This document shows, one piece after another, positions 1-64,000 of a stretch of DNA of 64,000 nucleotides. How positions within the stretch are numbered: the stretch's first letter is position 1; the number at the start of each line of letters is the position of its first letter. The position numbers and the translations under genes were made by a program. The DNA comes from Actinomycetaceae bacterium. Lineage in GTDB: Bacteria > Actinomycetota > Actinomycetes > Actinomycetales > Actinomycetaceae. The notes beneath the pieces were generated by a model that made no database searches, was not told where the DNA came from, and saw only the letters and a program-made list of their open reading frames with translations. The stretch spans positions 72,334 through 136,333 of the forward strand of contig JAUNHH010000005.1 in the NCBI GenBank assembly GCA_030524055.1. The letters run 5' to 3'.

Positions 1-61
1 GCGCCCTGAACCGCTGGTGTCGGTCAGGACGCGGGGCCGATAGCACCCTGGGAGGTGCTGG

Positions 62-1642
62 TCAGGCGCGCCAGATGAACTCGACCCGGCGGGCGAGCAC
101 GTCGGCGCGGTGCGCGTCGCGGCGCGCATGGAACACTTCGGTGGTCTCGTTGCGGCGCTTGGGCACGGCGGTCATCATGTCGTCGGGGTGGGCGTGGACG
201 AGCACGGCTTGCAGGATCAGGCTGGTCGCCTGGTACTGCCACATCGGGGTCCGTCCCTCCCACTCGGCGGCGACAGTGGTCATGTCGATGCTCGGCCCCG
301 CCTGCTGTTCGGGTAGGGCTGCGGTGTACTCGCGGCGGGTGGCCTCGATCCGTTCTGCGATCCGGGCCCGTTGCCGCACCCACATGGCCTTGTCGATCAG
401 CCCGTCGTAGTAATCATCATCCAGCTTCGCCAAGCGTTCCCGGTCGGCATCGAGCCTCGCCGCCAGCCCGACACGCACACCCGCGTCCGCGCTCGGCGTC
501 GCTGGCTTCGAAGGGTTGAGGGTGATCTGCTCGAACGTCGCCAGCACCGCCTCCTCGATGAGCCTCTCGATTTCGGCGGAGCGAATAGAGCGGTGACACC
601 CGCCGCGCGTCGCCTGGATACACTGGTAGACGGGGCCTCGGTGAAGCATCGCCGTCCCGCACTCCGAGCAACGGATCAGCCCAGAGAACGGATACAATCG
701 CTTCGCGACTCCGCTGCCGGGCTGGTGGAAGTTCCGGGCCTTCTTCCTCGCGTCGAGCACATCGGAGACGTGCTGCCAGGTGTCTTCGTCCACGATCGCG
801 GGCCATGCCGCTTTTACCTGCATCAGCGAGGTTTTGGAGCGGGTTCCGTCCGGCAAGAGCGGTCGGTACTCCCGCACGCCCTTGGTCGCGGGGTTGCGCA
901 GCATCAGTTTCAGCGTCCGATCCGACCACGCACACCCGTGAGTGGTGAGCACGCCGCGCTCGTTCCAGTCCTTGCGAATCCGGTACAGCGACTCACCGGC
1001 CAGCACCCGCTGCATCGCCTCGACCACCATCGGCCCGGCCACCGGATCGATCACCAACTCACCTGCCTCTGCCCGGTACCCGAACGGCACCCTGCCACCG
1101 TGCCAGGCACCCTCAATGGCCTGCTGCTTCGCCGCCCGCGCGACACGGCGGGCGGTGTCAGCGGATGACTTGTTCGCCATCGCCACCAGCACCCTGGCCA
1201 TCGCCACATCAGAATCCGTGTCCAAGCGGAGTGAGCCGGTCACGGAGCGGACGGTGAACCCGCCGAGCACCTTCGCATCAATGAGGTCTTCCAAGTTACG
1301 CGGGTCGCGCACCGCCCGATCCAGGTCGTAGGCGACCATCACCTGCGCCTGTCCCTCGGCGAGACTTTTGAGCATGGCGCGGAACTGCGGACGGACAACG
1401 CGCCGCACCCGCTCACCCGACGGGAGAGTGATCGTGCGCTGCTTGAACGCCGAGGTGTCGTTCTCACGGAACACCGCTGTGACTTCCCAGCCGTGGGCTG
1501 TGGCGTAGGCGCGGCAATCGGCTTCCTGCCGGTCAACTCCACGTTCGGTGCCTTCGGGGTCGTCGCTGATCCTGACGTACACCACCGCCCGCAACCGCTC
1601 CGTGGCCTGTTCCTGCTGTTCGTGGCCCATCCCTCGGCCCAC
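62..1642 (-). CDS. Large serine recombinase (integrase family)
   Basis: Site-specific recombinase that joins DNA through a serine-phosphate link; large forms integrate phages, ICEs or cassettes. The 526-aa protein shows an N-terminal resolvase domain (about residues 17-165) with VVYVRISDD, whose Ser is the nucleophile, a recombinase domain (about 180-290, with GRVPFGYRAE), a zinc ribbon near residue 323 (CSECG, later YQC and GGC) and a charged helical C-terminus. The gene starts only about 20 bases from the junction with the relaxase fragment on its right, as expected when the attachment site lies beside the integrase. GTG 1642 has AGGAAG just upstream; ATG 1630 is the alternative start. Most of its element would lie to the left, outside the window. 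Family call is firm; substrate site is inferred. Confidence 0.93.
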   Translation of the reverse strand: MGRGMGHEQQEQATERLRAVVYVRISDDPEGTERGVDRQEADCRAYATAHGWEVTAVFRENDTSAFKQRTITLPSGERVRRVVRPQFRAMLKSLAEGQAQVMVAYDLDRAVRDPRNLEDLIDAKVLGGFTVRSVTGSLRLDTDSDVAMARVLVAMANKSSADTARRVARAAKQQAIEGAWHGGRVPFGYRAEAGELVIDPVAGPMVVEAMQRVLAGESLYRIRKDWNERGVLTTHGCAWSDRTLKLMLRNPATKGVREYRPLLPDGTRSKTSLMQVKAAWPAIVDEDTWQHVSDVLDARKKARNFHQPGSGVAKRLYPFSGLIRCSECGTAMLHRGPVYQCIQATRGGCHRSIRSAEIERLIEEAVLATFEQITLNPSKPATPSADAGVRVGLAARLDADRERLAKLDDDYYDGLIDKAMWVRQRARIAERIEATRREYTAALPEQQAGPSIDMTTVAAEWEGRTPMWQYQATSLILQAVLVHAHPDDMMTAVPKRRNETTEVFHARRDAHRADVLARRVEFIWRA

Positions 1643-1670
1643 CTTCCTACTCGTGTGAGAGGTAGGTGCG
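1643..1670. other. Putative attachment-site junction of the serine recombinase element
   Basis: Short stretch between the recombinase start and the first relaxase codons. It carries an imperfect inverted repeat (CCTAC at 1646-1650, GTAGG at 1662-1666) typical in layout of serine integrase att sites. The relaxase reading frame meets a TAG at 1663-1665 exactly here, so the relaxase gene has been cut at this point. Position is seen; the assignment as att is inference. Confidence 0.4.
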
Positions 1671-2379
1671 TTTACAGAACCTCGGCTACGCCGTCACCGC
1701 CCACCGCGCCCAAGGCATCACCACCGACACCGCCCACGTCCTCGTCGAACCCACCACCACCAGGGAGAACCTGTATGTCGCGATGACCCGGGGTCGAGAA
1801 TCGAATCAGGCGTACGTCATCCTCGACCGTCCCGACGATCACGCCGCCCCGCATCCGGGCGACAATCCCGACGCCACCGCCCGCTCGGTCCTCTACGGCG
1901 TGCTCCAACACAGCGGTGCTGAGCTGTCGGCGCACGAGACCATCACCGCCGAGCAAGACCAGTGGGGCTCGATCGCCCAACTCGCCGCCGAATACGAAAC
2001 CATCGCCGCCGCCGCCCAACACGACCGCTGGACCACCCTGGTCCGCGGCTCCGGGCTCACCGACGAGCAAGCGCAAGCCGTCATCGACTCCGACGCCTTC
2101 GGCGCATTGACCGCGGAACTGCGCCGGGCCGAAGCCAACCACCACCACATCGACACCCTCCTGCCACGCCTCATCAAGGCGCGCGGGTTCGCCGACGCCG
2201 ACGACATCCCCTCCGTCATCCACCACCGCCTCACCCACGCCACCACCCGACCCGCAGGATCAGGCCGCACACGACAGGCACCGCGTCTCATCGCCGGGCT
2301 GATCCCCGAAGCCACCGGCCCCATGACCCCCGACATGCAACAGGCCCGGCATCCGGGATCTCAACCTCGACCTAGGTAG
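1666..2379 (+). pseudogene. C-terminal fragment of TraA/MobF-type conjugative relaxase-helicase
   Basis: The reading frame encodes the last helicase motifs and tail of an actinobacterial TraA/TrwC-like relaxase: LGYAVTAHRAQGIT and NLYVAMTRGRESN are the RecD-like helicase motifs V-VI. The N-terminal relaxase and Walker domains are absent, cut at about 1663. The native tail runs to about residue 222 (PMTPDMQQA) and then changes to RHPGSQPRPR, where the DNA switches to ATPase coding sequence in another frame. The fragment is therefore broken at both ends and GTG 1666 is only the first in-frame start codon. It marks a lost plasmid or ICE. No independent function is expected. Confidence 0.8.
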
Positions 2380-2386
2380 CAGTTCC

Positions 2387-4759
2387 TTGGTTGTGGTCGG
2401 ACCGAATGGCTCAGGCAAGAGCGGAGTGGTAGACGCTATCGATTTCGCCTTGAAGGGTAAGGTCACTCGCCTCAGCGGAGCTGGCACAGGCGACATCTCC
2501 GTCGCAAAGCACGCGCCACACGTGCGCCAGCGCGATAATCCAGCCGCTGCTAGGGTCACTTTGACGTTCACACACCCAGCTAGCGGACAGACCGGCACTC
2601 TCACTCGCAGTGTGAAGACCGCAGGCCAGTTCACCCTAGAGCCCGAGACTCCCGAACTCGTCGCAGCCGTGGAATGGGCTGCTCATCATCCTGAGTTGAT
2701 CCTGTCTCGACGTGAAGTCATCAAGTATGTCAACACCGAGCCGGGGAAACGTGCCCAAGAGGTGCAGGCTCTTCTCAAGCTCGCTCGCATCGACGAGACT
2801 CGTCGCCTACTCAACGCAGCCCGCAACAAGACGAACACTGCCGCCAAGAGCGCGGACGACGCTGTGAAGTCCGCAGAGGATGCCGTCAAACGTGCTCTTG
2901 ACATTACCGATCTGCTGCCGAGCAAGGTCGCAGTAGTGGTCAATAGGAAGCGTGAATTGCTTGGCCTGGAAGCGCTGCCAACAGCTACTCTTGAGACTAA
3001 CCTCAGCGTCGAAGCCAAAACCGAAGGCAGTCAAAGTGCTTTCAACCGGGCGGCGGCCATCCGGGACATCGAAGCCATCACCAGCTACTTGGCTGAGCAC
3101 AAAGACCTCGACAGCGCCGTAAGCGACCTAGACACTGCGCTGACTGCACTCGAGGCCGATCCCGCAGTTCTTGACGTGCTCAAACACCGCCAACTGGTCG
3201 AGGTAGGCCTGCCACTAGTGGACAATACCGCGTGCCCGCTGTGCGACCTGGAGTGGCCCGACGTTGCATCGCTGCGACAACATCTGTACGACAAACTTGC
3301 TCGGTCTGAGACAGCCGCGAACCTCCAGCAGCGCATCCAGACCGCGGCGGGCAAAATCACGGGGCACCTTCGCGACGTTCGGTCCTTGATTCAGGCGGCG
3401 CAGCCGCACGCCGTGGCGCTAAGGCAGTCTGCGTTGCAGACGTTACTATTGGACTGGTCAAACAACCTCGCCGCGTTCGAGGTGAAGCTGACTACAATCG
3501 AGTTCATACGCGATGAGTCCGCGCGCATCACCACCGATCCCTTGGCTGCTCCGTCGCCGATAGCTGATGGACTGAAGACGCTTCGAGCAGCGATCGAGGC
3601 ACTGCCAGACCAGACCGCCACCGAGGCCGCACGGACCTTCCTCGCTGTCGCCCAAGACCGTTGGACGCAGCTATGCCAAGCGCGGGCGAGAGCACGGGAG
3701 GCAACCGCAACTCACAAAGTGGCGAACGAGGTCTATGAGAAGTATAACTTTGTGGCAGATGCTGCACTGACGACGCTCTACAAGACCGTCGAGACCGACT
3801 TCAGCGATTTCTATCGGCAGATCAACGCCGACGACGAATCATCCTTCAAGGCAGGGCTGTCCCCAATCGCTGGGAAACTTGATCTCGAAGTTGACTTCTA
3901 TGGGCTTGGCATGTTTCCACCGATGGCGTACCACAGCGAAGGCCACCAGGACGGGGTGGGGCTGTGTCTCTACCTGGCCTTGATTCGCCAGCTCCTCAAA
4001 TCGGACTTCCGGCTCGCCGTTCTCGATGATGTTGTCACGTCCGTGGACGCGAACCACCGCCGACAGTTCTGTAAACTGCTCAAGGATGTCTTTCCAGACG
4101 TCCAGTTCATCATGACGACCCACGATGAGGTTTGGGCTCGCCAAATGCAGTCGGCGGGTCTCATCGCTCGCCGTTCTCTTGCTCGTTTCCACGGCTGGAC
4201 TGTCGATGGGGGGCCGTTTTACGGTCAAGGTGGAGACTTCTGGGCTCAGATCGAAGCCGATCTTGCCGCTGACGATGTCCCCGGCGCGGCTCATAAGTTG
4301 CGGCGCAATCTGGAGTCCTCTCTGGCAGACATAGCTGCAAGTATCCAAGGCCAGGTTGTGTTCCGCCCTGACAATAACTACAGCCTCTCGTCCTTCTTCT
4401 CAGCGGTCAAGGGCCGGCACAGGGACCTGCTCAAGAAGGCCACTGCCTCGGCAAACTCTTGGAACAACGATGCAGCGAAACGGAAAGTTGAAGAGCTGAA
4501 TGAAGAGAGAAGGATAGCAATACTCGCGCAGGATGGGGAGAACTGGGCGATCAACGCTCTCGTCCACAACAACGACTGGGCGACCATGACGAAAGCAGAT
4601 TTCATGCCAGTCGTTGAAGCCTGCAAACAGTTCCTCGAACTGTTCACCTGTAGTAACGATGCGTGCACCGGGTGGATCTATGTTCTCGGCATCCCTGGGA
4701 AGGAAGAAGTACTCCGGTGCTCCTGTGGGGACTTCAACTTAAACCTACGGAGGAAGTAA
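2387..4759 (+). CDS. SMC/Rad50-like ATPase with zinc hook, 5'-truncated
   Basis: ABC-type ATPase of the SMC/RecN/Rad50 class, a class common in DNA repair and anti-phage systems. Seen: Walker A GPNGSGKS (residues 5-12), long helical arms, a CPLC pair (283-286) placed like a Rad50 hook, a signature-like SEGHQDG (517-523), Walker B LAVLDD (543-548), a switch His in MTTHDE (576-581), and a C-terminal region with NALVHNND and a Cys-rich ribbon (CSNDAC, RCSCG). The frame is open upstream and encodes GIRDLNLDLG from about 2348, the strand that should precede Walker A, so TTG 2387 is not the ancestral start; the first 10-25 codons were lost at the junction with the relaxase fragment. Whether it is still translated is unclear. 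It converges on the gene at 4807-5976. A specific defence family could not be assigned. Confidence 0.75.
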   Translation: MVVVGPNGSGKSGVVDAIDFALKGKVTRLSGAGTGDISVAKHAPHVRQRDNPAAARVTLTFTHPASGQTGTLTRSVKTAGQFTLEPETPELVAAVEWAAHHPELILSRREVIKYVNTEPGKRAQEVQALLKLARIDETRRLLNAARNKTNTAAKSADDAVKSAEDAVKRALDITDLLPSKVAVVVNRKRELLGLEALPTATLETNLSVEAKTEGSQSAFNRAAAIRDIEAITSYLAEHKDLDSAVSDLDTALTALEADPAVLDVLKHRQLVEVGLPLVDNTACPLCDLEWPDVASLRQHLYDKLARSETAANLQQRIQTAAGKITGHLRDVRSLIQAAQPHAVALRQSALQTLLLDWSNNLAAFEVKLTTIEFIRDESARITTDPLAAPSPIADGLKTLRAAIEALPDQTATEAARTFLAVAQDRWTQLCQARARAREATATHKVANEVYEKYNFVADAALTTLYKTVETDFSDFYRQINADDESSFKAGLSPIAGKLDLEVDFYGLGMFPPMAYHSEGHQDGVGLCLYLALIRQLLKSDFRLAVLDDVVTSVDANHRRQFCKLLKDVFPDVQFIMTTHDEVWARQMQSAGLIARRSLARFHGWTVDGGPFYGQGGDFWAQIEADLAADDVPGAAHKLRRNLESSLADIAASIQGQVVFRPDNNYSLSSFFSAVKGRHRDLLKKATASANSWNNDAAKRKVEELNEERRIAILAQDGENWAINALVHNNDWATMTKADFMPVVEACKQFLELFTCSNDACTGWIYVLGIPGKEEVLRCSCGDFNLNLRRK

Positions 4760-4806
4760 CGAAACGAGGTGCCGCGTGTGCTCCACGTGATGGTTCGCGC
4801 GGTTGG

Positions 4807-5976
4807 CTAGTGAAACGTCACCACTTCTCCCGAGTGACTTGCCGGGAAGTACTTGACCCCGACCTGATAGCGGCGGACCGTGCCGGTGTCATTGGGGAAC
4901 TCTACTTGAACCGTGAACATCACCGCGTCGTTCTCGGGAGCGGGTTCGCCGTCACGGGTCCCAGGGACGAAGCGCAGGTTGAACATGAGGCCGCTCCGGA
5001 CCTTGGCCTCAATAGCCTGCGCGAGTTCCTCAGGGCCTAGCCCATCGAGTCCGGCTTTGCGCACTGAAACTCCGTGGCCATCGGTTTCGCTTGTCAAGTA
5101 GATAAATCGTCGGTCATCGAGATCAAGCTTCAACTCGCTGAGCGGACTCTGCGCGCCACCCAGCGCAGTCAGCGTGAGCGCGCTGTCTGCGTTGGCCCAC
5201 TCCGGTACACCATTGTCCATGCGGTGGTTGAGTACCACGTCGTAGAGCATCTGCTCAACTCCTACGAGCCGGAAACCGTGGTCTCTGATGGGCAGGGTGA
5301 TGTGCGGTGAGCCGTTCTCGTCGGCTGGAACGACGAGCACATCGCCGTCCCGGATCGCGTACTGCGGAAGCAGCATGAACGACTTGAGTGGAGTCCAAGT
5401 CGAGCAGTCAATGTATCCCAAGTACGCGGCCGTCGAGTCTCGCAACGCGGCGTCCATCGCGCTGACCTGTGTTCGCGACACGTTAGTGAGATAGAGGACG
5501 TAGTACTGCTCAGTGGCCAATTGAGGAAAGTCGTTCGTACGGACGAGGTGTTCGTCCAATTCCTTCCACACCCAACCGGTTGGCGCGTTGAGGATGTCGC
5601 CCCGACTGATCGCAGTCCGCTGAGGTCCGTGACGCCAGAGCGCTGGCAACCAAGATTTCGAGAATTCGAAACCATAGTGATCGCTCCTGGCGGCGGTGGA
5701 GTCGAAGATGAAGGCGATCTCAGCATGCGTCGTCCGGGGAGTCAAGGCCCACCGCAGGTTGGCGTACGTTACGCCGCCCTTGGCAAGTTCGCGGGTGGTT
5801 TCGCTATGCAGCTCACGGATGAGGTTGCCAACATGTTTGCTGTCGAGGTCGAGCGCTGCCGCAATCGATGAGACGTACACGTTCGTGTAGTTGTTTATCG
5901 AGTGAATAACGAAGGCACGACCTGTTGTGCCGGTAGATACCTCGGACTCGTTACTCATGTTCCTATCGTCCCACAC
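4807..5976 (-). CDS. Hypothetical protein with N-terminal winged-helix-like region
   Basis: 389-aa soluble protein that I do not recognise. Residues about 18-75 look like a winged helix (VSSIAAALDLDSKHVGNLIREL, split by a recognition-helix-like segment). The middle and C-terminal parts are mixed alpha/beta, with a conserved-looking LMFNLRFVPGT and VQVEFPNDTG. No signal peptide or membrane segment. It is convergent with the SMC-like ATPase, 47 bases apart end to end, and base composition is similar, so both were probably imported together. ATG 5958 (MSNESE) is an alternative start with better spacing. No function is proposed beyond a possible partner or regulator of the ATPase. Confidence 0.65.
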   Translation of the reverse strand: MWDDRNMSNESEVSTGTTGRAFVIHSINNYTNVYVSSIAAALDLDSKHVGNLIRELHSETTRELAKGGVTYANLRWALTPRTTHAEIAFIFDSTAARSDHYGFEFSKSWLPALWRHGPQRTAISRGDILNAPTGWVWKELDEHLVRTNDFPQLATEQYYVLYLTNVSRTQVSAMDAALRDSTAAYLGYIDCSTWTPLKSFMLLPQYAIRDGDVLVVPADENGSPHITLPIRDHGFRLVGVEQMLYDVVLNHRMDNGVPEWANADSALTLTALGGAQSPLSELKLDLDDRRFIYLTSETDGHGVSVRKAGLDGLGPEELAQAIEAKVRSGLMFNLRFVPGTRDGEPAPENDAVMFTVQVEFPNDTGTVRRYQVGVKYFPASHSGEVVTFH

Positions 5977-6034
5977 TGAGAGGCTTATTCACAGAATCAC
6001 CGGCCGTGGTTACAGTTGTATCCTAAATTAATCG

Positions 6035-6320
6035 ATTGGGCGGGTCATCACGGCTGTAACAACTCTGTTGGCCGACTGTCTAGCAGAAGAGCGTCCGACC
6101 CTGGAGTAAGGTGCCCAAGATACCCCCTTGCTGATCGACGGTACGCTCCTGTTCTGCTCGAGCTGGGAAACTGAGAAAATTATCTTCTCAGGCAAGTACC
6201 AACGCAGTGGTGTCAACGTTCAAGTCATCACCGACACCCACGGAAACCTTCAGTGGATCTCACCCATCCTTAAAGGGAGTGTTCATGATGTGACAACCTT
6301 CGATACCCACGAAATCGAGG
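6035..6320 (+). pseudogene. Degenerate DDE transposase fragment (IS5/DDE_4-like)
   Basis: One frame reads IGRVITAVTTLLADCLAEE, a stop at 6107-6109, then in the same frame [33 protein letters not shown] and [19 protein letters not shown]. This matches the order of motifs in DDE_4 transposases: a DG-T-L segment with the first Asp, GK-x-H-x-G-N-QV, and the PG-S-HD segment. Both the N-terminal HTH and the C-terminal Glu region are missing and there are no visible terminal inverted repeats. It ends directly before panD. Confidence 0.7.
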
Positions 6321-6379
6321 GCCACCTAATCTGTCCGCGCGCCACGTTAAAACCAAGGAAACTCTCTGGAGGAATACAT

Positions 6380-6793
6380 ATGCTTCGCCACGTTCTCGGC
6401 GGGAAAATACACCGTGCCACTGTTACTCAAGCGGACTTGCATTACGTCGGATCGATCACAATCGATGGGAAACTTGCTGACGCTGCCGGGCTGATCGAGG
6501 GGGAGCGGGTGCAAGTGGTGGACATTACGAACGGGGCCCGAATTGAAACCTATGTGATTATCGGGGAGCCTGATAGCCGCCAGATCTGTATTAATGGAGC
6601 GGCGGCTCGTCTCGTGCATCCAGGCGACCAGGTGATCATTATGTCCTATGTCTTGCTCGATGACACGGAGTTATTGGGTTATGAACCCAAAATCGTGCAC
6701 GTGAATGAAGAAAATTGCATTGTGGCGCTCGGGCATGATCCCGCTGAGCCGGTGCCTGGAGCGCCCGATCAGTTCTCCTCACGGGCGCTGTAG
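6380..6793 (+). CDS. panD: Aspartate 1-decarboxylase
   Basis: Pyruvoyl enzyme that converts L-aspartate to beta-alanine for pantothenate and CoA synthesis. The 137-aa chain matches family length and shows every hallmark: K9, the self-cleavage site G24-S25 in YVGSIT, R54 and Y58 in ARIETY, and the [11 protein letters not shown] core. ATG 6380 has GGAGG seven bases upstream (6368-6372), which fixes the start. It stands alone: no panB or panC nearby. A broken transposase lies upstream and a broken AbiEi gene downstream, so it appears to have been carried in or left behind by rearrangement. It looks intact and functional. Confidence 0.96.
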
Positions 6794-7219
6794 CGGCTGG
6801 CACACGGGGTATATCGCTTTCCGCGGTACCCGGTGAGTGAACATGATCAACTCGCTTTGGCGGTACTGTGGACACGGGTTCCTGAGGCTGTGTTATCGCA
6901 TGAGACGGCGCTGGACTGTTATGGCATCAGCGATGTGAACCTTCACCGCATCCATCTGACGGTGGGCAAGCACCGCCGCTTTCGGCGCAGTAGTGCTCAA
7001 GACTACGTCGTTCATTACGAGGACCTGGATGCCACGCAGATTGGCTGGTGGCACGAGATCCCAACGGTCACCCCGGTGACAGCTATCGAACAATGCATCG
7101 CTGGCGGAACGCCGATCTACTTACTGAGACAGGCCATCGAGCGCGGTCATGCGCAAGGCCATCTGAAAAGCACTGAAAAAGACATGTTGGCGGACTTGTT
7201 GGAGGCGCGTCATGAGTGA
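6794..7219 (+). pseudogene. AbiEi-type antitoxin, N-terminally truncated
   Basis: The frame from 6794 reads RLAHGVYRFPRYP then SEHDQLALAVLWTR, VLSHETALDCYGI and TVTPVTAIEQCIA, the pattern of AbiEi type IV antitoxins (the tail of the N-terminal winged helix, then the AbiEi_4 C-terminal domain). The frame is closed by the panD stop region at 6791, so the first part of the winged helix is missing; GTG 6833 is only an internal start. It overlaps the next reading frame by 8 bases, the usual coupling in abiE operons. Confidence 0.7.
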
Positions 7220-7382
7220 CAAACTTGTGGGTTCCCGTCTGGCTGTTTTGCTCGGAACATTGAAGCCAAAGACCAAGCAGCCAGTCTCAGCCAAGGTGCT
7301 GAACACATGGATCGCGCAAGCTGAGGGTCGTCTCGGGGGACGAGGCTCACTAAGACAGTGGGCCGATGGTGAACAAGCGTAG
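7212..7382 (+). pseudogene. N-terminal remnant of the AbiEii-type toxin partner
   Basis: ATG 7212 lies within the end of the AbiEi fragment, as in intact abiE operons. It encodes 56 residues (MSDKLVGSRLAVLLG ... VLNTWIAQAEGRLGGR) and stops at 7380-7382 before any nucleotidyltransferase GS-D-x-D motif. Position and coupling suggest AbiEii; the residues alone are not decisive. Confidence 0.4.
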
Positions 7383-7600
7383 TGCTGGCGAGAAGTCGAG
7401 TAGTGAACCCTTGCCTGCTCGCCCCTAGTTCCAGCTTGAGATCGGGAAGTGTTCGCCAGATGTTAGCCCTCTTCTTCGCCATCGGACCTCTATGGTTCAC
7501 TCCAGGTCGTGATGACCACTGTGATTTTGGCGTTTGCGTTGGGATGGGTGCGGCGGATGATCAAATCCCGTTGTGGAATTCGCTTAGGTATCGTGATGTC
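7383..7600. other. Decayed intergenic stretch
   Basis: No convincing gene. A minus-strand frame ending near 7210 begins MAKKRANIWRTLPDLKLELG (start about 7482) and could be another gene remnant, but it has no recognisable domain and overlaps the AbiEii remnant. Confidence 0.3.
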
Positions 7601-7834
7601 ATGACAACAGTACTTACTGTGCGGCTTCCTGATGAACTTGTCGCCTTTTTGGATCAGTGTGTAGCCAAGGGGATTGTTGCCAGTCGGGCGGCCATGGTGA
7701 GTCGCGCGCTTGAGCGTGAGATGCGACGTCAGGCAGCCATGACTGATGCGTTAATCCTGGCATCTCAAGGAGCTGATGACGACCTTGACGATCTAGTTGC
7801 TTGGACTGCTGCCAGTACATCCTCCGAAAGGTAG
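7601..7834 (+). CDS. Ribbon-helix-helix antitoxin-like protein, orphan
   Basis: 77-aa protein with an N-terminal ribbon-helix-helix fold: TTVLTVRLPDELVAFLDQ strand and helix A, then SRAAMVSRALEREMRR helix B. The acidic tail (GADDDLDDLVAW) is the usual toxin-binding part of MazE/RelB-like antitoxins. After its stop there is no MazF or RelE frame, only short open stretches (12-17 codons), so the toxin is missing. It probably bound its own promoter. ATG 7601 is preferred over earlier in-frame starts because the fold begins there. Confidence 0.7.
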   Translation: MTTVLTVRLPDELVAFLDQCVAKGIVASRAAMVSRALEREMRRQAAMTDALILASQGADDDLDDLVAWTAASTSSER

Positions 7835-8144
7835 GGTGCACTGTGAGGTGGACCAACCGATTTGTTGCTGCTATTTTCTAAGTAAATAGTCCCCCTGCCG
7901 CCTCTCTTGCCATTGGTGATGATGCACCCTGCGGGGGTCCTCTTCTTTCTCAGGTCTTTTGTAGGCGCGCCCTGTGTTCTACGAAGGTTTGTGGAGTGTA
8001 GAATGGTGCCTACGAGCCTTAGTAGTAACGAAATGCTGCGAGAAGTTTTCCTCCCCGACCTCGTTCCTGAAGACCAAGCGCTAGGTTAGGCAGGGGGGTA
8101 AACCTCGTCTGCCTTAAGCGTTGCCAAACGCTAGCATTATTGGC
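7835..8144. other. Intergenic region without a supported gene
   Basis: About 310 bases. I see no ORF with a recognisable domain, no tRNA and no copy of the GAGGGCGGGG repeat. Contains GCTAGCATTATTGGCATG just before the MerR start, resembling the GCTAG-rich stretch before the vapB gene at 10422. Confidence 0.5.
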
Positions 8145-8603
8145 ATGAATCGAAAGTTGAAACAAGCTCTCGCTCGTGCCACTGACCCATCCCAAGGGGT
8201 CTTGATTGAGGCCGTGGAACACCTTGTCCACGATGACCCAGCCACGTCATGGGACATTTTCGAAGCCGCTGACAATCTCGCTATTGGCGTGTATACACTG
8301 CGCGACTACGAAGAACACGGCCTGCTGGCCGTCCCTCAGGATGCACAAGGGCAGCGCTATTACGATGCGACCACAATCCGGAGACTAGCCTTCATTCACC
8401 ACCTCCACACCGCAGGAATCTCCATCGCCAACCTACAGGTCTACGTGGCCCTCGTTGACGCCGGCCCCGAGACCATCCCCCAACGCTTGAACCTCATGCT
8501 CGAATATCGCGACACTCTGCGCCGCCAGATTGCTCAACTCCAGGCAGCGCTCGTCACCGCCGAATACGAAATCATGACCTGTCAGGAAGACTCGACCGTG
8601 TGA
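8145..8603 (+). CDS. MerR-family regulator, paralogue of 11293-11751, probably decaying
   Basis: 152-aa MerR-type regulator with an unusual N-terminal extension of about 40 residues before the helix-turn-helix (SWDIFEAADNLAIGVYTLR). The C-terminal helix (RDTLRRQIAQLQAAL) is the dimerisation coil. It shares most of its residues and long identical DNA runs with the regulator at 11293. The almost invariant RYYE of MerR DNA-binding domains is RDYE here, and the aldo/keto reductase gene that follows the second copy is absent. ATG 8145 is aligned with the start of the paralogue. Likely a duplicated copy losing function. Confidence 0.8.
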   Translation: MNRKLKQALARATDPSQGVLIEAVEHLVHDDPATSWDIFEAADNLAIGVYTLRDYEEHGLLAVPQDAQGQRYYDATTIRRLAFIHHLHTAGISIANLQVYVALVDAGPETIPQRLNLMLEYRDTLRRQIAQLQAALVTAEYEIMTCQEDSTV

Positions 8604-8682
8604 CCATCCGGGGCGCTGCCCTCGTCAATGGAAAGATGTGGGTAGCTGAGCAATCGGATGCCCCGTCGCCCACCAATTTTGT

Positions 8683-8694
8683 ACGAGGGCGGGG
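8683..8694 (+). repeat. GAGGGCGGGG intergenic repeat, first copy
   Basis: Sequence ACGAGGGCGGGG between the MerR gene and the convergent TetR gene. First good copy in the window. A weak inverted partner (GCTGCCCTCGT) lies at 8615-8625, so a loose transcript-end hairpin is possible. Confidence 0.7.
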
Positions 8695-8701
8695 AGCGGT
8701 G

Positions 8702-9301
8702 TCATTGCTGCCGTGCTTTGCCGTTCAATACGGCAAGCGCGGCGGTCACGACTGCCTCGTGCAACCAAGGGGCAGGTGGAGTATTGCTGAGGATTACTTG
8801 TCGCGCAGCTGCGTAGGGTAAGTCGATAAGTGCGAATCGCGCTAATCCTCTTGTTTTAGTCGTCGTGGTGCCGAAGTGACGTTCGGTGAATGCAAGTAAC
8901 GACTGCTTGACCTGATCGTTCAAGGTCAAGAGTTCTTCTCCGAGTTCGTCTGGCCATAGCGCGACGAGGTCTTCTCTCCGATACATAGTCAGTACCCGGG
9001 CCTCGTCATGATGTTCGGTGCTCCACTCCAACGTATGTGTGACCGCCTTTGTTGCCGCTTCAGTGGTGTTATCGAGGGCGAGAGCGTCGAGAAAACCAAC
9101 TTGAAACCGCTTTACAGTGCGAATCCACAACTGGGCCAAGATGAGGTCGCGGGAAGTGAAACGATGATAGATCGAGCCCGATGGCGCTCCCAGTCGTGCA
9201 GCGATAGCAACCACCGTCGCATGGTGCGCGCCGCCTTCACTGACTAGTGCTAGAGCTGCGTCGAGGATTGATTCATCTGTGTATTTTGCTGTCCTGCCCA
9301 T
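8702..9301 (-). CDS. TetR-family transcriptional repressor
   Basis: 199-aa TetR regulator. The N-terminal HTH is clear (ILDAALALVSEGGAHHATVVAIAARLGAPSGSIYHRF, split by the turn), followed by an all-helical ligand domain. It is the second gene of a two-gene operon: ATG 9301 follows the SRPBCC stop by two bases. The perfect palindrome at 9836-9869 upstream of the operon is its probable operator, so the pair should be autorepressed. Ligand unknown. Confidence 0.93.
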   Translation of the reverse strand: MGRTAKYTDESILDAALALVSEGGAHHATVVAIAARLGAPSGSIYHRFTSRDLILAQLWIRTVKRFQVGFLDALALDNTTEAATKAVTHTLEWSTEHHDEARVLTMYRREDLVALWPDELGEELLTLNDQVKQSLLAFTERHFGTTTTKTRGLARFALIDLPYAAARQVILSNTPPAPWLHEAVVTAALAVLNGKARQQ

Positions 9302-9303
9302 GT

Positions 9304-9822
9304 TTAGCCTCTCTTCCTATTTGCTGTCCTTCGTTTTCTCCGCTCGATTGTCAGCCCGCGTAGTAGACGCACCCACAAACTTCGCCGATATGGGCTTTTC
9401 GGCGGCGATCCAAGTTCGCGCGCTGCCTTGTCAAAGGCCTCTTCAAGTAGCGCATCGTGCATTGGGCGAAAGAAAAGCGGCCAGGTCAAGCGTGCCCATC
9501 CGTGAGGGCGTAGGAAAAGTTTATGTTGCAACTTCGCTGATGTGTCGGAGATGCGCGTTACCGTGAAGGCATGTTCACCGTCGAACCCGGATGGGCCAGT
9601 GAAGCGAAAGGTAACGCCACTGGTGGGGTCAATACTCTTAATCCAGTAACGGACTGGACCGTGTCCACCGTTTGTGCCCAGCACCAGCCCCTGGTCGAAA
9701 CGTATAGGTGGCCAGTGTTCGTATGGCCAGAGCCGATCATTTTCGCTGGCTAACGTTGCGACAAGTGCAGCAACCTCAGATGCAGGTGCTTCGTAGATGC
9801 GTTCATGGATATTGATGACCAT
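9304..9822 (-). CDS. SRPBCC-family (START-like) protein
   Basis: 172-aa protein of the SRPBCC ligand-binding superfamily: MVINIHERIYEAPASEVAALV start, GHGPVRYWIKSIDPTSGVTF sheet and PMHDALLEEAFDKAARELG C-terminal helix that caps the cavity. Such proteins bind lipids, polyketides or hydrophobic ligands. First gene of the operon with the TetR gene, start 13 bases from the operator palindrome. A basic tail (RKRRTANRKRG) is unusual for the family. Confidence 0.85.
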   Translation of the reverse strand: MVINIHERIYEAPASEVAALVATLASENDRLWPYEHWPPIRFDQGLVLGTNGGHGPVRYWIKSIDPTSGVTFRFTGPSGFDGEHAFTVTRISDTSAKLQHKLFLRPHGWARLTWPLFFRPMHDALLEEAFDKAARELGSPPKSPYRRSLWVRLLRGLTIERRKRRTANRKRG

Positions 9823-9835
9823 GTTGCCTCCCTTC

Positions 9836-9869
9836 CGATAATAATAGAGGAATCTCTCTATTATTATCG
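9836..9869. promoter_or_regulatory. TetR operator palindrome
   Basis: Perfect 14-bp inverted repeat CGATAATAATAGAG (9836-9849) and CTCTATTATTATCG (9856-9869), 6-bp spacer, immediately upstream of the SRPBCC/TetR operon. AT-rich against a GC-rich surround. Expected to be bound by the TetR protein encoded at 8702. Confidence 0.75.
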
Positions 9870-9901
9870 TGTGGGGTTAGTCTGTCCATGGGGAGGCGGA
9901 T

Positions 9902-10295
9902 ATGTCAGTGGCTGCGGGGCTTCCAGAACCTCGCGTTGAGAAGGACGTAGACCGACTACGGTTTACCATTTATGTTCCCTCGCACGCTCCTGAAGTGCTT
10001 GTGGGTGCGAATCTAGTAGGTGAGATTGCTGCCAAGTGAGCAAGTGGGTGGGTTGAGTGAGCAAGCTTTAGCGCTCCTTATCTTGGCCTCAGAGACTGTC
10101 CGTTCAAGAGGTGAGCTGCTCACGGGAATTGGTCTATCCGATGTCTGTGGCAACTATCGTCAACATCTTTTCCCATTAATCGAGGCAGGGTGCTTGGCGC
10201 GCACGATCCCTGACAAGCCACATAGCCAGAATCAGCGTTACCGAATCACAGAAGCGGGGAGCTTTCTTATTAACAAGAGAAAGGGTAGTGAGTAG
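9902..10295 (+). pseudogene. C-terminal remnant of an AlbA_2/ATP-binding protein, frameshifted
   Basis: First frame (from ATG 9902) reads AAGLPEPRVEKDVDRLRFTIYVPSH and stops at 10037. The continuation is in another frame from about 10020: EQVGGLSEQALALLILASE, ELLTGIGLSDVCGNYRQHL, PLIEAGCLARTIPDKPHSQ and QRYRITEAG. Together these form the tail and winged helix that end AlbA_2-domain (RecG-like, ATP-binding) proteins. The N-terminal domains are absent, so this is a truncated and frameshifted relic. Confidence 0.65.
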
Positions 10296-10421
10296 TCCTT
10301 AGCCTGGGGATGTCTGCTTTTATGGTGAAAGCAGGAGTTGCCTCAAAATGTCTGTTGCCCACGGAAGCACTTATACATCTCACCTCTCGCATCGTGTCTC
10401 GCGCTCAAATGCGCTCCAACC

Positions 10422-10438
10422 GCTAGCAGAGTGCTAGC
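10422..10438. promoter_or_regulatory. VapBC operator palindrome
   Basis: Inverted repeat GCTAGCA (10422-10428) and TGCTAGC (10432-10438) with a 3-bp spacer, nine bases before vapB ATG 10448. Position and symmetry fit the autoregulatory site bound by VapBC complexes. Confidence 0.6.
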
Positions 10439-10447
10439 ATTGCATGT

Positions 10448-10675
10448 ATGGCAACGCTCTACATTCGTGAGGTTCCCGATTCGGTGGCCGAGACTTTGAA
10501 GGCCCGCGCTGCAGCGCAGGGACAATCGTTGTCCGCGTATGTGAACGCCCAACTCTGTCGCCTGGCCTCGCGCCCGACTAATGCTGAGATTGCTGATCGT
10601 CTTCGCGCCCGCGACCGGTCGGACGGCGTTACTGCCCAACGCATCCTCAACGAGTTGGAGTCGTCTCGCCGATGA
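10448..10675 (+). CDS. vapB: FitA/VapB-type ribbon-helix-helix antitoxin
   Basis: 75-aa antitoxin. N-terminal ribbon-helix-helix (MATLYIREVPDSVAETLKARAAAQG, split) of the FitA/Arc type, then an extended tail with RLRARDRSDG that would wrap the toxin active site. Its stop overlaps the toxin start (ATGA at 10672-10675), so translation is coupled. The palindrome just upstream supports autorepression. Symbol is by family, not orthology. Confidence 0.9.
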   Translation: MATLYIREVPDSVAETLKARAAAQGQSLSAYVNAQLCRLASRPTNAEIADRLRARDRSDGVTAQRILNELESSRR

Positions 10676-11064
10676 TCGTCCTCGACGCTTCCGCCATGGT
10701 CGAGGCACTGGTTGGACCATACCCTGCTCCAGAGCTCATCGATGCGCTCAGTGGAGAGATTCATGCGCCGCATCTGTTGGACGTAGAGGTCATGTCGGTC
10801 CTCCGCGGTCTTGAGCTCGGCCGAGTCCTCACGCAGGACAGGTCAGAGCAAGCGCTGGACGACTACTGGTCATTCACCATCGAACGTCACGATCTTGAGC
10901 CCCTGAGAAGCCGTGTCTGGCAACTCAGGCACCAGTTCACCAGTTACGACGCCACCTACCTCGCTCTGGCTGAGGCGCTGGACGTGCCCCTCGTCACCTG
11001 CGACAGGAAGCTCGCCACCTCCGGGCACCGAGCCGAAGTCCTTCTGCTGTCCAGAACACCCTGA
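10672..11064 (+). CDS. vapC: VapC-type PIN-domain ribonuclease toxin
   Basis: 130-aa PIN-domain toxin, expected to cleave RNA with Mg or Mn ions. The acidic quartet is complete: D5 (VLDASA), E39 (LDVEVMSVL), D93 (SYDATYLALAE) and D111 (TCDRKLA). Usual family length. Start codon overlaps the vapB stop. The module looks intact, unlike the other toxin-antitoxin remnants in 6.8-7.8 kb. Confidence 0.93.
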   Translation: MIVLDASAMVEALVGPYPAPELIDALSGEIHAPHLLDVEVMSVLRGLELGRVLTQDRSEQALDDYWSFTIERHDLEPLRSRVWQLRHQFTSYDATYLALAEALDVPLVTCDRKLATSGHRAEVLLLSRTP

Positions 11065-11292
11065 ACCGCTGCGGATTAGTTCGTGTGGGCCGTGGCTGCT
11101 GGCGCAGGGAACCGGCCCAGGGAGCATGGGAAAATGTGCCAAGCCAAGCCATCAATCTTTAGCCCTTCGCGTTTCTGTGACTGTATTTCCATGTCTAAAA
11201 CCGGCAGCGACCTCACATGACGTGCACCCGTCGGACCTGCCTAAACATCACCTCTTGTGCTTGAGCGCGCTCGAGGCGCTAGCGTCACAAAC

Positions 11293-11751
11293 GTGAACCG
11301 AGACTTGAAACATGCCCTGCGCCTCGCCCTCGACCCACCTGGTGGAGTCTCAGTCGAAGCGTTGGAAGGCCTCGTCCTCGACGATCCAACAACCTGGTGG
11401 GATATTGCCAAAACCGCTGACCACCTGAAGATTAGCATTCACACCCTGCGTTACTACGAGCGGATCGGCATGGTGACTGTTTCCAGGGACTCAGCAGGAC
11501 GTCGCCGTTACGACTCCCCTGCAATCCGGCGGCTGGTGTTCATCACCCGTATGCGCACCGCGGGAATGCCGATCTCTGACCTGCGGGCTTACTTGGCCCT
11601 CGTTGACGCCGGCCCCGAGACCATCCCCCAGCGTTTGGATCTCATGCTTGAACATCGTGACACTTTGCGTCGCCAGATTGCTCAACTCCAACTCGCGCTT
11701 GCCGCCACCGAATACAAGATCGCTACCTATCAGGAAGGCCCCACGCCATGA
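11293..11751 (+). CDS. MerR-family regulator coupled to aldo/keto reductase
   Basis: 152-aa MerR regulator with the same 40-residue N-terminal extension as its paralogue at 8145. Here the DNA-binding motif is intact (HTLRYYERIGMV). C-terminal coil RDTLRRQIAQLQLAL. No Cys cluster, so it probably senses an organic ligand rather than a metal. GTG 11293 is chosen because it aligns with ATG of the paralogue. It overlaps the reductase start by ATGA and should control that gene. Confidence 0.88.
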   Translation: MNRDLKHALRLALDPPGGVSVEALEGLVLDDPTTWWDIAKTADHLKISIHTLRYYERIGMVTVSRDSAGRRRYDSPAIRRLVFITRMRTAGMPISDLRAYLALVDAGPETIPQRLDLMLEHRDTLRRQIAQLQLALAATEYKIATYQEGPTP

Positions 11752-12767
11752 CAACCCTCGGCACCCTCACCACATCCCCAATTGGCTTCGGCTGTATGGC
11801 CCTGAGCCACATTTATGGCGGCACCACTGACGACCAGGCGCGCCGCACCCTCAACGAATCCATTGACGCAGGTATTACCCTGCTCGATACCGCCGATGTC
11901 TATGGCGCTCCGCGTAGTGGTAATACCGGTCCAGCGGGGACAAATGAGGAAATGCTCGCGCCACTGCTTGCCCGCCGCCGTTCAGACGTGCAACTCGCAA
12001 CGAAATTTGGCATTACGGGTATTACCCTTGGCGAAGCTCATCGTGGCCAAAAATCCACCGATGGTCGGCCCGAGTACGTGCTCCAGGCTTGTGATGCTTC
12101 GCTGCGGCGGCTCGGCGTTGACACCATCGACCTGTACTACCTCCACCGAGTTGACCCAGAAGTGCCCATTGAAGAAACTGTAGGCGCCATGGCCACATTG
12201 GTGGAACAAGGCAAGGTCCGTCACCTTGGCCTGTCCGAAGTAACTGCTGACGAATTGCGCCGAGCTCATGCAGTAGCCCCCATTACGGCTGTCCAGTCAG
12301 AATGGAATCTCTGGTCGCGTGATGTCGAGAAATTCGTTGTCCCGACCTGCGCTGAACTTGGGGTTGGTTTCGTGCCCTATAGCCCGTTGGGCCGGGGGTT
12401 CCTCACTGGCACACTCACCCGGCAGCAGATTGCTACCGACTTCCGCGGGCGCACCGAACGCATGGGTGCTGGTTGGGATGCCAATCAGCAGGTAGTGGCA
12501 ACCGTTGCCGCAGTCGCCGAGCAAGTTGGTGTTTCCAATGCCCAGGTGGCACTGGCCTGGCTGCTGCAGAAAGCCAAGCAGCTTGGCGTTGCCTGCGTTC
12601 CGATTCCTGGATCGCGTAAATCCTCCCGGATGATCGAAAACCTTGGTGCGAATAACGTTGAACTCACGTCAAAGCAGATGGACCTGTTGGATCAGATTGC
12701 TGACCAGGTGCAGGGTGGGCGGAATATTTCCGACGACCCGCGGTGGATTAGTTCCGGACGAGAGTAG
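11748..12767 (+). CDS. Aldo/keto reductase
   Basis: NAD(P)H-dependent oxidoreductase of the AKR superfamily, 339 aa. The catalytic tetrad is present: D47 (LLDTAD), Y52 (VYG), K86 (ATKFG) and H133 (YYLHRVD). The C-terminal cofactor loop VPIPGSRKSSRMIENLGA is also clear. It is close to the YajO/AKR13 group that reduces aldehydes and ketoaldehydes. It is cotranscribed with the MerR gene and probably induced by its substrate class. True substrate unknown. Confidence 0.95.
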   Translation: MTTLGTLTTSPIGFGCMALSHIYGGTTDDQARRTLNESIDAGITLLDTADVYGAPRSGNTGPAGTNEEMLAPLLARRRSDVQLATKFGITGITLGEAHRGQKSTDGRPEYVLQACDASLRRLGVDTIDLYYLHRVDPEVPIEETVGAMATLVEQGKVRHLGLSEVTADELRRAHAVAPITAVQSEWNLWSRDVEKFVVPTCAELGVGFVPYSPLGRGFLTGTLTRQQIATDFRGRTERMGAGWDANQQVVATVAAVAEQVGVSNAQVALAWLLQKAKQLGVACVPIPGSRKSSRMIENLGANNVELTSKQMDLLDQIADQVQGGRNISDDPRWISSGRE

Positions 12768-12843
12768 CGAGAACGATCCGAACAGCGAGATCAGCGGGGT
12801 GACCAAGGTGGAGCGCTCGCGAGGGGTGCCACGAGGAAAAGTC

Positions 12844-12856
12844 ACGAGGGCGGCGC
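12844..12856 (+). repeat. GAGGGCGG repeat copy (variant)
   Basis: ACGAGGGCGGCGC in the gap between the aldo/keto reductase and the convergent zinc-ribbon gene; same variant as the copy at 22914-22926. Confidence 0.6.
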
Positions 12857-12870
12857 GAGGAAAACTCGCA

Positions 12871-12902
12871 AGGTCTGCCACGCCGCTGACCGTGGCAGAC
12901 CT
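12871..12902. terminator. Bidirectional hairpin between convergent genes
   Basis: Perfect 12-bp arms AGGTCTGCCACG (12871-12882) and CGTGGCAGACCT (12891-12902), 8-base loop. Lies between the reductase end and the minus-strand gene, whose stop codon overlaps the right arm. No U tract, so efficiency is uncertain. Confidence 0.6.
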
Positions 12903-13353
12903 ACACCCGGCTCATCACCTGACGGACCGGGTGGCCGAGCGCCTCAGCCAACACTTCCAGTTCATCTTCCGTCAGCCACGACCGGGCTGGGTTCGCCACG
13001 TCAAGCACAAAGCACGCGAAGCCCGCGGGCCAGTCGTACTCCACGTCATTCAGGCTTGCGCTCTCGCCGCAGCAGGGCATGGCCACAGCAAGATCAGTAA
13101 AGCCGCCCTCGTATGCCTCATCCATAACGTCACCCCACCAGCCAAGATCGAGCGCTTCCCCGCAGCGCGGACACCGAAGAGACTCAAAGTTACTTCCCTG
13201 GTGGATAAACCTGGGTTGCGACGTCCGTTCAGCAGAAATCCTTTCCGCGTCAGGGCTTAACTCCGCCAGCACGGCAATCGCCCGATCAGCCGCGGCAGCG
13301 GAAGGAACCCACAAGGGCTCTGTCGGGATGATATGGAGGAAAGTGTCGCTCAC
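12901..13353 (-). CDS. Hypothetical protein with zinc-ribbon-like cysteines
   Basis: 150 aa, soluble. Cys pairs CPRCGE and PCCGE could bind zinc. The rest (LGWWGDVMDEAYEGGFTDLAV and TEDELEVLAEALGHPVRQV) resembles small actinobacterial proteins of unknown role that measure or bind nothing yet known. Monocistronic between a hairpin and a GAGGGCGGGG repeat. Not recognised further. Confidence 0.7.
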   Translation of the reverse strand: MSDTFLHIIPTEPLWVPSAAAADRAIAVLAELSPDAERISAERTSQPRFIHQGSNFESLRCPRCGEALDLGWWGDVMDEAYEGGFTDLAVAMPCCGESASLNDVEYDWPAGFACFVLDVANPARSWLTEDELEVLAEALGHPVRQVMSRV

Positions 13354-13372
13354 CTAGCCATTATGCGCTGCC

Positions 13373-13385
13373 GCCCCGCCCTCGT
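13373..13385 (-). repeat. GAGGGCGGGG repeat copy
   Basis: GCCCCGCCCTCGT, in the 32-base gap between the stop of the SUMF1-fold gene (13386) and the start of the next minus-strand gene. Confidence 0.7.
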
Positions 13386-14153
13386 TTATGTGCCTAGCGG
13401 TGTCCACCCCAAGGGAAGCAGCCCGCCAATACTTGCACGATCTCGATCGGCTGCGAGCGACCAGCCTTGACCAGCATCGGCCCCGGCCTCGCCCGCAATT
13501 CCCTGCGCGACACGAAAACCGACGTCATCGAGCATTGCTCCTGGCATACTTCCACGCCGCACCGAGGCGCGAACACTCCAGTGCTTATCCGCCCACCCTC
13601 CACCGCGTAATACGCGATAGTTGCCGTAGCGGGCCGGGTCAGAGTAGTCCCAACACCACTCCCACACATTGCCCAACATGTCGAATAGACCGAAGGCGTT
13701 GGGCATTTTCTGGCCGACGCTTTGCGGACCCGCAATGGCGTCGCTGTCGCCCCATGCAATGTCAGGAAGCGGGCCATAGTGTGGGCCTGTCGATCCCGCG
13801 CGGCACGCCCATTCCCACTCGGCTTCCGTAGGTAATCGGAAACCGTCAGCGCTCACATTCCAGGAAACGTCAGTTCCGTTGATCTCATACGCCGAAGCAA
13901 CCCCAGCCATGCTAGACAGTCGGTTACACCAGGTCACGGCCTCCAACCACGAGATGGAGTGCGCGGGGGCAGTGTCATCCTCACCATCGGGTACCGGTTC
14001 GCCGATGACATGCGAGTATAGAGCCCACGTTACCGGAGTTGCGGCAATGTGGAAAGACCGCAGTTCCGCCGTCCGCGAGCTCTTCGTTCGCGCATCGCGC
14101 AGCACGATCGACCCCGCTGGCACGCGGACCATTGTCGGGTTGAGTTGTGGCAT
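13386..14153 (-). CDS. SUMF1/formylglycine-generating-enzyme-fold protein lacking catalytic cysteines
   Basis: 255 aa with the full FGE-sulfatase fold signature: MVRVPAGSIVLRD, HIAATPVTWALYS, WLEAVTWCNRLS, GFRLPTEAEWEWACRAG, GLFDMLGNVWEWCWD and VLRGGGW ... DVGFRVA. In true FGEs the stretch before the final GFR carries catalytic Cys residues; here it reads SVRASVRRGSMPGAMLDDVGFR with none. It is therefore unlikely to oxidise sulfatase cysteines. About 30 extra residues follow the domain. No sulfatase gene is present in the window. Role unknown. Confidence 0.88.
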   Translation of the reverse strand: MPQLNPTMVRVPAGSIVLRDARTKSSRTAELRSFHIAATPVTWALYSHVIGEPVPDGEDDTAPAHSISWLEAVTWCNRLSSMAGVASAYEINGTDVSWNVSADGFRLPTEAEWEWACRAGSTGPHYGPLPDIAWGDSDAIAGPQSVGQKMPNAFGLFDMLGNVWEWCWDYSDPARYGNYRVLRGGGWADKHWSVRASVRRGSMPGAMLDDVGFRVAQGIAGEAGADAGQGWSLAADRDRASIGGLLPLGWTPLGT

Positions 14154-14170
14154 TCCCTCAGGGTAGTTCT

Positions 14171-14183
14171 ACGAGGGCGGGGC
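14171..14183 (+). repeat. GAGGGCGGGG repeat copy
   Basis: Exact ACGAGGGCGGGGC just upstream of the SUMF1-fold gene start and downstream of the YdcF-like gene. Confidence 0.75.
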
Positions 14184-14251
14184 GTCCTGCCAAGCAACAG
14201 TGCAAGTGAAATCGCGTTTTAGGCCGTTCCCACGGCGAACTTGTCGATCGA

Positions 14252-14872
14252 CTATCTGTCGCGGAGTGCCTGGAACGCGCCGTATATCTTGACGCCCACC
14301 TCATAAGAGAAATGGAAGAGCTTCAGGAAGGGCTCTTCCCCGAAACGGTGATACTTAGCGCCCACCAGTCGTGCAGCGAGGTCGGGGCGCTGGCAGATGA
14401 GATAAGTGCGTGCCCTGAGAGCATGCGGCGCCACTGAGATCAACATAATGTGTTGTGCATCCTCAACATTGGGTGCTGCGGCCAGCAGATTCTCCCAGGT
14501 GGTCAACGACCCCTCGTCTAGAAGTACGTCACAGGCTAAACCTTGGGCTCGGGCGGCATCCGCCATCTGGCGAGCTTCGCTCAGCCCGCCTGCAGCTATT
14601 CGCTGGCCGCGCACAGTGTCCACTGAACCGCCACAGAACACTGCTTTAGCGGGCGCAGAACGCAGCAAGATCCGTATACGAAAAGCCTGCGAACTACTCA
14701 AAGATCCATCAGGATTTGCAGGGCAGCCAAGCACGATGGCTGTCGCTCCAGGACGGTGGGGTGGGAAACGGCGGGCAGCCCACCAGGAAGCTGCTTCGGC
14801 CACGGCGAACAACAAAAGCGCGCTCGCGGCACCGTGTATGGCCGTGCGGGCAAGCCCGTTCTTGGTGATCAT
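14252..14872 (-). CDS. YdcF/ElyC-like DUF218 protein
   Basis: 206 aa. One N-terminal membrane segment (IHGAASALLLFAVAEAASWWAA) followed by a DUF218 domain: ATAIVLGCPANPDGSLSSSQ, VFCGGSVDT, VLLDEGSLTTWENL and MLISVAPHALRARTYL. E. coli members (YdcF, SanA, ElyC) act at the envelope. ATG 14872 is chosen because it overlaps the preceding stop (ATGA) in a three-gene minus-strand operon; the longer GTG or ATG start would run back into that gene. Confidence 0.85.
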   Translation of the reverse strand: MITKNGLARTAIHGAASALLLFAVAEAASWWAARRFPPHRPGATAIVLGCPANPDGSLSSSQAFRIRILLRSAPAKAVFCGGSVDTVRGQRIAAGGLSEARQMADAARAQGLACDVLLDEGSLTTWENLLAAAPNVEDAQHIMLISVAPHALRARTYLICQRPDLAARLVGAKYHRFGEEPFLKLFHFSYEVGVKIYGAFQALRDR

Positions 14873-15054
14873 GCACCTAGCGTACGCAGACGCATGGCCC
14901 ACTTCAGGTAACGCTGTTTGACTGCTTCCAATTCTTCGGCGCGCACTCCATAACGCTCAACATCCACAAGAGTCACCCGCCGTACAGCCTCTACCTGATG
15001 GACAAACATGGCCACTTCAAATCCCACGTCACGTACTGCGGCTGCACTCAACAA
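14869..15054 (-). CDS. Small hypothetical protein, possibly frameshifted from the upstream gene
   Basis: 61-residue frame (LLSAAAVRDVGFEVAMFVHQVEAV ... YLKWAMRLRTLGA). It ends in an ATGA overlap with the YdcF-like start, which argues that it is translated. It lacks a good start: upstream of TTG 15054 the frame stays open (RFTDDE) into the preceding gene, one frame away. Either it starts inside that gene or the two are a single gene broken by one indel. No known domain. Confidence 0.45.
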   Translation of the reverse strand: MLSAAAVRDVGFEVAMFVHQVEAVRRVTLVDVERYGVRAEELEAVKQRYLKWAMRLRTLGA

Positions 15055-15061
15055 CTCGTCA

Positions 15062-15451
15062 TCAGTGAATCTGCCTGACCTGCGATCGCGTCTCCGCGCG
15101 CAATTCTGAGAAGCGTCGTTCCCACAGGTCGCGCACGCGCGGGTCCATATTCAGGATTGGCCACATGTCCAGAAGTCGATCCCGATTGATTAAACGACAC
15201 TGCTCTTCTGCTGTCCCTTCGGCGAGCAGTGCTTGGTAGGCCATGCGACGCCAGCCTAGGTTTGAGACATCCACACCGAGTCGGTCGGCTTGCCACCGGA
15301 CAGAGTGTGGAAGGTCAATCAGCCCGTCATAGGGGCCGCACAAGTCGTCAAGCGAGACTGGTGCGTCATAGGGTTTGAGGTCTCGAAAGCGGATGCGAGG
15401 AGTTACTGTCTCAGCCATGTGGGGCTGACCAGTGGTGGTTTTTGTCGTCAC
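15062..15451 (-). CDS. Hypothetical protein, small actinobacterial family
   Basis: 129 aa: FRDLKPYDAPVSLDDLCGPYDG, RMAYQALLAEGTAEEQCRLINRDRLLDMWPILN and RVRDLWERRF. The layout (a short beta part, then a helical part ending LWPxLxLPxxVRxxWExxF-like) is one I associate with small proteins encoded beside nucleotidyltransferase-type toxins, but no such toxin is adjacent here. ATG 15418 (MAETVTP) is an alternative start. First gene of a minus-strand operon. Confidence 0.6.
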   Translation of the reverse strand: MTTKTTTGQPHMAETVTPRIRFRDLKPYDAPVSLDDLCGPYDGLIDLPHSVRWQADRLGVDVSNLGWRRMAYQALLAEGTAEEQCRLINRDRLLDMWPILNMDPRVRDLWERRFSELRAETRSQVRQIH

Positions 15452-15546
15452 GGCAAGTTCACCTCCCCTTAGTCTTCAGCCAGCCTAGTTGAGGAGTTGG
15501 CGATCATCTACTGTAGGGGACTTCGCGTGACACTAAACGGTCAGAA

Positions 15547-15584
15547 GGCGACAAAAAACGCCAACTTTGGGCGAAAATGTCGCC
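15547..15584. other. Hairpin in promoter region
   Basis: Arms GGCGACA (15547-15553) and TGTCGCC (15578-15584) with an inner CGCC/GGCG pair. Lies between the start of the 15451 operon and the end of the serine hydrolase gene; may end the hydrolase transcript. Confidence 0.35.
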
Positions 15585-15663
15585 CTGTGATTGTTTGGCG
15601 TTGAGCCCACTGGCAGCGTGCGGTGGAAACCCCCTGGCAAAGGCGTTGGGTCGAAACAGTCAC

Positions 15664-16644
15664 CTACCGTTGATCACAACTTCCAAAAGCCCGCGCCAAG
15701 ATAGGGTAGGGGTGGTAGCGCAATTGATTTGTCGTCCCAGTAATAATCGCGTCTTTTTGTGGGCAGTAGTAGGCAAAACTCCCGGTAAAACCGCTATGGC
15801 CACGCATTTCCCGCACACCGCCAAAGAAGGGTGAGACCAGCGGGGAAATGGTCAATTGCATCATTCCGCTCCCGTAACGTAGTGGCCGCATTTGAATCGG
15901 CCGAAAAACTGGCTGGGCAATATGCACCAACGCAAATAGCTCCTCACGAAAGAATGCCTGGACAAAACGCATGACCTCAGAGTTCGGGGCAATAATGCCG
16001 CCCTGATATAACTGGCTCGATAAATACCGTGGACAGCGCACAATATTCTTCCCGTTATAGAAGGGAACTATACTCTCGTCCTCGCGGGCCCAATGGGTAT
16101 GCTCTAAACCAAGCGGCGCACAAATATGCTCATTGAGTAGCTGTTCCGCAGTTTTACCGGTGACCGTTTCAGCGATTTTGCCCAGCAGTAGAGCGTTGAT
16201 ATCGGCATAATGGGCTTGTTCTCCAGGCTGCGCCAGTGCAGGCATCCTGGCCACAATATCGAGCGCCTCGGTAAAATTCACCCGACGATCACGCTGCATG
16301 AGTTCATTCATGAGAATGGTGCCATTGGGCTGGCGGTCCAATTCATGATTTGCCCATCCGGAGGTTTGGTCAACCAAGTGGCGAATTGTTACCTGAGGGG
16401 CATTGGGTAGCCGCCGGGTAATGGTGGCTGGCAGGATTTCAGGCAAGGTGGTCTGTGTGCGTAAACGGCCCGCGTCAATCAGCTGAAAGATCAGCGTATA
16501 AGTGTAGAGTTTGGAGATACTGGCAACCGCGAATGGGGTTTCGTCCGACATATTTCCTTTTGACTCATTAATGCGGGTTTCATTGCCTTGGCACAGCATT
16601 AAAGTGCCGTTGTGAATCGCTTTACTTCTGAGAAAGTCGGCCAT
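15664..16644 (-). CDS. Serine hydrolase, class C beta-lactamase/DD-peptidase-like
   Basis: 326 aa of the Beta-lactamase (PF00144-type) family. Catalytic motifs: SISK (S42, K45), YAD-N (YADINALLLGKI) and HSG (HSGFTGS). It has no signal peptide, so unlike secreted penicillin-binding enzymes it should act in the cytoplasm, for example as an esterase or amidase. Monocistronic and divergent from the ArsR/CDF operon. Beta-lactam resistance should not be assumed. Confidence 0.88.
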   Translation of the reverse strand: MADFLRSKAIHNGTLMLCQGNETRINESKGNMSDETPFAVASISKLYTYTLIFQLIDAGRLRTQTTLPEILPATITRRLPNAPQVTIRHLVDQTSGWANHELDRQPNGTILMNELMQRDRRVNFTEALDIVARMPALAQPGEQAHYADINALLLGKIAETVTGKTAEQLLNEHICAPLGLEHTHWAREDESIVPFYNGKNIVRCPRYLSSQLYQGGIIAPNSEVMRFVQAFFREELFALVHIAQPVFRPIQMRPLRYGSGMMQLTISPLVSPFFGGVREMRGHSGFTGSFAYYCPQKDAIITGTTNQLRYHPYPILARAFGSCDQR

Positions 16645-16780
16645 GTTTCCCCCTTGTTTCTTGACTTATTTATACCGTGAACCCCGAATTCTTGCCACTG
16701 CAATCACGCTCCTAAATGCTGAGGTTGCACATTCCTTCTTTTCCTTCTCCTCCTCTCGACAGGATCGCTCAGCAGCGCTA

Positions 16781-16800
16781 TCATCGCTACATGGCGATGA
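16781..16800. promoter_or_regulatory. Candidate ArsR operator overlapping the arsR start
   Basis: Inverted repeat TCATCGC (16781-16787) and GCGATGA (16794-16800) spanning ATG 16791. Similar in symmetry to SmtB/ArsR sites; inference. Confidence 0.35.
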
Positions 16801-17174
16801 ATCGGGAGATTGTCCCTCCCATCGACGAAACAGCAACTGCCGCCTACGCCCACCTCTTCCAGGCGTTGGCTGAGCCAACACGCCTAGCTATTGTTCAGCA
16901 CCTCTCCTCCGGCGAGCATCGAGTGCGCGACCTCGTTGCCCATATGGGTTTGGCGCAATCAACTGTCAGTAAACACATCAGTTTCCTCCTCGAATGTGGC
17001 CTGGTGACCGTCCGCCCCGAAGGCCGTGCCAGTTGGTATGCCCTCGCTGAACCCGCACTGCTGCGCATTCTCATCGCTGCCGCGGAAAGGATGCTTGAGG
17101 CGACAGGAAATCCCGCTGTTCTCTGTAGTCATCTGCGGCCAGGTGGCATGGCTGACTCTGAGAGAAGTGCATGA
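16791..17174 (+). CDS. ArsR/SmtB-family metal-responsive repressor
   Basis: 127 aa winged-helix regulator: FQALAEPTRLAIVQHLSSGEHRVRDLV, QSTVSKHISFLLECGLV and RASWYALAEPALL. Few Cys: one in the recognition wing (LLECGLV) and one at the C-terminus (VLCSHL), an arrangement reminiscent of CmtR/CzrA-like sensors. It is coupled by an ATGA overlap to the cation efflux gene and should derepress it when Zn, Cd or a similar ion is high. ATG 16791 (MAMNRE) is preferred over the earlier in-frame ATG because homologues begin here. Confidence 0.9.
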   Translation: MAMNREIVPPIDETATAAYAHLFQALAEPTRLAIVQHLSSGEHRVRDLVAHMGLAQSTVSKHISFLLECGLVTVRPEGRASWYALAEPALLRILIAAAERMLEATGNPAVLCSHLRPGGMADSERSA

Positions 17175-18208
17175 TTATGGGCGCCAAACGCGGACACCGG
17201 CAGAACCACGAACGTGGACACCGGCAGAACCACGAACGCGGACACGGGCAGCAACGTGGACATCAGCACGCACATCACCATGACCATGGCCCTGCCCTTG
17301 TCAATCACGGATCACCTGCAGATTTCCGCACCAAATTGTGGATCGTTTTCCTCCTTACCGCCGGAATTGTCCTCGCCCAAGCGGTCGGAGCGATCCTCAC
17401 GGGCAGCCTGGCGCTCCTCACCGACACGGTTCATGCGCTTGTCGATGCCTCCGGGCTGCTTGTCGCCCTTATTGCGGCAACGTTAATGCTCCGGCCAGCG
17501 GATTCTCGCAGAACCTGGGGGTATCGCCGCATTGAAGTCATTGCTGCCCTTGGGCAGGCGGGCCTGCTTATTGCTGTGGGCATATATACGGTGATTGAGG
17601 GTGTGCGGCGCCTCATCGAACCGCCGGAAATCCACGGTGGAGAAATGTTGCTTTTTGGCATGATTGGGCTCGCGGCCAATATCGTCGGACTCCTCGTGCT
17701 CACCTCTGCCAGGGGTGACAATTTCAATATGCGCGCGGCTTTCCTTGAGGTCCTCAATGATGCGCTGGGGTCCCTTGGAGTCATCGTTGCTGCGATCGTC
17801 ATTGCGACGACGGGTTTCCTCAGAGCAGATGCAATTGCGAGTTTATTTATCGCCGCCCTGATTGTTCCGCGTGCAGTCACGCTCCTTCGAGAAACCCTCA
17901 GTGTGCTTATGGAGTTCAGTCCGCAGGATCTCGATCTTGACGCGGTACGCACGCGCATTCTCAGCATTGATCACGTTCTTGAGGTCCATGATCTTCACGC
18001 TTCCACTGTGGCCACCGGCCTGCCCACGCTGAGCGCACATATCGTCGTTGATGACACGTGCTTCAGCGACAATCACGCCGCCGAAATCCTGTGCGACGTC
18101 AGGCGTTGCGTTGCCGAGGACTTCGATGTCCAGATCCAGCACTCGACATTCCAGATCGAAACCAGGAGCATCGCAGCGGCAGAGCCCGATTCCTTCTGTC
18201 ATCGCTGA
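17171..18208 (+). CDS. Cation diffusion facilitator (CzcD/ZitB-like) metal efflux protein
   Basis: 345 aa. Exports Zn or related divalent ions by proton antiport. His-rich cytoplasmic N-terminus (HQHAHHHDHG) lengthened by 8-residue RGHRQNHE repeats; six membrane segments; C-terminal metal-sensing domain. The transport site in TM2 is H88-x3-D92 (HALVD); in TM5 the equivalent is E193-x3-D197 (EVLND), so the usual second His is Glu, a change that can alter ion choice. Operon with the ArsR gene. Substrate inferred, not proven. Confidence 0.92.
   Translation: MIMGAKRGHRQNHERGHRQNHERGHGQQRGHQHAHHHDHGPALVNHGSPADFRTKLWIVFLLTAGIVLAQAVGAILTGSLALLTDTVHALVDASGLLVALIAATLMLRPADSRRTWGYRRIEVIAALGQAGLLIAVGIYTVIEGVRRLIEPPEIHGGEMLLFGMIGLAANIVGLLVLTSARGDNFNMRAAFLEVLNDALGSLGVIVAAIVIATTGFLRADAIASLFIAALIVPRAVTLLRETLSVLMEFSPQDLDLDAVRTRILSIDHVLEVHDLHASTVATGLPTLSAHIVVDDTCFSDNHAAEILCDVRRCVAEDFDVQIQHSTFQIETRSIAAAEPDSFCHR
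17191..17238 (+). repeat. 24-bp tandem repeat inside the CDF gene
   Basis: Two nearly identical 24-base units (17191-17214 and 17215-17238), with a degenerate third, encode RGHRQNHE twice. Only one base differs, so the duplication is recent and may vary in copy number between strains. Confidence 0.75.
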
Positions 18209-18224
18209 GTGTGGCCCATCAGGT

Positions 18225-18289
18225 ACGAGGGCGGGGCGCGGGTGTTGTGACTGGGCTTCGTCCTCGTTAAAACAGAACCCCGCCCTCGT
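18225..18289. terminator. Paired GAGGGCGGGG repeats forming a hairpin
   Basis: ACGAGGGCGGGGC (18225-18237) and its inverted copy CCCCGCCCTCGT (18278-18289), 40-base loop, directly after the CDF gene. Likely ends the arsR-CDF transcript or marks a processed 3' end; no U tract. Confidence 0.5.
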
Positions 18290-18379
18290 ACATAGTGAAT
18301 CTGGGGGACTGGAAGGTCTTAGCCTGCCCTGGCCGAGCACCCGCGCTACAGTTGACGAAAACCAAGGGAGGGACGCGCG

Positions 18380-18769
18380 ATGGATGGGCCAGAACTACAC
18401 GAGCGTGCGGCTGCGCGCGCCGAGGAACTGCCAGGGTCCCAGCTCACCCGCCCTTTCGGCGAGGAATGGGATGTCTGGAAAATCCGCGAGAAAGTGTTCA
18501 TGCTCCTCAGTGAACACGCTGGTGAGCACATTGTGATCCTGAAAGCCAAGCCAGCAGATAGCGTCGCATTGCGCGAAGCCTTTCCTGACATTACTCCGGG
18601 ATATCACATGAATAAGAAGCACTGGATTACGGTGCATCCGGGAGGTTCGGTGGATCCTGAATTCTTGGATGACCTGGTCACGGAGTCCTACCTACTGGTC
18701 GTCGAGGGGCTACCGCGGCGCCTTCGGCCCGTGGACCCGCAGACTTTCGGGCAGGGTGTTCAACATTAA
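18380..18769 (+). CDS. MmcQ/YjbR-family protein
   Basis: 129 aa with the CyaY-like DNA-binding fold of the YjbR family: LPGSQLTRPFGEEWDVWKI, KVFMLLSE, ILKAKPADSVALRE and GYHMNKKHWITVHPGGSVD. Members are small cytoplasmic proteins of unknown physiological role. ATG 18380 has GGGAGGGA upstream. Its stop (TAA 18767-18769) overlaps a GAGGGCG repeat. Confidence 0.9.
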   Translation: MDGPELHERAAARAEELPGSQLTRPFGEEWDVWKIREKVFMLLSEHAGEHIVILKAKPADSVALREAFPDITPGYHMNKKHWITVHPGGSVDPEFLDDLVTESYLLVVEGLPRRLRPVDPQTFGQGVQH

Positions 18770-18780
18770 CGAGGGCGAGG
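18769..18780 (+). repeat. GAGGGCGGGG repeat copy (variant)
   Basis: ACGAGGGCGAGG; its first A is the last base of the TAA stop of the YjbR-family gene. Confidence 0.55.
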
Positions 18781-18895
18781 CCCGCCCGTCCCTGCAACTT
18801 AACGCCAATAAAAGTCAATGCCATGTCCTTTCACGATATTCCGGTGATAAGAGTCGGCGGGAAGGGCTGGCACCACACGAGAAAGGCCTACTGCT

Positions 18896-19633
18896 ATGGC
18901 AAGAATCCTTGTTACTGGGTCCACAGATGGTGTTGGCCGTGCGAGCGCAGCAACGTTGTTGCAGGAAGGGCACGATGTCGTTGTCCACGGGCGTTCCTCG
19001 CAACGTTTGCACGCTATCAGCTCCCTTCTTGATCAGGGTGCCCAGGCAGTGATTGGCGATCTTGCTGATCTTGGCCAGGTGCGCAGTGTCGCTGACCAAG
19101 CGAATGCGCTCGGACCCTACGACGCGGTCATCCATAACGCCGGTGTGTACAGCGGTCCAGCATTACTACCTGTCAATGTGGTGGCCCCATATGTACTTAC
19201 TGCCTGCATTGAGCGCCCAGCAAGGCTCATCTACCTCAGCAGCAGTATGCATCATGGCGGAAAAGCGGATATCGCAGGTGCTGACTGGAGCGGGTCCGCC
19301 GCAACGCACACCTATTCAGATAGCAAGTTGTTTCTGACGACTCTTATGGCGGCGGTAGCCAGGCTCTGGCCGCAGACCCTCAGTCATGCGGTTGATCCGG
19401 GGTGGGTGCCCACAAAAATGGGTGGTGCCGCGGCGACAGATGACCTTGACCTTGGCCACGTCACTCAGGTGTGGCTGGCTACCTCGGATGACGCAGTGAC
19501 GCTGCCTTCCGGGCAATATTGGTATCACCAGGAAATCCAGCCGCTTCATCGGGCGGTTAATGATATCCACTTCCAAGAGGAACTTCTTGGGGCGTTGGCA
19601 AAGCACACCAGTATTGATCTGCCGCGTGGGTAG
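18896..19633 (+). CDS. Short-chain dehydrogenase/reductase
   Basis: 245 aa SDR. Cofactor motif GSTDGVGR (8-15), NAG (81-83), catalytic Ser about 116-118 and YSDSK (Y140, K144). The chain continues past the active site with VDPGWVPTKMGG, so the fold is complete. Closest in style to daunorubicin C-13 ketoreductase-like and retinol dehydrogenase-like SDRs; substrate unknown. Monocistronic. Confidence 0.92.
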   Translation: MARILVTGSTDGVGRASAATLLQEGHDVVVHGRSSQRLHAISSLLDQGAQAVIGDLADLGQVRSVADQANALGPYDAVIHNAGVYSGPALLPVNVVAPYVLTACIERPARLIYLSSSMHHGGKADIAGADWSGSAATHTYSDSKLFLTTLMAAVARLWPQTLSHAVDPGWVPTKMGGAAATDDLDLGHVTQVWLATSDDAVTLPSGQYWYHQEIQPLHRAVNDIHFQEELLGALAKHTSIDLPRG

Positions 19634-19752
19634 GCGGCGCTAGGTGGTCATGCCGCAACATCTGCTTCGGGAAATTGTGGCTCGCCCAAGCAGTCGCTTT
19701 TCTGAGGTGCTGATCTGGTTATGCCTGCGCCCTTTGCCCCAGCATCCTTGAC

Positions 19753-20334
19753 CTACCCGCGGCGAAGCGTGACGGTGGCCTTCCCTTGCCCCAAGGCTTG
19801 GCGTAATTCTTCGGCACTGGCGTCAGTAATCCGGCCAATTCGAGTAAGGCTCCAGGAATTGGTGTCATAGTAAATGGCCAACGTATTGCCCTGGTAGAGA
19901 ATGACATCGCCTGCTTGAGTCGTCATCTGCTCGTCATTTGTTGGTAGGGAGCGGGGCAACTGGCCAACTTTCTCAAAACCACCGTAGTCCTCCATTGAGA
20001 GCTCAAGGCCGCCCTCGCCAACGAGTTCGACCAGTGCATCAACTGAGGAGTTATCAGCTAATTCCAACTGGAAATCACGCCCATTAATAGTCACAATCAT
20101 GGATTCCTCTTGTGGTGGCGTGGGGGCTTCCGCCGGACGTGAAGACGACGGCGACGAATCGCTAGAGGACGCAGAGGACGAGGGCGGGGCGGCGGCTGAT
20201 TGAGAGGCGCCCCCTCCAGCAGAAGCTGATGCGTCGGGGCTGCTCGCGGAAGTGCAGCCGACTGCAAAAAATACGAGAAGGGGAAGGGTGGCGTAGGCGG
20301 CTGCCTTGACCGCGAAGGTGGGGGAGGGCCTCAT
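19753..20334 (-). CDS. Lipoprotein with cyclophilin-like domain
   Basis: 193 aa. Lipoprotein signal with Cys at about residue 27 (FFAVGCTS), a Ser/Ala/Pro-rich linker of about 50 residues, then a Cyclophil_like2 domain: [65 protein letters not shown], split by loops. It is anchored outside the membrane. The start overlaps the stop of the acetyltransferase gene (ATGA), so the two form an operon. The linker carries an in-frame copy of the GAGGGCGGGG repeat (20178-20190), read as AAPPSS. Confidence 0.88.
20178..20190 (+). repeat. GAGGGCGGGG repeat copy inside a coding linker
   Basis: Exact ACGAGGGCGGGGC within the low-complexity linker of the cyclophilin-like lipoprotein. Confidence 0.6.
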
Positions 20335-20972
20335 TCAGTGTCCTCTTCGGTATCCTCGATTTTTCGGACAACCCGTGCTGGAACTCCTACCACAATGGTG
20401 CGAGCAGGCACATCCTTAGTGACCACGGACCCCGCACCAATAACCGCGCCATCACCGATGGTAACCCCGGGCAGAATAGTCACATTGGCGCCCAGCCAGA
20501 CGTCGCGCCCAATGCGTACAGGCGCAGGGTGCATATCAGCGCGGCGCGCGGGGTCGAATTCGTGATTCAGGGTGGTGATCACTGCATTGTGGCCGATCAA
20601 CGCGCCATCGCCAATGTCGATTCCGCCTTGATCTTGGAAACGGCAACCGCTATTGAGGAAGACCCCTTCCCCGAATCGCGTATTTCGCCCGAAATCGGTG
20701 GTAAAAGGAGGAAATAAACGGAAAGAATCGGGAACGTCACTGCCTGTCAGGGCACGCATAAGTTCGACGATCTCTTCGGGTGAATGGTAGGCGCTATTGA
20801 GTTCAGCGGTCAGGCGCTGGGCTTCTCGGCTAGCGGTATGCATGGCCTGATGATGGGGCGAGTTGCCGCGAATCGTCTCGCCAGCATTGAGCGCGGCGAG
20901 GAGAGCGTCAAGTCCTTCGATAGTGGCTGCTTGCCATGTGTGAGGGGAGGTGGGCTGAGAAGGAGTGGTCAT
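20331..20972 (-). CDS. Sugar O-acetyltransferase (maltose/galactoside acetyltransferase type)
   Basis: 213 aa trimeric left-handed beta-helix enzyme that moves acetyl from acetyl-CoA to a sugar hydroxyl. N-terminal Mac domain ([22 protein letters not shown]), then hexapeptide repeats ([30 protein letters not shown], split) with the catalytic His in TTLNHEFDP and the closing [25 protein letters not shown] 20972 follows AGGGAGCAAT; the longer frame to 21032 has no support. Cotranscribed with the lipoprotein. Confidence 0.92.
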
Positions 20973-21155
20973 TATTGCTCCCTTGAGGGTTCGGTGACGG
21001 GCAGCAGCATACGGCCGCGCAGGTAATTGCAATTATAGGATTATCGCTTGTCGCGGAGAAGGGGCTTTTCCTTATTGTCACTAGCATTTGCTGCTGAATG
21101 TTCTCCCGTCTCTTAGCGTGTTACGCTCCTATTGATCAATGACAAAGGGGGGGGG

Positions 21156-21743
21156 TTGGCATTGTCTGAATATCGCTATGAACCGCAAAAGGAGAATCAG
21201 GCGTCGGCCACTCAGCCGCCGCCAACCAATGCTCCTAATGGGGGAAATACCTACGTCGGAATGTCCGTTGATCCGACTACTGCCGCACCTAATGCAGCGC
21301 CTAGTCAGCAGCATTATTACTATTCGCCTCCGCCGCCACCAAGTGGGCAAATGTCGTGGCTTCTTGGCTTGGCAGTGATGATTCCTCTGCCCATTATCGG
21401 GTCGGTGTTTGCTAGCTTGGCCATGATTTTTGCTGGTTTATCGCTGCGGAAAAATCCTGACGTGGGAGGATATAACGCACTTAAGGCAGCGGACTGGGGA
21501 ATGACCTATTTATTAGGAACAATCCTGTTATTAGGTGCGCATTTCTGGATCCTCTTCGCCGTTCTTCCACCCGAGGGGACCTCAGAGTTCTTTCCAACGG
21601 GAATCCCAATCACTATCTGGGCTGTGCTAACCGTCTTTCACCTTGGGTACTGCATTTATGGCGGATTGAGAGCAAACCAGCGTCTTCCCATCCGCTTTTC
21701 GGGAATTCCTTTCTTTTCGTGGCGCCGGAATAGGGACTTTTAA
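21156..21743 (+). CDS. Membrane protein with proline/Gln-rich N-terminus
   Basis: About 195 aa. A 60-residue disordered cytoplasmic or extracellular N-terminus (PQKENQASATQPPPT, HYYYSPPPPPSG) is followed by four hydrophobic segments (WLLGLAVMIPLPIIGSVFASL, YLLGTILLLGAHFWILF, ITIWAVLTVFHLGYCIYGG). The layout recalls DUF4870-type proteins, but the match is loose. TTG 21156 directly follows a run of nine G that can serve as ribosome site; TTG 21162 is possible. Function unknown. Confidence 0.7.
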   Translation: MALSEYRYEPQKENQASATQPPPTNAPNGGNTYVGMSVDPTTAAPNAAPSQQHYYYSPPPPPSGQMSWLLGLAVMIPLPIIGSVFASLAMIFAGLSLRKNPDVGGYNALKAADWGMTYLLGTILLLGAHFWILFAVLPPEGTSEFFPTGIPITIWAVLTVFHLGYCIYGGLRANQRLPIRFSGIPFFSWRRNRDF

Positions 21744-21755
21744 CGAGGGCGGGGC
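21743..21755 (+). repeat. GAGGGCGGGG repeat copy
   Basis: Exact ACGAGGGCGGGGC; first A is shared with the TAA stop of the membrane protein gene. Confidence 0.75.
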
Positions 21756-22230
21756 GGCTATGTGCGCAGGTCGCCAATTACTGGTCAGCAGCCTGAATTG
21801 ATAAACCGCGTCCACGACGACAATTGCCGCTTAAAACCACGTCGTCGCGGCGGTTTGTCCGCTCGCCGCAACCGGGATAGGCGCCCGGGCACTCTGCGAA
21901 AGAGGACTGCCGTCACACACAGCCCAAAACAGCAGTGATCCTGGGCAGAAAAATACGCCCAACCCTAAATCCTGACTTTCTCCCAGCAATACAGCAAAAA
22001 CCCGACGCCCCAATACGAAATATCCGCTAATCCACAGATTCGAGGGGCATTGAACTCTGCGTGAGAGTAAGGTCGAATTTGTGCCTGCCGTGTCTGGTCC
22101 TAATCCTCTTTCGCGTTGTTGTCTTTCGTGAGGCTATGTACTGGCCGTCGGCTTAAAACGGAGGATTCTGTGGCATGCGATTATATAAATTCCGTGCCCC
22201 GCCCTCGTCAATGAATGAAAAACGCCTGCT
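21756..22230. other. Long intergenic region
   Basis: About 475 bases with no supported gene. It holds a bulged hairpin (CCGCG at 21806-21810 plus CGACGAC at 21815-21821, pairing with GTCGTCG at 21841-21847 and CGCGG at 21846-21850) and one repeat copy at 22196-22208. Short ORFs here have no domains or ribosome sites. Confidence 0.5.
22196..22208 (-). repeat. GAGGGCGGGG repeat copy
   Basis: GCCCCGCCCTCGT, 22 bases before the start of the glycosylase gene, in its untranslated leader. Confidence 0.75.
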
Positions 22231-22875
22231 ATGCCTCTTTCCCCTGACCTCACCCACCTTCTGTCCAGAAGTCCGCTTGAGGTCGCGCCGCATTTGCTTG
22301 GTGCGACTATTACCAGCCAGGATCTCGCCGCCGGCGCCGAATCCGCCGTTTCGATCCGACTGACTGAAGTCGAGGCCTACGCAGGAGCGGATGATCCCGC
22401 ATCCCACGCATTCCGCGGCCAAACCGCGCGTAATGCCAGTATGTTCGGCCCATCCAGCACCATTTACATCTATTTCATTTACGGGATGCATTTTTGTGTC
22501 AACATTGTCTGCGGAAATGAGGGCGAGGCCGGTGCCGTTCTCCTCCGCGCAGGCGAAATTACGGCAGGGGAGGCGAATGCCCGTCAGCGGCGGCCTGCGG
22601 CGAGAAATAGTTGGGATCTCGCTCGTGGGCCGGCTCGTCTATGTGCTGCCCTTGGGTTAAATCGTGAGGATGATGGTACCCGGCTTGGCGGGCCTGGCTC
22701 GCGCCTGACATTGACATTGCCCGCTGAAGAAATACCTAGCGACCGCATTTGCACTGGTCCGCGAGTTGGCGTTCCGGGGCTGGGTGCTGATGAAGTTCGT
22801 TTTCCGTGGCGTTTCTGGATCGACGGTGACCCGACAGTTTCGCCCTACCGGCCAGCCCGTCCTCGTAGGAAATAG
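22231..22875 (+). CDS. DNA-3-methyladenine glycosylase (AAG/Mpg family)
   Basis: 214 aa base-excision repair enzyme that releases alkylated purines. Motifs: APHLLGATI, VSIRLTEVEAYAGADDPASHAFRGQT (split; E48 is the catalytic Glu), RNASMFGPSSTIYIYFIYGMHFCVNIV and VLLRAGE, then DLARGPARLCAALGL. Full family length. Start ATG 22231 is the only plausible one. Monocistronic. Confidence 0.95.
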   Translation: MPLSPDLTHLLSRSPLEVAPHLLGATITSQDLAAGAESAVSIRLTEVEAYAGADDPASHAFRGQTARNASMFGPSSTIYIYFIYGMHFCVNIVCGNEGEAGAVLLRAGEITAGEANARQRRPAARNSWDLARGPARLCAALGLNREDDGTRLGGPGSRLTLTLPAEEIPSDRICTGPRVGVPGLGADEVRFPWRFWIDGDPTVSPYRPARPRRK

Positions 22876-22913
22876 CGGACATTCCGGGGCATCCCCTTCG
22901 GAAAGACAATCTC

Positions 22914-22926
22914 ACGAGGGCGGCGC
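22914..22926 (+). repeat. GAGGGCGG repeat copy (variant)
   Basis: ACGAGGGCGGCGC, 38 bases after the glycosylase stop; identical to the variant at 12844. Confidence 0.6.
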
Positions 22927-22975
22927 AGTGCTGTGAAGAGGTTTTCAGATGCGCGATCAAATCTAAGAATAGAAA

Positions 22976-23022
22976 ATCTCCCTAGGTCGCAGTGACACAA
23001 ACCAACTACGTCCTAGGGAGAT
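22976..23022 (-). terminator. Rho-independent terminator of the flotillin gene
   Basis: Arms ATCTCCCTAGG (22976-22986) and CCTAGGGAGAT (23012-23022). Read on the minus strand the stem is followed by TTTTCT, so it fits the end of the flotillin transcript, 16 bases past its stop. Confidence 0.75.
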
Positions 23023-23037
23023 CCTGCAGGGGGCAAA

Positions 23038-24543
23038 CTACTCAGACTCGCCCTTGACTGCACGAGCGAGAGAACTCAAGGTTTCAGCGGTTGTCGATCC
23101 GTTGAGAGCCTCATTCTGCACATCGAGCTGCTTGAGGAGACCAGGAACACTGCCGAGGACACGCGACAATAAGTTGCTATCGTCGCCCTGGCCTGATCCC
23201 ATATCAATGAAGGTCGCCTTCTCACCAATACTTGCCATAGTCTTGACGGCAGCGGTAGAGACCTGGATCGTCGTGTCTCGACGGATTTCAGCAAGTGCAA
23301 TCTCCAAATTGGCGCCATTGTTGGCAGCCAAGGCTTCTGCCATCTTGAGTTGAGCTTCCGCTTCGGCCCAACCCTTAGCTCGAATAGCAGCAGCTTCAGC
23401 TTCACCTTTGGCCTGTGCGATTTCAGCTTCAGCCAAGCCGGCCCGGCGGACCATATCTGCTTCAGCCTCCGCCGTCTTGTTGATGGCAGCGGCTTCACCC
23501 TCTGCCCTAATCCGAGCAGCTTCAGCTTCACCCTTGGCCTTTGCGGCGGCCACTTCAGCCTCAGCTTCAGCATCGATTGCCGATTTGCGTGCTTCTGCTT
23601 CAGCTTCGATCTCTTGGCGCTGCTTTTCAGTTTCAGCCCGTGTTAAAACGGCTGCACGCTGCGCGTTGGCTGCCTCTTGATCCTGCTGAGCCTTAACAAC
23701 AGCGACGGCACCTTCATTGGCGGCAACTTCTTTCGCACGCTCAGTACGACGGAGTTCGCCGGCGACATCAGCATCAGCATTGGCGATATCCGTCTTTGCT
23801 TTGATGTCCGCAGCGCGAAGGTCAACATCAAGTTGGCGTTCCTTCAGGGCTAAGTCCCTGTTGAGTTCGGCAGCGAAGGCCGCCTCATCTGCCTTTGCTT
23901 GGCTTACGCGAATTTCCTGATCTGCTGTCGCCTTCAGGGTCGCAGCCTTCTTGCGTTGATTCTCGTGATCTTCAGCTGCCAGATTGCGGTAATAGTCGTT
24001 GCGGTCAGCAACTTCAGCGATATTAAGTGAGACCAGCTCAAAGCCAAGATCTGCCATTCGCGGAGCAACACCCTCCATGACACTGGTTGCGAATGTCGAT
24101 TTATCGACAATGACGTCTTCTGGCGTCATTGTCGCGACGACAGCGCGAACTTCGCCGTCGAGTGTCTGTTGGAGTGAGTCCATAATGCTTTTTTGATCGG
24201 AGCTGCCAAAGCCTCGAACAGCTTTTTCGAGAGCGATTCCATCCTGGGCATTCACTCTCAGTTGCGCTGTCCATCGCACGACAATCGGCACAATCGTGCT
24301 GGTTTGTGTTTCCTGGTCATCAGAGCGGACGGTCATGACGCTTAAAGGAAACATTTCCCACTTACGAGTGGGCGGAATAAAAGCTCCTCCGCCTGGCAGA
24401 ATGCGCATTGGTTTATTGCCACCGGTAATGACTAGCGCCTGATCGGCGCTAGCAATTTTATAGCGGACCTTATATAGGATGCCGCCGCCAATTAGTAAAG
24501 TGATCAGGGCGATGATGCCAACAAATGCTCCCAGGATTCCCAT
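23038..24543 (-). CDS. Flotillin/SPFH-domain membrane protein
   Basis: 501 aa. One N-terminal membrane segment (LGAFVGIIALITLLIGGGILY), an SPFH/band 7 domain (about 30-200), then about 200 residues of Ala/Glu-rich coiled coil with heptads of EAEAEA and AKGEAEAA, and a Gly/Ser-rich tail. Flotillins scaffold ordered membrane patches and help secretion, signalling and membrane stress responses. Monocistronic with its own terminator. The coil DNA is repetitive (GCTTCAGC units), so length may vary. Not an NfeD-linked YqfA: no nfeD is adjacent. Confidence 0.92.
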   Translation of the reverse strand: MGILGAFVGIIALITLLIGGGILYKVRYKIASADQALVITGGNKPMRILPGGGAFIPPTRKWEMFPLSVMTVRSDDQETQTSTIVPIVVRWTAQLRVNAQDGIALEKAVRGFGSSDQKSIMDSLQQTLDGEVRAVVATMTPEDVIVDKSTFATSVMEGVAPRMADLGFELVSLNIAEVADRNDYYRNLAAEDHENQRKKAATLKATADQEIRVSQAKADEAAFAAELNRDLALKERQLDVDLRAADIKAKTDIANADADVAGELRRTERAKEVAANEGAVAVVKAQQDQEAANAQRAAVLTRAETEKQRQEIEAEAEARKSAIDAEAEAEVAAAKAKGEAEAARIRAEGEAAAINKTAEAEADMVRRAGLAEAEIAQAKGEAEAAAIRAKGWAEAEAQLKMAEALAANNGANLEIALAEIRRDTTIQVSTAAVKTMASIGEKATFIDMGSGQGDDSNLLSRVLGSVPGLLKQLDVQNEALNGSTTAETLSSLARAVKGESE

Positions 24544-24665
24544 GGGATTCTCCTTTCTGTGGGGGATGATGTAATTTGTGGACCGTTTTATCTGCTATTA
24601 CGACCTAAAAAGGGCGCTAGCGTGTGCTAGTTGAAGAAGGGTCATAAATTCGGCAACAGTGGGAA

Positions 24666-24932
24666 TTATTTTACGGCTGTGTATGTTGCCGGTATTGCTT
24701 GATTGGTTGCCTTTAGGGTGAAGTCATTAAATGGGCTCAGAAGGTGTGCATAATGCGTATTTGAGACCATATCTATAACAGCGGCGTGGAAGGTAATACG
24801 ACGTCCGTGACTGCACATGCGTTTGCAAATATCTTCAGGTAGCGCGTTGATCCGGTCATCGTCGATCCGGTCAGAATGAACAGTGGACTCAGGCTTGGCT
24901 GCGCCCAAGATGTGCGAGAAGGTTTGGCTCAT
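24666..24932 (-). CDS. Small hypothetical protein
   Basis: 88-residue frame, MSQTFSHILGAAKPESTVHSDR ... ATYTAVK. ATG 24932 has AGGGA at suitable distance. No domain recognised and codon use is weakly coding-like. It stands alone between the flotillin promoter region and a toxin-antitoxin pair. May not be a gene. Confidence 0.35.
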   Translation of the reverse strand: MSQTFSHILGAAKPESTVHSDRIDDDRINALPEDICKRMCSHGRRITFHAAVIDMVSNTHYAHLLSPFNDFTLKATNQAIPATYTAVK

Positions 24933-25281
24933 GTGAGTCCCTGTACTCTCGTGTTTACGTGTGTTGATGCGAAGAATCTTACACCTGAGGATTCATAGAA
25001 ACCAGAGGGTAAATTGGGGTGGACCGGTTGCGTTGGCTTAGCACTGAGTCTCAAATTGAGAATCGGACGCTACTGGGTGCATTAGGGTGGGACTGATGAT
25101 TTACGCAGCTAACTCAGCCTTACTATGAACTGACCTCACACTAGGTGTCGTGCCAACCCCCATGTACCAGGCGCAAATGAAATTCCGTGAGGCTGGCCTG
25201 CGAGGTGTCTGGAATGGAATCCGCATATACAACTGTCAGGTTTGTCAGGATCCTGCTATTCTCGCTACCAAGGAGGCGGTT
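24933..25281. other. Intergenic region before the excisionase-HTH/PIN pair
   Basis: About 350 bases. An open frame from 25150 joins the antitoxin frame but lacks coding character. A direct repeat TGTCAGG (two copies, 25231-25252) lies in the likely promoter. Nothing else seen. Confidence 0.45.
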
Positions 25282-25593
25282 ATGGAAACATTAGAAATCA
25301 CTCTTCAGACGCCCGGTTGGCAAGAACTTATCGCGCAACACCTTGCTGTTGGCGACAGGGTGACGGTGAAGATTGAAACCCCCTCGCTGTCTCCAGCACA
25401 GGCTGCAGCGGCGCTAAATGTTTCTCGCTCGGCAGTCCAACAGTGGATTATGCAGGGAAAAATTCGATCCGAACGGCACGGTACCTACCATCGGATTCCT
25501 GTGCGTGAAGTTGAGCGTTTCCGTGCTGAACGGATTCGGGGGATCGCCGAGGATGATTTTGACGCCATCCATGAGGATCTTCATTGGGGATAA
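25282..25593 (+). CDS. Excisionase-type HTH antitoxin-like protein
   Basis: 103 aa. Residues about 38-90 form a MerR/excisionase helix-turn-helix (SPAQAAAALNVSRSAVQQWIMQGKI, HRIPVREVERF), a DNA-binding type that accompanies PIN toxins. The acidic tail EDDFDAIHEDLHWG would contact the toxin. ATG 25282 follows AAGGAGG (25270-25276), so the long upstream frame is not used. Three bases separate it from the PIN gene. Confidence 0.85.
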   Translation: METLEITLQTPGWQELIAQHLAVGDRVTVKIETPSLSPAQAAAALNVSRSAVQQWIMQGKIRSERHGTYHRIPVREVERFRAERIRGIAEDDFDAIHEDLHWG

Positions 25594-25596
25594 GTT

Positions 25597-26274
25597 GTGT
25601 TGCCCCTATGTTTTCTTGATGCCAATGTCCTTGCTAAGCCCTTCACGCGAACTCTGCTTTTGGTTGCCTCAGCGGTGACGAATGCACGATTCTGTCCGAT
25701 CTGGTCCCAACGCGCTGAGGATGAGGCAATGCGGGTACTGGAAAGACGTTTTTCGGGCCGGGCGACATCACTCGCTCAACTTCGCTCAAACTGGGGCTTC
25801 TCGTTGTCTCCTACCGCAGCAGTTAGTGGAAGATTCACTGCTACTCAGTTCAGTGATCGGCAGATTCTAGCTGACGCAATCGAGGCAGGTGCAGGCATTA
25901 TAGTCACAGAAGACGTTGATGACTTTGCTGAGATTGATCTCGAAAGTAACGGGGTCTGCGCTATTCATTACGACCTATTTGCCGCCTCATTTCTTACTTT
26001 CGAGGGTTATGAGAGCGCTCTAAGTGTAATTTCCCGTGCTGAGTCCAAACGTGCAGTGCATGCTGCTGTGGCGCGTCTGCACCCCCGAGTGTTTGCAAAA
26101 TTTAGCGCCGTATTTCCAGATGTCCTACCAGCACCGTATTCAGGGAACCCGCCAACTGAAATCATTCGTGGTCGAGCACAAGTATTGAGCGAATCAGAAC
26201 ATCAGGCGATATTGGCTATGGTTGAACTACCCCAACGTTTACCTCGCAACGAGGGCGGGGCGTGGCCCCAATGA
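25597..26274 (+). CDS. PIN-domain toxin-like ribonuclease, partner of the HTH gene
   Basis: 225 aa. PIN core: LCFLDANVLAKP (D8), SQRAEDEAMRVLERR, FSDRQILADAIEAGAGIIVTEDVDDF with the later acidic residues; the remaining 90 residues are an extra C-terminal domain (IISRAESKRAVH-like helices) not found in small VapC proteins. TTG 25597 is the start. The last codons are supplied by a GAGGGCGGGG repeat, giving RNEGGAWPQ, so the original C-terminus was probably changed when the repeat appeared. Expected to be neutralised by the HTH partner. Confidence 0.82.
   Translation: MLPLCFLDANVLAKPFTRTLLLVASAVTNARFCPIWSQRAEDEAMRVLERRFSGRATSLAQLRSNWGFSLSPTAAVSGRFTATQFSDRQILADAIEAGAGIIVTEDVDDFAEIDLESNGVCAIHYDLFAASFLTFEGYESALSVISRAESKRAVHAAVARLHPRVFAKFSAVFPDVLPAPYSGNPPTEIIRGRAQVLSESEHQAILAMVELPQRLPRNEGGAWPQ
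26249..26261 (+). repeat. GAGGGCGGGG repeat copy forming the end of the PIN gene
   Basis: Exact ACGAGGGCGGGGC, read in frame as NEGGA just before the stop. Confidence 0.75.
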
Positions 26275-26374
26275 CTTGCCGCTCACGCACACTGGTGGCT
26301 CCGTTGTATGCGGAATATCAGCCATGGTTTACGATCTATTGACTGACTGAATCGAGCAACGAGGCCGAAAAACC

Positions 26375-26953
26375 ATGCAGAACTTCGCTACGCAATTGCA
26401 AACCACCCCACTTATTGCTTCAGTAAAAACAGAAGCCGACATGGAGGTGGCGCTGCAATCGCCGTGCCGCATTGTTTTCCTGCTCTTCGGGGAAATCTCG
26501 ACAATCCCCGACCTCGTTCAGCGTGCAAGTAGCGCGGGGAAAAATGTCTTTGTCAACCTGGATATGGTCGATGGATTAGCACCTAGAGCCTCAGCAGCCC
26601 GATTTATTAAAGACCAAACAGCAGCCAGCGGAATTCTCACGAGTAAAGTCGCTGTATGTCGTGCGGCCTCGGAAATTGGGCTCACTGCTATTCTCCGCTT
26701 TTTCATGATTGACTCTTTTGCCTACAGCCAAGTTGCGCAACAAAGTGCATCGGCAAAAGCAGATGCTGTCGAGATTCTTCCCGGCTGCATTCCACGGGTT
26801 ATTCGATGGATGAAAGCAGATGTGTCACTGCCAATTATTGCAGGGGGATTGGTGTGCGATATGCGGGATGTGACGGAAGCACTGAATGCTGGCGCATCCG
26901 CAATTGCCACTTCAAGTGCGGATCTGTGGGCTGTGGCGCCCCCTGCAGAATAG
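26375..26953 (+). CDS. GlpP-family antiterminator (YgcP-like)
   Basis: 192 aa TIM-barrel RNA-binding protein of the glycerol-3-phosphate-responsive antiterminator family: PLIASVKTEADMEVALQSP, IVFLLFGEISTIPDLVQ, NVFVNLDMVDGLAPRASAARFI, IGLTAILRFFMIDS, VEILPGCIPRVI and PIIAGGLVCDMRDVTEALNAGASAIATS (split). Family members bind a leader RNA when a phosphorylated effector is present and stop terminator formation. The gene lies directly before a leader with a strong terminator (27058-27093) and the polyol-type operon 27154-32205, which it should control. Effector here may differ from glycerol-3-phosphate. Confidence 0.92.
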   Translation: MQNFATQLQTTPLIASVKTEADMEVALQSPCRIVFLLFGEISTIPDLVQRASSAGKNVFVNLDMVDGLAPRASAARFIKDQTAASGILTSKVAVCRAASEIGLTAILRFFMIDSFAYSQVAQQSASAKADAVEILPGCIPRVIRWMKADVSLPIIAGGLVCDMRDVTEALNAGASAIATSSADLWAVAPPAE

Positions 26954-27057
26954 ACTTGCAAAAGTGGCCCTTGACACAAGGTAGAGGGGGTGTCACACTC
27001 TATTCACCGCGACACTGTGGCCAGAAATGGATGCGCAGTGAAATGTTACTAGAGCTG

Positions 27058-27099
27058 AGAGAACAGTAACCCGCGTTGTCGGGGCTGTTCTCTTTTTGT
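27058..27099 (+). terminator. Leader terminator, probable target of the GlpP-like antiterminator
   Basis: Arms AGAGAACAG (27058-27066) and CTGTTCTCT (27085-27093), inner CCCG/CGGG pair, followed by TTTTGTTTG. It ends 60 bases before the MFS start, in the leader of the operon and not behind a gene, which is the position of a regulated attenuator. Regulation by the upstream GlpP-like protein is inferred from family and order. Confidence 0.75.
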
Positions 27100-27153
27100 T
27101 TGCCTCCCTGGCAGCGCTGGGGGACAAACAAAACACGAAGGAGTGGAGCAGCA

Positions 27154-28419
27154 GTGACAACAGCGAGAAAATGGATAAGTTTCCTTATCCTGGCAATGAC
27201 CGGCGGTATTGTCTTCCAGGTCGGATATATCCGCTATGTCTTTTTGGAAGACACCTATAACGCCCTCAACCTCTCTGCACAAGACTACGGGAATATTGTT
27301 TCCGTCTACGGAATCGTCGCCATCGTCGGCTACTTTATTGGCGGCTGGTTCGCCGATAAATTCTCACCCAAATTGCTCGTCGCAGTGGCAATGATTGGCA
27401 CCGGAATAGTTGATCTTCTCATTGCCATGGCGCCAGGATACGGCGCCACATTAGTCCTTCACGTCATTATGGCCCTATTAGGAATGGGGCTGTATTGGTC
27501 AGCGTTGATCAAACTCATCGGCATGTTGGGCGACTCCAATGAGCAAGGCCGCCTTTTTGGCTACCTTGAAGGTGTGCGCGGCGTTGTTTCAACCGTCGTC
27601 GGCTTTGCCGGTGCGTGGATCGTTGCTACTGCAGCCTCCACGTTGATTGGTGTCCTCTGGTTGATTCGCATCTACGGTGTATGTGCGATTCTTCTTGGTT
27701 TAGCTGTGTGGTTCATTATCCAAGAAGACCCCACCTCAGAGGCAGTAAAAGCACGTTCAACAGTGACCTTGCATCAACTTGCCTTGGCTGCGAAGAATCC
27801 GTACACCTGGCTGATTGGTTTATCCATTGCCTGCATTTACGCTGCCTACACCTGCCTGGGCTATTTCACCCCACTTCTCCAGCACCAATTTGGTCTCAGC
27901 GCCGCATTTATTGGAGTCATTGGTGTGATCCGCTCTTATGTATTCCAATTCGTGTCTGGGCCGGTATCCGGTGTCATCGCTGATAAAGTCGCGAAATCAA
28001 CTCCGCGTTTTCTCCGATGGATGTTTATTGCCACGGGAATTATTTTGGCGGCATTCCTAGTATTGCCTAGAAATGCTTCATTTTTCTGGGCCGCGCTGAC
28101 ATTAATGTTCCTCCTGACCCTGGTGATTTTCGCCTGCCGCGGTGTCTATTGGGCGCTGCCCGGAGAAGTAGAAATCCCAGAAAAAGAACGCGGTGGAGTC
28201 ATTGGACTCGCGTCGGGAATTGCCTACTTGCCTGACGCATTCCTCCCAGCCTTAGCCGCATGGTGGATCGGTGATCCCTCTGTCAGCCCAGCTATCCCAG
28301 AACAAGGTGGCGGCTACGTCACCATGTTTATTGTCCTCATTGTGTTGGCAATAGCAGGTGTCCTTTTGTCCACGATGATTATGCGCCGCCGCGAGAAAGA
28401 ACTCGCTGAGCGCATCTAA
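27154..28419 (+). CDS. MFS transporter (YgcS-like)
   Basis: 421 aa, 12 membrane segments, with the MFS loop motif GGWFADKFSPK between TM2 and TM3 and a second loop SGPVSGVIADKVAK. It is of the sugar-acid/polyol importing type that accompanies GlpP-like regulators. GTG 27154 follows GAAGGAG (27138-27144); the earlier in-frame start at 27076 lies inside the attenuator and is rejected. First structural gene of the operon; probable importer of the substrate handled by the next three enzymes. Confidence 0.9.
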   Translation: MTTARKWISFLILAMTGGIVFQVGYIRYVFLEDTYNALNLSAQDYGNIVSVYGIVAIVGYFIGGWFADKFSPKLLVAVAMIGTGIVDLLIAMAPGYGATLVLHVIMALLGMGLYWSALIKLIGMLGDSNEQGRLFGYLEGVRGVVSTVVGFAGAWIVATAASTLIGVLWLIRIYGVCAILLGLAVWFIIQEDPTSEAVKARSTVTLHQLALAAKNPYTWLIGLSIACIYAAYTCLGYFTPLLQHQFGLSAAFIGVIGVIRSYVFQFVSGPVSGVIADKVAKSTPRFLRWMFIATGIILAAFLVLPRNASFFWAALTLMFLLTLVIFACRGVYWALPGEVEIPEKERGGVIGLASGIAYLPDAFLPALAAWWIGDPSVSPAIPEQGGGYVTMFIVLIVLAIAGVLLSTMIMRRREKELAERI

Positions 28420-28504
28420 AACCCACTACCATTCCTTTTCTCAAAACACACTATCCCCAATGAAATCCTCTTTGTGAGGTATATGCCTAAGGAGCAGAAT
28501 TACC

Positions 28505-29281
28505 ATGCATGTCACTGATTTCTCAATGGACCTTTTCCGCATCGACGGTAAAAACGCCATTGTTACCGGAGGAAACTCAGGTCTAGGCCTCGCCTTTTCT
28601 GCAGCACCCGCTAAAGCCGGAGCAAATATTTTTATCCCATCAATCACCACGGATACTGACGAGGTGCGAACAATTGTCGAGGGCGAAGGCCGTCGCTGTG
28701 AATTCCTCGAAATAGACATTACCGAACCTGGCGCATGCCGCCAGATCGTTGAAAGCTGCGTGGAGAGGCTCGGCAGCGTCGATATTGTCGTCAACTGTGC
28801 GGGCATCTGTAATCTCGGTGAAGTCGATGAATTCAACCGAGAAAAATGGGATCCAATGATCGCCATTAACCTCACTGCCGCCTTTGAGCTGAGCTACGAA
28901 GCAATGCCCTATATGCGCAAGCAGGGTAGTGGGAAGATCATAAATATCGCCTCACTCTTTTCTTTCCTCGGTGGACAATGGTCACCCGCCTATGCCGCGA
29001 CAAAACATGGGATTGTCGGTTTCACAAAAGCCTATTGCGATGAACTTGCCCAATTCAATATCCAAGTCAATGCCATTGCACCCGGATATTTTGCGACCAA
29101 AATTACCGAAGCCACACGCTCCAACCCTGTCACAAACCAGCGGGTTCTTGACCATATTCCGGCTCAACGTTGGGGTGATGTCGCTGATCTTATGGGTGCC
29201 TGCGTTTTTCTTGCCAGCCCCGCTTCCGACTACGTCAATGGACACACATTAACGGTTGATGGCGGCTATCTGGTGCGCTGA
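28505..29281 (+). CDS. SDR oxidoreductase (gluconate 5-dehydrogenase/KduD-like, YgcW-like)
   Basis: 258 aa classical SDR. Cofactor loop TGGNSGLG (21-28), NCAG (97-100), catalytic S150, Y163 and K167 (YAATK), and the C-terminal NGHTLTVDGGYLVR. Similar to KduD and gluconate 5-dehydrogenases, so a sugar acid or polyol is the likely substrate. Follows the MFS gene by 85 bases; AAGGAG lies before ATG 28505. Same place in the set as ygcW of E. coli. Confidence 0.92.
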   Translation: MHVTDFSMDLFRIDGKNAIVTGGNSGLGLAFSAAPAKAGANIFIPSITTDTDEVRTIVEGEGRRCEFLEIDITEPGACRQIVESCVERLGSVDIVVNCAGICNLGEVDEFNREKWDPMIAINLTAAFELSYEAMPYMRKQGSGKIINIASLFSFLGGQWSPAYAATKHGIVGFTKAYCDELAQFNIQVNAIAPGYFATKITEATRSNPVTNQRVLDHIPAQRWGDVADLMGACVFLASPASDYVNGHTLTVDGGYLVR

Positions 29282-29320
29282 TAGCACGTGAACTACATAC
29301 TGCGAAATTGAGGAGTATCC

Positions 29321-30787
29321 GTGATGACTACGCAAAAAACATCCACCCCAAATGACGCCGTAGCCGCGCTAGGCAAAATAGTTGGCGATGCGAATGTGAT
29401 TACTGACCAGCAGTCCCTGCAGAAATCAAGCGTCGATCGCTTTAAAAAATACACCGCCCTGCACGGCATTTACGACGGGCCATTTCCTCTTGCGGTGGTA
29501 AAGGCCCATTCCACAGAGAAAATATCACAGGTTCTTTCCTGGTGTAATGAGCATGGCATAAAGGTGATCCCCCGAACCGGACGCACCTCGACCGAAGGTG
29601 GCCTTGAAGTCGTTGTTGAGCAGACGATTATTCTCGATGGGTCGGGGCTGGACAAGATCATCGCTATTGACCCAATCAATATGCAGGCGACAGCGCAATG
29701 CGGTGTGCCCCTAGAAATACTCGAAGAACAATGCCGCGCGCAGGGACTCACCATTGGTCACTCGCCTCAATCGAAACCTGTGGCCCAAATGGGCGGTCTG
29801 GTGTCTACGCGTTCCATTGGACAACTTTCTACACTCTACGGGGCCATTGAAGATATGGTGACCGGTTTGGAAGCAGTATTCCCTGATGGAACTATTACTC
29901 GGATTAAAGATGTTCCCCGGCGTGCAGCGGGGCCTGATATTCGGCACGTGATTATCGGTAATGAAGGGACCTTGTGTTTCATTACTGAAGTCACCGTGAA
30001 GCTCCACAAATACACTCCGGAAACCACGCGATTTGCCGGCTTCCTCATTGATGACATGGCAGATGGACTGAATGTCTTACGCCAGGTTATTACCGATGGG
30101 TATCGCCCAGCAGTGTGCCGAGTCTATTCTCCTGAGGATGCCCGCCAGCATTGGCAGTGGTCAGAAAATAAGTGTGTTCTTGTTTTTTCCGCCGAAGGTC
30201 CACAACCTCTTGCCGATGCGACAATTGCACATGCGATTGCCGTATCTGAAGCGGCCGGTGCCCGTAGTGTTGATCCTGACCTGATTGCCCAATGGTTTGC
30301 TAATCTCAACTGGGGCCTGGACAAAATCGAAGCCGAAAAAGAATGGATGCGTCAGCACGCAAACCTGGGATTTACCACTGAAATATCAGCCAATTGGTCA
30401 GTCGTTGTGGATATTTACCATTCCACCATCGAGAGAATTCGCCGCGAGTTCCCGCACGCCTCGGATTTAACAATGTTGGGCGCTCACTCTTCACACTCCT
30501 ATATGAGTGGGACAAATCTGTATTTCGTCTATGACTACACCGTCAGCTGTGAGCCGCGCGAAGAAATACATGAATATCACATTCCTCTCAATGCCATTAT
30601 TGTCGAAGAAGCGCTCAAACGCGGCGGCTCAATGGTGCACCACCATGGCATTGGTAAATATCGCACCCCCTGGACACGAGAAGAGCACGGCAGTGCCTAT
30701 TACCTTCTCGAAGGCCTTAAACACCAATTCGACCCGAATAACACGATGAACCCCGGCTCAATCTTCCCACTGGACTCAGAGCAATGA
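29321..30787 (+). CDS. FAD-binding oxidase/dehydrogenase (YgcU/GlcD/AGPS-like)
   Basis: 488 aa flavoprotein of the vanillyl-alcohol-oxidase superfamily. FAD-binding part: PLAVVKAHSTEKISQVLSWC, KVIPRTGRTSTEGGLEV, IGHSPQSKPVAQMGGLVSTRSIGQLSTLYGAIEDMV (split) and IGNEGTLCFITEVTVKL. Ends with the family tail HQFDPNNTMNPGSIF. Oxidises a hydroxy acid or polyol phosphate; close to YgcU and alkyl-DHAP synthase-like enzymes. Its stop overlaps the kinase start (ATGA at 30784), so they are translationally coupled. Confidence 0.9.
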   Translation: MMTTQKTSTPNDAVAALGKIVGDANVITDQQSLQKSSVDRFKKYTALHGIYDGPFPLAVVKAHSTEKISQVLSWCNEHGIKVIPRTGRTSTEGGLEVVVEQTIILDGSGLDKIIAIDPINMQATAQCGVPLEILEEQCRAQGLTIGHSPQSKPVAQMGGLVSTRSIGQLSTLYGAIEDMVTGLEAVFPDGTITRIKDVPRRAAGPDIRHVIIGNEGTLCFITEVTVKLHKYTPETTRFAGFLIDDMADGLNVLRQVITDGYRPAVCRVYSPEDARQHWQWSENKCVLVFSAEGPQPLADATIAHAIAVSEAAGARSVDPDLIAQWFANLNWGLDKIEAEKEWMRQHANLGFTTEISANWSVVVDIYHSTIERIRREFPHASDLTMLGAHSSHSYMSGTNLYFVYDYTVSCEPREEIHEYHIPLNAIIVEEALKRGGSMVHHHGIGKYRTPWTREEHGSAYYLLEGLKHQFDPNNTMNPGSIFPLDSEQ

Positions 30788-32205
30788 GTACATATCTTAT
30801 TGGCATTGACAATGGCTCACAGTCAACCAAAGTCACTATTATTGACGCTCAAGGCACTATTCATGCCACTGGTAAATGCCCATTGCGCCCAAATCGCATG
30901 CCATCCCCAGGAGTTGTCGAACACCCTGATGATGACTTGTGGGACTCTATTGGTGTTGCCTGCCGAGAAGCAATGGCGAACTTTAGTGGCCGAAAAGAAG
31001 ATATTCGCGGCATCGGACTGTGCACAATCCGTTTTTGCCGGGCAATGCTCAAAGCCGATGGCACATTAGCGTCCCCTGTTTTATCGTGGATGGATGCGCG
31101 AGTCTCTAAACCCTATAGTGATCACCGCTCAGAAGTTGCGTGGGTGACCACATCCTCGGGGTATATTACCGCTCGTCTCACCGGACAATTCGTGGACACC
31201 GCCGCAAATTATGCGGGAATGTGGCCGCTGGATATTTCCACATGGAATTGGATGCCCGATGGGAAAGAATTCGACTCCTATGGCTACCCCAGAGAAAAAC
31301 TCTTTACCCTCGTGCAGCCCGGTGAGGAATTGGGCCGAATAACTGCCCAGGCAAGCGTCCACACTCACCTGCCTGAAGGCCTTCCCGTCTACGCCACAGC
31401 AAATGACAAAGCGGTTGAAGCCTTGGGCAGTGGTGTGCGTCAAGAAGGCGATTTACTCGTATCTTTGGGCACCTATATCGCGGGAATGGCAATTGGTACT
31501 CATATTGCCGTTGACGCACGCGATTTTTGGACGAATTATGCGTCCCAGCCGGGCTTTTACCTTTATGAATCGAATGGTATTCGCCGAGGAATGTGGACCG
31601 TATCGTGGATGGCTGACGTCCTGCGGACAATAGGGAATCCAGCGGAGTCCATTGACGAGTCAGTGCGGCATTTAGACAGATTGGCTGCAGATATTCCAGC
31701 CGGTTGTGAGGGGCTTATGGTTCTTCTTGACTGGCTTGCTCCCACCGACCATCCGTGGCGTAAAGGCGCATTTTTGGGATTTGACGGCCGCCATAATGGA
31801 GTCCATATGTATCGGGCTGTTCTTGAAGCCATCGCCCTGACAATGCGTCTGCGAGTCACTGAAATGGAAAAGGAACTCGGAAAGTCCTTTAGTCGAGTCA
31901 TCCTTTCCGGAGGAGGATCGAATTCTGATCTCGTCATGCAGATTTTCGCTGACTCATGGGGTATTCCTGCACTGCGTATGCGCATGAATAACGCTGTTGG
32001 GTTGGGCTCTGCGATGTGTGCAGGGGTGGGCAGTGGCGTATTCGACTCCTTTGATCAGGCTGTCCAGCATTTAGTCCGCCCTGGTGCGGAATTCGCGCCA
32101 AATAGCGCTAATACCCAGGTGTATACGCAGATGCTGCCAATATATGCGAGCCTGCATCATGCGCTTGACCCGGTATTTACCAGAAGCGCAGAAGTCTTCG
32201 GCTAG
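30784..32205 (+). CDS. FGGY-family carbohydrate kinase (YgcE-like)
   Basis: 473 aa sugar kinase: GIDNGSQSTKVTIID phosphate loop, FCRAMLKADGTLASPVLSWMDAR, the second-domain LVSLGTYIAGMAIG and ILSGGGSNSDLVMQIFADSWGIP (split). The final ATP motif is standard. Phosphorylates the substrate or product of the operon; the phosphorylated sugar could be the signal read by the GlpP-like protein. Last gene, followed by a strong terminator. Confidence 0.92.
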   Translation: MSTYLIGIDNGSQSTKVTIIDAQGTIHATGKCPLRPNRMPSPGVVEHPDDDLWDSIGVACREAMANFSGRKEDIRGIGLCTIRFCRAMLKADGTLASPVLSWMDARVSKPYSDHRSEVAWVTTSSGYITARLTGQFVDTAANYAGMWPLDISTWNWMPDGKEFDSYGYPREKLFTLVQPGEELGRITAQASVHTHLPEGLPVYATANDKAVEALGSGVRQEGDLLVSLGTYIAGMAIGTHIAVDARDFWTNYASQPGFYLYESNGIRRGMWTVSWMADVLRTIGNPAESIDESVRHLDRLAADIPAGCEGLMVLLDWLAPTDHPWRKGAFLGFDGRHNGVHMYRAVLEAIALTMRLRVTEMEKELGKSFSRVILSGGGSNSDLVMQIFADSWGIPALRMRMNNAVGLGSAMCAGVGSGVFDSFDQAVQHLVRPGAEFAPNSANTQVYTQMLPIYASLHHALDPVFTRSAEVFG

Positions 32206-32229
32206 GGCAGCGCTTTCGGCACGCAAGAA

Positions 32230-32273
32230 AAGGGCGACAAAGACGGGGCATTACCTCCGTCTTTGTCGCCCTT
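32230..32273. terminator. Strong bidirectional terminator
   Basis: Perfect 17-bp arms AAGGGCGACAAAGACGG (32230-32246) and CCGTCTTTGTCGCCCTT (32257-32273), 10-base loop, between the convergent kinase and PTS genes. Confidence 0.85.
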
Positions 32274-32313
32274 GATTGTGGTGTGGAAGCGGCTTGAGCC
32301 GCCAGAGTAGCCC

Positions 32314-33918
32314 TCAGTCCTGCAGCGGCGGTGGGGGAGTGGGTGCACCTTCGGGAGGGAGAACGCGCGGATAGCGGGCTAAGGCTATTGACGAGGCCGG
32401 AGTAGAATCCGACGTAGATGCCTGCGTTGAAGGCGCAGCCCCGCCCTCGTTCGAGGTCCCAAGTACGGCAGCACGTGCGGGCGCGGCATCCCACCCACCA
32501 TTGACCACCTTGAGTTGGACGAGGATCGCTGCGCCCAAAATGATCAGGCCAATGGCCAGCAGAATCATGGTGCCAACGACAACTCCTGGCCGGGCTCCAT
32601 AGCCAATCAACAGGCCAAACCAGCCGAAGTCAGCATCCCCAAAGGTAGTGTTTTCGCCGCCCAGATTTCCCAATACCTTCAAGAGTAATGCGGGCAGGAA
32701 GGTAACGAGGAGGCCGTTAGCGAATGCGCCAACAATTGCGCCGCGCCGTCCGCCGGTGGCATTGCCATAAACGCCTGCCGCACCGCCAGTAAAGAAGTGT
32801 GGAACAAGGCCGGGCAAAATCAGCGCTAAACCAAAAGCGGGCCCGAGCAGCGCACCAAGGATAAACAATCCTGTCAATCCGCCCACAAAGGAGGAAATAA
32901 ACCCGATGAGGACTGCATTTTGCGCATAGGGGAAAACAATAGGGCAATCAAGTGCGGGAATCGCCCCCGGAACAACGCTCTGTGCCAGCCCTTGGAATGC
33001 GGGAACCAATTCACCCAAAATGGTGCGCACACCGAAAAGAATCACGGCTACGGCAATGCCAAATTGGAGGCCTTGAGTCACCGCTTTCATCATGTAATTG
33101 CCCACGCTTGTTGCCCCCGGATCACCTTCGGCAGCACTAAAAGCAGTAAATGCTACTTCAGGGCCCTGACGCATGAGGTAAATGGTGGCCAACACCAAAT
33201 ACATCAGCACCATAGATAGTGCAGTGGCAACCATTGAATCACGGAGGAAACGTAAGGATTCGGGGACTTTAATGTCTTCAGTTGAGCGTGATTTACCTTT
33301 GGGGTCCACCGCGCGACCAACCGCACCGGAAACCACATAGCCCAATGTGCCAAAATGGCCAATGGCAATAGAATCATCACCAGTAATCCTGCGCGTCCAG
33401 GGATGTGCCAGGGCAGGTAATGACACCATAAGAACCCCCAAAAGCGCAGCGCCCACAGCCACCACAGTAAATGTGGGCATCCCCGCTGAGGCCATGACAA
33501 TGGTAATCAGAGAAGCCATAAAGAGGAGATGGTGGCCTGTGAGGAACACATAATGTAACGGAGTAAAGCGCGCCAATATGAGAGCTACAACAAACCCCAG
33601 GATCATGACCCAGGAAATCTGTGCGCCATATTCTGCCTGAGCGATACCAACAATGGCCTCATTATTGGGGACAACGCCCTGAGCTCCGAGAGCGCCTTGA
33701 ATGATTGTGCCCAAAGGGTTCAGTGAAGAAACAACAAGGCCAGCGCCGGCTCCCACAAGAAGAAAACCGAGAATGGCTTTAATCGCGCCACCAAGAACCT
33801 GTCCAGTAGAGCGCTTCAGAGCAATTAAACCGACAGCGGTAATAATGCCAATAAGAAACGCAGGAACGGCAAGGATTTCATTAACGAGAAATTGTGCGAT
33901 GGAAACAATGACATCCAT
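32314..33918 (-). CDS. PTS ascorbate-family transporter, IIC component (UlaA-like)
   Basis: 534 aa, about 11 membrane segments, clear UlaA/SgaT family: FLVNEILAVPAFLIGIITAVGLIALKR (split), GFLLVGAGAGLVVSSLNPLG, GIPALDCPIVFPYAQNAVLIGF and PGLVPHFFTGGAAGVYGNATGG. Moves L-ascorbate or a related sugar acid with phosphorylation by the IIAB partner. ATG 33918 (MDVIVS) has GGAGGG upstream; the GTG 15 bases earlier lacks one. The 60-residue tail is low-complexity Ala/Ser/Pro and includes an in-frame GAGGGCGGGG repeat read as SNEGGAAP. The usual ula enzymes are absent nearby. Confidence 0.92.
   Translation of the reverse strand: MDVIVSIAQFLVNEILAVPAFLIGIITAVGLIALKRSTGQVLGGAIKAILGFLLVGAGAGLVVSSLNPLGTIIQGALGAQGVVPNNEAIVGIAQAEYGAQISWVMILGFVVALILARFTPLHYVFLTGHHLLFMASLITIVMASAGMPTFTVVAVGAALLGVLMVSLPALAHPWTRRITGDDSIAIGHFGTLGYVVSGAVGRAVDPKGKSRSTEDIKVPESLRFLRDSMVATALSMVLMYLVLATIYLMRQGPEVAFTAFSAAEGDPGATSVGNYMMKAVTQGLQFGIAVAVILFGVRTILGELVPAFQGLAQSVVPGAIPALDCPIVFPYAQNAVLIGFISSFVGGLTGLFILGALLGPAFGLALILPGLVPHFFTGGAAGVYGNATGGRRGAIVGAFANGLLVTFLPALLLKVLGNLGGENTTFGDADFGWFGLLIGYGARPGVVVGTMILLAIGLIILGAAILVQLKVVNGGWDAAPARAAVLGTSNEGGAAPSTQASTSDSTPASSIALARYPRVLPPEGAPTPPPPLQD
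32438..32450 (-). repeat. GAGGGCGGGG repeat copy within the UlaA-like tail
   Basis: GCCCCGCCCTCGT; on the coding (minus) strand it reads NEGGA, the same peptide and frame as in the PIN gene at 26249. Confidence 0.7.
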
Positions 33919-33936
33919 GAGTACCCTCCACACTAC

Positions 33937-34776
33937 TTAGATCGCATAAACCCGACGCAATGCAGCATCGAGTTCGGACAGAGAAGTGAAATCATTAATG
34001 ATTTCCATTGGGACGCCTACATCGCCGAGGGTCAATGCAATAGCCTCAGAAGTCATCACCACATCAGCTTCTTTTGCGCGGCCCTTCGCGGAAATGGTAT
34101 CCGTTGCCTCCACATTGAGTAGTCGTGCCCACCCCCAGGCATCCAATACTTTCTCCAGTGTGTTTTTCAGGAAAAGGCTTGTCCCCAGTCCATTTCCACA
34201 CACCGTGAGAATGAGTCCTTTAGAGGGAACAGCGTCCTCAGGGATAGGGCGCTGGGTTTGCGCCGTTGCAACCCGAGGTGTGGGGGTAGGCGGCGGGGCT
34301 TGAGGGGTTTTTGAACGCGCAGGTGACGCTGGCTTTTCTAAGGCCGCAAAAACCTCTTCTGTGCTGGCGGCGTCCATAAGCTGTTGTTTACGTGCGGGGT
34401 CAGCCAAAAGGCCCGCCAGCTCGGCCAGGGCAGCCTGATGGGCATCAGTATCAACGGCAACCAGCCCCATCACCAAAGTGACAGGGTCATTCTTTTTGTG
34501 CCCAAAAGACACCGGCTCACTGAGTCGAATAAATGACAAAGCCGTTCGTGACACAGAATTATCTGCGCGCGCATGAGGTAAAGCGAAGCCAGGAGCAATC
34601 ACTACATATGGCCCATGCTCTTCAATTGAATCGAGCATGGCTTGGGTATAGGTGGGTCCGCATGCTCCGCAATCAACGAGGGCGGACCCCGCCACGGTGA
34701 CGGCTTCTTTCCAATCGGCGACAGTGATATTGAGGTGTATAGATTCTGGTGTGAGGAGGTCTCTAAGAGTAGTCAC
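33937..34776 (-). CDS. PTS ascorbate-family IIA-IIB fusion
   Basis: 279 aa cytoplasmic phosphotransfer protein. IIA (mannitol/fructose type) at about 1-148 with phospho-His H68 in GFALPHARADN; a Pro-rich linker (about 150-175); IIB (SgaB type) at about 185-279 with phospho-Cys C193 in LTVCGNGLGTSLF. Takes phosphate from HPr and passes it to the substrate in the IIC component encoded 18 bases downstream. Fusion of A and B domains with a separate C gene is a common Gram-positive layout. ATG 34776 has AAGGAAGG upstream. Confidence 0.92.
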   Translation of the reverse strand: MTTLRDLLTPESIHLNITVADWKEAVTVAGSALVDCGACGPTYTQAMLDSIEEHGPYVVIAPGFALPHARADNSVSRTALSFIRLSEPVSFGHKKNDPVTLVMGLVAVDTDAHQAALAELAGLLADPARKQQLMDAASTEEVFAALEKPASPARSKTPQAPPPTPTPRVATAQTQRPIPEDAVPSKGLILTVCGNGLGTSLFLKNTLEKVLDAWGWARLLNVEATDTISAKGRAKEADVVMTSEAIALTLGDVGVPMEIINDFTSLSELDAALRRVYAI

Positions 34777-34924
34777 AAGGTCACCTTCCTTACCTTTTCA
34801 TGAGCACCGTTGCTTTATATTGAATTCTACATCCCGCTCTTTCTTTTGGGTAGATCCAGTCGAAATGCAGCGCGGGGAAGCTCTCCTCTAGTGCTAATCG
34901 CAGATAGGAGGAAGTTGTGTCATA

Positions 34925-36799
34925 TTACGATTGGCGATTGCGCGTCGGAATAAGGCGTGCAGAATTGAGAATAAAGGCTGTTTCTGAGCCAACATGGATA
35001 AAGGCGGCAAGAATAGGGGAGAGAAGTCCGCAGGCCGCTAACGCCATTCCAATGAGGTCAATGGCGATAGTTCCAATAAAGTTCACCATCACGATTTTCC
35101 GTGCGCGTTGAGCAGTGTGAATAGTCTGCACAAGGTCACTGAGGTCGGAGGAGATTAAGATAATATCGGCGCTTTCTCGTGCGATTTCCGTTCCCGATCC
35201 CATTGCGATTCCGACATTAGCTCTGGCTAAAGCTGGTGCGTCATTTACGCCATCTCCAACCATGACAATGCTTCGACCTTGCGCGCGTTCAGAATCGATG
35301 GCCGCTAATTTTTCGTCAGGGAGTAGGCCAGCGCGTACATTATCAATACCTAATTCCTTGGCTACCTGTAGTGCAGCGGATTCATGGTCCCCTGTAATCA
35401 TCAGTGTGCGCAGGCCTCGGCGGTGCAGATCCGCTATTGCTTCTTTTGCTGAATCGCGAATGCTATCTGCCAAGAAAATAGTCCCTGCGTACTGACCATT
35501 AATACTGACATGGACTGATGATGTGTGTGTTGCCGTATTAGCAAAAACAGGGGCGTCTGGAATAAGGGTCTGATTTCCTGCAGAAATAGAGGAGCCATTA
35601 ACTTTTGCGCTGACCCCCAGGCCAGGTTGATACACAAAGTCCTCCGCTTCCCCAATAGGTACCTGAAGTGAGCGAGCGTGTTCCACAATGGCGCGCCCCA
35701 GAGGGTGTTCAGAATAGCTTTCTGCAGCAGCCACACTACTAAGAAGCTCTTTATCACTAAAAGGTGGATGTGCGTTGATATGGGAGACAGTTGGTGTGCC
35801 GGTTGTTAACGTCCCTGTTTTATCGAAGATGACCGTATCAACGGTGGAGAGCGCCTCAAGGTGGCTTCCGTCTTTGACAAAGGCACCACGTCGCGCAATT
35901 CGTGCTATCGCCGCTAAAACAGCTAAAGGTGTGCCAGCTGCGATACCACACGCACCTGCCACAACAACCACCGAAATTGTTGCCGGGAGATCGCGGGTAA
36001 CAATGTAGGTTAAAGCAGCGCCAACAAGGGCAAAATACACTAACCATGCTGCTAAACGGTCAGCAAGACGTTGAGCAGGCGCTTCACTGGATTGGGCCTG
36101 TTGAACAGCAGTAATAATCCGACCAAATGAGGATTCAGTTCCCACTCGTGTGGCCTGGATTTCCACTGCACCAACATGATTAATTGAACCAGCAAAAACC
36201 TCACTGCCTGCATGAATGTCAATAGGTAAAGGCTCGCCAGTAATACGTGATTGGTCTACCGTGGAGTTCCCAGAAACGACAATGCCATCAACAGGAATAC
36301 GCCCACCGGGTGACACAATGACGATGTCCTTTTCTGCGACTTCGCTTAAAGGGATGGTGGTGGCCTCATTATTTCTTCGGATGTGGACTGTATGAGGAAG
36401 AAAGGCGAGAAGTTCGGTGAGCGCATCACGCCCGCGGTCCATTGATAGGTCTTCAAGGATTTCCGCAGCGAGGACGAAAGTGATAATCACTAAAGCCGTG
36501 ACCCATTCGCCAATGAATGCTGCGGCAATAATGGCAATAAGCATGGATAGTTCCATACTCATTTTCCGCTTGAGTGCGTCTGCATATGCTTCAGTGGCAA
36601 TAGGCCAACAGCCTGTAACTAATCCGACAATTGCCAGTATGGGAAGCTGAGAGGAAGGCCAAGTAGCGCCAAGAGCTACCGCAATGGCAATAAGTGCGAC
36701 AACTAAGGTTCTGAGAAGATCCCAGCGATCAATACGTTTCCATAAACTGCGTAGAGTGTGTGGGGATGGAATATCTGTCGTAACGGCATCCGCACTCAT
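34925..36799 (-). CDS. Heavy-metal-type P-type ATPase lacking the CPC motif
   Basis: 624 aa. Actuator TGEP (188-190), phosphorylation site D326 (DKTGTLT), hinge VGDGVNDAPAL, and the closing AFIHVGSETAFILNSARLIP all place it near the P1B group. The TM6 metal site, normally CPC or SPC, reads AGACGIAAGTP (281-291): one Cys and no Pro after it. There is no N-terminal metal-binding domain. A recognised variant group has ACGIAAGTP, but its ion is not settled, so no ion is assigned. ATG 36799 follows GGAGG (the longer frame to 36877 lacks a ribosome site). Confidence 0.88.
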   Translation of the reverse strand: MSADAVTTDIPSPHTLRSLWKRIDRWDLLRTLVVALIAIAVALGATWPSSQLPILAIVGLVTGCWPIATEAYADALKRKMSMELSMLIAIIAAAFIGEWVTALVIITFVLAAEILEDLSMDRGRDALTELLAFLPHTVHIRRNNEATTIPLSEVAEKDIVIVSPGGRIPVDGIVVSGNSTVDQSRITGEPLPIDIHAGSEVFAGSINHVGAVEIQATRVGTESSFGRIITAVQQAQSSEAPAQRLADRLAAWLVYFALVGAALTYIVTRDLPATISVVVVAGACGIAAGTPLAVLAAIARIARRGAFVKDGSHLEALSTVDTVIFDKTGTLTTGTPTVSHINAHPPFSDKELLSSVAAAESYSEHPLGRAIVEHARSLQVPIGEAEDFVYQPGLGVSAKVNGSSISAGNQTLIPDAPVFANTATHTSSVHVSINGQYAGTIFLADSIRDSAKEAIADLHRRGLRTLMITGDHESAALQVAKELGIDNVRAGLLPDEKLAAIDSERAQGRSIVMVGDGVNDAPALARANVGIAMGSGTEIARESADIILISSDLSDLVQTIHTAQRARKIVMVNFIGTIAIDLIGMALAACGLLSPILAAFIHVGSETAFILNSARLIPTRNRQS

Positions 36800-36999
36800 T
36801 GCTTTTCCTCCAGCTTTCATTGCCAGTAGACATCGGAAAATGCATATCGGTAGGCGAACAAGCGCATGCCTGTCCAAGCAGAAATACGCCCGTCAATGTT
36901 CAGTGCGGAGTCTAGCGAGTGGAAAAGGCTGTGCCTAGAGTCCACATCTGATCGCCTGTGGATGCGTTGAGAAATCTTGAGTCTCGGAATGGGGGTTGG

Positions 37000-37012
37000 G
37001 CTCCGCCCTCGT
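37000..37012 (-). repeat. GAGGGCGG repeat copy (variant)
   Basis: GCTCCGCCCTCGT directly after the HxlR stop. Its inverted counterpart ACGAGGGCGGAGC lies inside the HxlR coding region at 37155-37167; both carry the same substitution, so they may be copies of each other. Confidence 0.55.
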
Positions 37013-37435
37013 TTATCGATAAAGGTGGCCATTACTGCAAAGGATCTGCAACTGAAGTTCCCCATCACATTGTGGGCACGCAGGTGGGGGAACCTGTTGT
37101 GGCACAGCGTCAAGATACGTCTGTCCCCAATGGTGCAACGCCAGGAGTAAAGGAACGAGGGCGGAGCCAGATTCGGTGAAGTGATAGGCCCAGCGAGTGC
37201 GAGCACCAGTTTCTTGGTAGGCGGTGCGCTGAAGTATTCCCGCTTTCTCCAGAGTGCGTAAACGTGTGCTGAGGAGGTTTTTCGGGCATCCGAGGCTGTG
37301 GTGGATGTCGCTAAAACGTGTCATACCCCGTGCAATGTCGCGCACGATCAGTAGAGTCCACTTTTCCCCGACGATGTCTAATGTCCGCGCGATTGAGCAG
37401 TGGGTGAGCGATGGCTTGGGAGTTGACATGGGCAC
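37013..37435 (-). CDS. HxlR-family transcriptional regulator
   Basis: 140 aa winged helix: CSIARTLDIVGEKWTLLIVRDI with the family N-terminal Cys, RFSDIHHSLGCPKNLLSTRLRTLEKAGIL, and GARTRWAYHFTESGSALVPLL. HxlR proteins sense aldehydes, quinones or redox stress. A Cys pair near the end (CPQCDG) may add zinc or redox sensing. Divergent from the quinone-oxidoreductase gene, with a palindrome between them, so it likely controls that gene. ATG 37429 is an alternative start. Confidence 0.92.
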   Translation of the reverse strand: MPMSTPKPSLTHCSIARTLDIVGEKWTLLIVRDIARGMTRFSDIHHSLGCPKNLLSTRLRTLEKAGILQRTAYQETGARTRWAYHFTESGSALVPLLLALHHWGQTYLDAVPQQVPPPACPQCDGELQLQILCSNGHLYR

Positions 37436-37444
37436 CTCAAGTAT

Positions 37445-37467
37445 CTAGGTTTATTTTCTGAACCTAG
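37445..37467. promoter_or_regulatory. Candidate HxlR operator
   Basis: Inverted repeat CTAGGTT (37445-37451) and AACCTAG (37461-37467), 9-bp spacer, in the 62-base divergent promoter region between hxlR-type and reductase genes. Confidence 0.6.
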
Positions 37468-37497
37468 CACAGACGTGGATCGAATGGAAGAGACCAA

Positions 37498-38490
37498 ATG
37501 AAAGCCCTTGCCTTGAAAAAATATGGTCAGCCCGAAGAATGGGTTGATATGCCCTTGCCGCGGCCAGAGCCTGACCAGGTCGTCGTCAAAGTAGCGGCAG
37601 TGGGCCTCAATCCTTTAGATCGCATGATTGCTGATGGGCAATTTAAATTGCTTTTCCCTTATCGGCTGCCTCAGATTATGGGTAATGAATTTTCCGGGGT
37701 TATTACTGAGGTGGGCAATAATGTGACTGACTGGAAAATAGGGGATGAAGTTTATGCTCGTCCTAATATTCGGCACCTGGGGGCCTTCGCTGAATACATT
37801 GCCGTGAATGCGGCAGACCTTGCGCATAAACCAGCAAATCTTTCTTTTGAGGAAGCAGCATCCTTGCCATTGGTATTGCTGACCGCAATCCAGGCATTTA
37901 CCGAGAAAAGTACGGTTGGCCCAGGGGTAACTGTGTTTATCCAAGGTGGCGCTGGCGGGCTAGGTGCCATTGCGATTCAGGTGGCAAAGTATTTAGGTGC
38001 AACGGTGGCAACCACTGTGAGTGCCAAGGATATTGACCATGTGAAAAAACTGGGCGCGGATATTGTTATCGATTATCGACGTCAGCGTTATGAGGAGCAT
38101 ATTCACAACTACGATATTGTGCTTGACACTATTGGAGGTGAAGAAACCTATCGGGCGATGACGGTTCTGCGCCCAGGTGGCCAACTCATTAGCGTTGTTG
38201 CCGCACCTGATGCTGAATTTGCCCGCCTCATCGGCAAGCCCATAATGGCGCCAGTCATGGCTTTTATGAGTAGGAAACAACGGGGCGCCGCGAAAAAACT
38301 CGGGGTGAACTATTCCTTCCTTTTTATGCGCGCAAATGGGGCGCAACTCGCTTCTTTTACTCCCGTGATTGAGGAGGGATTAATCCGACCTTTTATTGGG
38401 GAGGTTGTGCCATTCGATGAACTTCCGCAAGCGTTAGCAAACCTTAAGCAGCCGAAGAAGACCTCGGGGAAAGTTGTTGCTGCCCTCTAG
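37498..38490 (+). CDS. Zinc-free quinone oxidoreductase-like MDR enzyme
   Basis: 330 aa medium-chain dehydrogenase/reductase: MKALALKKYGQPEEWVDMP, VAAVGLNPLDRMIADGQ, MGNEFSGVITEVG and the NADPH loop IQGGAGGLGAIAIQVAKYLGA (split). No zinc-binding Cys cluster, so it is of the quinone oxidoreductase (QOR/ZTA1) kind that reduces quinones or enones. Paired with the divergent HxlR gene, a frequent arrangement for quinone or electrophile stress. Confidence 0.93.
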   Translation: MKALALKKYGQPEEWVDMPLPRPEPDQVVVKVAAVGLNPLDRMIADGQFKLLFPYRLPQIMGNEFSGVITEVGNNVTDWKIGDEVYARPNIRHLGAFAEYIAVNAADLAHKPANLSFEEAASLPLVLLTAIQAFTEKSTVGPGVTVFIQGGAGGLGAIAIQVAKYLGATVATTVSAKDIDHVKKLGADIVIDYRRQRYEEHIHNYDIVLDTIGGEETYRAMTVLRPGGQLISVVAAPDAEFARLIGKPIMAPVMAFMSRKQRGAAKKLGVNYSFLFMRANGAQLASFTPVIEEGLIRPFIGEVVPFDELPQALANLKQPKKTSGKVVAAL

Positions 38491-38522
38491 ATTTGAGGCT
38501 TCAGAGTCTTCAAGGAGGAAAT

Positions 38523-39068
38523 ATGCGCTCATTCGTTACCTATGTTGGAGGGGCTGTGGGGCTTATCTTTCTTCTTGCCGCGTGTGCTGCACCTAGCGGG
38601 GCTCAGTCTTCCGAGCATCAATCTGGCAATGTGCAGGCGATGAGTGGCGCTATTCAGGGGCGGTCTGGGCAATCGGCAGCTCAACAGGTAGGAAATCGGA
38701 GCCCACTATTGACCGTGGAAAACTCCAATTGGGGTGAGGTGTCGAATGCTGAGGATTATTTATCACGTGAAGTCGCGATTGTTTATGGCGACGGGTCGGT
38801 GGAGTTTTATCGCGAATATAATCTGAGGGGAAAAGTTGATCAGCAACAGCGCACATTAAGTGAGGCAGAATTTGCTGATTTGCGGCGTCTGCTTGCCTCT
38901 TTCGATGGAGACTTAAGTAGGAAAGCAGGAGTTGATGGCGTGGGGTGGAACTTTACGATTCACGACTCTGAAGGAGCAGTGACGAAAAGCGGGGAAGGGT
39001 ATCTCAGCAGCAGCCCGTCCTTTGAAAAGATTGTCGATGTGGTGATGCCACAGCGCCTCCAGGAATAG
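38523..39068 (+). CDS. Predicted lipoprotein of unknown function
   Basis: 181 aa. Signal with lipobox LLAACA (Cys about residue 21), a Gln/Ser/Gly-rich linker and a C-terminal domain (REVAIVYGDGSVEFYREY, EFADLRRLLASFDGDLSRKAG, WNFTIHDSEG) of about 110 residues that I do not recognise. ATG 38523 follows AAGGAGGAAAT, which fixes the start. Starts 32 bases after the reductase stop and may share its transcript. Confidence 0.8.
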   Translation: MRSFVTYVGGAVGLIFLLAACAAPSGAQSSEHQSGNVQAMSGAIQGRSGQSAAQQVGNRSPLLTVENSNWGEVSNAEDYLSREVAIVYGDGSVEFYREYNLRGKVDQQQRTLSEAEFADLRRLLASFDGDLSRKAGVDGVGWNFTIHDSEGAVTKSGEGYLSSSPSFEKIVDVVMPQRLQE

Positions 39069-39118
39069 GGCCCCGTCGCGGGAGGCTGTCTTACCGCTGT
39101 ACATGCAGGTCATCATTA

Positions 39119-39130
39119 ACGAGGGCGGGG
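39119..39130 (+). repeat. GAGGGCGGGG repeat copy
   Basis: ACGAGGGCGGGG, about 50 bases after the lipoprotein stop. Confidence 0.7.
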
Positions 39131-39279
39131 TTGATCTGATTCAGAAGGACTCCGATTTAGTGCATCTCTGCCTTCTTACAAGCGCCCACACGAGGAGGTT
39201 GTCGAGTATGATCGACAAGGGTAAGACGTCCTTGCTATGGAAGATCGTATTATTCCTCGTCCCCGCTATTTCGAGCGGA

Positions 39280-40137
39280 TTAAGCCCAGAGTTCCTCTTC
39301 CAATTCGATCTTCCCCATGGAGAGAATACGGCTGCGAATATCAGGATCTGCCCATAGGTGCGCAATATGAGAGGGGACAATCTGCCAGGAAACGCCCCAT
39401 TCATCCTGACACCATCCACATTGTTCCGCCTCCGCCTTCCGCGAGAGCCCTGCCCATAAAGCATCCAATTCAGCCTGCGAGGACACGCTTGCCGAAATGG
39501 AGACTCCCGGAGAAAAAGTGAAATCGTGGAATGTTCCCGAGTCCATTGCGGCAAACCAGCGGCCACGCAGAGTGAAATTAGTAAATTGGATTGTGCCAGC
39601 ATCTAGTGGGCCCTTTTCGTCATAGCGAAGAAGGGACTTGCGTTCGCCGCCGAAAAGGCTCATCCAATGGTTGGTGGCCGCTTCACAATTGCCATGATTG
39701 CTCCCGCCGAACATAAATGCAGGAATGAAGAACGGTGCAGGTTCGCCAGCCGGGTCAGTCAACATTAACTGCCAGGTAAATCCAAAGCGATCCCGAACCC
39801 ATGCATATAGCGGACTAAAAGGATACTCGCCTAAGGGCATTAGGTCCCCGCCCTCGCCCAACTGTGCATGGCATTCCCGAAGGTAATCGCGGGCCCCATC
39901 CTCGCCGCCAAAGAGTAGAGGGTCGAAATTTAATACCCCGCTAATAGAAGGATTGGGCGTGTAACTTTCATCCGCCGCCAAAATCATCAGCTGCTCACCG
40001 TGAATCGCAATCTGCGCGACATTTCCCGATTTCTCCACCGTCACATCGCGAAAAATCTCTGAATAATAATCAATGGCCGATTCCAGAGGCTCGGAAATCC
40101 ATACACAGGGGACAATTGATAGATCGCTCTTTGTCAT
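39280..40137 (-). CDS. VOC-family (PhnB-like) protein, two domains
   Basis: 285 aa with two tandem glyoxalase/PhnB-like halves: IVPCVWISEPLESAIDYYSEIF and GALNFDPLL-type first half (VLNFDPLLFGGEDGARDYL), then FMFGGSNHGNCEAATNHWMSLF and the closing LDALWAGLSRKAEAEQCGWCQDEWGVSWQIV (split). It resembles the 3-demethylubiquinone methyltransferase-like group, which are metal-binding-fold proteins without a proven reaction. ATG 40137 is chosen by family alignment; the frame is open to 40185. Confidence 0.85.
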   Translation of the reverse strand: MTKSDLSIVPCVWISEPLESAIDYYSEIFRDVTVEKSGNVAQIAIHGEQLMILAADESYTPNPSISGVLNFDPLLFGGEDGARDYLRECHAQLGEGGDLMPLGEYPFSPLYAWVRDRFGFTWQLMLTDPAGEPAPFFIPAFMFGGSNHGNCEAATNHWMSLFGGERKSLLRYDEKGPLDAGTIQFTNFTLRGRWFAAMDSGTFHDFTFSPGVSISASVSSQAELDALWAGLSRKAEAEQCGWCQDEWGVSWQIVPSHIAHLWADPDIRSRILSMGKIELEEELWA

Positions 40138-40217
40138 AGGGGAAGAATAGGTGTCAATAACTGAGACCCTGGCATTAAGGCACAATGGGCGTGGCGCTAC
40201 CCTGTATAGATACCGCC

Positions 40218-40230
40218 GCCCCGCCCTCGT
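40218..40230 (-). repeat. GAGGGCGGGG repeat copy
   Basis: GCCCCGCCCTCGT in the divergent region between the VOC gene and dps. Confidence 0.7.
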
Positions 40231-40352
40231 GGATTGTTGTCCACTTCCCGAAGTGCCCCTGAAAAGGCCCTAAGACCAAAGTCCTAGATTGTGTGACCAA
40301 CGCACCCGTCCAGCTTCCGCCACATATTGGCTAAGGGGACTAAGTTGGGGTT

Positions 40353-40841
40353 ATGGCGAATACTACGATTCAGAATCCTCCTGTTGCTCCTGCATTCACC
40401 GCCTCTGCTGAGCTCACCGCGAGCCTGCAGCGTGCACTCGTTGACGTCACCGCCCTGAGCCTGGTGGGCAAGCAGATCCACTGGAATGTTGTGGGCCCGA
40501 ACTTCCGTGACCTCCACCTGAACCTGGATGAGGTTGTTCTTATCGCTCGTGAAGGCTCTGACCAGCTGGCCGAGCGCATGCGCGCTATCAACGTCTACCC
40601 CGACGCACGTCCTGAGACTGTGGCGTCACAGACCTCCGTGCCGCAGGCACCTGAAGCTGCTGTGATCACCGCTGACGCCGTGAACTACATTGTGTCCGCG
40701 ATTAACGCTGTCACTATCACCCTGCGTGAAATCCACAGCGTGGTCGATGATGCTGACCCCTCATCTGTTGGCATTATTGAAGACCAACTGCAGCGTCTTG
40801 AACAGCAGTCATGGTTCCTTTCCGCTCAGAACTACAGCTGA
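40353..40841 (+). CDS. dps: Dps-family ferritin-like DNA-protection protein
   Basis: 162 aa. Dodecameric mini-ferritin that oxidises and stores iron with peroxide and shields DNA. Ferroxidase residues are in place: H43 (KQIHWNVVGPNF), H55 and D59 (LHLNLDEVV), with the long helix AREGSDQLAERM following. Ala/Thr/Pro-rich N-terminal tail. Gene is monocistronic and has biased codon use suggestive of high expression. Own terminator at 40878. Confidence 0.95.
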   Translation: MANTTIQNPPVAPAFTASAELTASLQRALVDVTALSLVGKQIHWNVVGPNFRDLHLNLDEVVLIAREGSDQLAERMRAINVYPDARPETVASQTSVPQAPEAAVITADAVNYIVSAINAVTITLREIHSVVDDADPSSVGIIEDQLQRLEQQSWFLSAQNYS

Positions 40842-40877
40842 GCGCTGAGCATCTGGCGGGCTCAGTCCGCCAATAAC

Positions 40878-40918
40878 AAAACTCCCTGGTGCGCCAATAA
40901 AGCGCGCCGGGGAGTTTT
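40878..40918 (+). terminator. Terminator of dps
   Basis: Arms AAAACTCCC (40878-40886) and GGGAGTTTT (40910-40918), inner GCGC pair, ending in a T run. A second small hairpin (TGGCGG/CCGCCA) lies just before. Confidence 0.8.
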
Positions 40919-40940
40919 CGCTATTTCGATATAATGCGCT

Positions 40941-41924
40941 ATGCGCACAGAGATTTGTTATCAGGGTAAGCTCTTTCCATCAGATCCAGAAAAGACTGTT
41001 CCCATTTCAATGGGGCTATCTCGCGACGGGATAATTGTCCTGTGGGCTAGTCGTATCGGCGCAGAAGAAATACTCTCATGGGGCGATGCTGGCATTGCGA
41101 TGTCAACGCAGACGCCTCAAGGGCACTCAGTATCTATTGCGCGTTATAACTCAGATGGCGATTTCCTTTCCGCTACTTCTATCGAGAACTTCTCCTTATG
41201 TTGGCCATTTATTGGCGAATTCCCTAATGGAGATATCTGTCTTGTGGCGGCACGATGCGCGTTTAACCAGGGGCAACCAGAAAACAATGCGCGGATTTAT
41301 GATTCTGACGGGAATTTCCTACGTGAGGGCTGTTTTGGGGATGGGGTTGAGCATTTAGCCATCGACGATAATGGTCTGATCTGGGTGGGCTATTTCGATG
41401 AAGGGATTTTTGGTAATAGGGGCTGGGATAACCCTTTAGGTGCGGCAGGAATCGTTGCCTGGAGCGCCGATTTTCATAGGAACTGGGAAATGCCCGACTA
41501 TCTTATTGCTGACACCTATTCGCTGAATATCGCTAATCAAGAAGTCATTTCCTGCCCCTACACAGGCCTTGACAATGACTTTCCATTTGTCAGGATTCGC
41601 GATGGTAAAGCGACAACATGGGAAACTAATAGTGAAGTAAGCGGTCCCTTTGGAGTTGTTTCTAATGGCTGGGAATATGTAACGATCGGCAGTTATGAGC
41701 ATTCCTTAGCCTTTTCCCGCCATCTCCTTGAGGGAAATAGACTCCGTTCCTCGCGTAGCGGGGTGTTATCCATTGACGAGGGCGGGACTGCACTGCTCGA
41801 AGGGCTCCAAGGGAAGGATGAGCAACGCCGCAAAGCTGGCCCCGTTTGGGACAAAGTTATCTGTCGAGGTAGGGTAGCGCACTTTTTTGTTGGCTCTCAC
41901 TGGTTTACCTACGAGATGGAATAG
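40941..41924 (+). CDS. Hypothetical protein, beta-propeller-like
   Basis: 327 aa cytoplasmic protein with recurring short blade-like segments ending in aromatic-Asp-Gly turns: RYNSDGDFLSATS, IYDSDGNFLREG, AIDDNGLIWVGYFDEGIFG and VRIRDGKATTW. This spacing suggests a beta-propeller. No catalytic motif and no signal peptide. A GAGGGCGGG repeat copy (41776-41786) is read in frame as DEGGT. Function unknown. Confidence 0.75.
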   Translation: MRTEICYQGKLFPSDPEKTVPISMGLSRDGIIVLWASRIGAEEILSWGDAGIAMSTQTPQGHSVSIARYNSDGDFLSATSIENFSLCWPFIGEFPNGDICLVAARCAFNQGQPENNARIYDSDGNFLREGCFGDGVEHLAIDDNGLIWVGYFDEGIFGNRGWDNPLGAAGIVAWSADFHRNWEMPDYLIADTYSLNIANQEVISCPYTGLDNDFPFVRIRDGKATTWETNSEVSGPFGVVSNGWEYVTIGSYEHSLAFSRHLLEGNRLRSSRSGVLSIDEGGTALLEGLQGKDEQRRKAGPVWDKVICRGRVAHFFVGSHWFTYEME

Positions 41925-42028
41925 GGGAGGGCCGGACCTGTCCCGCCTAGGACTGCATACCTCTGTGGGAGGTATTGATGGGTGCGCAATCCCATTGTGG
42001 CTGCGGTTTGTGCTGCGGCGGGACTTGC
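41925..42028. other. Intergenic stretch with small hairpins
   Basis: Two short hairpins (ATACCTC/GAGGTAT near 41958-41976 and ATGGG/CCCAT near 41979-41996) precede the 19-bp-pitch array. No gene seen. Confidence 0.45.
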
Positions 42029-42163
42029 CTCAAGGCATAGTTTGTTTCTCAGGGCAGAGTTCGTGTCTCAAGGCACCGTTAAATTGCGAATTAACGGTGC
42101 CTTGAGCGACAAAGTATGCCTTGAGCGCGGAACTATGCCTTGAGAGTCGAACCATGCCCCAAG
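42029..42163. repeat. Head-to-head array of 14-bp elements on a 19-bp pitch
   Basis: Three forward copies of CTCAAGGCATAGTT-like elements start at 42029, 42048 and 42067; four inverted copies (AACTATGCCTTGAG-like) start at 42093, 42112, 42131 and 42150. Every step is exactly 19 bases and the 5-base spacers differ. The first six copies are symmetric about 42086-42087, and the central pair extends to a perfect 16-bp palindrome. As RNA it would fold into one long stepped hairpin; as DNA it offers regularly spaced protein sites. Function unknown. Confidence 0.8.
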
Positions 42164-42236
42164 GCGCCGCCTCGCCCTCGTAAATGAAAGTGCAGGTGCG
42201 ATCTGAGCCCTGCCAGCACCACCGCCACCACCCTGA
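42164..42236. other. Spacer with variant GAGGGCG repeat
   Basis: Between the two arrays. Carries a degenerate repeat copy CTCGCCCTCGT at 42171-42181. Nothing else seen. Confidence 0.4.
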
Positions 42237-42328
42237 TTGACAAATTGCCGATTTCAGCGATGACGGATTATCGATTTCAGCGTTGACAAATTGTAGACTT
42301 CAGGTATGACGGATTATCGATCTCGCGT
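42237..42328 (+). repeat. Four tandem 23-bp units overlapping the DUF4143 ATPase start
   Basis: Units at 42237-42259, 42260-42282, 42283-42305 and 42306-42328. Units 1 and 3 begin TTGACAAATTG; units 2 and 4 begin ATGACGGATTATCGAT; all four share xTGACxxATTxxxGA and a TTCAGC or TCGCG end. The ATG of unit 4 is the start codon of the ATPase, and no Shine-Dalgarno sequence precedes it. Iteron-like; probably protein-binding and autoregulatory. Confidence 0.75.
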
Positions 42329-43559
42329 GGTTGATAGCGAGTTAGCTGCGAAAATGTCAGCTATGGGCGCTGTTCTTATCGACGGGCCGAAGGCGGTAGG
42401 GAAGACCTTCACTGCCGAACAGGTTGCGGGCACGATCATGCGTATGGATGTTGACCGAGCTGCCCGCGCTGCACTAGAGATCGATCCGGACCAACTTTTT
42501 CGAGCCACACCGCCCATCGTCTTTGATGAATGGCAGGAAACCCCCGACCTGTGGAACCTCGTCCGCCGTGCCGTTGATGACCATAAAGGCAAAGGCTTGT
42601 ATATTTTGACCGGTTCTTCTCGCCCTCGCGATCAGGCGCGAGTGCACTCTGGGGCTGGCCGCATAGGACGGCTCCGAATGAGGCCGATGTCCCTTGTCGA
42701 GTCGGGACACTCCAGCGGAGAGGTTAGCCTCAAGGCCCTTCTCAGTGGCGAAGAACCAAGCGGTACGCCGCTTCCTCTGACCATTACGGATCTTCTTGAG
42801 CGTATTGTCATCGGCGGTTGGCCAGATTTATTGGAAGCCGACGAGTATGACAGCAGGATTTGGCTTCGCGATTACAGTCGCAATATTGCCGAAATTGATG
42901 TGCCAGGACTGGGACCACGGCGGAATCCAGGAAATATCACCCGGCTCCTAACAGCATTGGGCCGCGCAACGGGCACGCCGCAAAACCTTTCGGCACTCGC
43001 GCGAGATGTCGGTGGGGCTCGCGGTCCGATAGCGTCCGAAACACTCACCAATTACATGGAAGCACTAGAGCGTCTCATGTTGATTGAGCCTCTTCCCGCC
43101 TGGCAACCGCATATGCGTTCAAAAACGCGTTTACGTACCTCGCCTATACAGCACTTTGTCGATCCCTCGCTGGGAATTTCTACTCTCGGCGTGGACAGTA
43201 ATGCACTTGCACGCGATCTTGAAGCAGCAGGACTCCATTTTGAATCGATGGTGCTCAGGGATCTTCGCATTTATAGTCAGTCTCTTGGTGCTCAACTCTA
43301 TTCCTGGCGAGATTCACAAACAGGTGCCGAAGTTGATGTGATCCTCGAATACCCTAATAGCTCCTGGGCAGGTATCGAAATTAAAATGGGGGAGTCTGCA
43401 GTGGACAGCGCTGCAGAATCACTTTTGCGTTGCGCGCAGAAAATTGATTCCGATAAACACGGCGACCCAATAGCGCTAATAGTAATAACAGGCGGCCGCT
43501 ATTCCTATCGTCGTCCAGATGGCGTCTGCGTTGTCCCCATTACTGCACTTGGGCCGTAG
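42306..43559 (+). CDS. AAA_14/DUF4143 ATPase
   Basis: 417 aa. N-terminal P-loop domain (AAA_14) with Walker A GPKAVGKT (27-34) and Walker B IVFDEWQE (71-78), then ILTGSSRPRD; winged helix region; C-terminal DUF4143 with a PD-(D/E)xK-like core (FESMVLRDLRIYSQ, YSWRDSQTGAEVDVIL, AGIEIKMGE). Such proteins are widespread in actinobacteria and gut bacteria, often without known targets; the nuclease-like core suggests nucleic acid handling. The start codon sits in the last of four 23-bp units, so translation or transcription may be tied to that array. Confidence 0.9.
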   Translation: MTDYRSRVVDSELAAKMSAMGAVLIDGPKAVGKTFTAEQVAGTIMRMDVDRAARAALEIDPDQLFRATPPIVFDEWQETPDLWNLVRRAVDDHKGKGLYILTGSSRPRDQARVHSGAGRIGRLRMRPMSLVESGHSSGEVSLKALLSGEEPSGTPLPLTITDLLERIVIGGWPDLLEADEYDSRIWLRDYSRNIAEIDVPGLGPRRNPGNITRLLTALGRATGTPQNLSALARDVGGARGPIASETLTNYMEALERLMLIEPLPAWQPHMRSKTRLRTSPIQHFVDPSLGISTLGVDSNALARDLEAAGLHFESMVLRDLRIYSQSLGAQLYSWRDSQTGAEVDVILEYPNSSWAGIEIKMGESAVDSAAESLLRCAQKIDSDKHGDPIALIVITGGRYSYRRPDGVCVVPITALGP

Positions 43560-43578
43560 TGAGTAGATTCTTTATTCG

Positions 43579-43618
43579 CGAGGGCGGGGGCGCTATTAGT
43601 TACCCGCCACCGCCCTCG
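43579..43618. terminator. Paired GAGGGCGG repeats between convergent genes
   Basis: CGAGGGCGG (43579-43587) and CCGCCCTCG (43610-43618) lie between the ends of the DUF4143 ATPase and the alpha/beta hydrolase; the right copy is inside the last hydrolase codons. Confidence 0.5.
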
Positions 43619-44300
43619 TAAATCTGCCAATGAGCCACGCTACTTTCTCAGCGTGAGTTAATGGCGCAAGATGAGTCGATCTGGGCACAATCGCGAGTTT
43701 TGCCTGCGGTGCAGCGCGCAAAAACGCCTTCTCAGTGAAGCGCATCTGATCAAACTCGCCATTAATCAGCAAAACTGGCCGATTAACTCCCCCTAAAAGC
43801 CCCGGACTGCAACTGGCAATAATCGAGTTCCAGATTGCTGGCAACTCTTTATACTTCGGCACATCAGGAACTTGCTCTTCCCTGACACCTAATGCACGCA
43901 TTACCGTAAGGCGCGTTTTTGACACTTTATCAGGGTGGGCGCCCTGAGCAATCCGCCCATAGATACGATAAACGCCAGCAAGACGGTGAATAGGATCTCC
44001 AGTGGCACCAATTAATATAAGGCCACTGAGGTTGCGCCAATTCCGCACCGAATAAAGGGTGGCGACATATCCTCCGAGACTGTGTCCTACAAGAATGACT
44101 TTTTGCCCAGGCGCCCGCTTATTCACAGCCTCGGCAATAGTTTCCACTGCTGCCACTAAAGACCATGACTCATCAAAGCGGCTTCCGTGCGCCGGTAAAT
44201 CAATAGTGACAACGTCGCATTCGGGAAGGAGGTCGGCATAACCCAACCATTGGGCAGAAGAAGCCATTGAACCGTGAATTAAAATCACTAGTGGTTTCAT
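43596..44300 (-). CDS. Alpha/beta-hydrolase
   Basis: 234 aa. HG oxyanion (LIHGSMASSAQW), nucleophile S74 in GHSLGG (72-77), catalytic Asp in LLINGEFDQM and His in PRSTHLAPLTH. Full-length small esterase/hydrolase of the Abhydrolase_6 type. Substrate unknown. Sixteen bases upstream of the end of the NAD(P)-binding gene, so the two form a minus-strand operon. Confidence 0.9.
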   Translation of the reverse strand: MKPLVILIHGSMASSAQWLGYADLLPECDVVTIDLPAHGSRFDESWSLVAAVETIAEAVNKRAPGQKVILVGHSLGGYVATLYSVRNWRNLSGLILIGATGDPIHRLAGVYRIYGRIAQGAHPDKVSKTRLTVMRALGVREEQVPDVPKYKELPAIWNSIIASCSPGLLGGVNRPVLLINGEFDQMRFTEKAFLRAAPQAKLAIVPRSTHLAPLTHAEKVAWLIGRFTRAVAGN

Positions 44301-44315
44301 GATAGGCCCTGCGAA

Positions 44316-44969
44316 TTACCTGCGGAAAACCTGGACAGCGTCAGCAACGGGTGTGTCACCATCGGTGGCTTCAATAATCACCCGAGAAATATCCGGCTGG
44401 TGAAGTACCTCGTCAATAAGAGCCGCGACATTCTCGCGTCGAATATCCCCGTATTCAACGGCCCAACCCGCATGAACTCGCCCATCGCCGGGCTCATTCT
44501 TTAATGTCCCGGGCCGCACTATTACCCAATCTAAAGGCGAAGCTGCGAGGAAAACATCCGCGCTTTTCTTCACACGCATATAGTGTTCAAAGCCTTCGCG
44601 TGGTGTTTCTCCTCGCAAAGCATCGGGGAAAACAGAGACGAGAATAAAACGAGAAATGCCTGCCTGTTGAGCCGCTTCAACAGCTTTTTCTAGCCCTTTG
44701 CCGTCAATCAATGTGGTTTGATCAAGGCCTGTTCCATGCGCACCCGCAGAAAATACAATAGCGTCATGTCCAGCCATTTTCTTAGCCAATTCTTCGACAC
44801 TATCAGCGATCAAATCGCCCAATAATGGCTGACCGCCTGCATCGCTAATACGCGCAGCCTGCTCAGGCTGACGATGCAGCCCTGTGGAAATATCACCACG
44901 TGCAGTTAACAACCGAGTTAGCGGCACGCCAACTCCGCCAGCTGCGCCAATCTGAAATACGCGCATCAC
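44316..44969 (-). CDS. NAD(P)-binding oxidoreductase (atypical SDR, YwnB/HSCARG type)
   Basis: 217 aa. N-terminal nucleotide loop VFQIGAAGGVGVPLTRLL, DAIVFSAGAHGTG, ISRFILVSVFPDALRG and LDWVIVRPGTLKNEPGDGRV, the order seen in NAD(P)H-binding sensors and epimerase-like atypical SDRs. Lacks the YxxxK pair, so it may not be a classical reductase. First gene of the operon with the hydrolase. ATG 44966 is equally likely as start. Confidence 0.87.
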   Translation of the reverse strand: MMRVFQIGAAGGVGVPLTRLLTARGDISTGLHRQPEQAARISDAGGQPLLGDLIADSVEELAKKMAGHDAIVFSAGAHGTGLDQTTLIDGKGLEKAVEAAQQAGISRFILVSVFPDALRGETPREGFEHYMRVKKSADVFLAASPLDWVIVRPGTLKNEPGDGRVHAGWAVEYGDIRRENVAALIDEVLHQPDISRVIIEATDGDTPVADAVQVFRR

Positions 44970-45146
44970 GTTCTCCTTGGCAGTCGTTGCGTTAAGGTGG
45001 CAGGCATTGTCACCTATGAGCTACCACAATGGCTGATGTAGATATCGGCGTTTGTGACCCTCTTAGCTTCTCATGTGCTGATAGATCTGTCTTGGGGAAG
45101 CAGGTGGGTCAGGCAGCGCGACATCGCTCTATCCCTTCAGAGGCAT

Positions 45147-45165
45147 CTCCATTAGGCTGACCTAA
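45147..45165. promoter_or_regulatory. Candidate DtxR/IdeR iron box
   Basis: The 19 bases ending CTCC-ATTAGGCTGACCTAA match the DtxR/IdeR consensus TTAGGTTAGGCTAACCTAA at 14 of 19 positions, 33 bases before the haem oxygenase start. Suggests repression by iron. Confidence 0.55.
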
Positions 45166-45198
45166 GTAGTTCGTCGATTGTGCACTGAAGGAGCCCCA

Positions 45199-45492
45199 AT
45201 GACCTTCGTCAATATCACTGCCTTAACTTTCCCTGCCGGTGCAGAAGCGGAAATTGAGTGTCGTTTCGCTGCCCGCCAGCGTGCAGTTGACCAGTCTCCA
45301 GGTTTCCAAGGTTTCGAATTGCTTCGCCCTGTAATCGGCGAAAATCGATACTTCGTGGTCACCAGATGGGACACTCGTGAGTCCTACGAGGAGTGGCTGA
45401 CTACCCGCGTCGCTGATTCTCATGCGAATGACGAAAAGCGTGGCATGAGTATTGACGTCCTCGGATTCGAGGTCGTTCAGCACGACGAATAG
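45199..45492 (+). CDS. MhuD/IsdG-like antibiotic biosynthesis monooxygenase (haem-degrading type)
   Basis: 97 aa ABM-fold protein. GFQGFELLRPVIGENRYFVVTRWDTRESYEEW (split) closely follows the MhuD/HmoA pattern, including the His (about 75, SHANDEKR) that ligates haem in those enzymes. Family members open the haem ring to free iron. The iron box just upstream supports an iron-scavenging role. ATG 45199 follows GAAGGAG. Monocistronic, ended by paired repeats. Confidence 0.85.
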   Translation: MTFVNITALTFPAGAEAEIECRFAARQRAVDQSPGFQGFELLRPVIGENRYFVVTRWDTRESYEEWLTTRVADSHANDEKRGMSIDVLGFEVVQHDE

Positions 45493-45513
45493 GTAATTCC
45501 TCCAGGGCAATTC

Positions 45514-45572
45514 ACGAGGGCGGGGCAAGCCTGGCGCAGTGCCATGTGTATTAAGGCGTGCCCCGCCCTCGT
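45514..45572. terminator. Paired exact GAGGGCGGGG repeats between convergent genes
   Basis: ACGAGGGCGGGGC (45514-45526) and GCCCCGCCCTCGT (45560-45572), 33-base loop, between the ends of the haem oxygenase and VOC genes. Perfect 13-bp stem; works in both directions. Confidence 0.6.
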
Positions 45573-45595
45573 TACTGGTATACCCAGCGAATCAC

Positions 45596-46366
45596 TCAGA
45601 GCTGCACGACGCTAAAACCGACCCCATCAGGGTCTGCGCATCGTCCGATCCGACCCCACGGAGTGTCTGTCACCTCAGAAAGAAGCGTGCCGCCCAGGTC
45701 GCGTACGCGCTCACACGCACTATCGGCATTGGCGACAGCAAAATAGATCTCCCAACCCACGGGGAATGAACCCCGCTCGAATTCTTGGGTCGTCGAACTT
45801 AGTCCAACCTGAGCCTGTTCACCAGGCCCATTTGTGACGAATTCTAAGGAGGGGTCAAGGATCTGAGGATCCCAGCCAAAGGCCGTGGTAAATAACTTGA
45901 CTGCCGCAGAGAAATTCCCGCCATAAGCCTCATGCCATACGGGGAAACCTGCCTCGAATGGAGTGGGGTCCTCCTCTTTTGGCAAGGATAAAAGGCCAAT
46001 ACGTAATCCGCAGGGAACTCCAACTGCAGCGAAACTTGTCGTGTCATCAATAGGAGTTGGCGGGGTGAAAATAGTGGCGCCACCATCCTGCGCGCGCTTG
46101 GCTGCTAAAGCCACGTCCTCAACCCCAAGTGAAACGAGCCAACCAGAAAAACCAGGATCGTTTCCTTCTGCGGCAATTGCTGGCTCGAAACTGGTGAGTA
46201 ACCGCCCGTGGTGAGTGACAGGGCGATTCAGCGGCATATCGTCAGTGGGTGCGTTAATTTCCCAACCGAAAAGTGCGGCGTAGAATTCTTCTGTCTTTTC
46301 GCTGGCGCCATAACGCTCTATCCATAATGGATTGCCTGAAATTCTCGTGTGAGATGCTGCTGTCAT
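45596..46366 (-). CDS. VOC-family (glyoxalase/dioxygenase fold) protein, two domains
   Basis: 256 aa with two VOC halves: WIERYGASEKTEEFYAALFGWEI and DPGFSGWLVSLGVEDVALAAKRAQDGGATIFTPP (split), then VWHEAYGGNFSAAVKLFTTAFGWDP and CADPDGVGFSVVQL. Similar to actinobacterial glyoxalase-like proteins of the 27 kDa antigen (Cfp30B) group; reaction unknown. ATG 46366 has GGAGG upstream, better than the ATG 12 bases earlier. Confidence 0.88.
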   Translation of the reverse strand: MTAASHTRISGNPLWIERYGASEKTEEFYAALFGWEINAPTDDMPLNRPVTHHGRLLTSFEPAIAAEGNDPGFSGWLVSLGVEDVALAAKRAQDGGATIFTPPTPIDDTTSFAAVGVPCGLRIGLLSLPKEEDPTPFEAGFPVWHEAYGGNFSAAVKLFTTAFGWDPQILDPSLEFVTNGPGEQAQVGLSSTTQEFERGSFPVGWEIYFAVANADSACERVRDLGGTLLSEVTDTPWGRIGRCADPDGVGFSVVQL

Positions 46367-46498
46367 AAAAGCCTCCACAGTAGTGATTGTTCGCCTTTAG
46401 TGGTGTCTTTATCAGCCTAATAGAGAATGGCGAATGGATACGACTCCAATCCTGCTCTTTTTGCTGGCCAACGCGTCCACCAGCGCAGACTCCGATCG

Positions 46499-47296
46499 CT
46501 AGACAGAATAGGCAGCAGCAAGGGCAACCAATAGTGGTGGATAAATTTCCCTGGAAGGATGCACAGATAAAGTGATCTCAGTTTTCTTACCGCGTGGCTG
46601 GAGGGGAGCGGAGCCAAGTGCAACAAAAGGCGTGAGGGGCGCTAAATGTTCTTCGGGGTCAGCGCCACTGGGAGTTACTGTGGCGAGAATGTGATGAGCG
46701 TGAGGAAAAATAGGTATTTCCACGTCAATAATGCCTCGTCGGAGTGTGCCCGAATAGGGGAGACCGTGTGGAATAGGGGCCGAAAATGTGCCAATCCATT
46801 GAAAAGGAGCCGGGCCTAAAAGCGGACGAATCTGCTGCGGGATATCAAGGTGAATGCGCGCGGTATAGGGGCTTGCTTGTGTAAAAATACTCCGCTCAGG
46901 CAATGTTGATTCGGCAATTCGATCTCCAGATCGTCGGAATAGTCCAGGAGCTACCCCCACTGCTTTGGTGAAACGCCGAGTAAATGTTCCCACCGAAGAA
47001 TAACCCACTTCATAACAGGCTTCGGCGACTGTGGCATCCTCTAAAAGAAGGAGCCTTTTTGCTTCATGAAGGCGAATCATTGACAAATATGCCACCGGTG
47101 AAAAGCCAATATAGCGGCTAAAAAGTCGGGTGATATGGGATTCGCTATAAGCCAGGTGATCGGCCAGGTCGTAGATAGTGAGGGGCTGTGCATAATGCGC
47201 GCGCAAAAAGCGCAGTGCCTGTATTGGCAGATGGGTATGCAGGTGATTATGTGCGTCGGAAATGACGTCCCCGTGCTGATCCGCTGGCTCAGACAT
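46499..47296 (-). CDS. AraC-family regulator with GyrI-like effector domain
   Basis: 265 aa. N-terminal pair of HTHs: ALRFLRAHYAQPLTIYDLADHLAYSESHITRLFSRYIGFSPVAYLSMIRL (split), with the AraC signature ACYEVGYSSVGTFTRRFTKAVGVAPGLFRR. The C-terminal half (ARIHLDIPQQIRPL ... HAHHILATVTPSGAD) looks like a degenerate ligand-binding domain. Reversed order (DNA-binding first) is as in Rob/SoxS-related regulators. Probably controls an adjacent gene such as the VOC protein; target unknown. Confidence 0.9.
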   Translation of the reverse strand: MSEPADQHGDVISDAHNHLHTHLPIQALRFLRAHYAQPLTIYDLADHLAYSESHITRLFSRYIGFSPVAYLSMIRLHEAKRLLLLEDATVAEACYEVGYSSVGTFTRRFTKAVGVAPGLFRRSGDRIAESTLPERSIFTQASPYTARIHLDIPQQIRPLLGPAPFQWIGTFSAPIPHGLPYSGTLRRGIIDVEIPIFPHAHHILATVTPSGADPEEHLAPLTPFVALGSAPLQPRGKKTEITLSVHPSREIYPPLLVALAAAYSV

Positions 47297-47336
47297 AGCG
47301 TCACCCTAGCCTTCCGCTGGATCCTTTGCTGTTGAT

Positions 47337-47349
47337 ACGAGGGCGGGGT
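47337..47349 (+). repeat. GAGGGCGGGG repeat copy
   Basis: ACGAGGGCGGGGT between the AraC gene start and the TetR operator. Confidence 0.7.
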
Positions 47350-47374
47350 GCTTCTTCAGTGGACTCCCCCCACG

Positions 47375-47419
47375 TGACCGGAGTCAAAAATGACTGCGGT
47401 TCATTTTTGACTCCGGTCA
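47375..47419. promoter_or_regulatory. TetR operator palindrome of the TetR/MFS/PPDK-like operon
   Basis: Perfect 19-bp inverted repeat TGACCGGAGTCAAAAATGA (47375-47393) and its complement (47401-47419), 7-base spacer, ending 15 bases before the TetR start. Long enough for two TetR dimers or one extended site. Confidence 0.8.
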
Positions 47420-47434
47420 TGTTAGTCTTCCCGC

Positions 47435-48010
47435 ATGAGTGACCGAGTGGCCCGGCGGCGAGCCGAGGTGAGAGAACGAATCTTCACCCAAGCCATGCGC
47501 CTTTTTGTTGAGCGAGGATTCGATGCAGTGACTGTCGCCGAAATTGCTGACGCCGCAGAGATTGCCAAAGGGACTTTCTTTACGCATTTCCCGTCAAAGC
47601 GGGATATTTTCCGCTATCTCGGCGAGCAACTTGTTGACGTGATGGAAAAGCAGGCGCCCACTCAGGGCGGTGCACGTCATCGCATTGATACCGCCCTTAA
47701 CGCTGCAGCGACATGGATGGAAGACAATGCTGACCTCGCTCGGATGATGCTCCAATCCCGTAGCTTTAATTTCTCTTCCGATATTGGCTCGCCTAGTCAG
47801 CAGCGTTTCGCAAGCCTTATTACTGAAGCTCTGACCCTGGGCGTAAATAGCGGTGAGTTGCGCGCTAACCTTCCTATTTCTGACGCTGTCGTGCTGATCC
47901 AAGGAATCTGGTATGTCAACGTCATTCAATGGGCCGCCTCTACCAGTGATCGTCCCCTTAAAGACTATATTCACTCCGCCCTCGATATTGTTTTTCAGGG
48001 GGCCGAATGA
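47435..48010 (+). CDS. TetR-family repressor
   Basis: 191 aa. HTH: RERIFTQAMRLFVERGFDAVTVAEIADAAEIAKGTFFTHFPSKRDI (split), then a helical ligand domain. Start just after the long palindrome, so autorepression is expected. Overlaps the MFS start by ATGA. Controls a three-gene operon with a drug-exporter-like MFS and a rifampin-phosphotransferase-like enzyme, so its ligand may be an antibiotic or plant/host toxin. Confidence 0.95.
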   Translation: MSDRVARRRAEVRERIFTQAMRLFVERGFDAVTVAEIADAAEIAKGTFFTHFPSKRDIFRYLGEQLVDVMEKQAPTQGGARHRIDTALNAAATWMEDNADLARMMLQSRSFNFSSDIGSPSQQRFASLITEALTLGVNSGELRANLPISDAVVLIQGIWYVNVIQWAASTSDRPLKDYIHSALDIVFQGAE

Positions 48011-49185
48011 TTGTCTTCCGGGGTATTAGCTCAAAACTTGCCCCTTCATGGGCGGTCCTTATAGCGGCTGCATTAGGGCTTGCTGGCTCAGCTCTAATGC
48101 AAACACTCTTAGCCAATGCCAGTCCGAGAATAGTCTCAGAACTTAATGCTCACCAATGGTATGGATTAGTTAATGGCACCTATCTTATTGGCAGCGCCAC
48201 TTTTCTTTTTATTGGCGCAGGTTGGTCCGATAGGGCAGGTCAAAGAAAGATGTTTATTGCCGGGCATATATTTTTTGCTACCGGCAGCCTACTCACAGCT
48301 TTTTCCTCAACAGCGTTTATCCTTCTCTTTGCCCGCGGACTTCAAGGAGTGGGCACAGGATTGTTAGCGCCTGCGGGCCTTGCCGCAATTGGAATGACCT
48401 ACACTGACCGTTCCCAACGAGGAAAAGCTCTGTCACTCATTGCTGCTATTCAAGTGGTGGCTAATGTGATTGGCCCTCCCCTTGGTGGCTGGTTTACCGA
48501 TGGGCCCGGGTGGCGATGGGGAATAGCTCTGATCTTTCCCACGAGTCTTGTGTGTATTGCCCTGGCCTTAACCTTTCCTAATCGCAGGGCAGAAATACAG
48601 TGGTGGCGAATAGATCTGGCGCAACAACTTCACCTCTGGCGTAGTGGCGATATCGCGAAAAATATCCTTCTCGCTGCCGCCTGTGGACTCGTGGGGATTT
48701 CTGCCCTCACCTATGCTCCACTTCTCCTCCAAAGCGTCTATCAGGCCAGTGCCGCACTCTCAGGCCTTCTCCTCTTGCCATTAATGGTGGGAATGGGTAT
48801 TGGTGCCGCTATTGCAGGGCATCTTGCCCACCTGAAATGGGTGCGCACTTTCGCATGGATTATTGCGCTAGCCGGATGTATGGGTGCCCTTATTCCCAGT
48901 CTTTGGCCCGCTGTTTTCTCCCTAGTACTGGCAGGAATGGGCAGTGGAATGATCTTTCCTCTTCTTATTCTCGACGTGCAGAATAATGCCGATCCTGAAT
49001 ATATGGCGCAAACGGGCGCTGGTATTCAATTTGGCCGCACGGCGGGCGCTGCTATTGGCGTACCAATCTTAAGCCTCTGGATTATTAGCGGCCTCCCAAT
49101 GGTGATCGCTATGAATGCTCTTTTTGCCTCCCTTGCTCTCGTTTCTCTCTTTGCTCTCATCCTTCAAAGGAGTGCGTCCAAATGA
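48007..49185 (+). CDS. MFS drug-exporter-like transporter
   Basis: 392 aa, about 12 membrane segments. MFS loop GAGWSDRAGQRKMF after TM2, the TM4-TM5 stretch LFARGLQGVGTGLLAPAGLAAIGMTY and the antiporter-like VIGPPLGGWF. Resembles EmrB/QacA (DHA) exporters but is shorter than the 14-segment type. Coupled at both ends by ATGA overlaps with the TetR and PPDK-like genes, so all three form one operon. Substrate unknown. Confidence 0.92.
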   Translation: MIVFRGISSKLAPSWAVLIAAALGLAGSALMQTLLANASPRIVSELNAHQWYGLVNGTYLIGSATFLFIGAGWSDRAGQRKMFIAGHIFFATGSLLTAFSSTAFILLFARGLQGVGTGLLAPAGLAAIGMTYTDRSQRGKALSLIAAIQVVANVIGPPLGGWFTDGPGWRWGIALIFPTSLVCIALALTFPNRRAEIQWWRIDLAQQLHLWRSGDIAKNILLAAACGLVGISALTYAPLLLQSVYQASAALSGLLLLPLMVGMGIGAAIAGHLAHLKWVRTFAWIIALAGCMGALIPSLWPAVFSLVLAGMGSGMIFPLLILDVQNNADPEYMAQTGAGIQFGRTAGAAIGVPILSLWIISGLPMVIAMNALFASLALVSLFALILQRSASK

Positions 49186-51599
49186 TTATTCCCCTCGAAT
49201 CAGTCACCCGCACAGACTTAAGCATTGGCGGTGGAAAGGCCGCAAATCTCGGTGAAATGATTCAGGCCGGTTTTCCCGTGCCGCCTGGGCGTATTGTCAC
49301 AACTGATACCTATAAAGAAATGCTCGCAGATATGAGGGTCGCCCCTAGCGACTCAGAAGACAGCAGTGAAGGTATCCGCACACGCATATCCGGGGCTTCA
49401 CTGCCAGAACACTGTCTCACCCAATTAACTGCGGCTACAGCGCAATTGCCTGGCCCTTTTGCTGTCCGCTCATCAGCTACCGCTGAAGACCTCGATGACG
49501 CCTCATTCGCTGGGCAACAAGAAACCCTTTTAGGTGTTCTCCACGCAGATCTTCCAGCCGCTATTTGCCAGTGCTGGGCATCCTTATGGAGCGAGCGTGC
49601 TATCGCCTATAGAAAAGAACAGGGAGTGTCGGATGAACATATCGCTATTGCGGTTGTTATTCAGCAGATGATTCCCTCCGATAGTGCTGGAGTCGCCTTT
49701 AGTAGGAACCCGCTCAATGGCGCCGAGGAAGTCCTTATTGAATCGTCATGGGGCCTTGGGGAGTCAGTAGTGTCAGGCGCTGTTACCCCTGATGCATATA
49801 TTGTGGGAAAGGATATTCAGCACAATATTGGTCTCAAACAGACGCGAATTGATTTGGCTCCAGGTGGAAATACGCTCACCACTACTGTGGCAAATCCTCA
49901 GGCTCCATCCTTGACGGATAGACAGATCTACGACATTGCGGATCTTGCTCGCCGAGTAGAAAAACACTATGGCATTCCCATGGATATTGAGTGGGCGATT
50001 CACGATGACAAGCTCTGGCTTCTCCAAGCCCGACCTATCACTACAGGAATATCCGCTAAAGAGGATGTCACGCGCGAAGTCGCCTCAGAAATCTCCTATT
50101 CCTATCAAAAGGGCCTGCATGGCATGGTTGCCCGATTTATTCACCGTGACCTTATCGAGCATTTCCCGTCCCCATATCCGCTCGACCTGTCGTGCTTTTC
50201 CTTCATTATGCGCATTATTGCTTCCGCAGGGTCGGCAATGGGCTTAGAAATCCGCAATGCTAATGATTTGCTCACAATGAACGAGGACGGGGTTGCCTAT
50301 ATTCGCAGTCCACGAGTTTCTCTACGTCATGCCTGGCGCCTACCTGGGCATTTACGCGCCACCGGACGTCACAATCCGCGGGCATGGCACTCAGGCCCGG
50401 GGAAAAGAATCGAGAACGCGACCCGAAAATACGCTGCTCTTACCCCCTCGGATCTGAGCGATCAGGATTTAGCGGGCACTATGGACCTTCTTATTAAGGA
50501 GGGTATAGCTATGGAAACTCAGCGCGTGCAATACCTCATCCGTTATATTTCCAGTGGTGCGATTCTCCAGGCTTACCTTCGCCTTGCCCGTGCGCCCTTT
50601 AATCAATTCGATCTTCTTGGTGAACTCGATTATGTCAGCGCCACTATCCTAAAGAAAATGGCTGCCTTAGCCAGCTCTGCCCCACCTGAAGCTTCCCGCC
50701 TTCTCGCCGAAAAACCCATCAATATCGGCGCCCTGAAAAGCACTCAATGGTGGACCCGCGTTGAAGAATTCCTCGATATTTACGGTGCCCGAACGACAAC
50801 AATGTATCAGCCATTTTCGGCCACCAGTTGGCGAGAGGATGTCCCTGGATTCCTCTCATTATTAGCAATGAGCGTCGATACTCCTGCGCCCCGGCCTCGT
50901 CACAAAAGACTCACCGAAAAAATTGCCGCCAGATTACCCCGCTATATGCGCCCCAATTTCCATCGCACCCTCGACGATTTCCGCCAAGGGCACGTCATGC
51001 GGGAAATCTCCGTCCTCCAATTTGAAAACCTTGGGGCCCTCCTCCGCTCTTTCGCTAAAGAAGCCGGGCAACGCCTTCACAGTCGCGGCCTTATTGACCG
51101 CCCCGACCAGGTGCTCTTTTTGACAATGGAGGAATTGCTCGCCTATTTGCGGGGCGCTCGCTTCGATATTTCCGCAGTGGTCGCTAAAAGAGAGCGCTCC
51201 CGCCCTCGTGCATTACGGGAATGGACTGGTGCCTTGCGTGCCGCCACAGCGCAGATGTCCCAGACAAATGCTGAGACATTAAGGGGCGTTCCTGCCAGCC
51301 CAGGAATAGTGACCAGCACTGTCCGGATTATTCGTGAACCTGCCGATTTTCCGCGTCTTCAGCCTGGCGATATTTTGCTTTGCCACACAACGGATCCCGC
51401 CTGGACGCCGCTGTTCGCGCGCGCCGCCGGGGTGATTACCGAGGTCGGCGGGCGCCTGTCCCACGCGGCGATTGTTGCCCGCGAATATGGCATTCCCGCG
51501 GTGATGGGAATCAACGGCGCGCTCCACCTGCCCGACGGGGCGCGTGTGGAAGTCAATGGCAATAGGGGAGAGGTGAGCCTTCTCGATACTTTCAGATAG
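49182..51599 (+). CDS. PEP-synthase/rifampin-phosphotransferase-like enzyme
   Basis: 805 aa. ATP-binding domain (about 1-300): IGGGKAANLGEMIQAGFPVPPG, FAVRSSATAEDLDDASFAGQQET and GVAFSRNPLNGAEEVLIESSWGLGE (split). A variable middle domain (about 310-690). C-terminal swivel domain with the phospho-His in EVGGRLSHAAIVAREYGIPAVMG. This three-part order is that of rifampin phosphotransferase (Rph), not of PEP synthase, which has a TIM barrel after the His domain. Transfers a phosphoryl group from ATP via His to an unknown acceptor. Operon with TetR and MFS suggests inactivation plus export of a small molecule. Confidence 0.9.
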   Translation: MIIPLESVTRTDLSIGGGKAANLGEMIQAGFPVPPGRIVTTDTYKEMLADMRVAPSDSEDSSEGIRTRISGASLPEHCLTQLTAATAQLPGPFAVRSSATAEDLDDASFAGQQETLLGVLHADLPAAICQCWASLWSERAIAYRKEQGVSDEHIAIAVVIQQMIPSDSAGVAFSRNPLNGAEEVLIESSWGLGESVVSGAVTPDAYIVGKDIQHNIGLKQTRIDLAPGGNTLTTTVANPQAPSLTDRQIYDIADLARRVEKHYGIPMDIEWAIHDDKLWLLQARPITTGISAKEDVTREVASEISYSYQKGLHGMVARFIHRDLIEHFPSPYPLDLSCFSFIMRIIASAGSAMGLEIRNANDLLTMNEDGVAYIRSPRVSLRHAWRLPGHLRATGRHNPRAWHSGPGKRIENATRKYAALTPSDLSDQDLAGTMDLLIKEGIAMETQRVQYLIRYISSGAILQAYLRLARAPFNQFDLLGELDYVSATILKKMAALASSAPPEASRLLAEKPINIGALKSTQWWTRVEEFLDIYGARTTTMYQPFSATSWREDVPGFLSLLAMSVDTPAPRPRHKRLTEKIAARLPRYMRPNFHRTLDDFRQGHVMREISVLQFENLGALLRSFAKEAGQRLHSRGLIDRPDQVLFLTMEELLAYLRGARFDISAVVAKRERSRPRALREWTGALRAATAQMSQTNAETLRGVPASPGIVTSTVRIIREPADFPRLQPGDILLCHTTDPAWTPLFARAAGVITEVGGRLSHAAIVAREYGIPAVMGINGALHLPDGARVEVNGNRGEVSLLDTFR

Positions 51600-51677
51600 C
51601 AGCGCGGCACAGGACACTCCCGCTGCGGTAAACCAGGGCGCAGTTGACACCGAGCTGCCATCCTCAACGCACGCAAA

Positions 51678-51704
51678 AGGGCCGCAGCCAAGCGGCTGCG
51701 GCCC
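51678..51704 (-). terminator. Terminator between convergent genes
   Basis: Arms AGGGCCGCAGCC (51678-51689) and GGCTGCGGCCCT (51693-51704). On the minus strand it is followed by TTTTG, so it mainly serves the secreted-protein gene at 51755. Confidence 0.8.
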
Positions 51705-51754
51705 TCTCTGCGAAGGTGATGTGATGACGTCAAGCAAAGTGCTTGAGCATCAGA

Positions 51755-52735
51755 TCATGAACGCGGCGGTGGGTTCTTCCACAGTTCATCAAGGGTGATC
51801 GAACCGCCTGGCTCCTGCTTAGCAGTGTCGATATTGATGAAGTTGAAGGTACGCCATTCATTGGTGACCAGCTTGGCGCGGGACAGACCAATTCCGGGGA
51901 AGTAGCCGCCAAGGTCACCGTGACGGGTGTTGACCTCGGGGTAGTAGTCGCCACCAATCTGGACCAGGTACTGAGCCTTGTTGCGGTCGTCGGCCTTCTT
52001 CGAGTCGTCGACCACGAGGCGAGCCTTCATTGTCACGTTAATCGCTTTAATGTCAGCAGTGTCGATTTCGGTGGGGGTGCCCCAACCGTGGAAGAGCGAA
52101 GCCTTGCCTTGGTCGTCGCGATCGCGAGGAGGCAGCACTGCGGTGTTCTGACCAGTGGTGTCCTTCAGGTTGGAATCGCGCAGCCATTCAGACAGGCCCC
52201 AGTTGTAGTCTCCACCTTCAACGGGAACCGAGTCGAGGGTGACCCACTTATTGGTGGACTTGCGCAGAATGTGCACCTTGAGGGGGGTCATTTCGACGCG
52301 AGTATTGGTGGCCTGGTTCTGAGGGCCAGGGGTGATGTGCAGCCATGGCTGAACGGCGCCCCAGTATTCGCCATCGAGAACGTGCTTATTGTGTGCGGGG
52401 ACATTGTCCTTGAAGTACTGAGGAGTGTTAGCCCCGGTTGCTTTATTTCCTTGGACGACGTGGCCCGGTCCGTGCAGACGACCCCAAACCTCATCACCGA
52501 GTTTGACGTCGTTGCACCGTTCCATGTCGTCAATCATGTTCTGGATGTAGTTGGGTGCATCCTTCACAGTTGCCTTCGGGGTTGGCCACGCGCACAGCGG
52601 GTCCCGAGGTGGCACCTTGAAAGGCACTTCAGTTGACACTACCGGTGCGGCCTGCGCTTCTGGCGCGGGCGTTGCTACCGCGGCAACCGATAAGGCCAGC
52701 GTCCCCGCTGCCAGAGTTGCCAGAACTTTCTTCAT
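51755..52735 (-). CDS. Secreted protein of unknown function
   Basis: 326 aa. Clear Sec signal (MKKVLATLAAGTLALSVAAV, cleavage near AQA-AP, residue 28-30). The mature part has aromatic and Gly-rich segments (EVWGRLHGPGHVV, EYWGAVQPWLHITPG, SLFHGWGTPTEIDTAD, YLVQIGGDYYPEVN, GDLGGYFPGIGLSRAKLVTNEWRTFNF, split) that suggest a beta-sandwich. No Cys-rich, LPXTG or catalytic motif recognised. ATG 52735 follows AAAGGGAAT. Not recognised. Confidence 0.8.
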   Translation of the reverse strand: MKKVLATLAAGTLALSVAAVATPAPEAQAAPVVSTEVPFKVPPRDPLCAWPTPKATVKDAPNYIQNMIDDMERCNDVKLGDEVWGRLHGPGHVVQGNKATGANTPQYFKDNVPAHNKHVLDGEYWGAVQPWLHITPGPQNQATNTRVEMTPLKVHILRKSTNKWVTLDSVPVEGGDYNWGLSEWLRDSNLKDTTGQNTAVLPPRDRDDQGKASLFHGWGTPTEIDTADIKAINVTMKARLVVDDSKKADDRNKAQYLVQIGGDYYPEVNTRHGDLGGYFPGIGLSRAKLVTNEWRTFNFINIDTAKQEPGGSITLDELWKNPPPRS

Positions 52736-53132
52736 GGGGATTCCCTTTCTGAAGCGCACCGTCCCTGATTTGGGCGCTTCGCAATTGAGTCTAAAAGGAG
52801 ACCATGGGCTTGTGAAGGCAATTTGGAAGCGCTTTCATTTTTCTGGGCGTATCACTTTCGGAGATTTCCCGTATCTATCCCTTTCAGGGCCTATGTTTAT
52901 CGCCTGTCAGTGAGGTCCCTCACTTGAGAGAAAAATGGGATAGTCTTGACTCTCTCTTGACTGAAACCCCTTTCAAAGGGGACTGTCCCTGACTATTCCA
53001 TGGCAAGTGCTCCGAGTTGGCGGCGAATTTTCCACGCCCATACCCGACCTAAGTAAAGAATCAGTAGGTGGAAAGGTGTCGGAAAATTCCTCTGCTGATA
53101 TCCCTCATTTCTTCATCAGGTACCGTGGAGGA
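52736..53132. other. Divergent promoter region
   Basis: About 400 bases between the secreted protein and the small membrane protein. It includes a short perfect hairpin CCCCTTTCAAAGGGG (52967-52981) and nearby GGGATAGTC/GACTGTCCC inverted pair. No gene seen. Confidence 0.45.
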
Positions 53133-53333
53133 ATGGATACTCATGATGATCAGCGTTGGAGTGGTAATGGCCCGTGGGGCAATATGAATAACGGGATGAG
53201 AATCCTCATTGTTATTCTCTCCGGTTTCCTTGTGCTCCTAGCTGGATATGGTCTTATTGAGCGTGGTTTTACTTCCTTCTTTGAGGCGCCACAATCCTCT
53301 GGCCAAAGCACAGTGACGACAATGGGGATATAG
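53133..53333 (+). CDS. Small membrane protein
   Basis: 66 aa with one membrane segment (ILIVILSGFLVLLAGYGLIE) after a Gly/Asn-rich N-terminus and before a Ser/Gly tail. ATG 53133 follows GTGGAGG. Small single-span protein of unknown role; monocistronic with a terminator right behind it. Confidence 0.65.
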   Translation: MDTHDDQRWSGNGPWGNMNNGMRILIVILSGFLVLLAGYGLIERGFTSFFEAPQSSGQSTVTTMGI

Positions 53334-53362
53334 GTAGCGGCAGCGCATACCTATATCCCCAT
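53322..53362. terminator. Bidirectional terminator
   Basis: Perfect 15-bp arms ATGGGGATATAGGTA (53322-53336) and TACCTATATCCCCAT (53348-53362), 11-base loop, between the small membrane protein and deoD. The left arm includes the last coding bases. Confidence 0.8.
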
Positions 53363-53384
53363 AAAGCCCGCGAGTGGCAGTAGC

Positions 53385-54116
53385 TTATTCGCTTAAAGCG
53401 GCTGCTACAGCCAACTCCAATGATGCCTGGAACAGTGTTTCCCGCTCGGTCGCAGTCATATCTTTGGAGTGGTCGAAAAGATGATCTGAGACCGTCAAAA
53501 CAGCCAATGCTTGACGACCGTATTCAGCCGCAACTCCATATAAAGCAGCTGCTTCCATCTCCACACCGAGCACCCCATAACGTTCTAACGCTTCGGTTTG
53601 TCCTTCTGGGGTGAAATAGAAATGGTCGCGAGAAATAATTGTCCCAGCATGGACGTTGCCAGAAATGCGGCCTTCTTCCTTTGCGCGTTGGCCCGTTTCC
53701 CAAGCAATGCTCGCCAAGCGGAAATCTGCCACAGCGGAAAAATTCACGCCAGGAATCCGCAATTGATTCATGGCTGAGTCAGTATGAGCGCCAGTGGCAA
53801 TAATGACATCGCCAACCGAGACATTATGGGAAATGCCGCCAGCGGTACCTACACGAATAATCCTCTGGACGTCGTATTGGCTAAAAAGTTCAGTAGCGTA
53901 AATGGAAAATGACGGTTGGCCCATTCCTGAACCCATCACGGACAGGGGTTGTCCATTGACAGTTCCCGTAAAACCGAGCATTCCGCGGACGTCATTCACC
54001 TGGCGGATATCGCTCAGGATCAATTCAGCAATGCGTTGGGCGCGCTTGGGGTCGCCGGGCATGAGTACTGCGGGGGCAAAATCTCCAGGCTCAGCAGCAA
54101 TATGTGGGGTGGCCAT
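53385..54116 (-). CDS. deoD: Purine-nucleoside phosphorylase, DeoD type
   Basis: 243 aa hexameric purine nucleoside phosphorylase; splits (deoxy)nucleosides with phosphate for purine salvage. Motifs: MATPHIAAEPGDFAPAVLMPGDPKRA (split), MGSGMGQPSFSIYATELF, VGTAGGISHNVSVGDVIIATGA, and VEMEAAALYGVAAEYGRQALAVLTVSDHL with the catalytic Asp in SDH. ATG 54116 is set by the family N-terminus; the frame is open further upstream into a GAGGGCGGGG repeat. No other deo genes nearby. Confidence 0.95.
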   Translation of the reverse strand: MATPHIAAEPGDFAPAVLMPGDPKRAQRIAELILSDIRQVNDVRGMLGFTGTVNGQPLSVMGSGMGQPSFSIYATELFSQYDVQRIIRVGTAGGISHNVSVGDVIIATGAHTDSAMNQLRIPGVNFSAVADFRLASIAWETGQRAKEEGRISGNVHAGTIISRDHFYFTPEGQTEALERYGVLGVEMEAAALYGVAAEYGRQALAVLTVSDHLFDHSKDMTATERETLFQASLELAVAAALSE

Positions 54117-54159
54117 GAGAGTCCTTTCGTCGGCAAAATCGTCCCCAAGAAAAGAATGG

Positions 54160-54172
54160 ACGAGGGCGGGGC
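54160..54172 (+). repeat. GAGGGCGGGG repeat copy
   Basis: Exact ACGAGGGCGGGGC, 44 bases upstream of the deoD start. Confidence 0.75.
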
Positions 54173-54681
54173 GCGAATAACTGTATTTTCTCATATCCAC
54201 CCGAAAGGGAAGGTGGAAGAGGCAATGTCTGACTCACGGCAGATCTCACCTCTGCTCTTCGTCTTGAAATGCCAGTGAAAACGTGCTCTGTGAACGGTAA
54301 CGAAAGACTGTGTGATTGTGTCCGTGTAGGGCTTCGGGGGCCACTCGGATAGGAGAAAATAATGTGACTCCACTCACCTTTCCTTGCCTCGTCAATGAGA
54401 TGAGACCGGCATCTCATTTGGTCATCTTTCTGCACTGCCCCTTCCTTAGTAACCCCGAAATTTCGGGCAAAAGTCCTCTGTGTCTCATAGCGTCACTAGG
54501 TGACCCATGTAACAATCAGGTAACAAGCATTCACTTCTGGTCAGTACTACCCCCGCTAATGGTCTACGGTGGTGCTCACATCGCAATGGCGCACCCACGC
54601 TGACAGTTCCGTTAGCGTTAACGTCATTGAGAAGTCCTACAGCAGGCACAGAGCAGTACCTGACTCCACAAGGGGTGAGAA
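54173..54681. other. Divergent control region of deoD and the fucose locus
   Basis: About 510 bases without a supported gene. Contains the candidate LacI operator at 54610-54623. Short ORFs lack domains. Confidence 0.5.
54610..54623. promoter_or_regulatory. Candidate LacI-family operator of the fucose transporter operon
   Basis: CGTTAGCGTTAACG: inverted arms CGTTA and TAACG around a central GCGT, 59 bases before the transporter start. Fits LacI-type sites in size and symmetry; probable target of the regulator at 61946. Confidence 0.45.
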
Positions 54682-56199
54682 GTGACGAACTTACTTGAGC
54701 TAAAGGGGATCTCGAAGACATTCCCCGGCGTTAAAGCGTTGTCCAATGTGGACATTGATTTACGTGCTGGCGAAGTCCTCGGACTCTGTGGAGAAAATGG
54801 TGCCGGAAAATCGACCTTAATGAAGGTCCTCACCGGCATCTATAGCGCGGATCCCGGCGGAGAAATCTGGCTGCATGGCAAGCACGTCCAGGTCAATAAC
54901 CCAAACCATGCGCGCGATCTGGGACTGAGTATTATCCACCAGGAACTCAATATTATTCCTGACCTGACTGTCGCCCAGAATCTTTATATTGGTCGCCCCG
55001 GCTCCCACAAACAAGGTTTTATTAGCGACCGCGCCCTCGTGCGTGAAGCCAAAGAACTTTTCGAGCGCCTAGGGATGGATATTGATCCCACGGCCACATG
55101 CTCGGATCTTTCTGTTGCTCGCCTGCAAATGGTCGAAATCGCCCGCGCTCTGTCCTATAACGCCAATATTCTGGTGATGGATGAGCCCACCGCGGCCCTG
55201 ACAACTCAAGAAACCGATGCCCTTTTCGGTCTGATTCGCGATTTCGTTACCCCAGAAACTGGCCTGATTTACATTTCCCACCGTATGCCAGAAATCGAGG
55301 AAATCACTGACCGCGTTTCTGTTCTCCGTGATGGCCAATATGTTGGCACCGTCACCACTAAAGACGTGGAAATGCGCGAAATTATTTCCATGATGGTAGG
55401 CCGGGACGTCCCCACAGATGCCCGCCCGAAGATCAAAGCAGGAACGGGTGATGTCGCCCTTAAAGTCACCGGCCTATCCACACGCTCCCTCCTTAAAGAC
55501 GTCTCCTTTGAAATCCGCAAGGGTGAAATCCTTGGCTTTGCTGGCCTCATGGGTGCTGGCCGTACCGAAGTAGCGCGCTGCGTCTTTGGTGCTGACCCCC
55601 GCACCTCAGGCACCATTGAAGTCCATGGCAAAGCGGTCCCCATTCGTTCAGCCCGTGAGGCGGTTGCTCAGGGCATTGGATACCTGTCTGAAGACCGGAA
55701 ACGCTATGGCTGCCTTCTTGATCAGGACATTAAATTCAACTCCGTGATCTCGTCAATGGATCGTTTCACCAGTGCGGGTGTGGTGAACTCCGGCAAAATC
55801 GATAAAGAAGCACAGACCTATGTGGAACGCCTGCGTACCCGTACCCCCTCAGTTGACCAACTGATGCGGAACCTCTCGGGCGGAAATCAGCAGAAAGTCA
55901 TTATTGCGAAATGGCTGATTCGTGATAGCGACATTCTCATCTTCGATGAACCCACCCGCGGCATTGACGTTGGCGCGAAAGATGAGATTTATGAACTCCT
56001 GGAATCCCTGGCCTCTCAAGGCAAAGCAATTATGGTGATTTCTTCGGAGCTTCCTGAAGTCCTGCGTCTATCCCATCGCATTGCGGTCATGGCGCACGGC
56101 CGCATTATTGGCACCCTCAAGAATGAGGATGCCACCCAAGAGAACATTATGGAACTGGCCACCGTCGGTCAGGCCGAAGCGAATGGAGCAGTTGCGTGA
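54682..56199 (+). CDS. Sugar ABC transporter ATPase, RbsA/MglA type
   Basis: 505 aa with two ABC domains. First: GENGAGKS, signature LSVARLQMVEIARAL, Walker B ILVMDEPTAAL. Second: GLMGAGRTEV, signature NLSGGNQQKVIIAKWL, Walker B ILIFDEPTRGIDVGA. Typical of carbohydrate uptake CUT2 systems. GTG 54682 follows GGGGTGAG. Overlaps the permease gene by ATGA-type GTGA at 56196. Substrate inferred as L-fucose or a related 6-deoxyhexose from the operon. Confidence 0.95.
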   Translation: MTNLLELKGISKTFPGVKALSNVDIDLRAGEVLGLCGENGAGKSTLMKVLTGIYSADPGGEIWLHGKHVQVNNPNHARDLGLSIIHQELNIIPDLTVAQNLYIGRPGSHKQGFISDRALVREAKELFERLGMDIDPTATCSDLSVARLQMVEIARALSYNANILVMDEPTAALTTQETDALFGLIRDFVTPETGLIYISHRMPEIEEITDRVSVLRDGQYVGTVTTKDVEMREIISMMVGRDVPTDARPKIKAGTGDVALKVTGLSTRSLLKDVSFEIRKGEILGFAGLMGAGRTEVARCVFGADPRTSGTIEVHGKAVPIRSAREAVAQGIGYLSEDRKRYGCLLDQDIKFNSVISSMDRFTSAGVVNSGKIDKEAQTYVERLRTRTPSVDQLMRNLSGGNQQKVIIAKWLIRDSDILIFDEPTRGIDVGAKDEIYELLESLASQGKAIMVISSELPEVLRLSHRIAVMAHGRIIGTLKNEDATQENIMELATVGQAEANGAVA

Positions 56200-57155
56200 T
56201 TGCCTTCCTGAAATCCCAGATGCAGCTGATTGTTGTCACGCTGGCACTGGTTGTCGTGTACGTCTACTTTATGTTTGCCGCCAGTGGCTTTGCGAACTTT
56301 GGTGTGTTCACGGATATTCTCCAGCAGGCTGCCTACCTCGGCGTGATGGCCTTTGGCGCAACATTCGTGATTGCTACCTCTGGCATTGACCTGTCAGTTG
56401 GCACCGGCTTGTCACTGGTCGCAGTAATGTCAGGTGTTTTCCTTGCAGGTGACTGGTTGAATCTGCCTCTGGGCCTCGGCCTTGCTTTGACCATTGGCGT
56501 CGGTGCTTTAGTAGGTGCCATTAACGGTCTGAATGTATCGGTGCTGGGGCTACCTCCCTTTATTGCCACGCTCGCCATGATGATGGTGGCACGAGGCCTC
56601 GCTCTCATTATTTCCAAGGCGTCTTCCATTAACGTTCGCAACCCAGATTTCATTGCATTATCTGGTGGCCAACTCATTCCTGGAATCCCTAATGCGGCTC
56701 TCATATTCCTTGTTTTTGCTGCTGTTGCTGCATTTCTCATGAATAAGACCCTTCTTGGTCGTTATTCCCTTGCTATTGGCTCTAATGAAGAAGCCACCCG
56801 CCTGTCTGGCGTTAATGTACGGCTGTGGAAAACCATTATTTACACCGTTGCCGGTATTTTTATGGCCATGGGCGCTATCCTTTATGCCGCACGTTTTGGT
56901 CTCATCCAGCCCGCTGAAGGCCTTGGTAAAGAACTCAATGTCATTGCCGCAGTCGTGATTGGTGGAACCTCCCTCTCTGGTGGGCGTGCCTCCATTTTCG
57001 GAACCCTCATCGGCGCACTCCTCATGGAAACTCTTTCTAAAGGCCTGACCATGATGGGCGTGGCAAATGAATGGCAATTCGTTGTCATCGGCATTGTCCT
57101 TTTGCTGGCAGTGTTCGCTGACAATATCCGCCGGGCCCGCGCTAAAGCGGTCTAA
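56196..57155 (+). CDS. Sugar ABC transporter permease, RbsC type
   Basis: 319 aa, eight to ten membrane segments. Hallmarks: FVIATSGIDLSVGTGLSLVAVMSG (split), PPFIATLAMMMVARG, AIGSNEEATRLSGVNV and VIAAVVIGGTSLSGGRASIFGTLIGALLM (split). Only one permease, forming a homodimer in CUT2 systems. Overlaps the ATPase stop. Confidence 0.95.
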   Translation: MIAFLKSQMQLIVVTLALVVVYVYFMFAASGFANFGVFTDILQQAAYLGVMAFGATFVIATSGIDLSVGTGLSLVAVMSGVFLAGDWLNLPLGLGLALTIGVGALVGAINGLNVSVLGLPPFIATLAMMMVARGLALIISKASSINVRNPDFIALSGGQLIPGIPNAALIFLVFAAVAAFLMNKTLLGRYSLAIGSNEEATRLSGVNVRLWKTIIYTVAGIFMAMGAILYAARFGLIQPAEGLGKELNVIAAVVIGGTSLSGGRASIFGTLIGALLMETLSKGLTMMGVANEWQFVVIGIVLLLAVFADNIRRARAKAV

Positions 57156-57268
57156 GCGGATCTGATCAACGCCCTCACAACTCCATCATCTTCCCAAACA
57201 CAATCGGACCTCCCGGTCCACACTCAGTGGCGAAGCACCCGTTTCGTCACCCCACGAAAGGAACACTA

Positions 57269-58324
57269 ATGCGCTCCATTGGACGTGTCGCTGCCGTTGT
57301 TGGCGCGATGGCCCTCGCATTAACTGCATGCTCCACCAGCTCCGGTGGCACTGCCGCCTCCGGTGGTTCGGCTCCTGCCTCAGGTGACGCAGCTGCTTCA
57401 GGCGAGGCTCCCCAGTCCGCCGTCACCGACCTGTCCGGCGATGTGCCCAAGGGTGACGGAAGCAAAACCATCTACCTGGTTTCCAAGGGCTTCCAGCACC
57501 GTTTCTGGCAGGCCGTGAAGGAAGGCGCCGAACAGGCTGGCGCCGAATACGGTTACAAGATCCAATTCGTTGGCCCTGCCGACGAACAGCAGGTCACCGA
57601 GCAGATGAACCAGCTGACCACCGCTCTGGGCACTAACCCAGCCGCCATTGGTTTTGCCGCTCTCGATTCCGGCGCAGCTGAGTCCATCCTCAAGCAGGTT
57701 GACGCTAAGGGCATCCCGGTGATCGCCTTCGACTCTGGCGTTGACTCTGATATTCCTGTGACCACCGTGTCCACCGACAACTACGCTGCCGCGCAGGAAG
57801 CTGCCAAGCACATGGTGGAACTGACTGGCGGTAAGGGCACTATCGCCCTGGTCTGCCACGACCAGACCTCTGCAACAGGTAAGGACCGCTGCAAGGGCTT
57901 CCAGGACTACATGAAGGAAAACGCTCCTGATATGAAGGTCCTCGACCCACAATACGCTGGTGAAGTGGGCAAGGCTGCGGACACCACCAAGTCCATTCTT
58001 CAGGCCAACTCCGATGTTGTTGGCGTCTACGGCTCCAACGAAGCATCCGCCACCGGCGCTATCCAGGGCGCTAACGAACTTGGCAAGTCCGAAGTGAAGG
58101 TTGTTGGCTTCGACTCTGGCAAGACCCAGATTGCCGCTATTAAGGATGGCTCCCAAGCTGGCGCTATCACCCAGTCACCCGTGAAGATGGGCTACCTCAC
58201 CGTCAAGGCCGCCATTATGGCCATTAATGGTCAGGAACTGCCTGATCGCGTTGACTCCGGTTTCGCGTGGTACGACAAGACCAATATTGACAGCGAAGAC
58301 ATCAAGGCCAACCTCTACGAGTGA
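57269..58324 (+). CDS. Sugar ABC transporter substrate-binding lipoprotein
   Basis: 351 aa. Lipobox ALALTACS (Cys about residue 21), Gly/Ser/Ala-rich linker, then a periplasmic-binding-protein-like domain of the RbsB type: IYLVSKGFQHRFWQAVKEGAEQA, GFAALDSGAAESILKQ, IPVIAFDSGVDSDIPVTTVSTDNYAAA (split) and VVGFDSGKTQIAAIKDG. ATG 57269 follows GAAAGGAA. Probable L-fucose binder. Confidence 0.94.
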   Translation: MRSIGRVAAVVGAMALALTACSTSSGGTAASGGSAPASGDAAASGEAPQSAVTDLSGDVPKGDGSKTIYLVSKGFQHRFWQAVKEGAEQAGAEYGYKIQFVGPADEQQVTEQMNQLTTALGTNPAAIGFAALDSGAAESILKQVDAKGIPVIAFDSGVDSDIPVTTVSTDNYAAAQEAAKHMVELTGGKGTIALVCHDQTSATGKDRCKGFQDYMKENAPDMKVLDPQYAGEVGKAADTTKSILQANSDVVGVYGSNEASATGAIQGANELGKSEVKVVGFDSGKTQIAAIKDGSQAGAITQSPVKMGYLTVKAAIMAINGQELPDRVDSGFAWYDKTNIDSEDIKANLYE

Positions 58325-58339
58325 GGCCACTAGGGGAGT

Positions 58340-58364
58340 GGGGCGGGACACTATATCCCGCCCC
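58340..58364 (+). terminator. Hairpin after the substrate-binding gene, fused to a repeat
   Basis: Arms GGGGCGGGA (58340-58348) and TCCCGCCCC (58356-58364), 7-base loop; the right arm runs into a repeat copy GCCCCGCCCTCGT (58360-58372). Likely lowers transcription from transporter to catabolic genes. Confidence 0.6.
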
Positions 58365-58372
58365 GCCCTCGT
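58360..58372 (-). repeat. GAGGGCGGGG repeat copy
   Basis: Exact inverted copy overlapping the hairpin after the substrate-binding gene. Confidence 0.75.
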
Positions 58373-58492
58373 TCCCTGAAAAACCACTGACCTTCCCGCG
58401 CATCACGGGCAGGCCACCCGCACCATAGGATCCGAAGGGCCGCGCAATCAGCACCCCCATCGAGACCCATACCTAAGGAATTGAGAAGGGAT

Positions 58493-60253
58493 ATGACCAC
58501 CCACCCCCGTATCGGTATCCGCCCCACTATTGATGGGCGCCGCAATGGCGTTCGCGAAAGTCTGGAAGACCAGACCATGGGTATGGCCCAGCGCGTCGCC
58601 ACCCTTTTTACTGAGAACCTCAAATACCCCGACGGCACCCCAGTGGAATGCGTCATCGCTGACACCACCATTGGCCGTGTCCACGAAGCCCAAGCCTGCG
58701 CCGAAAAATTCCGCGCAAATAATGTGGGCCTGACTCTGACGGTGACTCCCTGCTGGTGCTACGGCACGGAAACCACCGATATGGACCCCACAATGCCACA
58801 CGCTATTTGGGGCTTTAACGGTACCGAACGTCCGGGTGCTGTCTATCTTGCTGCCGCCCTGGCAGGTCACGCACAAATCGGTATTCCCGCATTTGGCATT
58901 TACGGCAAAGACGTCCAAGACGGCGATGACGAAACTATTCCCGATGACGTTCGCACTCGACTTCTCGATTACGCACGCGCAGGCCTTGCTGTGGCACAAA
59001 TGCGCGGCGAAGCCTACCTCTCCATGGGCTCCGTTTCCATGGGTATTGCAGGCTCCGTTGTTGACCCGAATTTCTTTGGCGCCTACCTCGGCATGCGCAA
59101 TGAATATATCGACATGTCGGAATTCACCCGCCGTATTGAAGAGGGCATTTACGACCCCGAAGAATACGAAAAAGCCCATGCGTGGATCCGCGAAAATCTG
59201 ACCCAGGGTAAAGACTGGAATCCTGAGGAATGGCAATTCCCCGAGAAATACGATGACTGGTGGTCTTTTGTCACAAAGATGACCCTGATCGGTCGGGACC
59301 TCATGCACGGCAATCCTCGTCTGGCTGAACTTGGCTTTGTTGAAGAAGCCGGCGGTCATGGCGCCATTGCTGCAGGCTTCCAAGGCCAGCGCCAGTGGAC
59401 TGACCATTTCCCCAATGGTGACGTCCTCGAAACCCTACTCAACACCAACTTCGACTGGACTGGTCCGCGTCAACCCAGCGTTTTGGCCACAGAGAATGAC
59501 TCCCTCAACGGAGCCTCCATGCTTTTTGGCTACCTGCTGACCAACACCCCGCAGATCTTCTCTGATGTGCGCACCTACTGGAGCCCAGAATCCATCGAGC
59601 GCGTCACCGGATGGAAGCCGGAAGGCCGCGCCGCTGCTGGTCTGTTGGACCTGCGTAACTCCGGTTCCACCACTCTTGATGGCGCTGGCAAAGCCACCCG
59701 CGATGGCGAGCCCGTCATTAAGCCCTGGTGGGAAATCACCGAAGAGGACCAAAAGGCCACCTTGGAGGCCACCACCTTCCACCCAGCCTCCACCGGCTAT
59801 TTCCGTGGCGGCGGTTTCTCCACCCACTTCCGCACCTCCGGCGAAATGCCAGTGACCATGTGCCGCATCAACTTGGTGGCGGGCCAGCCGGTTCTGCAGA
59901 TCGCTGAAGGCTGGACTGTGGAGCTGCCCGACGAAGTCGCCTCAACCATTGAAGAGCGCACAAACCCCGAATGGCCAACCACCTGGTTTGTCCCGAATCT
60001 GACAGGCGAAGGTGCCTTCACCTCCGTCTACGAGGTCATGAATGCCTGGGGCGCTAACCATGGAGCCATTTCCTATGGTCACATTGGCGGTCAGCTCATT
60101 ACGCTGGCGTCAATGCTGCGTATTCCCGTGAATATGCACAATGTCCCCGCCGAACGGGTGTTCCGCCCGAAGGCGTGGAGCCTGTATGGCACGGCCGATC
60201 CTGAAGGCGCTGACTACCGCGCCTGTGAGGCTTTTGGTCCGCTGTACCGTTAA
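58493..60253 (+). CDS. fucI: L-fucose isomerase
   Basis: 586 aa Mn-dependent ketol isomerase, L-fucose to L-fuculose. Motifs: [59 protein letters not shown] (split), [44 protein letters not shown] (split) and [11 protein letters not shown], which hold the Glu, Asp and His metal ligands. Full family length. ATG 58493 follows GAAGGGAT. D-arabinose may also be used, as in other FucI enzymes. Confidence 0.96.
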
Positions 60254-60298
60254 GGCACAGCCCACTCCGGGTGGTTTTCTCCCTCCCCTCCACCCGGC

Positions 60299-60332
60299 CC
60301 CCGCCCTCGTCGAATTTTTTCCGAGGGCGGGG
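60299..60332. terminator. Paired GAGGGCGGGG repeats with T-rich loop
   Basis: CCCCGCCCTCG (60299-60309) and CGAGGGCGGGG (60322-60332), perfect 11-bp stem, loop TCGAATTTTTTC. Directly after fucI. Clearest case of repeats used as a hairpin. Confidence 0.65.
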
Positions 60333-60537
60333 TGTGGGGCTGCCTCACCCCCCTCTGACTTTTAACTCCTGCATAATGCGACCTTTTGGCCCATAATCGA
60401 CGAAGATGCGGGCCACGGGCAACGAGCCGTGGGAAATGGACCATGGACCACAATCCCTGGGCCTACCTTCCATACAAGGCCGCCCACCCTCAGCACTCCC
60501 TTGCCCCATATCAGCCCTTAGACGGAAAGGCATTCTC

Positions 60538-61959
60538 ATGACCACTGCACTTGCCGTTGACCTCGGCTCTGCCTCCGGACGCATCCTGGCAGGCACCCTT
60601 GAAGATGGACGTATTGCCATTACGGAAATCCACCGTTTTAAACATGAGGCCCAACGTCAAGACGGCCACCTCGTGTGGGATGTGGACACAATGTGGGACG
60701 AGATTGTTCAGGGGCTGCGCGCAGCAGTTGACCAATTTCCGGACGCTTCTTCTGTCTCAGTAGACACCTGGGGTGTTGATTTTGTGCCGCTGGATGCCAA
60801 CGATCAGCCAGTTGGCCCAGCGCGCGCCTACCGCGATGAGCGCACCACCCGCACCCTGGACGCCTTCCGCGAGCGCGTCAGCGACCGTGACTTTTTCTCT
60901 TTGACCGGTATTGCTCCGGCCACCATTAATACGGCGAATCAACTTTTTGCTTTGCGGGCCGAAGAACCCGAATTGGCTGAAAAAATCCAGACGATTCTCC
61001 TTCTCCCGGACTTTTTCGCATGGAAACTGAGCGGCGTTAAGGGCTGGTCGCGCTCGATTGCGTCATCAACAGGGTTGTGTCAGCCGGGCTCTGGCGCCTG
61101 GTCCGATGAGGTCTTCCGTCTTTTAGAGATTCCGCGTACCTGGGTGGGGTCATTGGAGTCAGATCTGACGGTGGTTGGCCCGTGCACCGTCCCAGGATTA
61201 GAACATTTAACTGTGGTGCGTGGTGGCGCCCATGATACGGCGTGTGCTGTCCATGCTTTGCCGATTGACGAGGGCGTTGACGCCTGGTGGTTGTCGTGCG
61301 GGTCCTGGTCTGTGCTGGGCGCAATGGAAGATCATGCGTTGACAACGGATGCGGCTTTTGAATTGGGGATGACGAATGAGTCGCGCACCGATGGGGGAGT
61401 GCGTCCCTTATTCAATATTACGGGTATGTGGATTTTGCAGGAGTTGCAACGTGAGTGGGAGAGGCAGGGCCGGCCCACGGATACTGATGAGTTGGTGGCG
61501 GCTGCCCGTCAATGCCCGACTCCTAATGCGTTGATTAATCCTGATGATCCGCGTTTTGCGGAACCTGGGGAGATGGTCGAAAAGATTAATGCTGCCCTAT
61601 CCGAAGGGAACGAGGGCGCAGCCGCGGTACTGCCGGCTTCTGACGCTGAATATGTGCGTCTCGTTATTGAATCTTTCGCTGCGCGTTATGCGCGCGGTAT
61701 TGATGATCTTGCAGCGATTACGGGGCGTCGCCCGGAGCAACTCAATATTGTCGGTGGCGGGTCGCGTAACCATCTTCTGTGTGACTTGACGGCCACAGCG
61801 GCGAATATGCGCGTGGTGGCTGGCCCTGTCGAGGCTTCGATTCTGGGTTCTCTTCTGGCTCAGCTGGAAGTTCTTGGCCATGTGGATGCCGCATCGCGTC
61901 CTGGCATTATTGCTGCTACTGCTCACACCCATGTCCATGAGCCTCATGTTGACAAATAA
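60538..61959 (+). CDS. FGGY kinase, rhamnulokinase-like, probable L-fuculokinase
   Basis: 473 aa. Phosphate loop ALAVDLGSASGRIL; VSVDTWGVDFVPLD; NTANQLFAL; second domain GGAHDTACAVHALP, LSCGSWSVLGAM and the ATP motif LNIVGGGSRNHLLCDLTA. Sequence is nearest RhaB, but the neighbours fucI and fucU imply L-fuculose as substrate. ATG 60538 (GGAAAGG upstream) is preferred; the frame to 60406 is not supported. Overlaps the LacI gene. Confidence 0.92.
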   Translation: MTTALAVDLGSASGRILAGTLEDGRIAITEIHRFKHEAQRQDGHLVWDVDTMWDEIVQGLRAAVDQFPDASSVSVDTWGVDFVPLDANDQPVGPARAYRDERTTRTLDAFRERVSDRDFFSLTGIAPATINTANQLFALRAEEPELAEKIQTILLLPDFFAWKLSGVKGWSRSIASSTGLCQPGSGAWSDEVFRLLEIPRTWVGSLESDLTVVGPCTVPGLEHLTVVRGGAHDTACAVHALPIDEGVDAWWLSCGSWSVLGAMEDHALTTDAAFELGMTNESRTDGGVRPLFNITGMWILQELQREWERQGRPTDTDELVAAARQCPTPNALINPDDPRFAEPGEMVEKINAALSEGNEGAAAVLPASDAEYVRLVIESFAARYARGIDDLAAITGRRPEQLNIVGGGSRNHLLCDLTATAANMRVVAGPVEASILGSLLAQLEVLGHVDAASRPGIIAATAHTHVHEPHVDK

Positions 61960-62929
61960 GCGGGTGTCACAATCTGACGTTGCCCGAATGGCCGGTGTGT
62001 CAACGAATACCGTGTCACGGGTGGTGCGTGGAGATCCAGAGGTGTCCTCGGAAACTCGCGCGCGGATTGAGGCCCTTCTTGATGAAGTGGGGTATCGCCC
62101 GAATTATGCGGCCCGGTCGTTAGCGTCACGGCGCACAGGGGTGCTGCATATTGCGCTTGCGGCGCCAATGTTTCACGGTCATGGTCGCACGCTCTTGGCG
62201 GTGATGAATGCGGCGTCATTGGCAGGTTTCCACGTGTCGGTGTCGAATTTGTGGGAGCGTGAAGGGCGCCATGATAGTGGCTTGGCGCCTTTTGATGTTG
62301 ATGCTGTGGTTGTCCTTGGTGGCCAGGATCCGACAGTGGAAATGGCGCTGCAGGTTGGTCAGCGTGTACCCACTGTCTTATTGCTGTCGTCGGAGCAGAA
62401 ATTGTCTGGGGTCTCCACTGTTGCGGTGGATAATATTCGGGGGTCTCGCCTGGCCACGGAACATATTGTCCGCCAGGGTGTCGATGATATTGTGCATCTG
62501 GCTGGCCCGCGGTCGTGGGGGGATGCGGGCACCCGTCAACTTGGTTTTGAGCAGGTTTGTGCTGAAGCTGGAGTTGAGGGCGAGATTCTTCCTGCTGATT
62601 CGTGGAATGCCCGTGACGGGTACGATGCTATTCGTCATTTGGCTGATTTGCCGGTGGGGTTGGTATGTGCCAATGACCAATTGGCAATGGGGGCGATTCG
62701 TGCCATCCATGAACGCGGGGTGCCTATCCCACGGGGGGTGCGTGTGGTGGGCTTTGACGATATGGATGGAGCTGATTGTTTTGTCCCGCCTCTGACCACT
62801 ATTCGCCAGCCTTTTGATCGTGTGGGACGCACGGCAGTGCGGCTTGTGCGCCAAATGCTTGATGGTGAGGGCGTAGCTGATGTCCTCATCGAACCGGAGT
62901 TGGTTATTCGAGCAAGTTCCACACCCTAA
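61946..62929 (+). CDS. LacI-family regulator of the fucose locus
   Basis: 327 aa. HTH: VSQSDVARMAGVSTNTVSRVVRGDPEVSSETRARI (split), hinge YRPNYAARSLASRRTG, then a periplasmic-binding-type domain ending VRVVGFDDMDGADCFVPPLTTIRQPF (split). ATG 61946 overlaps the kinase end by 14 bases; ATG 61937 is possible. Likely represses the operon until L-fucose or fuculose 1-phosphate binds. Candidate operator at 54610. Confidence 0.94.
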   Translation: MLTNKRVSQSDVARMAGVSTNTVSRVVRGDPEVSSETRARIEALLDEVGYRPNYAARSLASRRTGVLHIALAAPMFHGHGRTLLAVMNAASLAGFHVSVSNLWEREGRHDSGLAPFDVDAVVVLGGQDPTVEMALQVGQRVPTVLLLSSEQKLSGVSTVAVDNIRGSRLATEHIVRQGVDDIVHLAGPRSWGDAGTRQLGFEQVCAEAGVEGEILPADSWNARDGYDAIRHLADLPVGLVCANDQLAMGAIRAIHERGVPIPRGVRVVGFDDMDGADCFVPPLTTIRQPFDRVGRTAVRLVRQMLDGEGVADVLIEPELVIRASSTP

Positions 62930-62985
62930 GGGCGGTGTCCTCATCGTCGAGTGAATCCACTGTTCCATTAGTGAAGGAGAAAATC

Positions 62986-63417
62986 ATGTTGTACGGTCCG
63001 ATGACTCATCCGCAGTTTTTGCGGGCTTTGGCGGCCAGTGGCCACGGGTCGAAGATTCTCATTGGGGATGGGAATTATCCGCATACGACGGGGGTGAATC
63101 CGCGTGCGGAGTTGGTGAGTTTGAATCTGGCTCCAGGTTTGCTCACGGTCAGCCAGATTTTGGCGGTCCTGAAGGACACTATTCCGATTGAAAAGGCTGA
63201 GCTTATGGTGCCCGAGCCTGGTCAGCCTGAGATTGATATTCCTGCTCATAGGGAGTATCGCGAGACTTTGCCCGATGTTGAGTTTGGCGAGATTCCTCGT
63301 TTTGCTTTCTATGAGGCTGCCCGTAGTGAGGATGTGGGCATTATGGTTGCCAGTGGTGATCAGCGCCTGTATGCGAATATTCTTCTCACTGTTGGGGTGC
63401 GGCAACCCGGGCAGTAG
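62986..63417 (+). CDS. fucU: L-fucose mutarotase (RbsD/FucU family)
   Basis: 143 aa. Interconverts the alpha and beta anomers of L-fucose before isomerisation. Motifs: THPQFLRALAASGHGSKILIGDGNYPH (split; His of SGHG is catalytic), NLAPGLLTVSQILAVLKDTIP and FAFYEAARS. ATG 62986 follows GAAGGAG. Completes the catabolic set; an aldolase (fucA) is not seen and may lie past the right edge. Confidence 0.95.
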   Translation: MLYGPMTHPQFLRALAASGHGSKILIGDGNYPHTTGVNPRAELVSLNLAPGLLTVSQILAVLKDTIPIEKAELMVPEPGQPEIDIPAHREYRETLPDVEFGEIPRFAFYEAARSEDVGIMVASGDQRLYANILLTVGVRQPGQ

Positions 63418-63433
63418 TGGCGTTTTCCGCTTT

Positions 63434-63471
63434 GCCCCGTTCTCGTTGATTGTCATTGACGAGGGCGGGGC
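63434..63471 (+). terminator. Paired repeats after fucU
   Basis: GCCCCGTTCTCGT (63434-63446) and ACGAGGGCGGGGC (63459-63471). As RNA the two TT/GG mismatches are G-U pairs, so a 13-bp stem forms, followed by CTCCTCTTTT. Confidence 0.65.
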
Positions 63472-63598
63472 TCCTCTTTTCCTACCTGCGCACATTGCTC
63501 TCATCTGCCTGTTGCGCACTTTCGTTTTACTGACTACTCTTGGGGTAACAGAAAGTTAATCGTCAAGGAAGTCGTCATCTGTAAAGGAGGGAGCGCCA

Positions 63599-64000
63599 GT
63601 GACCCGCCAAGAACGCGCAGACTTTATTCTCGATCGTCTTGCCGCTGAAGGTGAAGTTTCTGTTGCCAGTCTTGCCGATGACCTGGGCGTTTCCCTAGTG
63701 ACTATCCGTACCGCTTTAAAGGACCTCGAAGAAAGCGGTTATCTCATGCGCACCCATGGGGGAGCGCGCCCCACTGCCTACCGCAATATTCATTTGCGCC
63801 AAAGTGATCGTCCAGAGCAAAAAGATCGTATAGCGAAAGCCGCGGCCGCCATGATCCGCGACGAAGACCGCATTATGATCGAGGCCGGCACCACCTGCAG
63901 TCAGATCGTTAAGTACCTCAGCGCTCACCGGGGAGTGCAGATCGTGACAAACTCCGTCCTCGTTTTTGCCAATGCCCGATCCAATCCGAATCTGACAGTC
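63599..64000 (+). CDS. DeoR-family regulator, cut by the window edge
   Basis: First 134 codons seen. N-terminal HTH: ERADFILDRLAAEGEVSVASLADDLGVSLVTIRTALKDLEESGYLMRTHGGARP (split), the DeoR pattern, then the start of the sugar-phosphate-sensing domain (RIAKAAAAMIRDEDRIMIEAGTTCSQIVKYL, split). GTG 63599 follows AAAGGAGGG. A second regulator in the fucose locus, perhaps sensing fuculose 1-phosphate or controlling genes to the right. Confidence 0.9.
   Translation, partial: MTRQERADFILDRLAAEGEVSVASLADDLGVSLVTIRTALKDLEESGYLMRTHGGARPTAYRNIHLRQSDRPEQKDRIAKAAAAMIRDEDRIMIEAGTTCSQIVKYLSAHRGVQIVTNSVLVFANARSNPNLTV

Follow-up and report, generated by a model that had tools for sequence, protein, structure and literature searches.

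Organization of the array in the window

The stretch analyzed here (the window, 64 kb) lies on contig 13 (C13) of a 3.03-Mb, 47-contig genome of the Schaalia/Actinomyces group. The pckG protein of this genome is 91 to 93% identical to those in records of A. bouchesdurhonensis, A. mediterranea, Actinomyces sp. HPA0247, Schaalia georgiae, and Sanguibacter keddieii 250_SKED; the label of the last record (93% identity) looks wrong. Two forward-strand genes enclose an array of seven 14-bp elements: a 327-aa open reading frame (ORF) without a Pfam match (40941 to 41924) ends 104 bp before it, and the gene for an ATPase with AAA_14 and DUF4143 domains (42306 to 43559) starts 142 bp past it. Both genes are treated as neighbors, without membership in the element being implied.

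The array opens with three elements on the forward strand, an outer one (CTCAAGGCATAGTT, 42029 to 42042), a second (CTCAGGGCAGAGTT, 42048 to 42061), and an inner one (CTCAAGGCACCGTT, 42067 to 42080), followed by a 12-bp center (AAATTGCGAATT, 42081 to 42092) that holds the symmetry axis. Four inverted elements are then found on the reverse strand, at 42093 to 42106 (the inner one), 42112 to 42125, 42131 to 42144, and 42150 to 42163. The third of these closes the canonical 3+3 arrangement of 116 bp, and the fourth is decayed, with four mismatches, but still in pitch. These are exactly the positions given by the sequence-only reading, which we correct only in recognizing the seventh copy as decayed and in the mismatch counts: relative to CTCAAGGCATAGTT, the second and third copies and the first inverted copy carry two mismatches each, and the second inverted copy carries one. 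The mirror symmetry that it described for the first six copies holds for their positions, but in sequence the two middle elements depart from exact mirror symmetry. Six of the nine matches in the window (up to three mismatches) fall inside the 116 bp, compared with 4.2 expected over the entire 64 kb.

The array belongs to a family dispersed in the source genome

A search of the source genome with the window array gave 60 matches, both strands together. The resulting family, family A, comprises 169 elements in 29 clusters of at least two elements (loci L009 to L035 and the window array). Chance, which the sequence-only reading had already dismissed, is excluded because the array recurs in 29 clusters with a same-strand spacing of 19 bp in 115 of 116 cases (18 bp in the remaining one). 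Across the center, the start-to-start spacing is 26 bp in 22 of 24 cases. Layouts of 3+3 and 3+4 are the most frequent (five each), followed by 4+3 and 4+4 (three each).

Element statistics were drawn from 22 of the 29 clusters (145 elements), and the pairing alignment described below from the 18 that have a full 3+3 arrangement. Positions 2 to 4, 6 to 9, and 13 to 14 of the element are near fixed, and position 5 (A or G) and positions 10 to 12 vary. G6 and C8 occur without exception in the 145 elements, which is partly built in, as the elements were picked by similarity. The variation follows the place of an element in the array. Positions 10 to 12 of the inner elements are mostly CCG in one arm and GCG in the opposite arm, which gives the core of an A array a polarity. 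Contigs C26, C37, and C47 of this genome start or end within A arrays; the assembly is broken at the arrays, and the true copy number may therefore differ slightly.

Other repeats were seen in the same genome. The sequence TGACGAGGGCGGGG, with 266 exact occurrences in 3 Mb, is a second and far more numerous repeat found near several arrays, with degenerate copies in the window at 41771 to 41791 and 42166 to 42186. Two further repeat families lie beside several A arrays, with common stretches of ∼62 and ∼73 bp (L013, L016, L020, L024, and L031; L010, L015, L017, and L018). Contig C40 carries another mirrored array, built on the word GTTAGGGACAAA with a step of 20 bp (L197, 1600 to 1715), which we call family F; few copies are known of it and of family E, the 20-bp-step family of Actinomyces dentalis described below.

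Relatives have the same layout with other words

The A core pattern was found in 1 of 58 genomes searched, the source genome, the 57 relatives being negative. Blastn over 35 genomes of the genus likewise detected family A in the source genome only, and the exact A pair pattern had no match in genome_contigs, from which the source genome was possibly left out. A motif-free scan for mirrored arrays of 3+3 elements at a pitch of 14 to 40 bp recovered the window array and most arrays of the source genome. The scan was then applied to four relatives (G003, G005, G011, and G015), with 200 kb taken from each and a single hit in shuffled sequence. It found six 19-bp-pitch arrays in G011, built from a different word, ATSYGGATAGSTT, with a GGATAG core (family B). 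No 19-bp-pitch array was detected in the 200 kb from each of G003, G005, and G015.

The exact B pair pattern is present in 10 of the 35 genus genomes, with 1 to 49 hits each, and absent from the source genome; 3 of 17 named records also have it, and these are three of the same B genomes. Among the 61 B clusters that were fetched, the pitch of 19 bp holds for 235 of 238 same-strand spacings, and the center spacing is 16 bp in each of 60 cases; the eight G023 clusters among them come from seven fetched stretches and do not represent all G023 hits. G5, A7, and G10 are without exception in 228 B elements, again partly by construction, since these were picked by similarity. In ten B-negative relatives, no 19-bp array was found in up to 40 kb from each.

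A third family, C, was first met beside pckG of A. dentalis, where it has at least 68 matches (both strands) at no fewer than 40 places (40 of 79 candidates scored). Its same-strand steps are mainly 19 bp (55 cases) and 20 bp (27 cases), and a less strict motif search probably accounts for the other values. Actinomyces sp. AC-20-1 has a 2+2 array (L089). The sequence-only reading had named the absence of pitch or symmetry from close relatives as an outcome that would count against it; both are kept there, with other motifs.

Longer steps were also observed. Family E, a second mirrored family in A. dentalis with the word CGCGAGATCGTCACTTAACC and a 20-bp step, occurs near C arrays (L347, ∼1625 to 1757; L351, ∼1375 to 1488; L354, ∼1332 to 1425). 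Steps of 21 or 23 bp, with the words GACGGACGAATCTC and GAAGTCCGCTC, are seen in arrays of G015 (L235, near 9639 and 14437) and G014 (L370, near 18045), two genomes without family A or B hits. A phage or plasmid origin was considered and rejected: the exact A and B pair patterns have no match in viral_contigs, and window positions 41900 to 42320 gave no plasmid match by blastn.

Word and step are kept at orthologous sites

One B array is common to five species (G011, G025, G028, G034, and G023). Over its 105 bp the mean pairwise identity is 0.892, with 0 of 1,050 cells gapped, compared with 0.581 (78 of 750 cells gapped) in 75 columns of the left flank and 0.537 (42 of 550) in 55 columns of the right flank. 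In orthologous B pairs (30 comparable of 32), the GGATAG core differs at 40 of 1,080 sites and the spacers at 128 of 720, with the reservation that the 30 pairs are not independent and a few join neighboring paralogous arrays. Word and step are thus kept, as the array and its core are conserved relative to the flanks and spacers. The constraint has exceptions: five orthologous pairs with decayed elements account for 33 of the 40 core differences. Positions 3 to 4 of the B element change at 117 of 360 sites, faster than the spacers, with the changes mostly limited to C/G and C/T. Exchange among genomic copies could account for this fast change.

Arrays are intergenic, with a tentative lean toward the origin

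A first coding-score model was too weak and was replaced by better-trained gene calls. With these, no A or B cluster lies within a called gene, two B clusters touching a weak 119-aa ORF by 10 bp; among the 30 C loci, two share sequence with a called ORF. The A arrays lie in 8 convergent, 8 tandem, and 4 divergent intervals of 20, compared with 10, 59, and 14 of 83 background intervals. B clusters with both neighbors called are in convergent (30), tandem (24), and divergent (0) intervals of 54, orthologues and duplicates included. When the B regions of G011 were counted once, by eye, the figures were 12, 11, and 0 of 23. Of the background intergenic bases, 26% lie in convergent intervals (P = 0.008) and 14% in divergent ones (P = 0.066). 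The C arrays showed no bias (9 convergent, 9 tandem, and 8 divergent of 26).

Using dnaA and 38 marker pieces on two complete relatives, with several positions interpolated within a contig, 20 of 21 placed A loci fell in the origin half, only 8 contigs being involved. The other eight A clusters are those on C13 (the window), C35, and C37, which were not queried, those on C47, which has no clear place, and one that shares a placed region with another array; C13, C35, C37, and C46 are not among the 38 markers. Seven large contigs, 1.01 Mb together, have no A match. Of these, C30, C36, C5, and C44 (by one marker) map far from the origin, C41 and C4 gave no hit, and C46 was not queried; a second C44 marker maps near the origin of G003 at 45% identity. 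Contigs C11, C14, C19, and C23 map near the origin yet carry no A array. In G011, the mean origin distance of 22 B loci is 0.35 (0, origin; 1, terminus; KS P = 0.027), and 6 of the 22 lie beyond half, which is borderline (P = 0.052). The origin half holds 6 of 6 B loci in G025, 1 of 3 in G028, and 0 of 1 in G031. The origin-side position is a lean, not a law.

Core polarity relative to fork movement was dropped as a feature. Exact-pattern hits had looked co-oriented, but a fuller test gave 9 of 18 in G011, 5 of 6 in G025, and 1 of 1 in G031. For the A arrays, ∼11 agreed and 4 disagreed by hand with the sign chosen afterwards, and this count was not used.

DUF4143 genes are not the common neighbor

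The sequence-only reading had proposed a small repeat element near the DUF4143 ATPase and asked whether arrays always sit near a given gene. The element is indeed a dispersed repeat, but the gene is not what its copies share. The ATPase gene next to the window array is one of nine DUF4143 genes in the genome, and only 2 of the 29 A arrays adjoin such a gene, that in the window and one on C35 (L033/L157). When eight of the nine proteins (the other is a duplicate) were used to build a DUF4143 profile, it found no such gene beside the 61 B clusters, in 30 C loci, in 800 kb of four relatives, or in L235. By eye, the genes beside A arrays have no shared theme.

It is conceivable, if highly improbable, that a DUF4143/AAA_14 ATPase binds repeats upstream of its own gene and that the dispersed arrays are further operator or target sites. 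The window array does lie 142 bp before a DUF4143 gene and the C35 array upstream of another, and several DUF4143 genes of this genome (L158, L163, L164, and L165) have, by eye, their own short direct repeats just upstream. Those repeats are different ones, however, and the window gene itself has three to four tandem 23-bp units (TGACNNATTNTCGATTTCAGC, 42237 to 42324) that run up to and across its start codon. With so few A arrays and no B or C array tested next to such a gene, a DUF4143 link is not supported, and the upstream repeats are a separate matter from the arrays.

Pairing between the arms is not maintained

The window strand folds at −80.4 kcal/mol, far beyond shuffled sequence (z = −7.83), although strong folding is inevitable for a sequence of this kind, and the sequence-only reading had listed a long stepped RNA hairpin among its options. 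Such a stepped inverted repeat could act as RNA or single-stranded DNA, in the manner of REPINs, as a stabilizer of mRNA 3′ ends, or as a two-way terminator, and the leaning of A and B arrays toward 3′ ends and convergent genes is as reported for REPs (PMC3733652). Pairing of the arms did not bear this out. In 38 canonical B arrays of the 61 clusters, the identity of mirrored elements is 0.844, compared with 0.843 when the right arms are shuffled, and thus no compensatory change is seen. The 18 full 3+3 A arrays align gap-free, and all five pairing measures lie under the shuffled mean, with 495 to 500 of 500 shuffles reaching or exceeding the observed value; paired cells amount to 89.0% versus 90.4% in shuffles (500 of 500 at least as high). 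The result had the same sign with 22 A arrays, and the RNAalifold covariation term was 0.07 kcal/mol. That the A arms pair at 89% of cells in register, but at 26 to 45% when slid by one to three columns, is expected of any inverted repeat.

Alignment columns 48 and 69, which form a pair in the inner elements, are mismatched in 14 of the 18 A arrays. The inner B elements have C versus G at position 11 in 28 of 38 arrays. Owing to this C/G change in the innermost element pair of most A and B arrays, each palindrome has a direction. If anything, perfect pairing seems to be avoided, which would fit the prevention of extrusion of a long palindrome. No terminator-like site was found at 41800 to 42450, and an intrinsic terminator was rejected; no Rfam match reached the gathering score at 38000 to 48000. 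A hairpin as the selected feature is therefore unlikely and was rejected, as B arms lack compensatory change and A arms pair below shuffled levels, and we give the functional versions named above very little credence.

Arrays are gained or copied at unrelated places

Near-alike arrays occur at unrelated places and match even in their spacers. The A arrays L009 and L011 are 0.92 identical, compared with 0.35 in the one comparable flank, and the G011 arrays at 166832 and 1992227 are 0.91 identical, with flanks at 0.37 and 0.32. Some intergenic regions contain two to four arrays. Occupied and empty sites also exist: G022 lacks a 340-bp array-holding stretch of G011, and G031 lacks a 482-bp one of G023. 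Since near-alike copies are found at unrelated places and sites can be occupied or empty, arrays have been copied or gained.

These observations, together with the patchy copy number between species, are what would be expected of a miniature nonautonomous mobile element, in which the elements would be stacked transposase sites, only intact arrays would be copied, and spread would occur without benefit to the cell. Other results fit it less well. In both occupied/empty alignments the additional DNA exceeds the array in length, with no clean border or duplication seen. A gene flanked by half arrays, as in an autonomous copy, was found neither among the 100 of 141 motif matches listed nor in the fetched loci. 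The Y1/RAYT transposase (PF01797), the one type searched for, was detected in 0 of 35 genus genomes, the source genome included, compared with 5 of 14 control genomes. Orthologous arrays, moreover, persist across species under clear constraint, unlike dead MITE copies. We consider the mobile element a possible but rather doubtful explanation.

Comparison with known repeat systems

The sequence-only reading knew of no named element with this form, and we likewise found no paper on such arrays in an open paper library, which covers open-access literature alone. The arrays resemble REP, BIME, and REPIN sequences, which share tens of intergenic copies, inverted units, lineage-specific sequence, and, for A and B, a bias toward 3′ ends and convergent neighbors. 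A REP unit, however, is defined as a palindrome of 20 to 40 bp with a GTAG or CGTC tag (PMC3733652), occurring singly or as a doublet, whereas the arrays consist of 13- to 14-mers in a 3+3 arrangement at exact pitch. By inspection, the consensus words CTCAAGGCATAGTT and ATSYGGATAGSTT (13 to 14 bp) have no stem-loop and no GTAG or CGTC tag on either strand. REP and REPIN intergenic sites are mainly tandem or convergent, which B arrays match (0 of 54 divergent); divergent intervals hold 4 of 20 A arrays and 8 of 26 C arrays. Hairpin pairing is not maintained in the arrays, and an identity with REP/RAYT systems was rejected, as the Y1 transposase is absent from the 35 genus genomes.

MITEs, too, are short, noncoding, inverted, and dispersed, with near-alike copies at unrelated places. 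Set against this, no target-duplication signature was seen in the two aligned cases, no autonomous partner appeared among the 100 of 141 matches listed or in the fetched loci, and constraint spans every array element rather than the ends. Plasmid iterons, and the arrays bound by AAA+ initiators, are short direct repeats with a step near 19 to 22 bp and one protein bound per repeat, which recalls the present step. Iteron arrays, however, are direct, number one or two per origin, and have a rep gene as their neighbor, whereas ∼29 mirrored arrays are scattered here between chromosome genes. The parS (ParB) and matS sites are likewise dispersed and sequence specific, and their bias to one half of the chromosome resembles the origin-side lean of the arrays, but these are single short palindromes whose motifs are conserved over wide taxa, in contrast to the six-element arrays, whose motifs turn over within a single genus. 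CRISPR loci share a repeat and spacer at a constant step but have direct repeats of 24 to 48 bp, unique spacers of similar size, and cas genes; the arrays have 14-bp elements separated by 5- to 6-bp spacers, with some three copies in each of two mirrored halves, and occur at dozens of loci.

Interpretation and significance

Among the three options of the sequence-only reading, its cooperative protein-binding array fits best, given the near-fixed core, the fixed pitch, the lack of covariation between arms, and the constraint at orthologous sites; the protein itself is our inference. We propose that the arrays are candidate sequence-specific, cooperative protein-binding sites on double-stranded DNA, with a 19-bp step and three units on each side of the dyad, a proposal that, drawn from sequence comparison, we hold to have an even chance of being right. 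A protein would bind each element on double-stranded DNA in a sequence-specific manner, bound units would stack cooperatively at the fixed 19-bp step, and three units from each side of the dyad, about six in all, would form one symmetric complex. The exact step, the mirrored 3+3 arrangement, the near-fixed core, the constraint, the change of motif between families, and the lack of a constraint on pairing would all be explained by a protein that reads the word and stacks in register. A step of 19 bp corresponds to ∼1.8 helical turns, which is not a whole number; a row of dimers on the same face of the DNA therefore does not fit and a helical stack would be needed, in which the units would wind round the helix. 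Each motif family would presumably have its own cognate protein.

The leanings toward convergent genes and the origin side suggest a role of these putative binding sites in chromosome organization or topology. Such a role would be exerted at the level of the chromosome, as organization in the origin-side half or as topology between convergent genes, rather than as control of a single neighbor. Several observations speak against this reading. Of 35 genus genomes, family A is present in 1 and family B in 10, a patchiness that would be unusual for a core role in the chromosome. Docking is also countered by the C arrays, which are not enriched between convergent genes, by the A arrays that lie between divergent ones (4 of 20), by the decayed elements at some orthologous sites, by the exceptions to the origin lean, by the lack of a relation between core polarity and fork direction in G011 (9 of 18), and by a step that is not a whole number of turns. 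Spread of the arrays as units, by whatever route, could account for their number and patchiness. A bolder version, which we offer as speculative and on the whole improbable, is a new class of predicted chromosomal nucleoprotein site, with a grammar of 3+3 elements at a 19- to 20-bp step, a filament-forming protein family, a motif-protein pair for each species group, and an organizing or anchoring function on the origin side.

The usual explanation for dispersed repeats in bacteria is a REP/RAYT hairpin or a MITE. In the present case, selection keeps a spacing grammar and the word changes between relatives, which makes the arrays a testable case for coevolution of a putative DNA-binding protein with dozens of chromosome sites. 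For Schaalia odontolytica, a member of this group, a saturated transposon library has been described (PMC12369343). If the proposed binding sites are real, many intergenic regions of mouth actinomycetes would turn out to contain a constrained element that lacks annotation.
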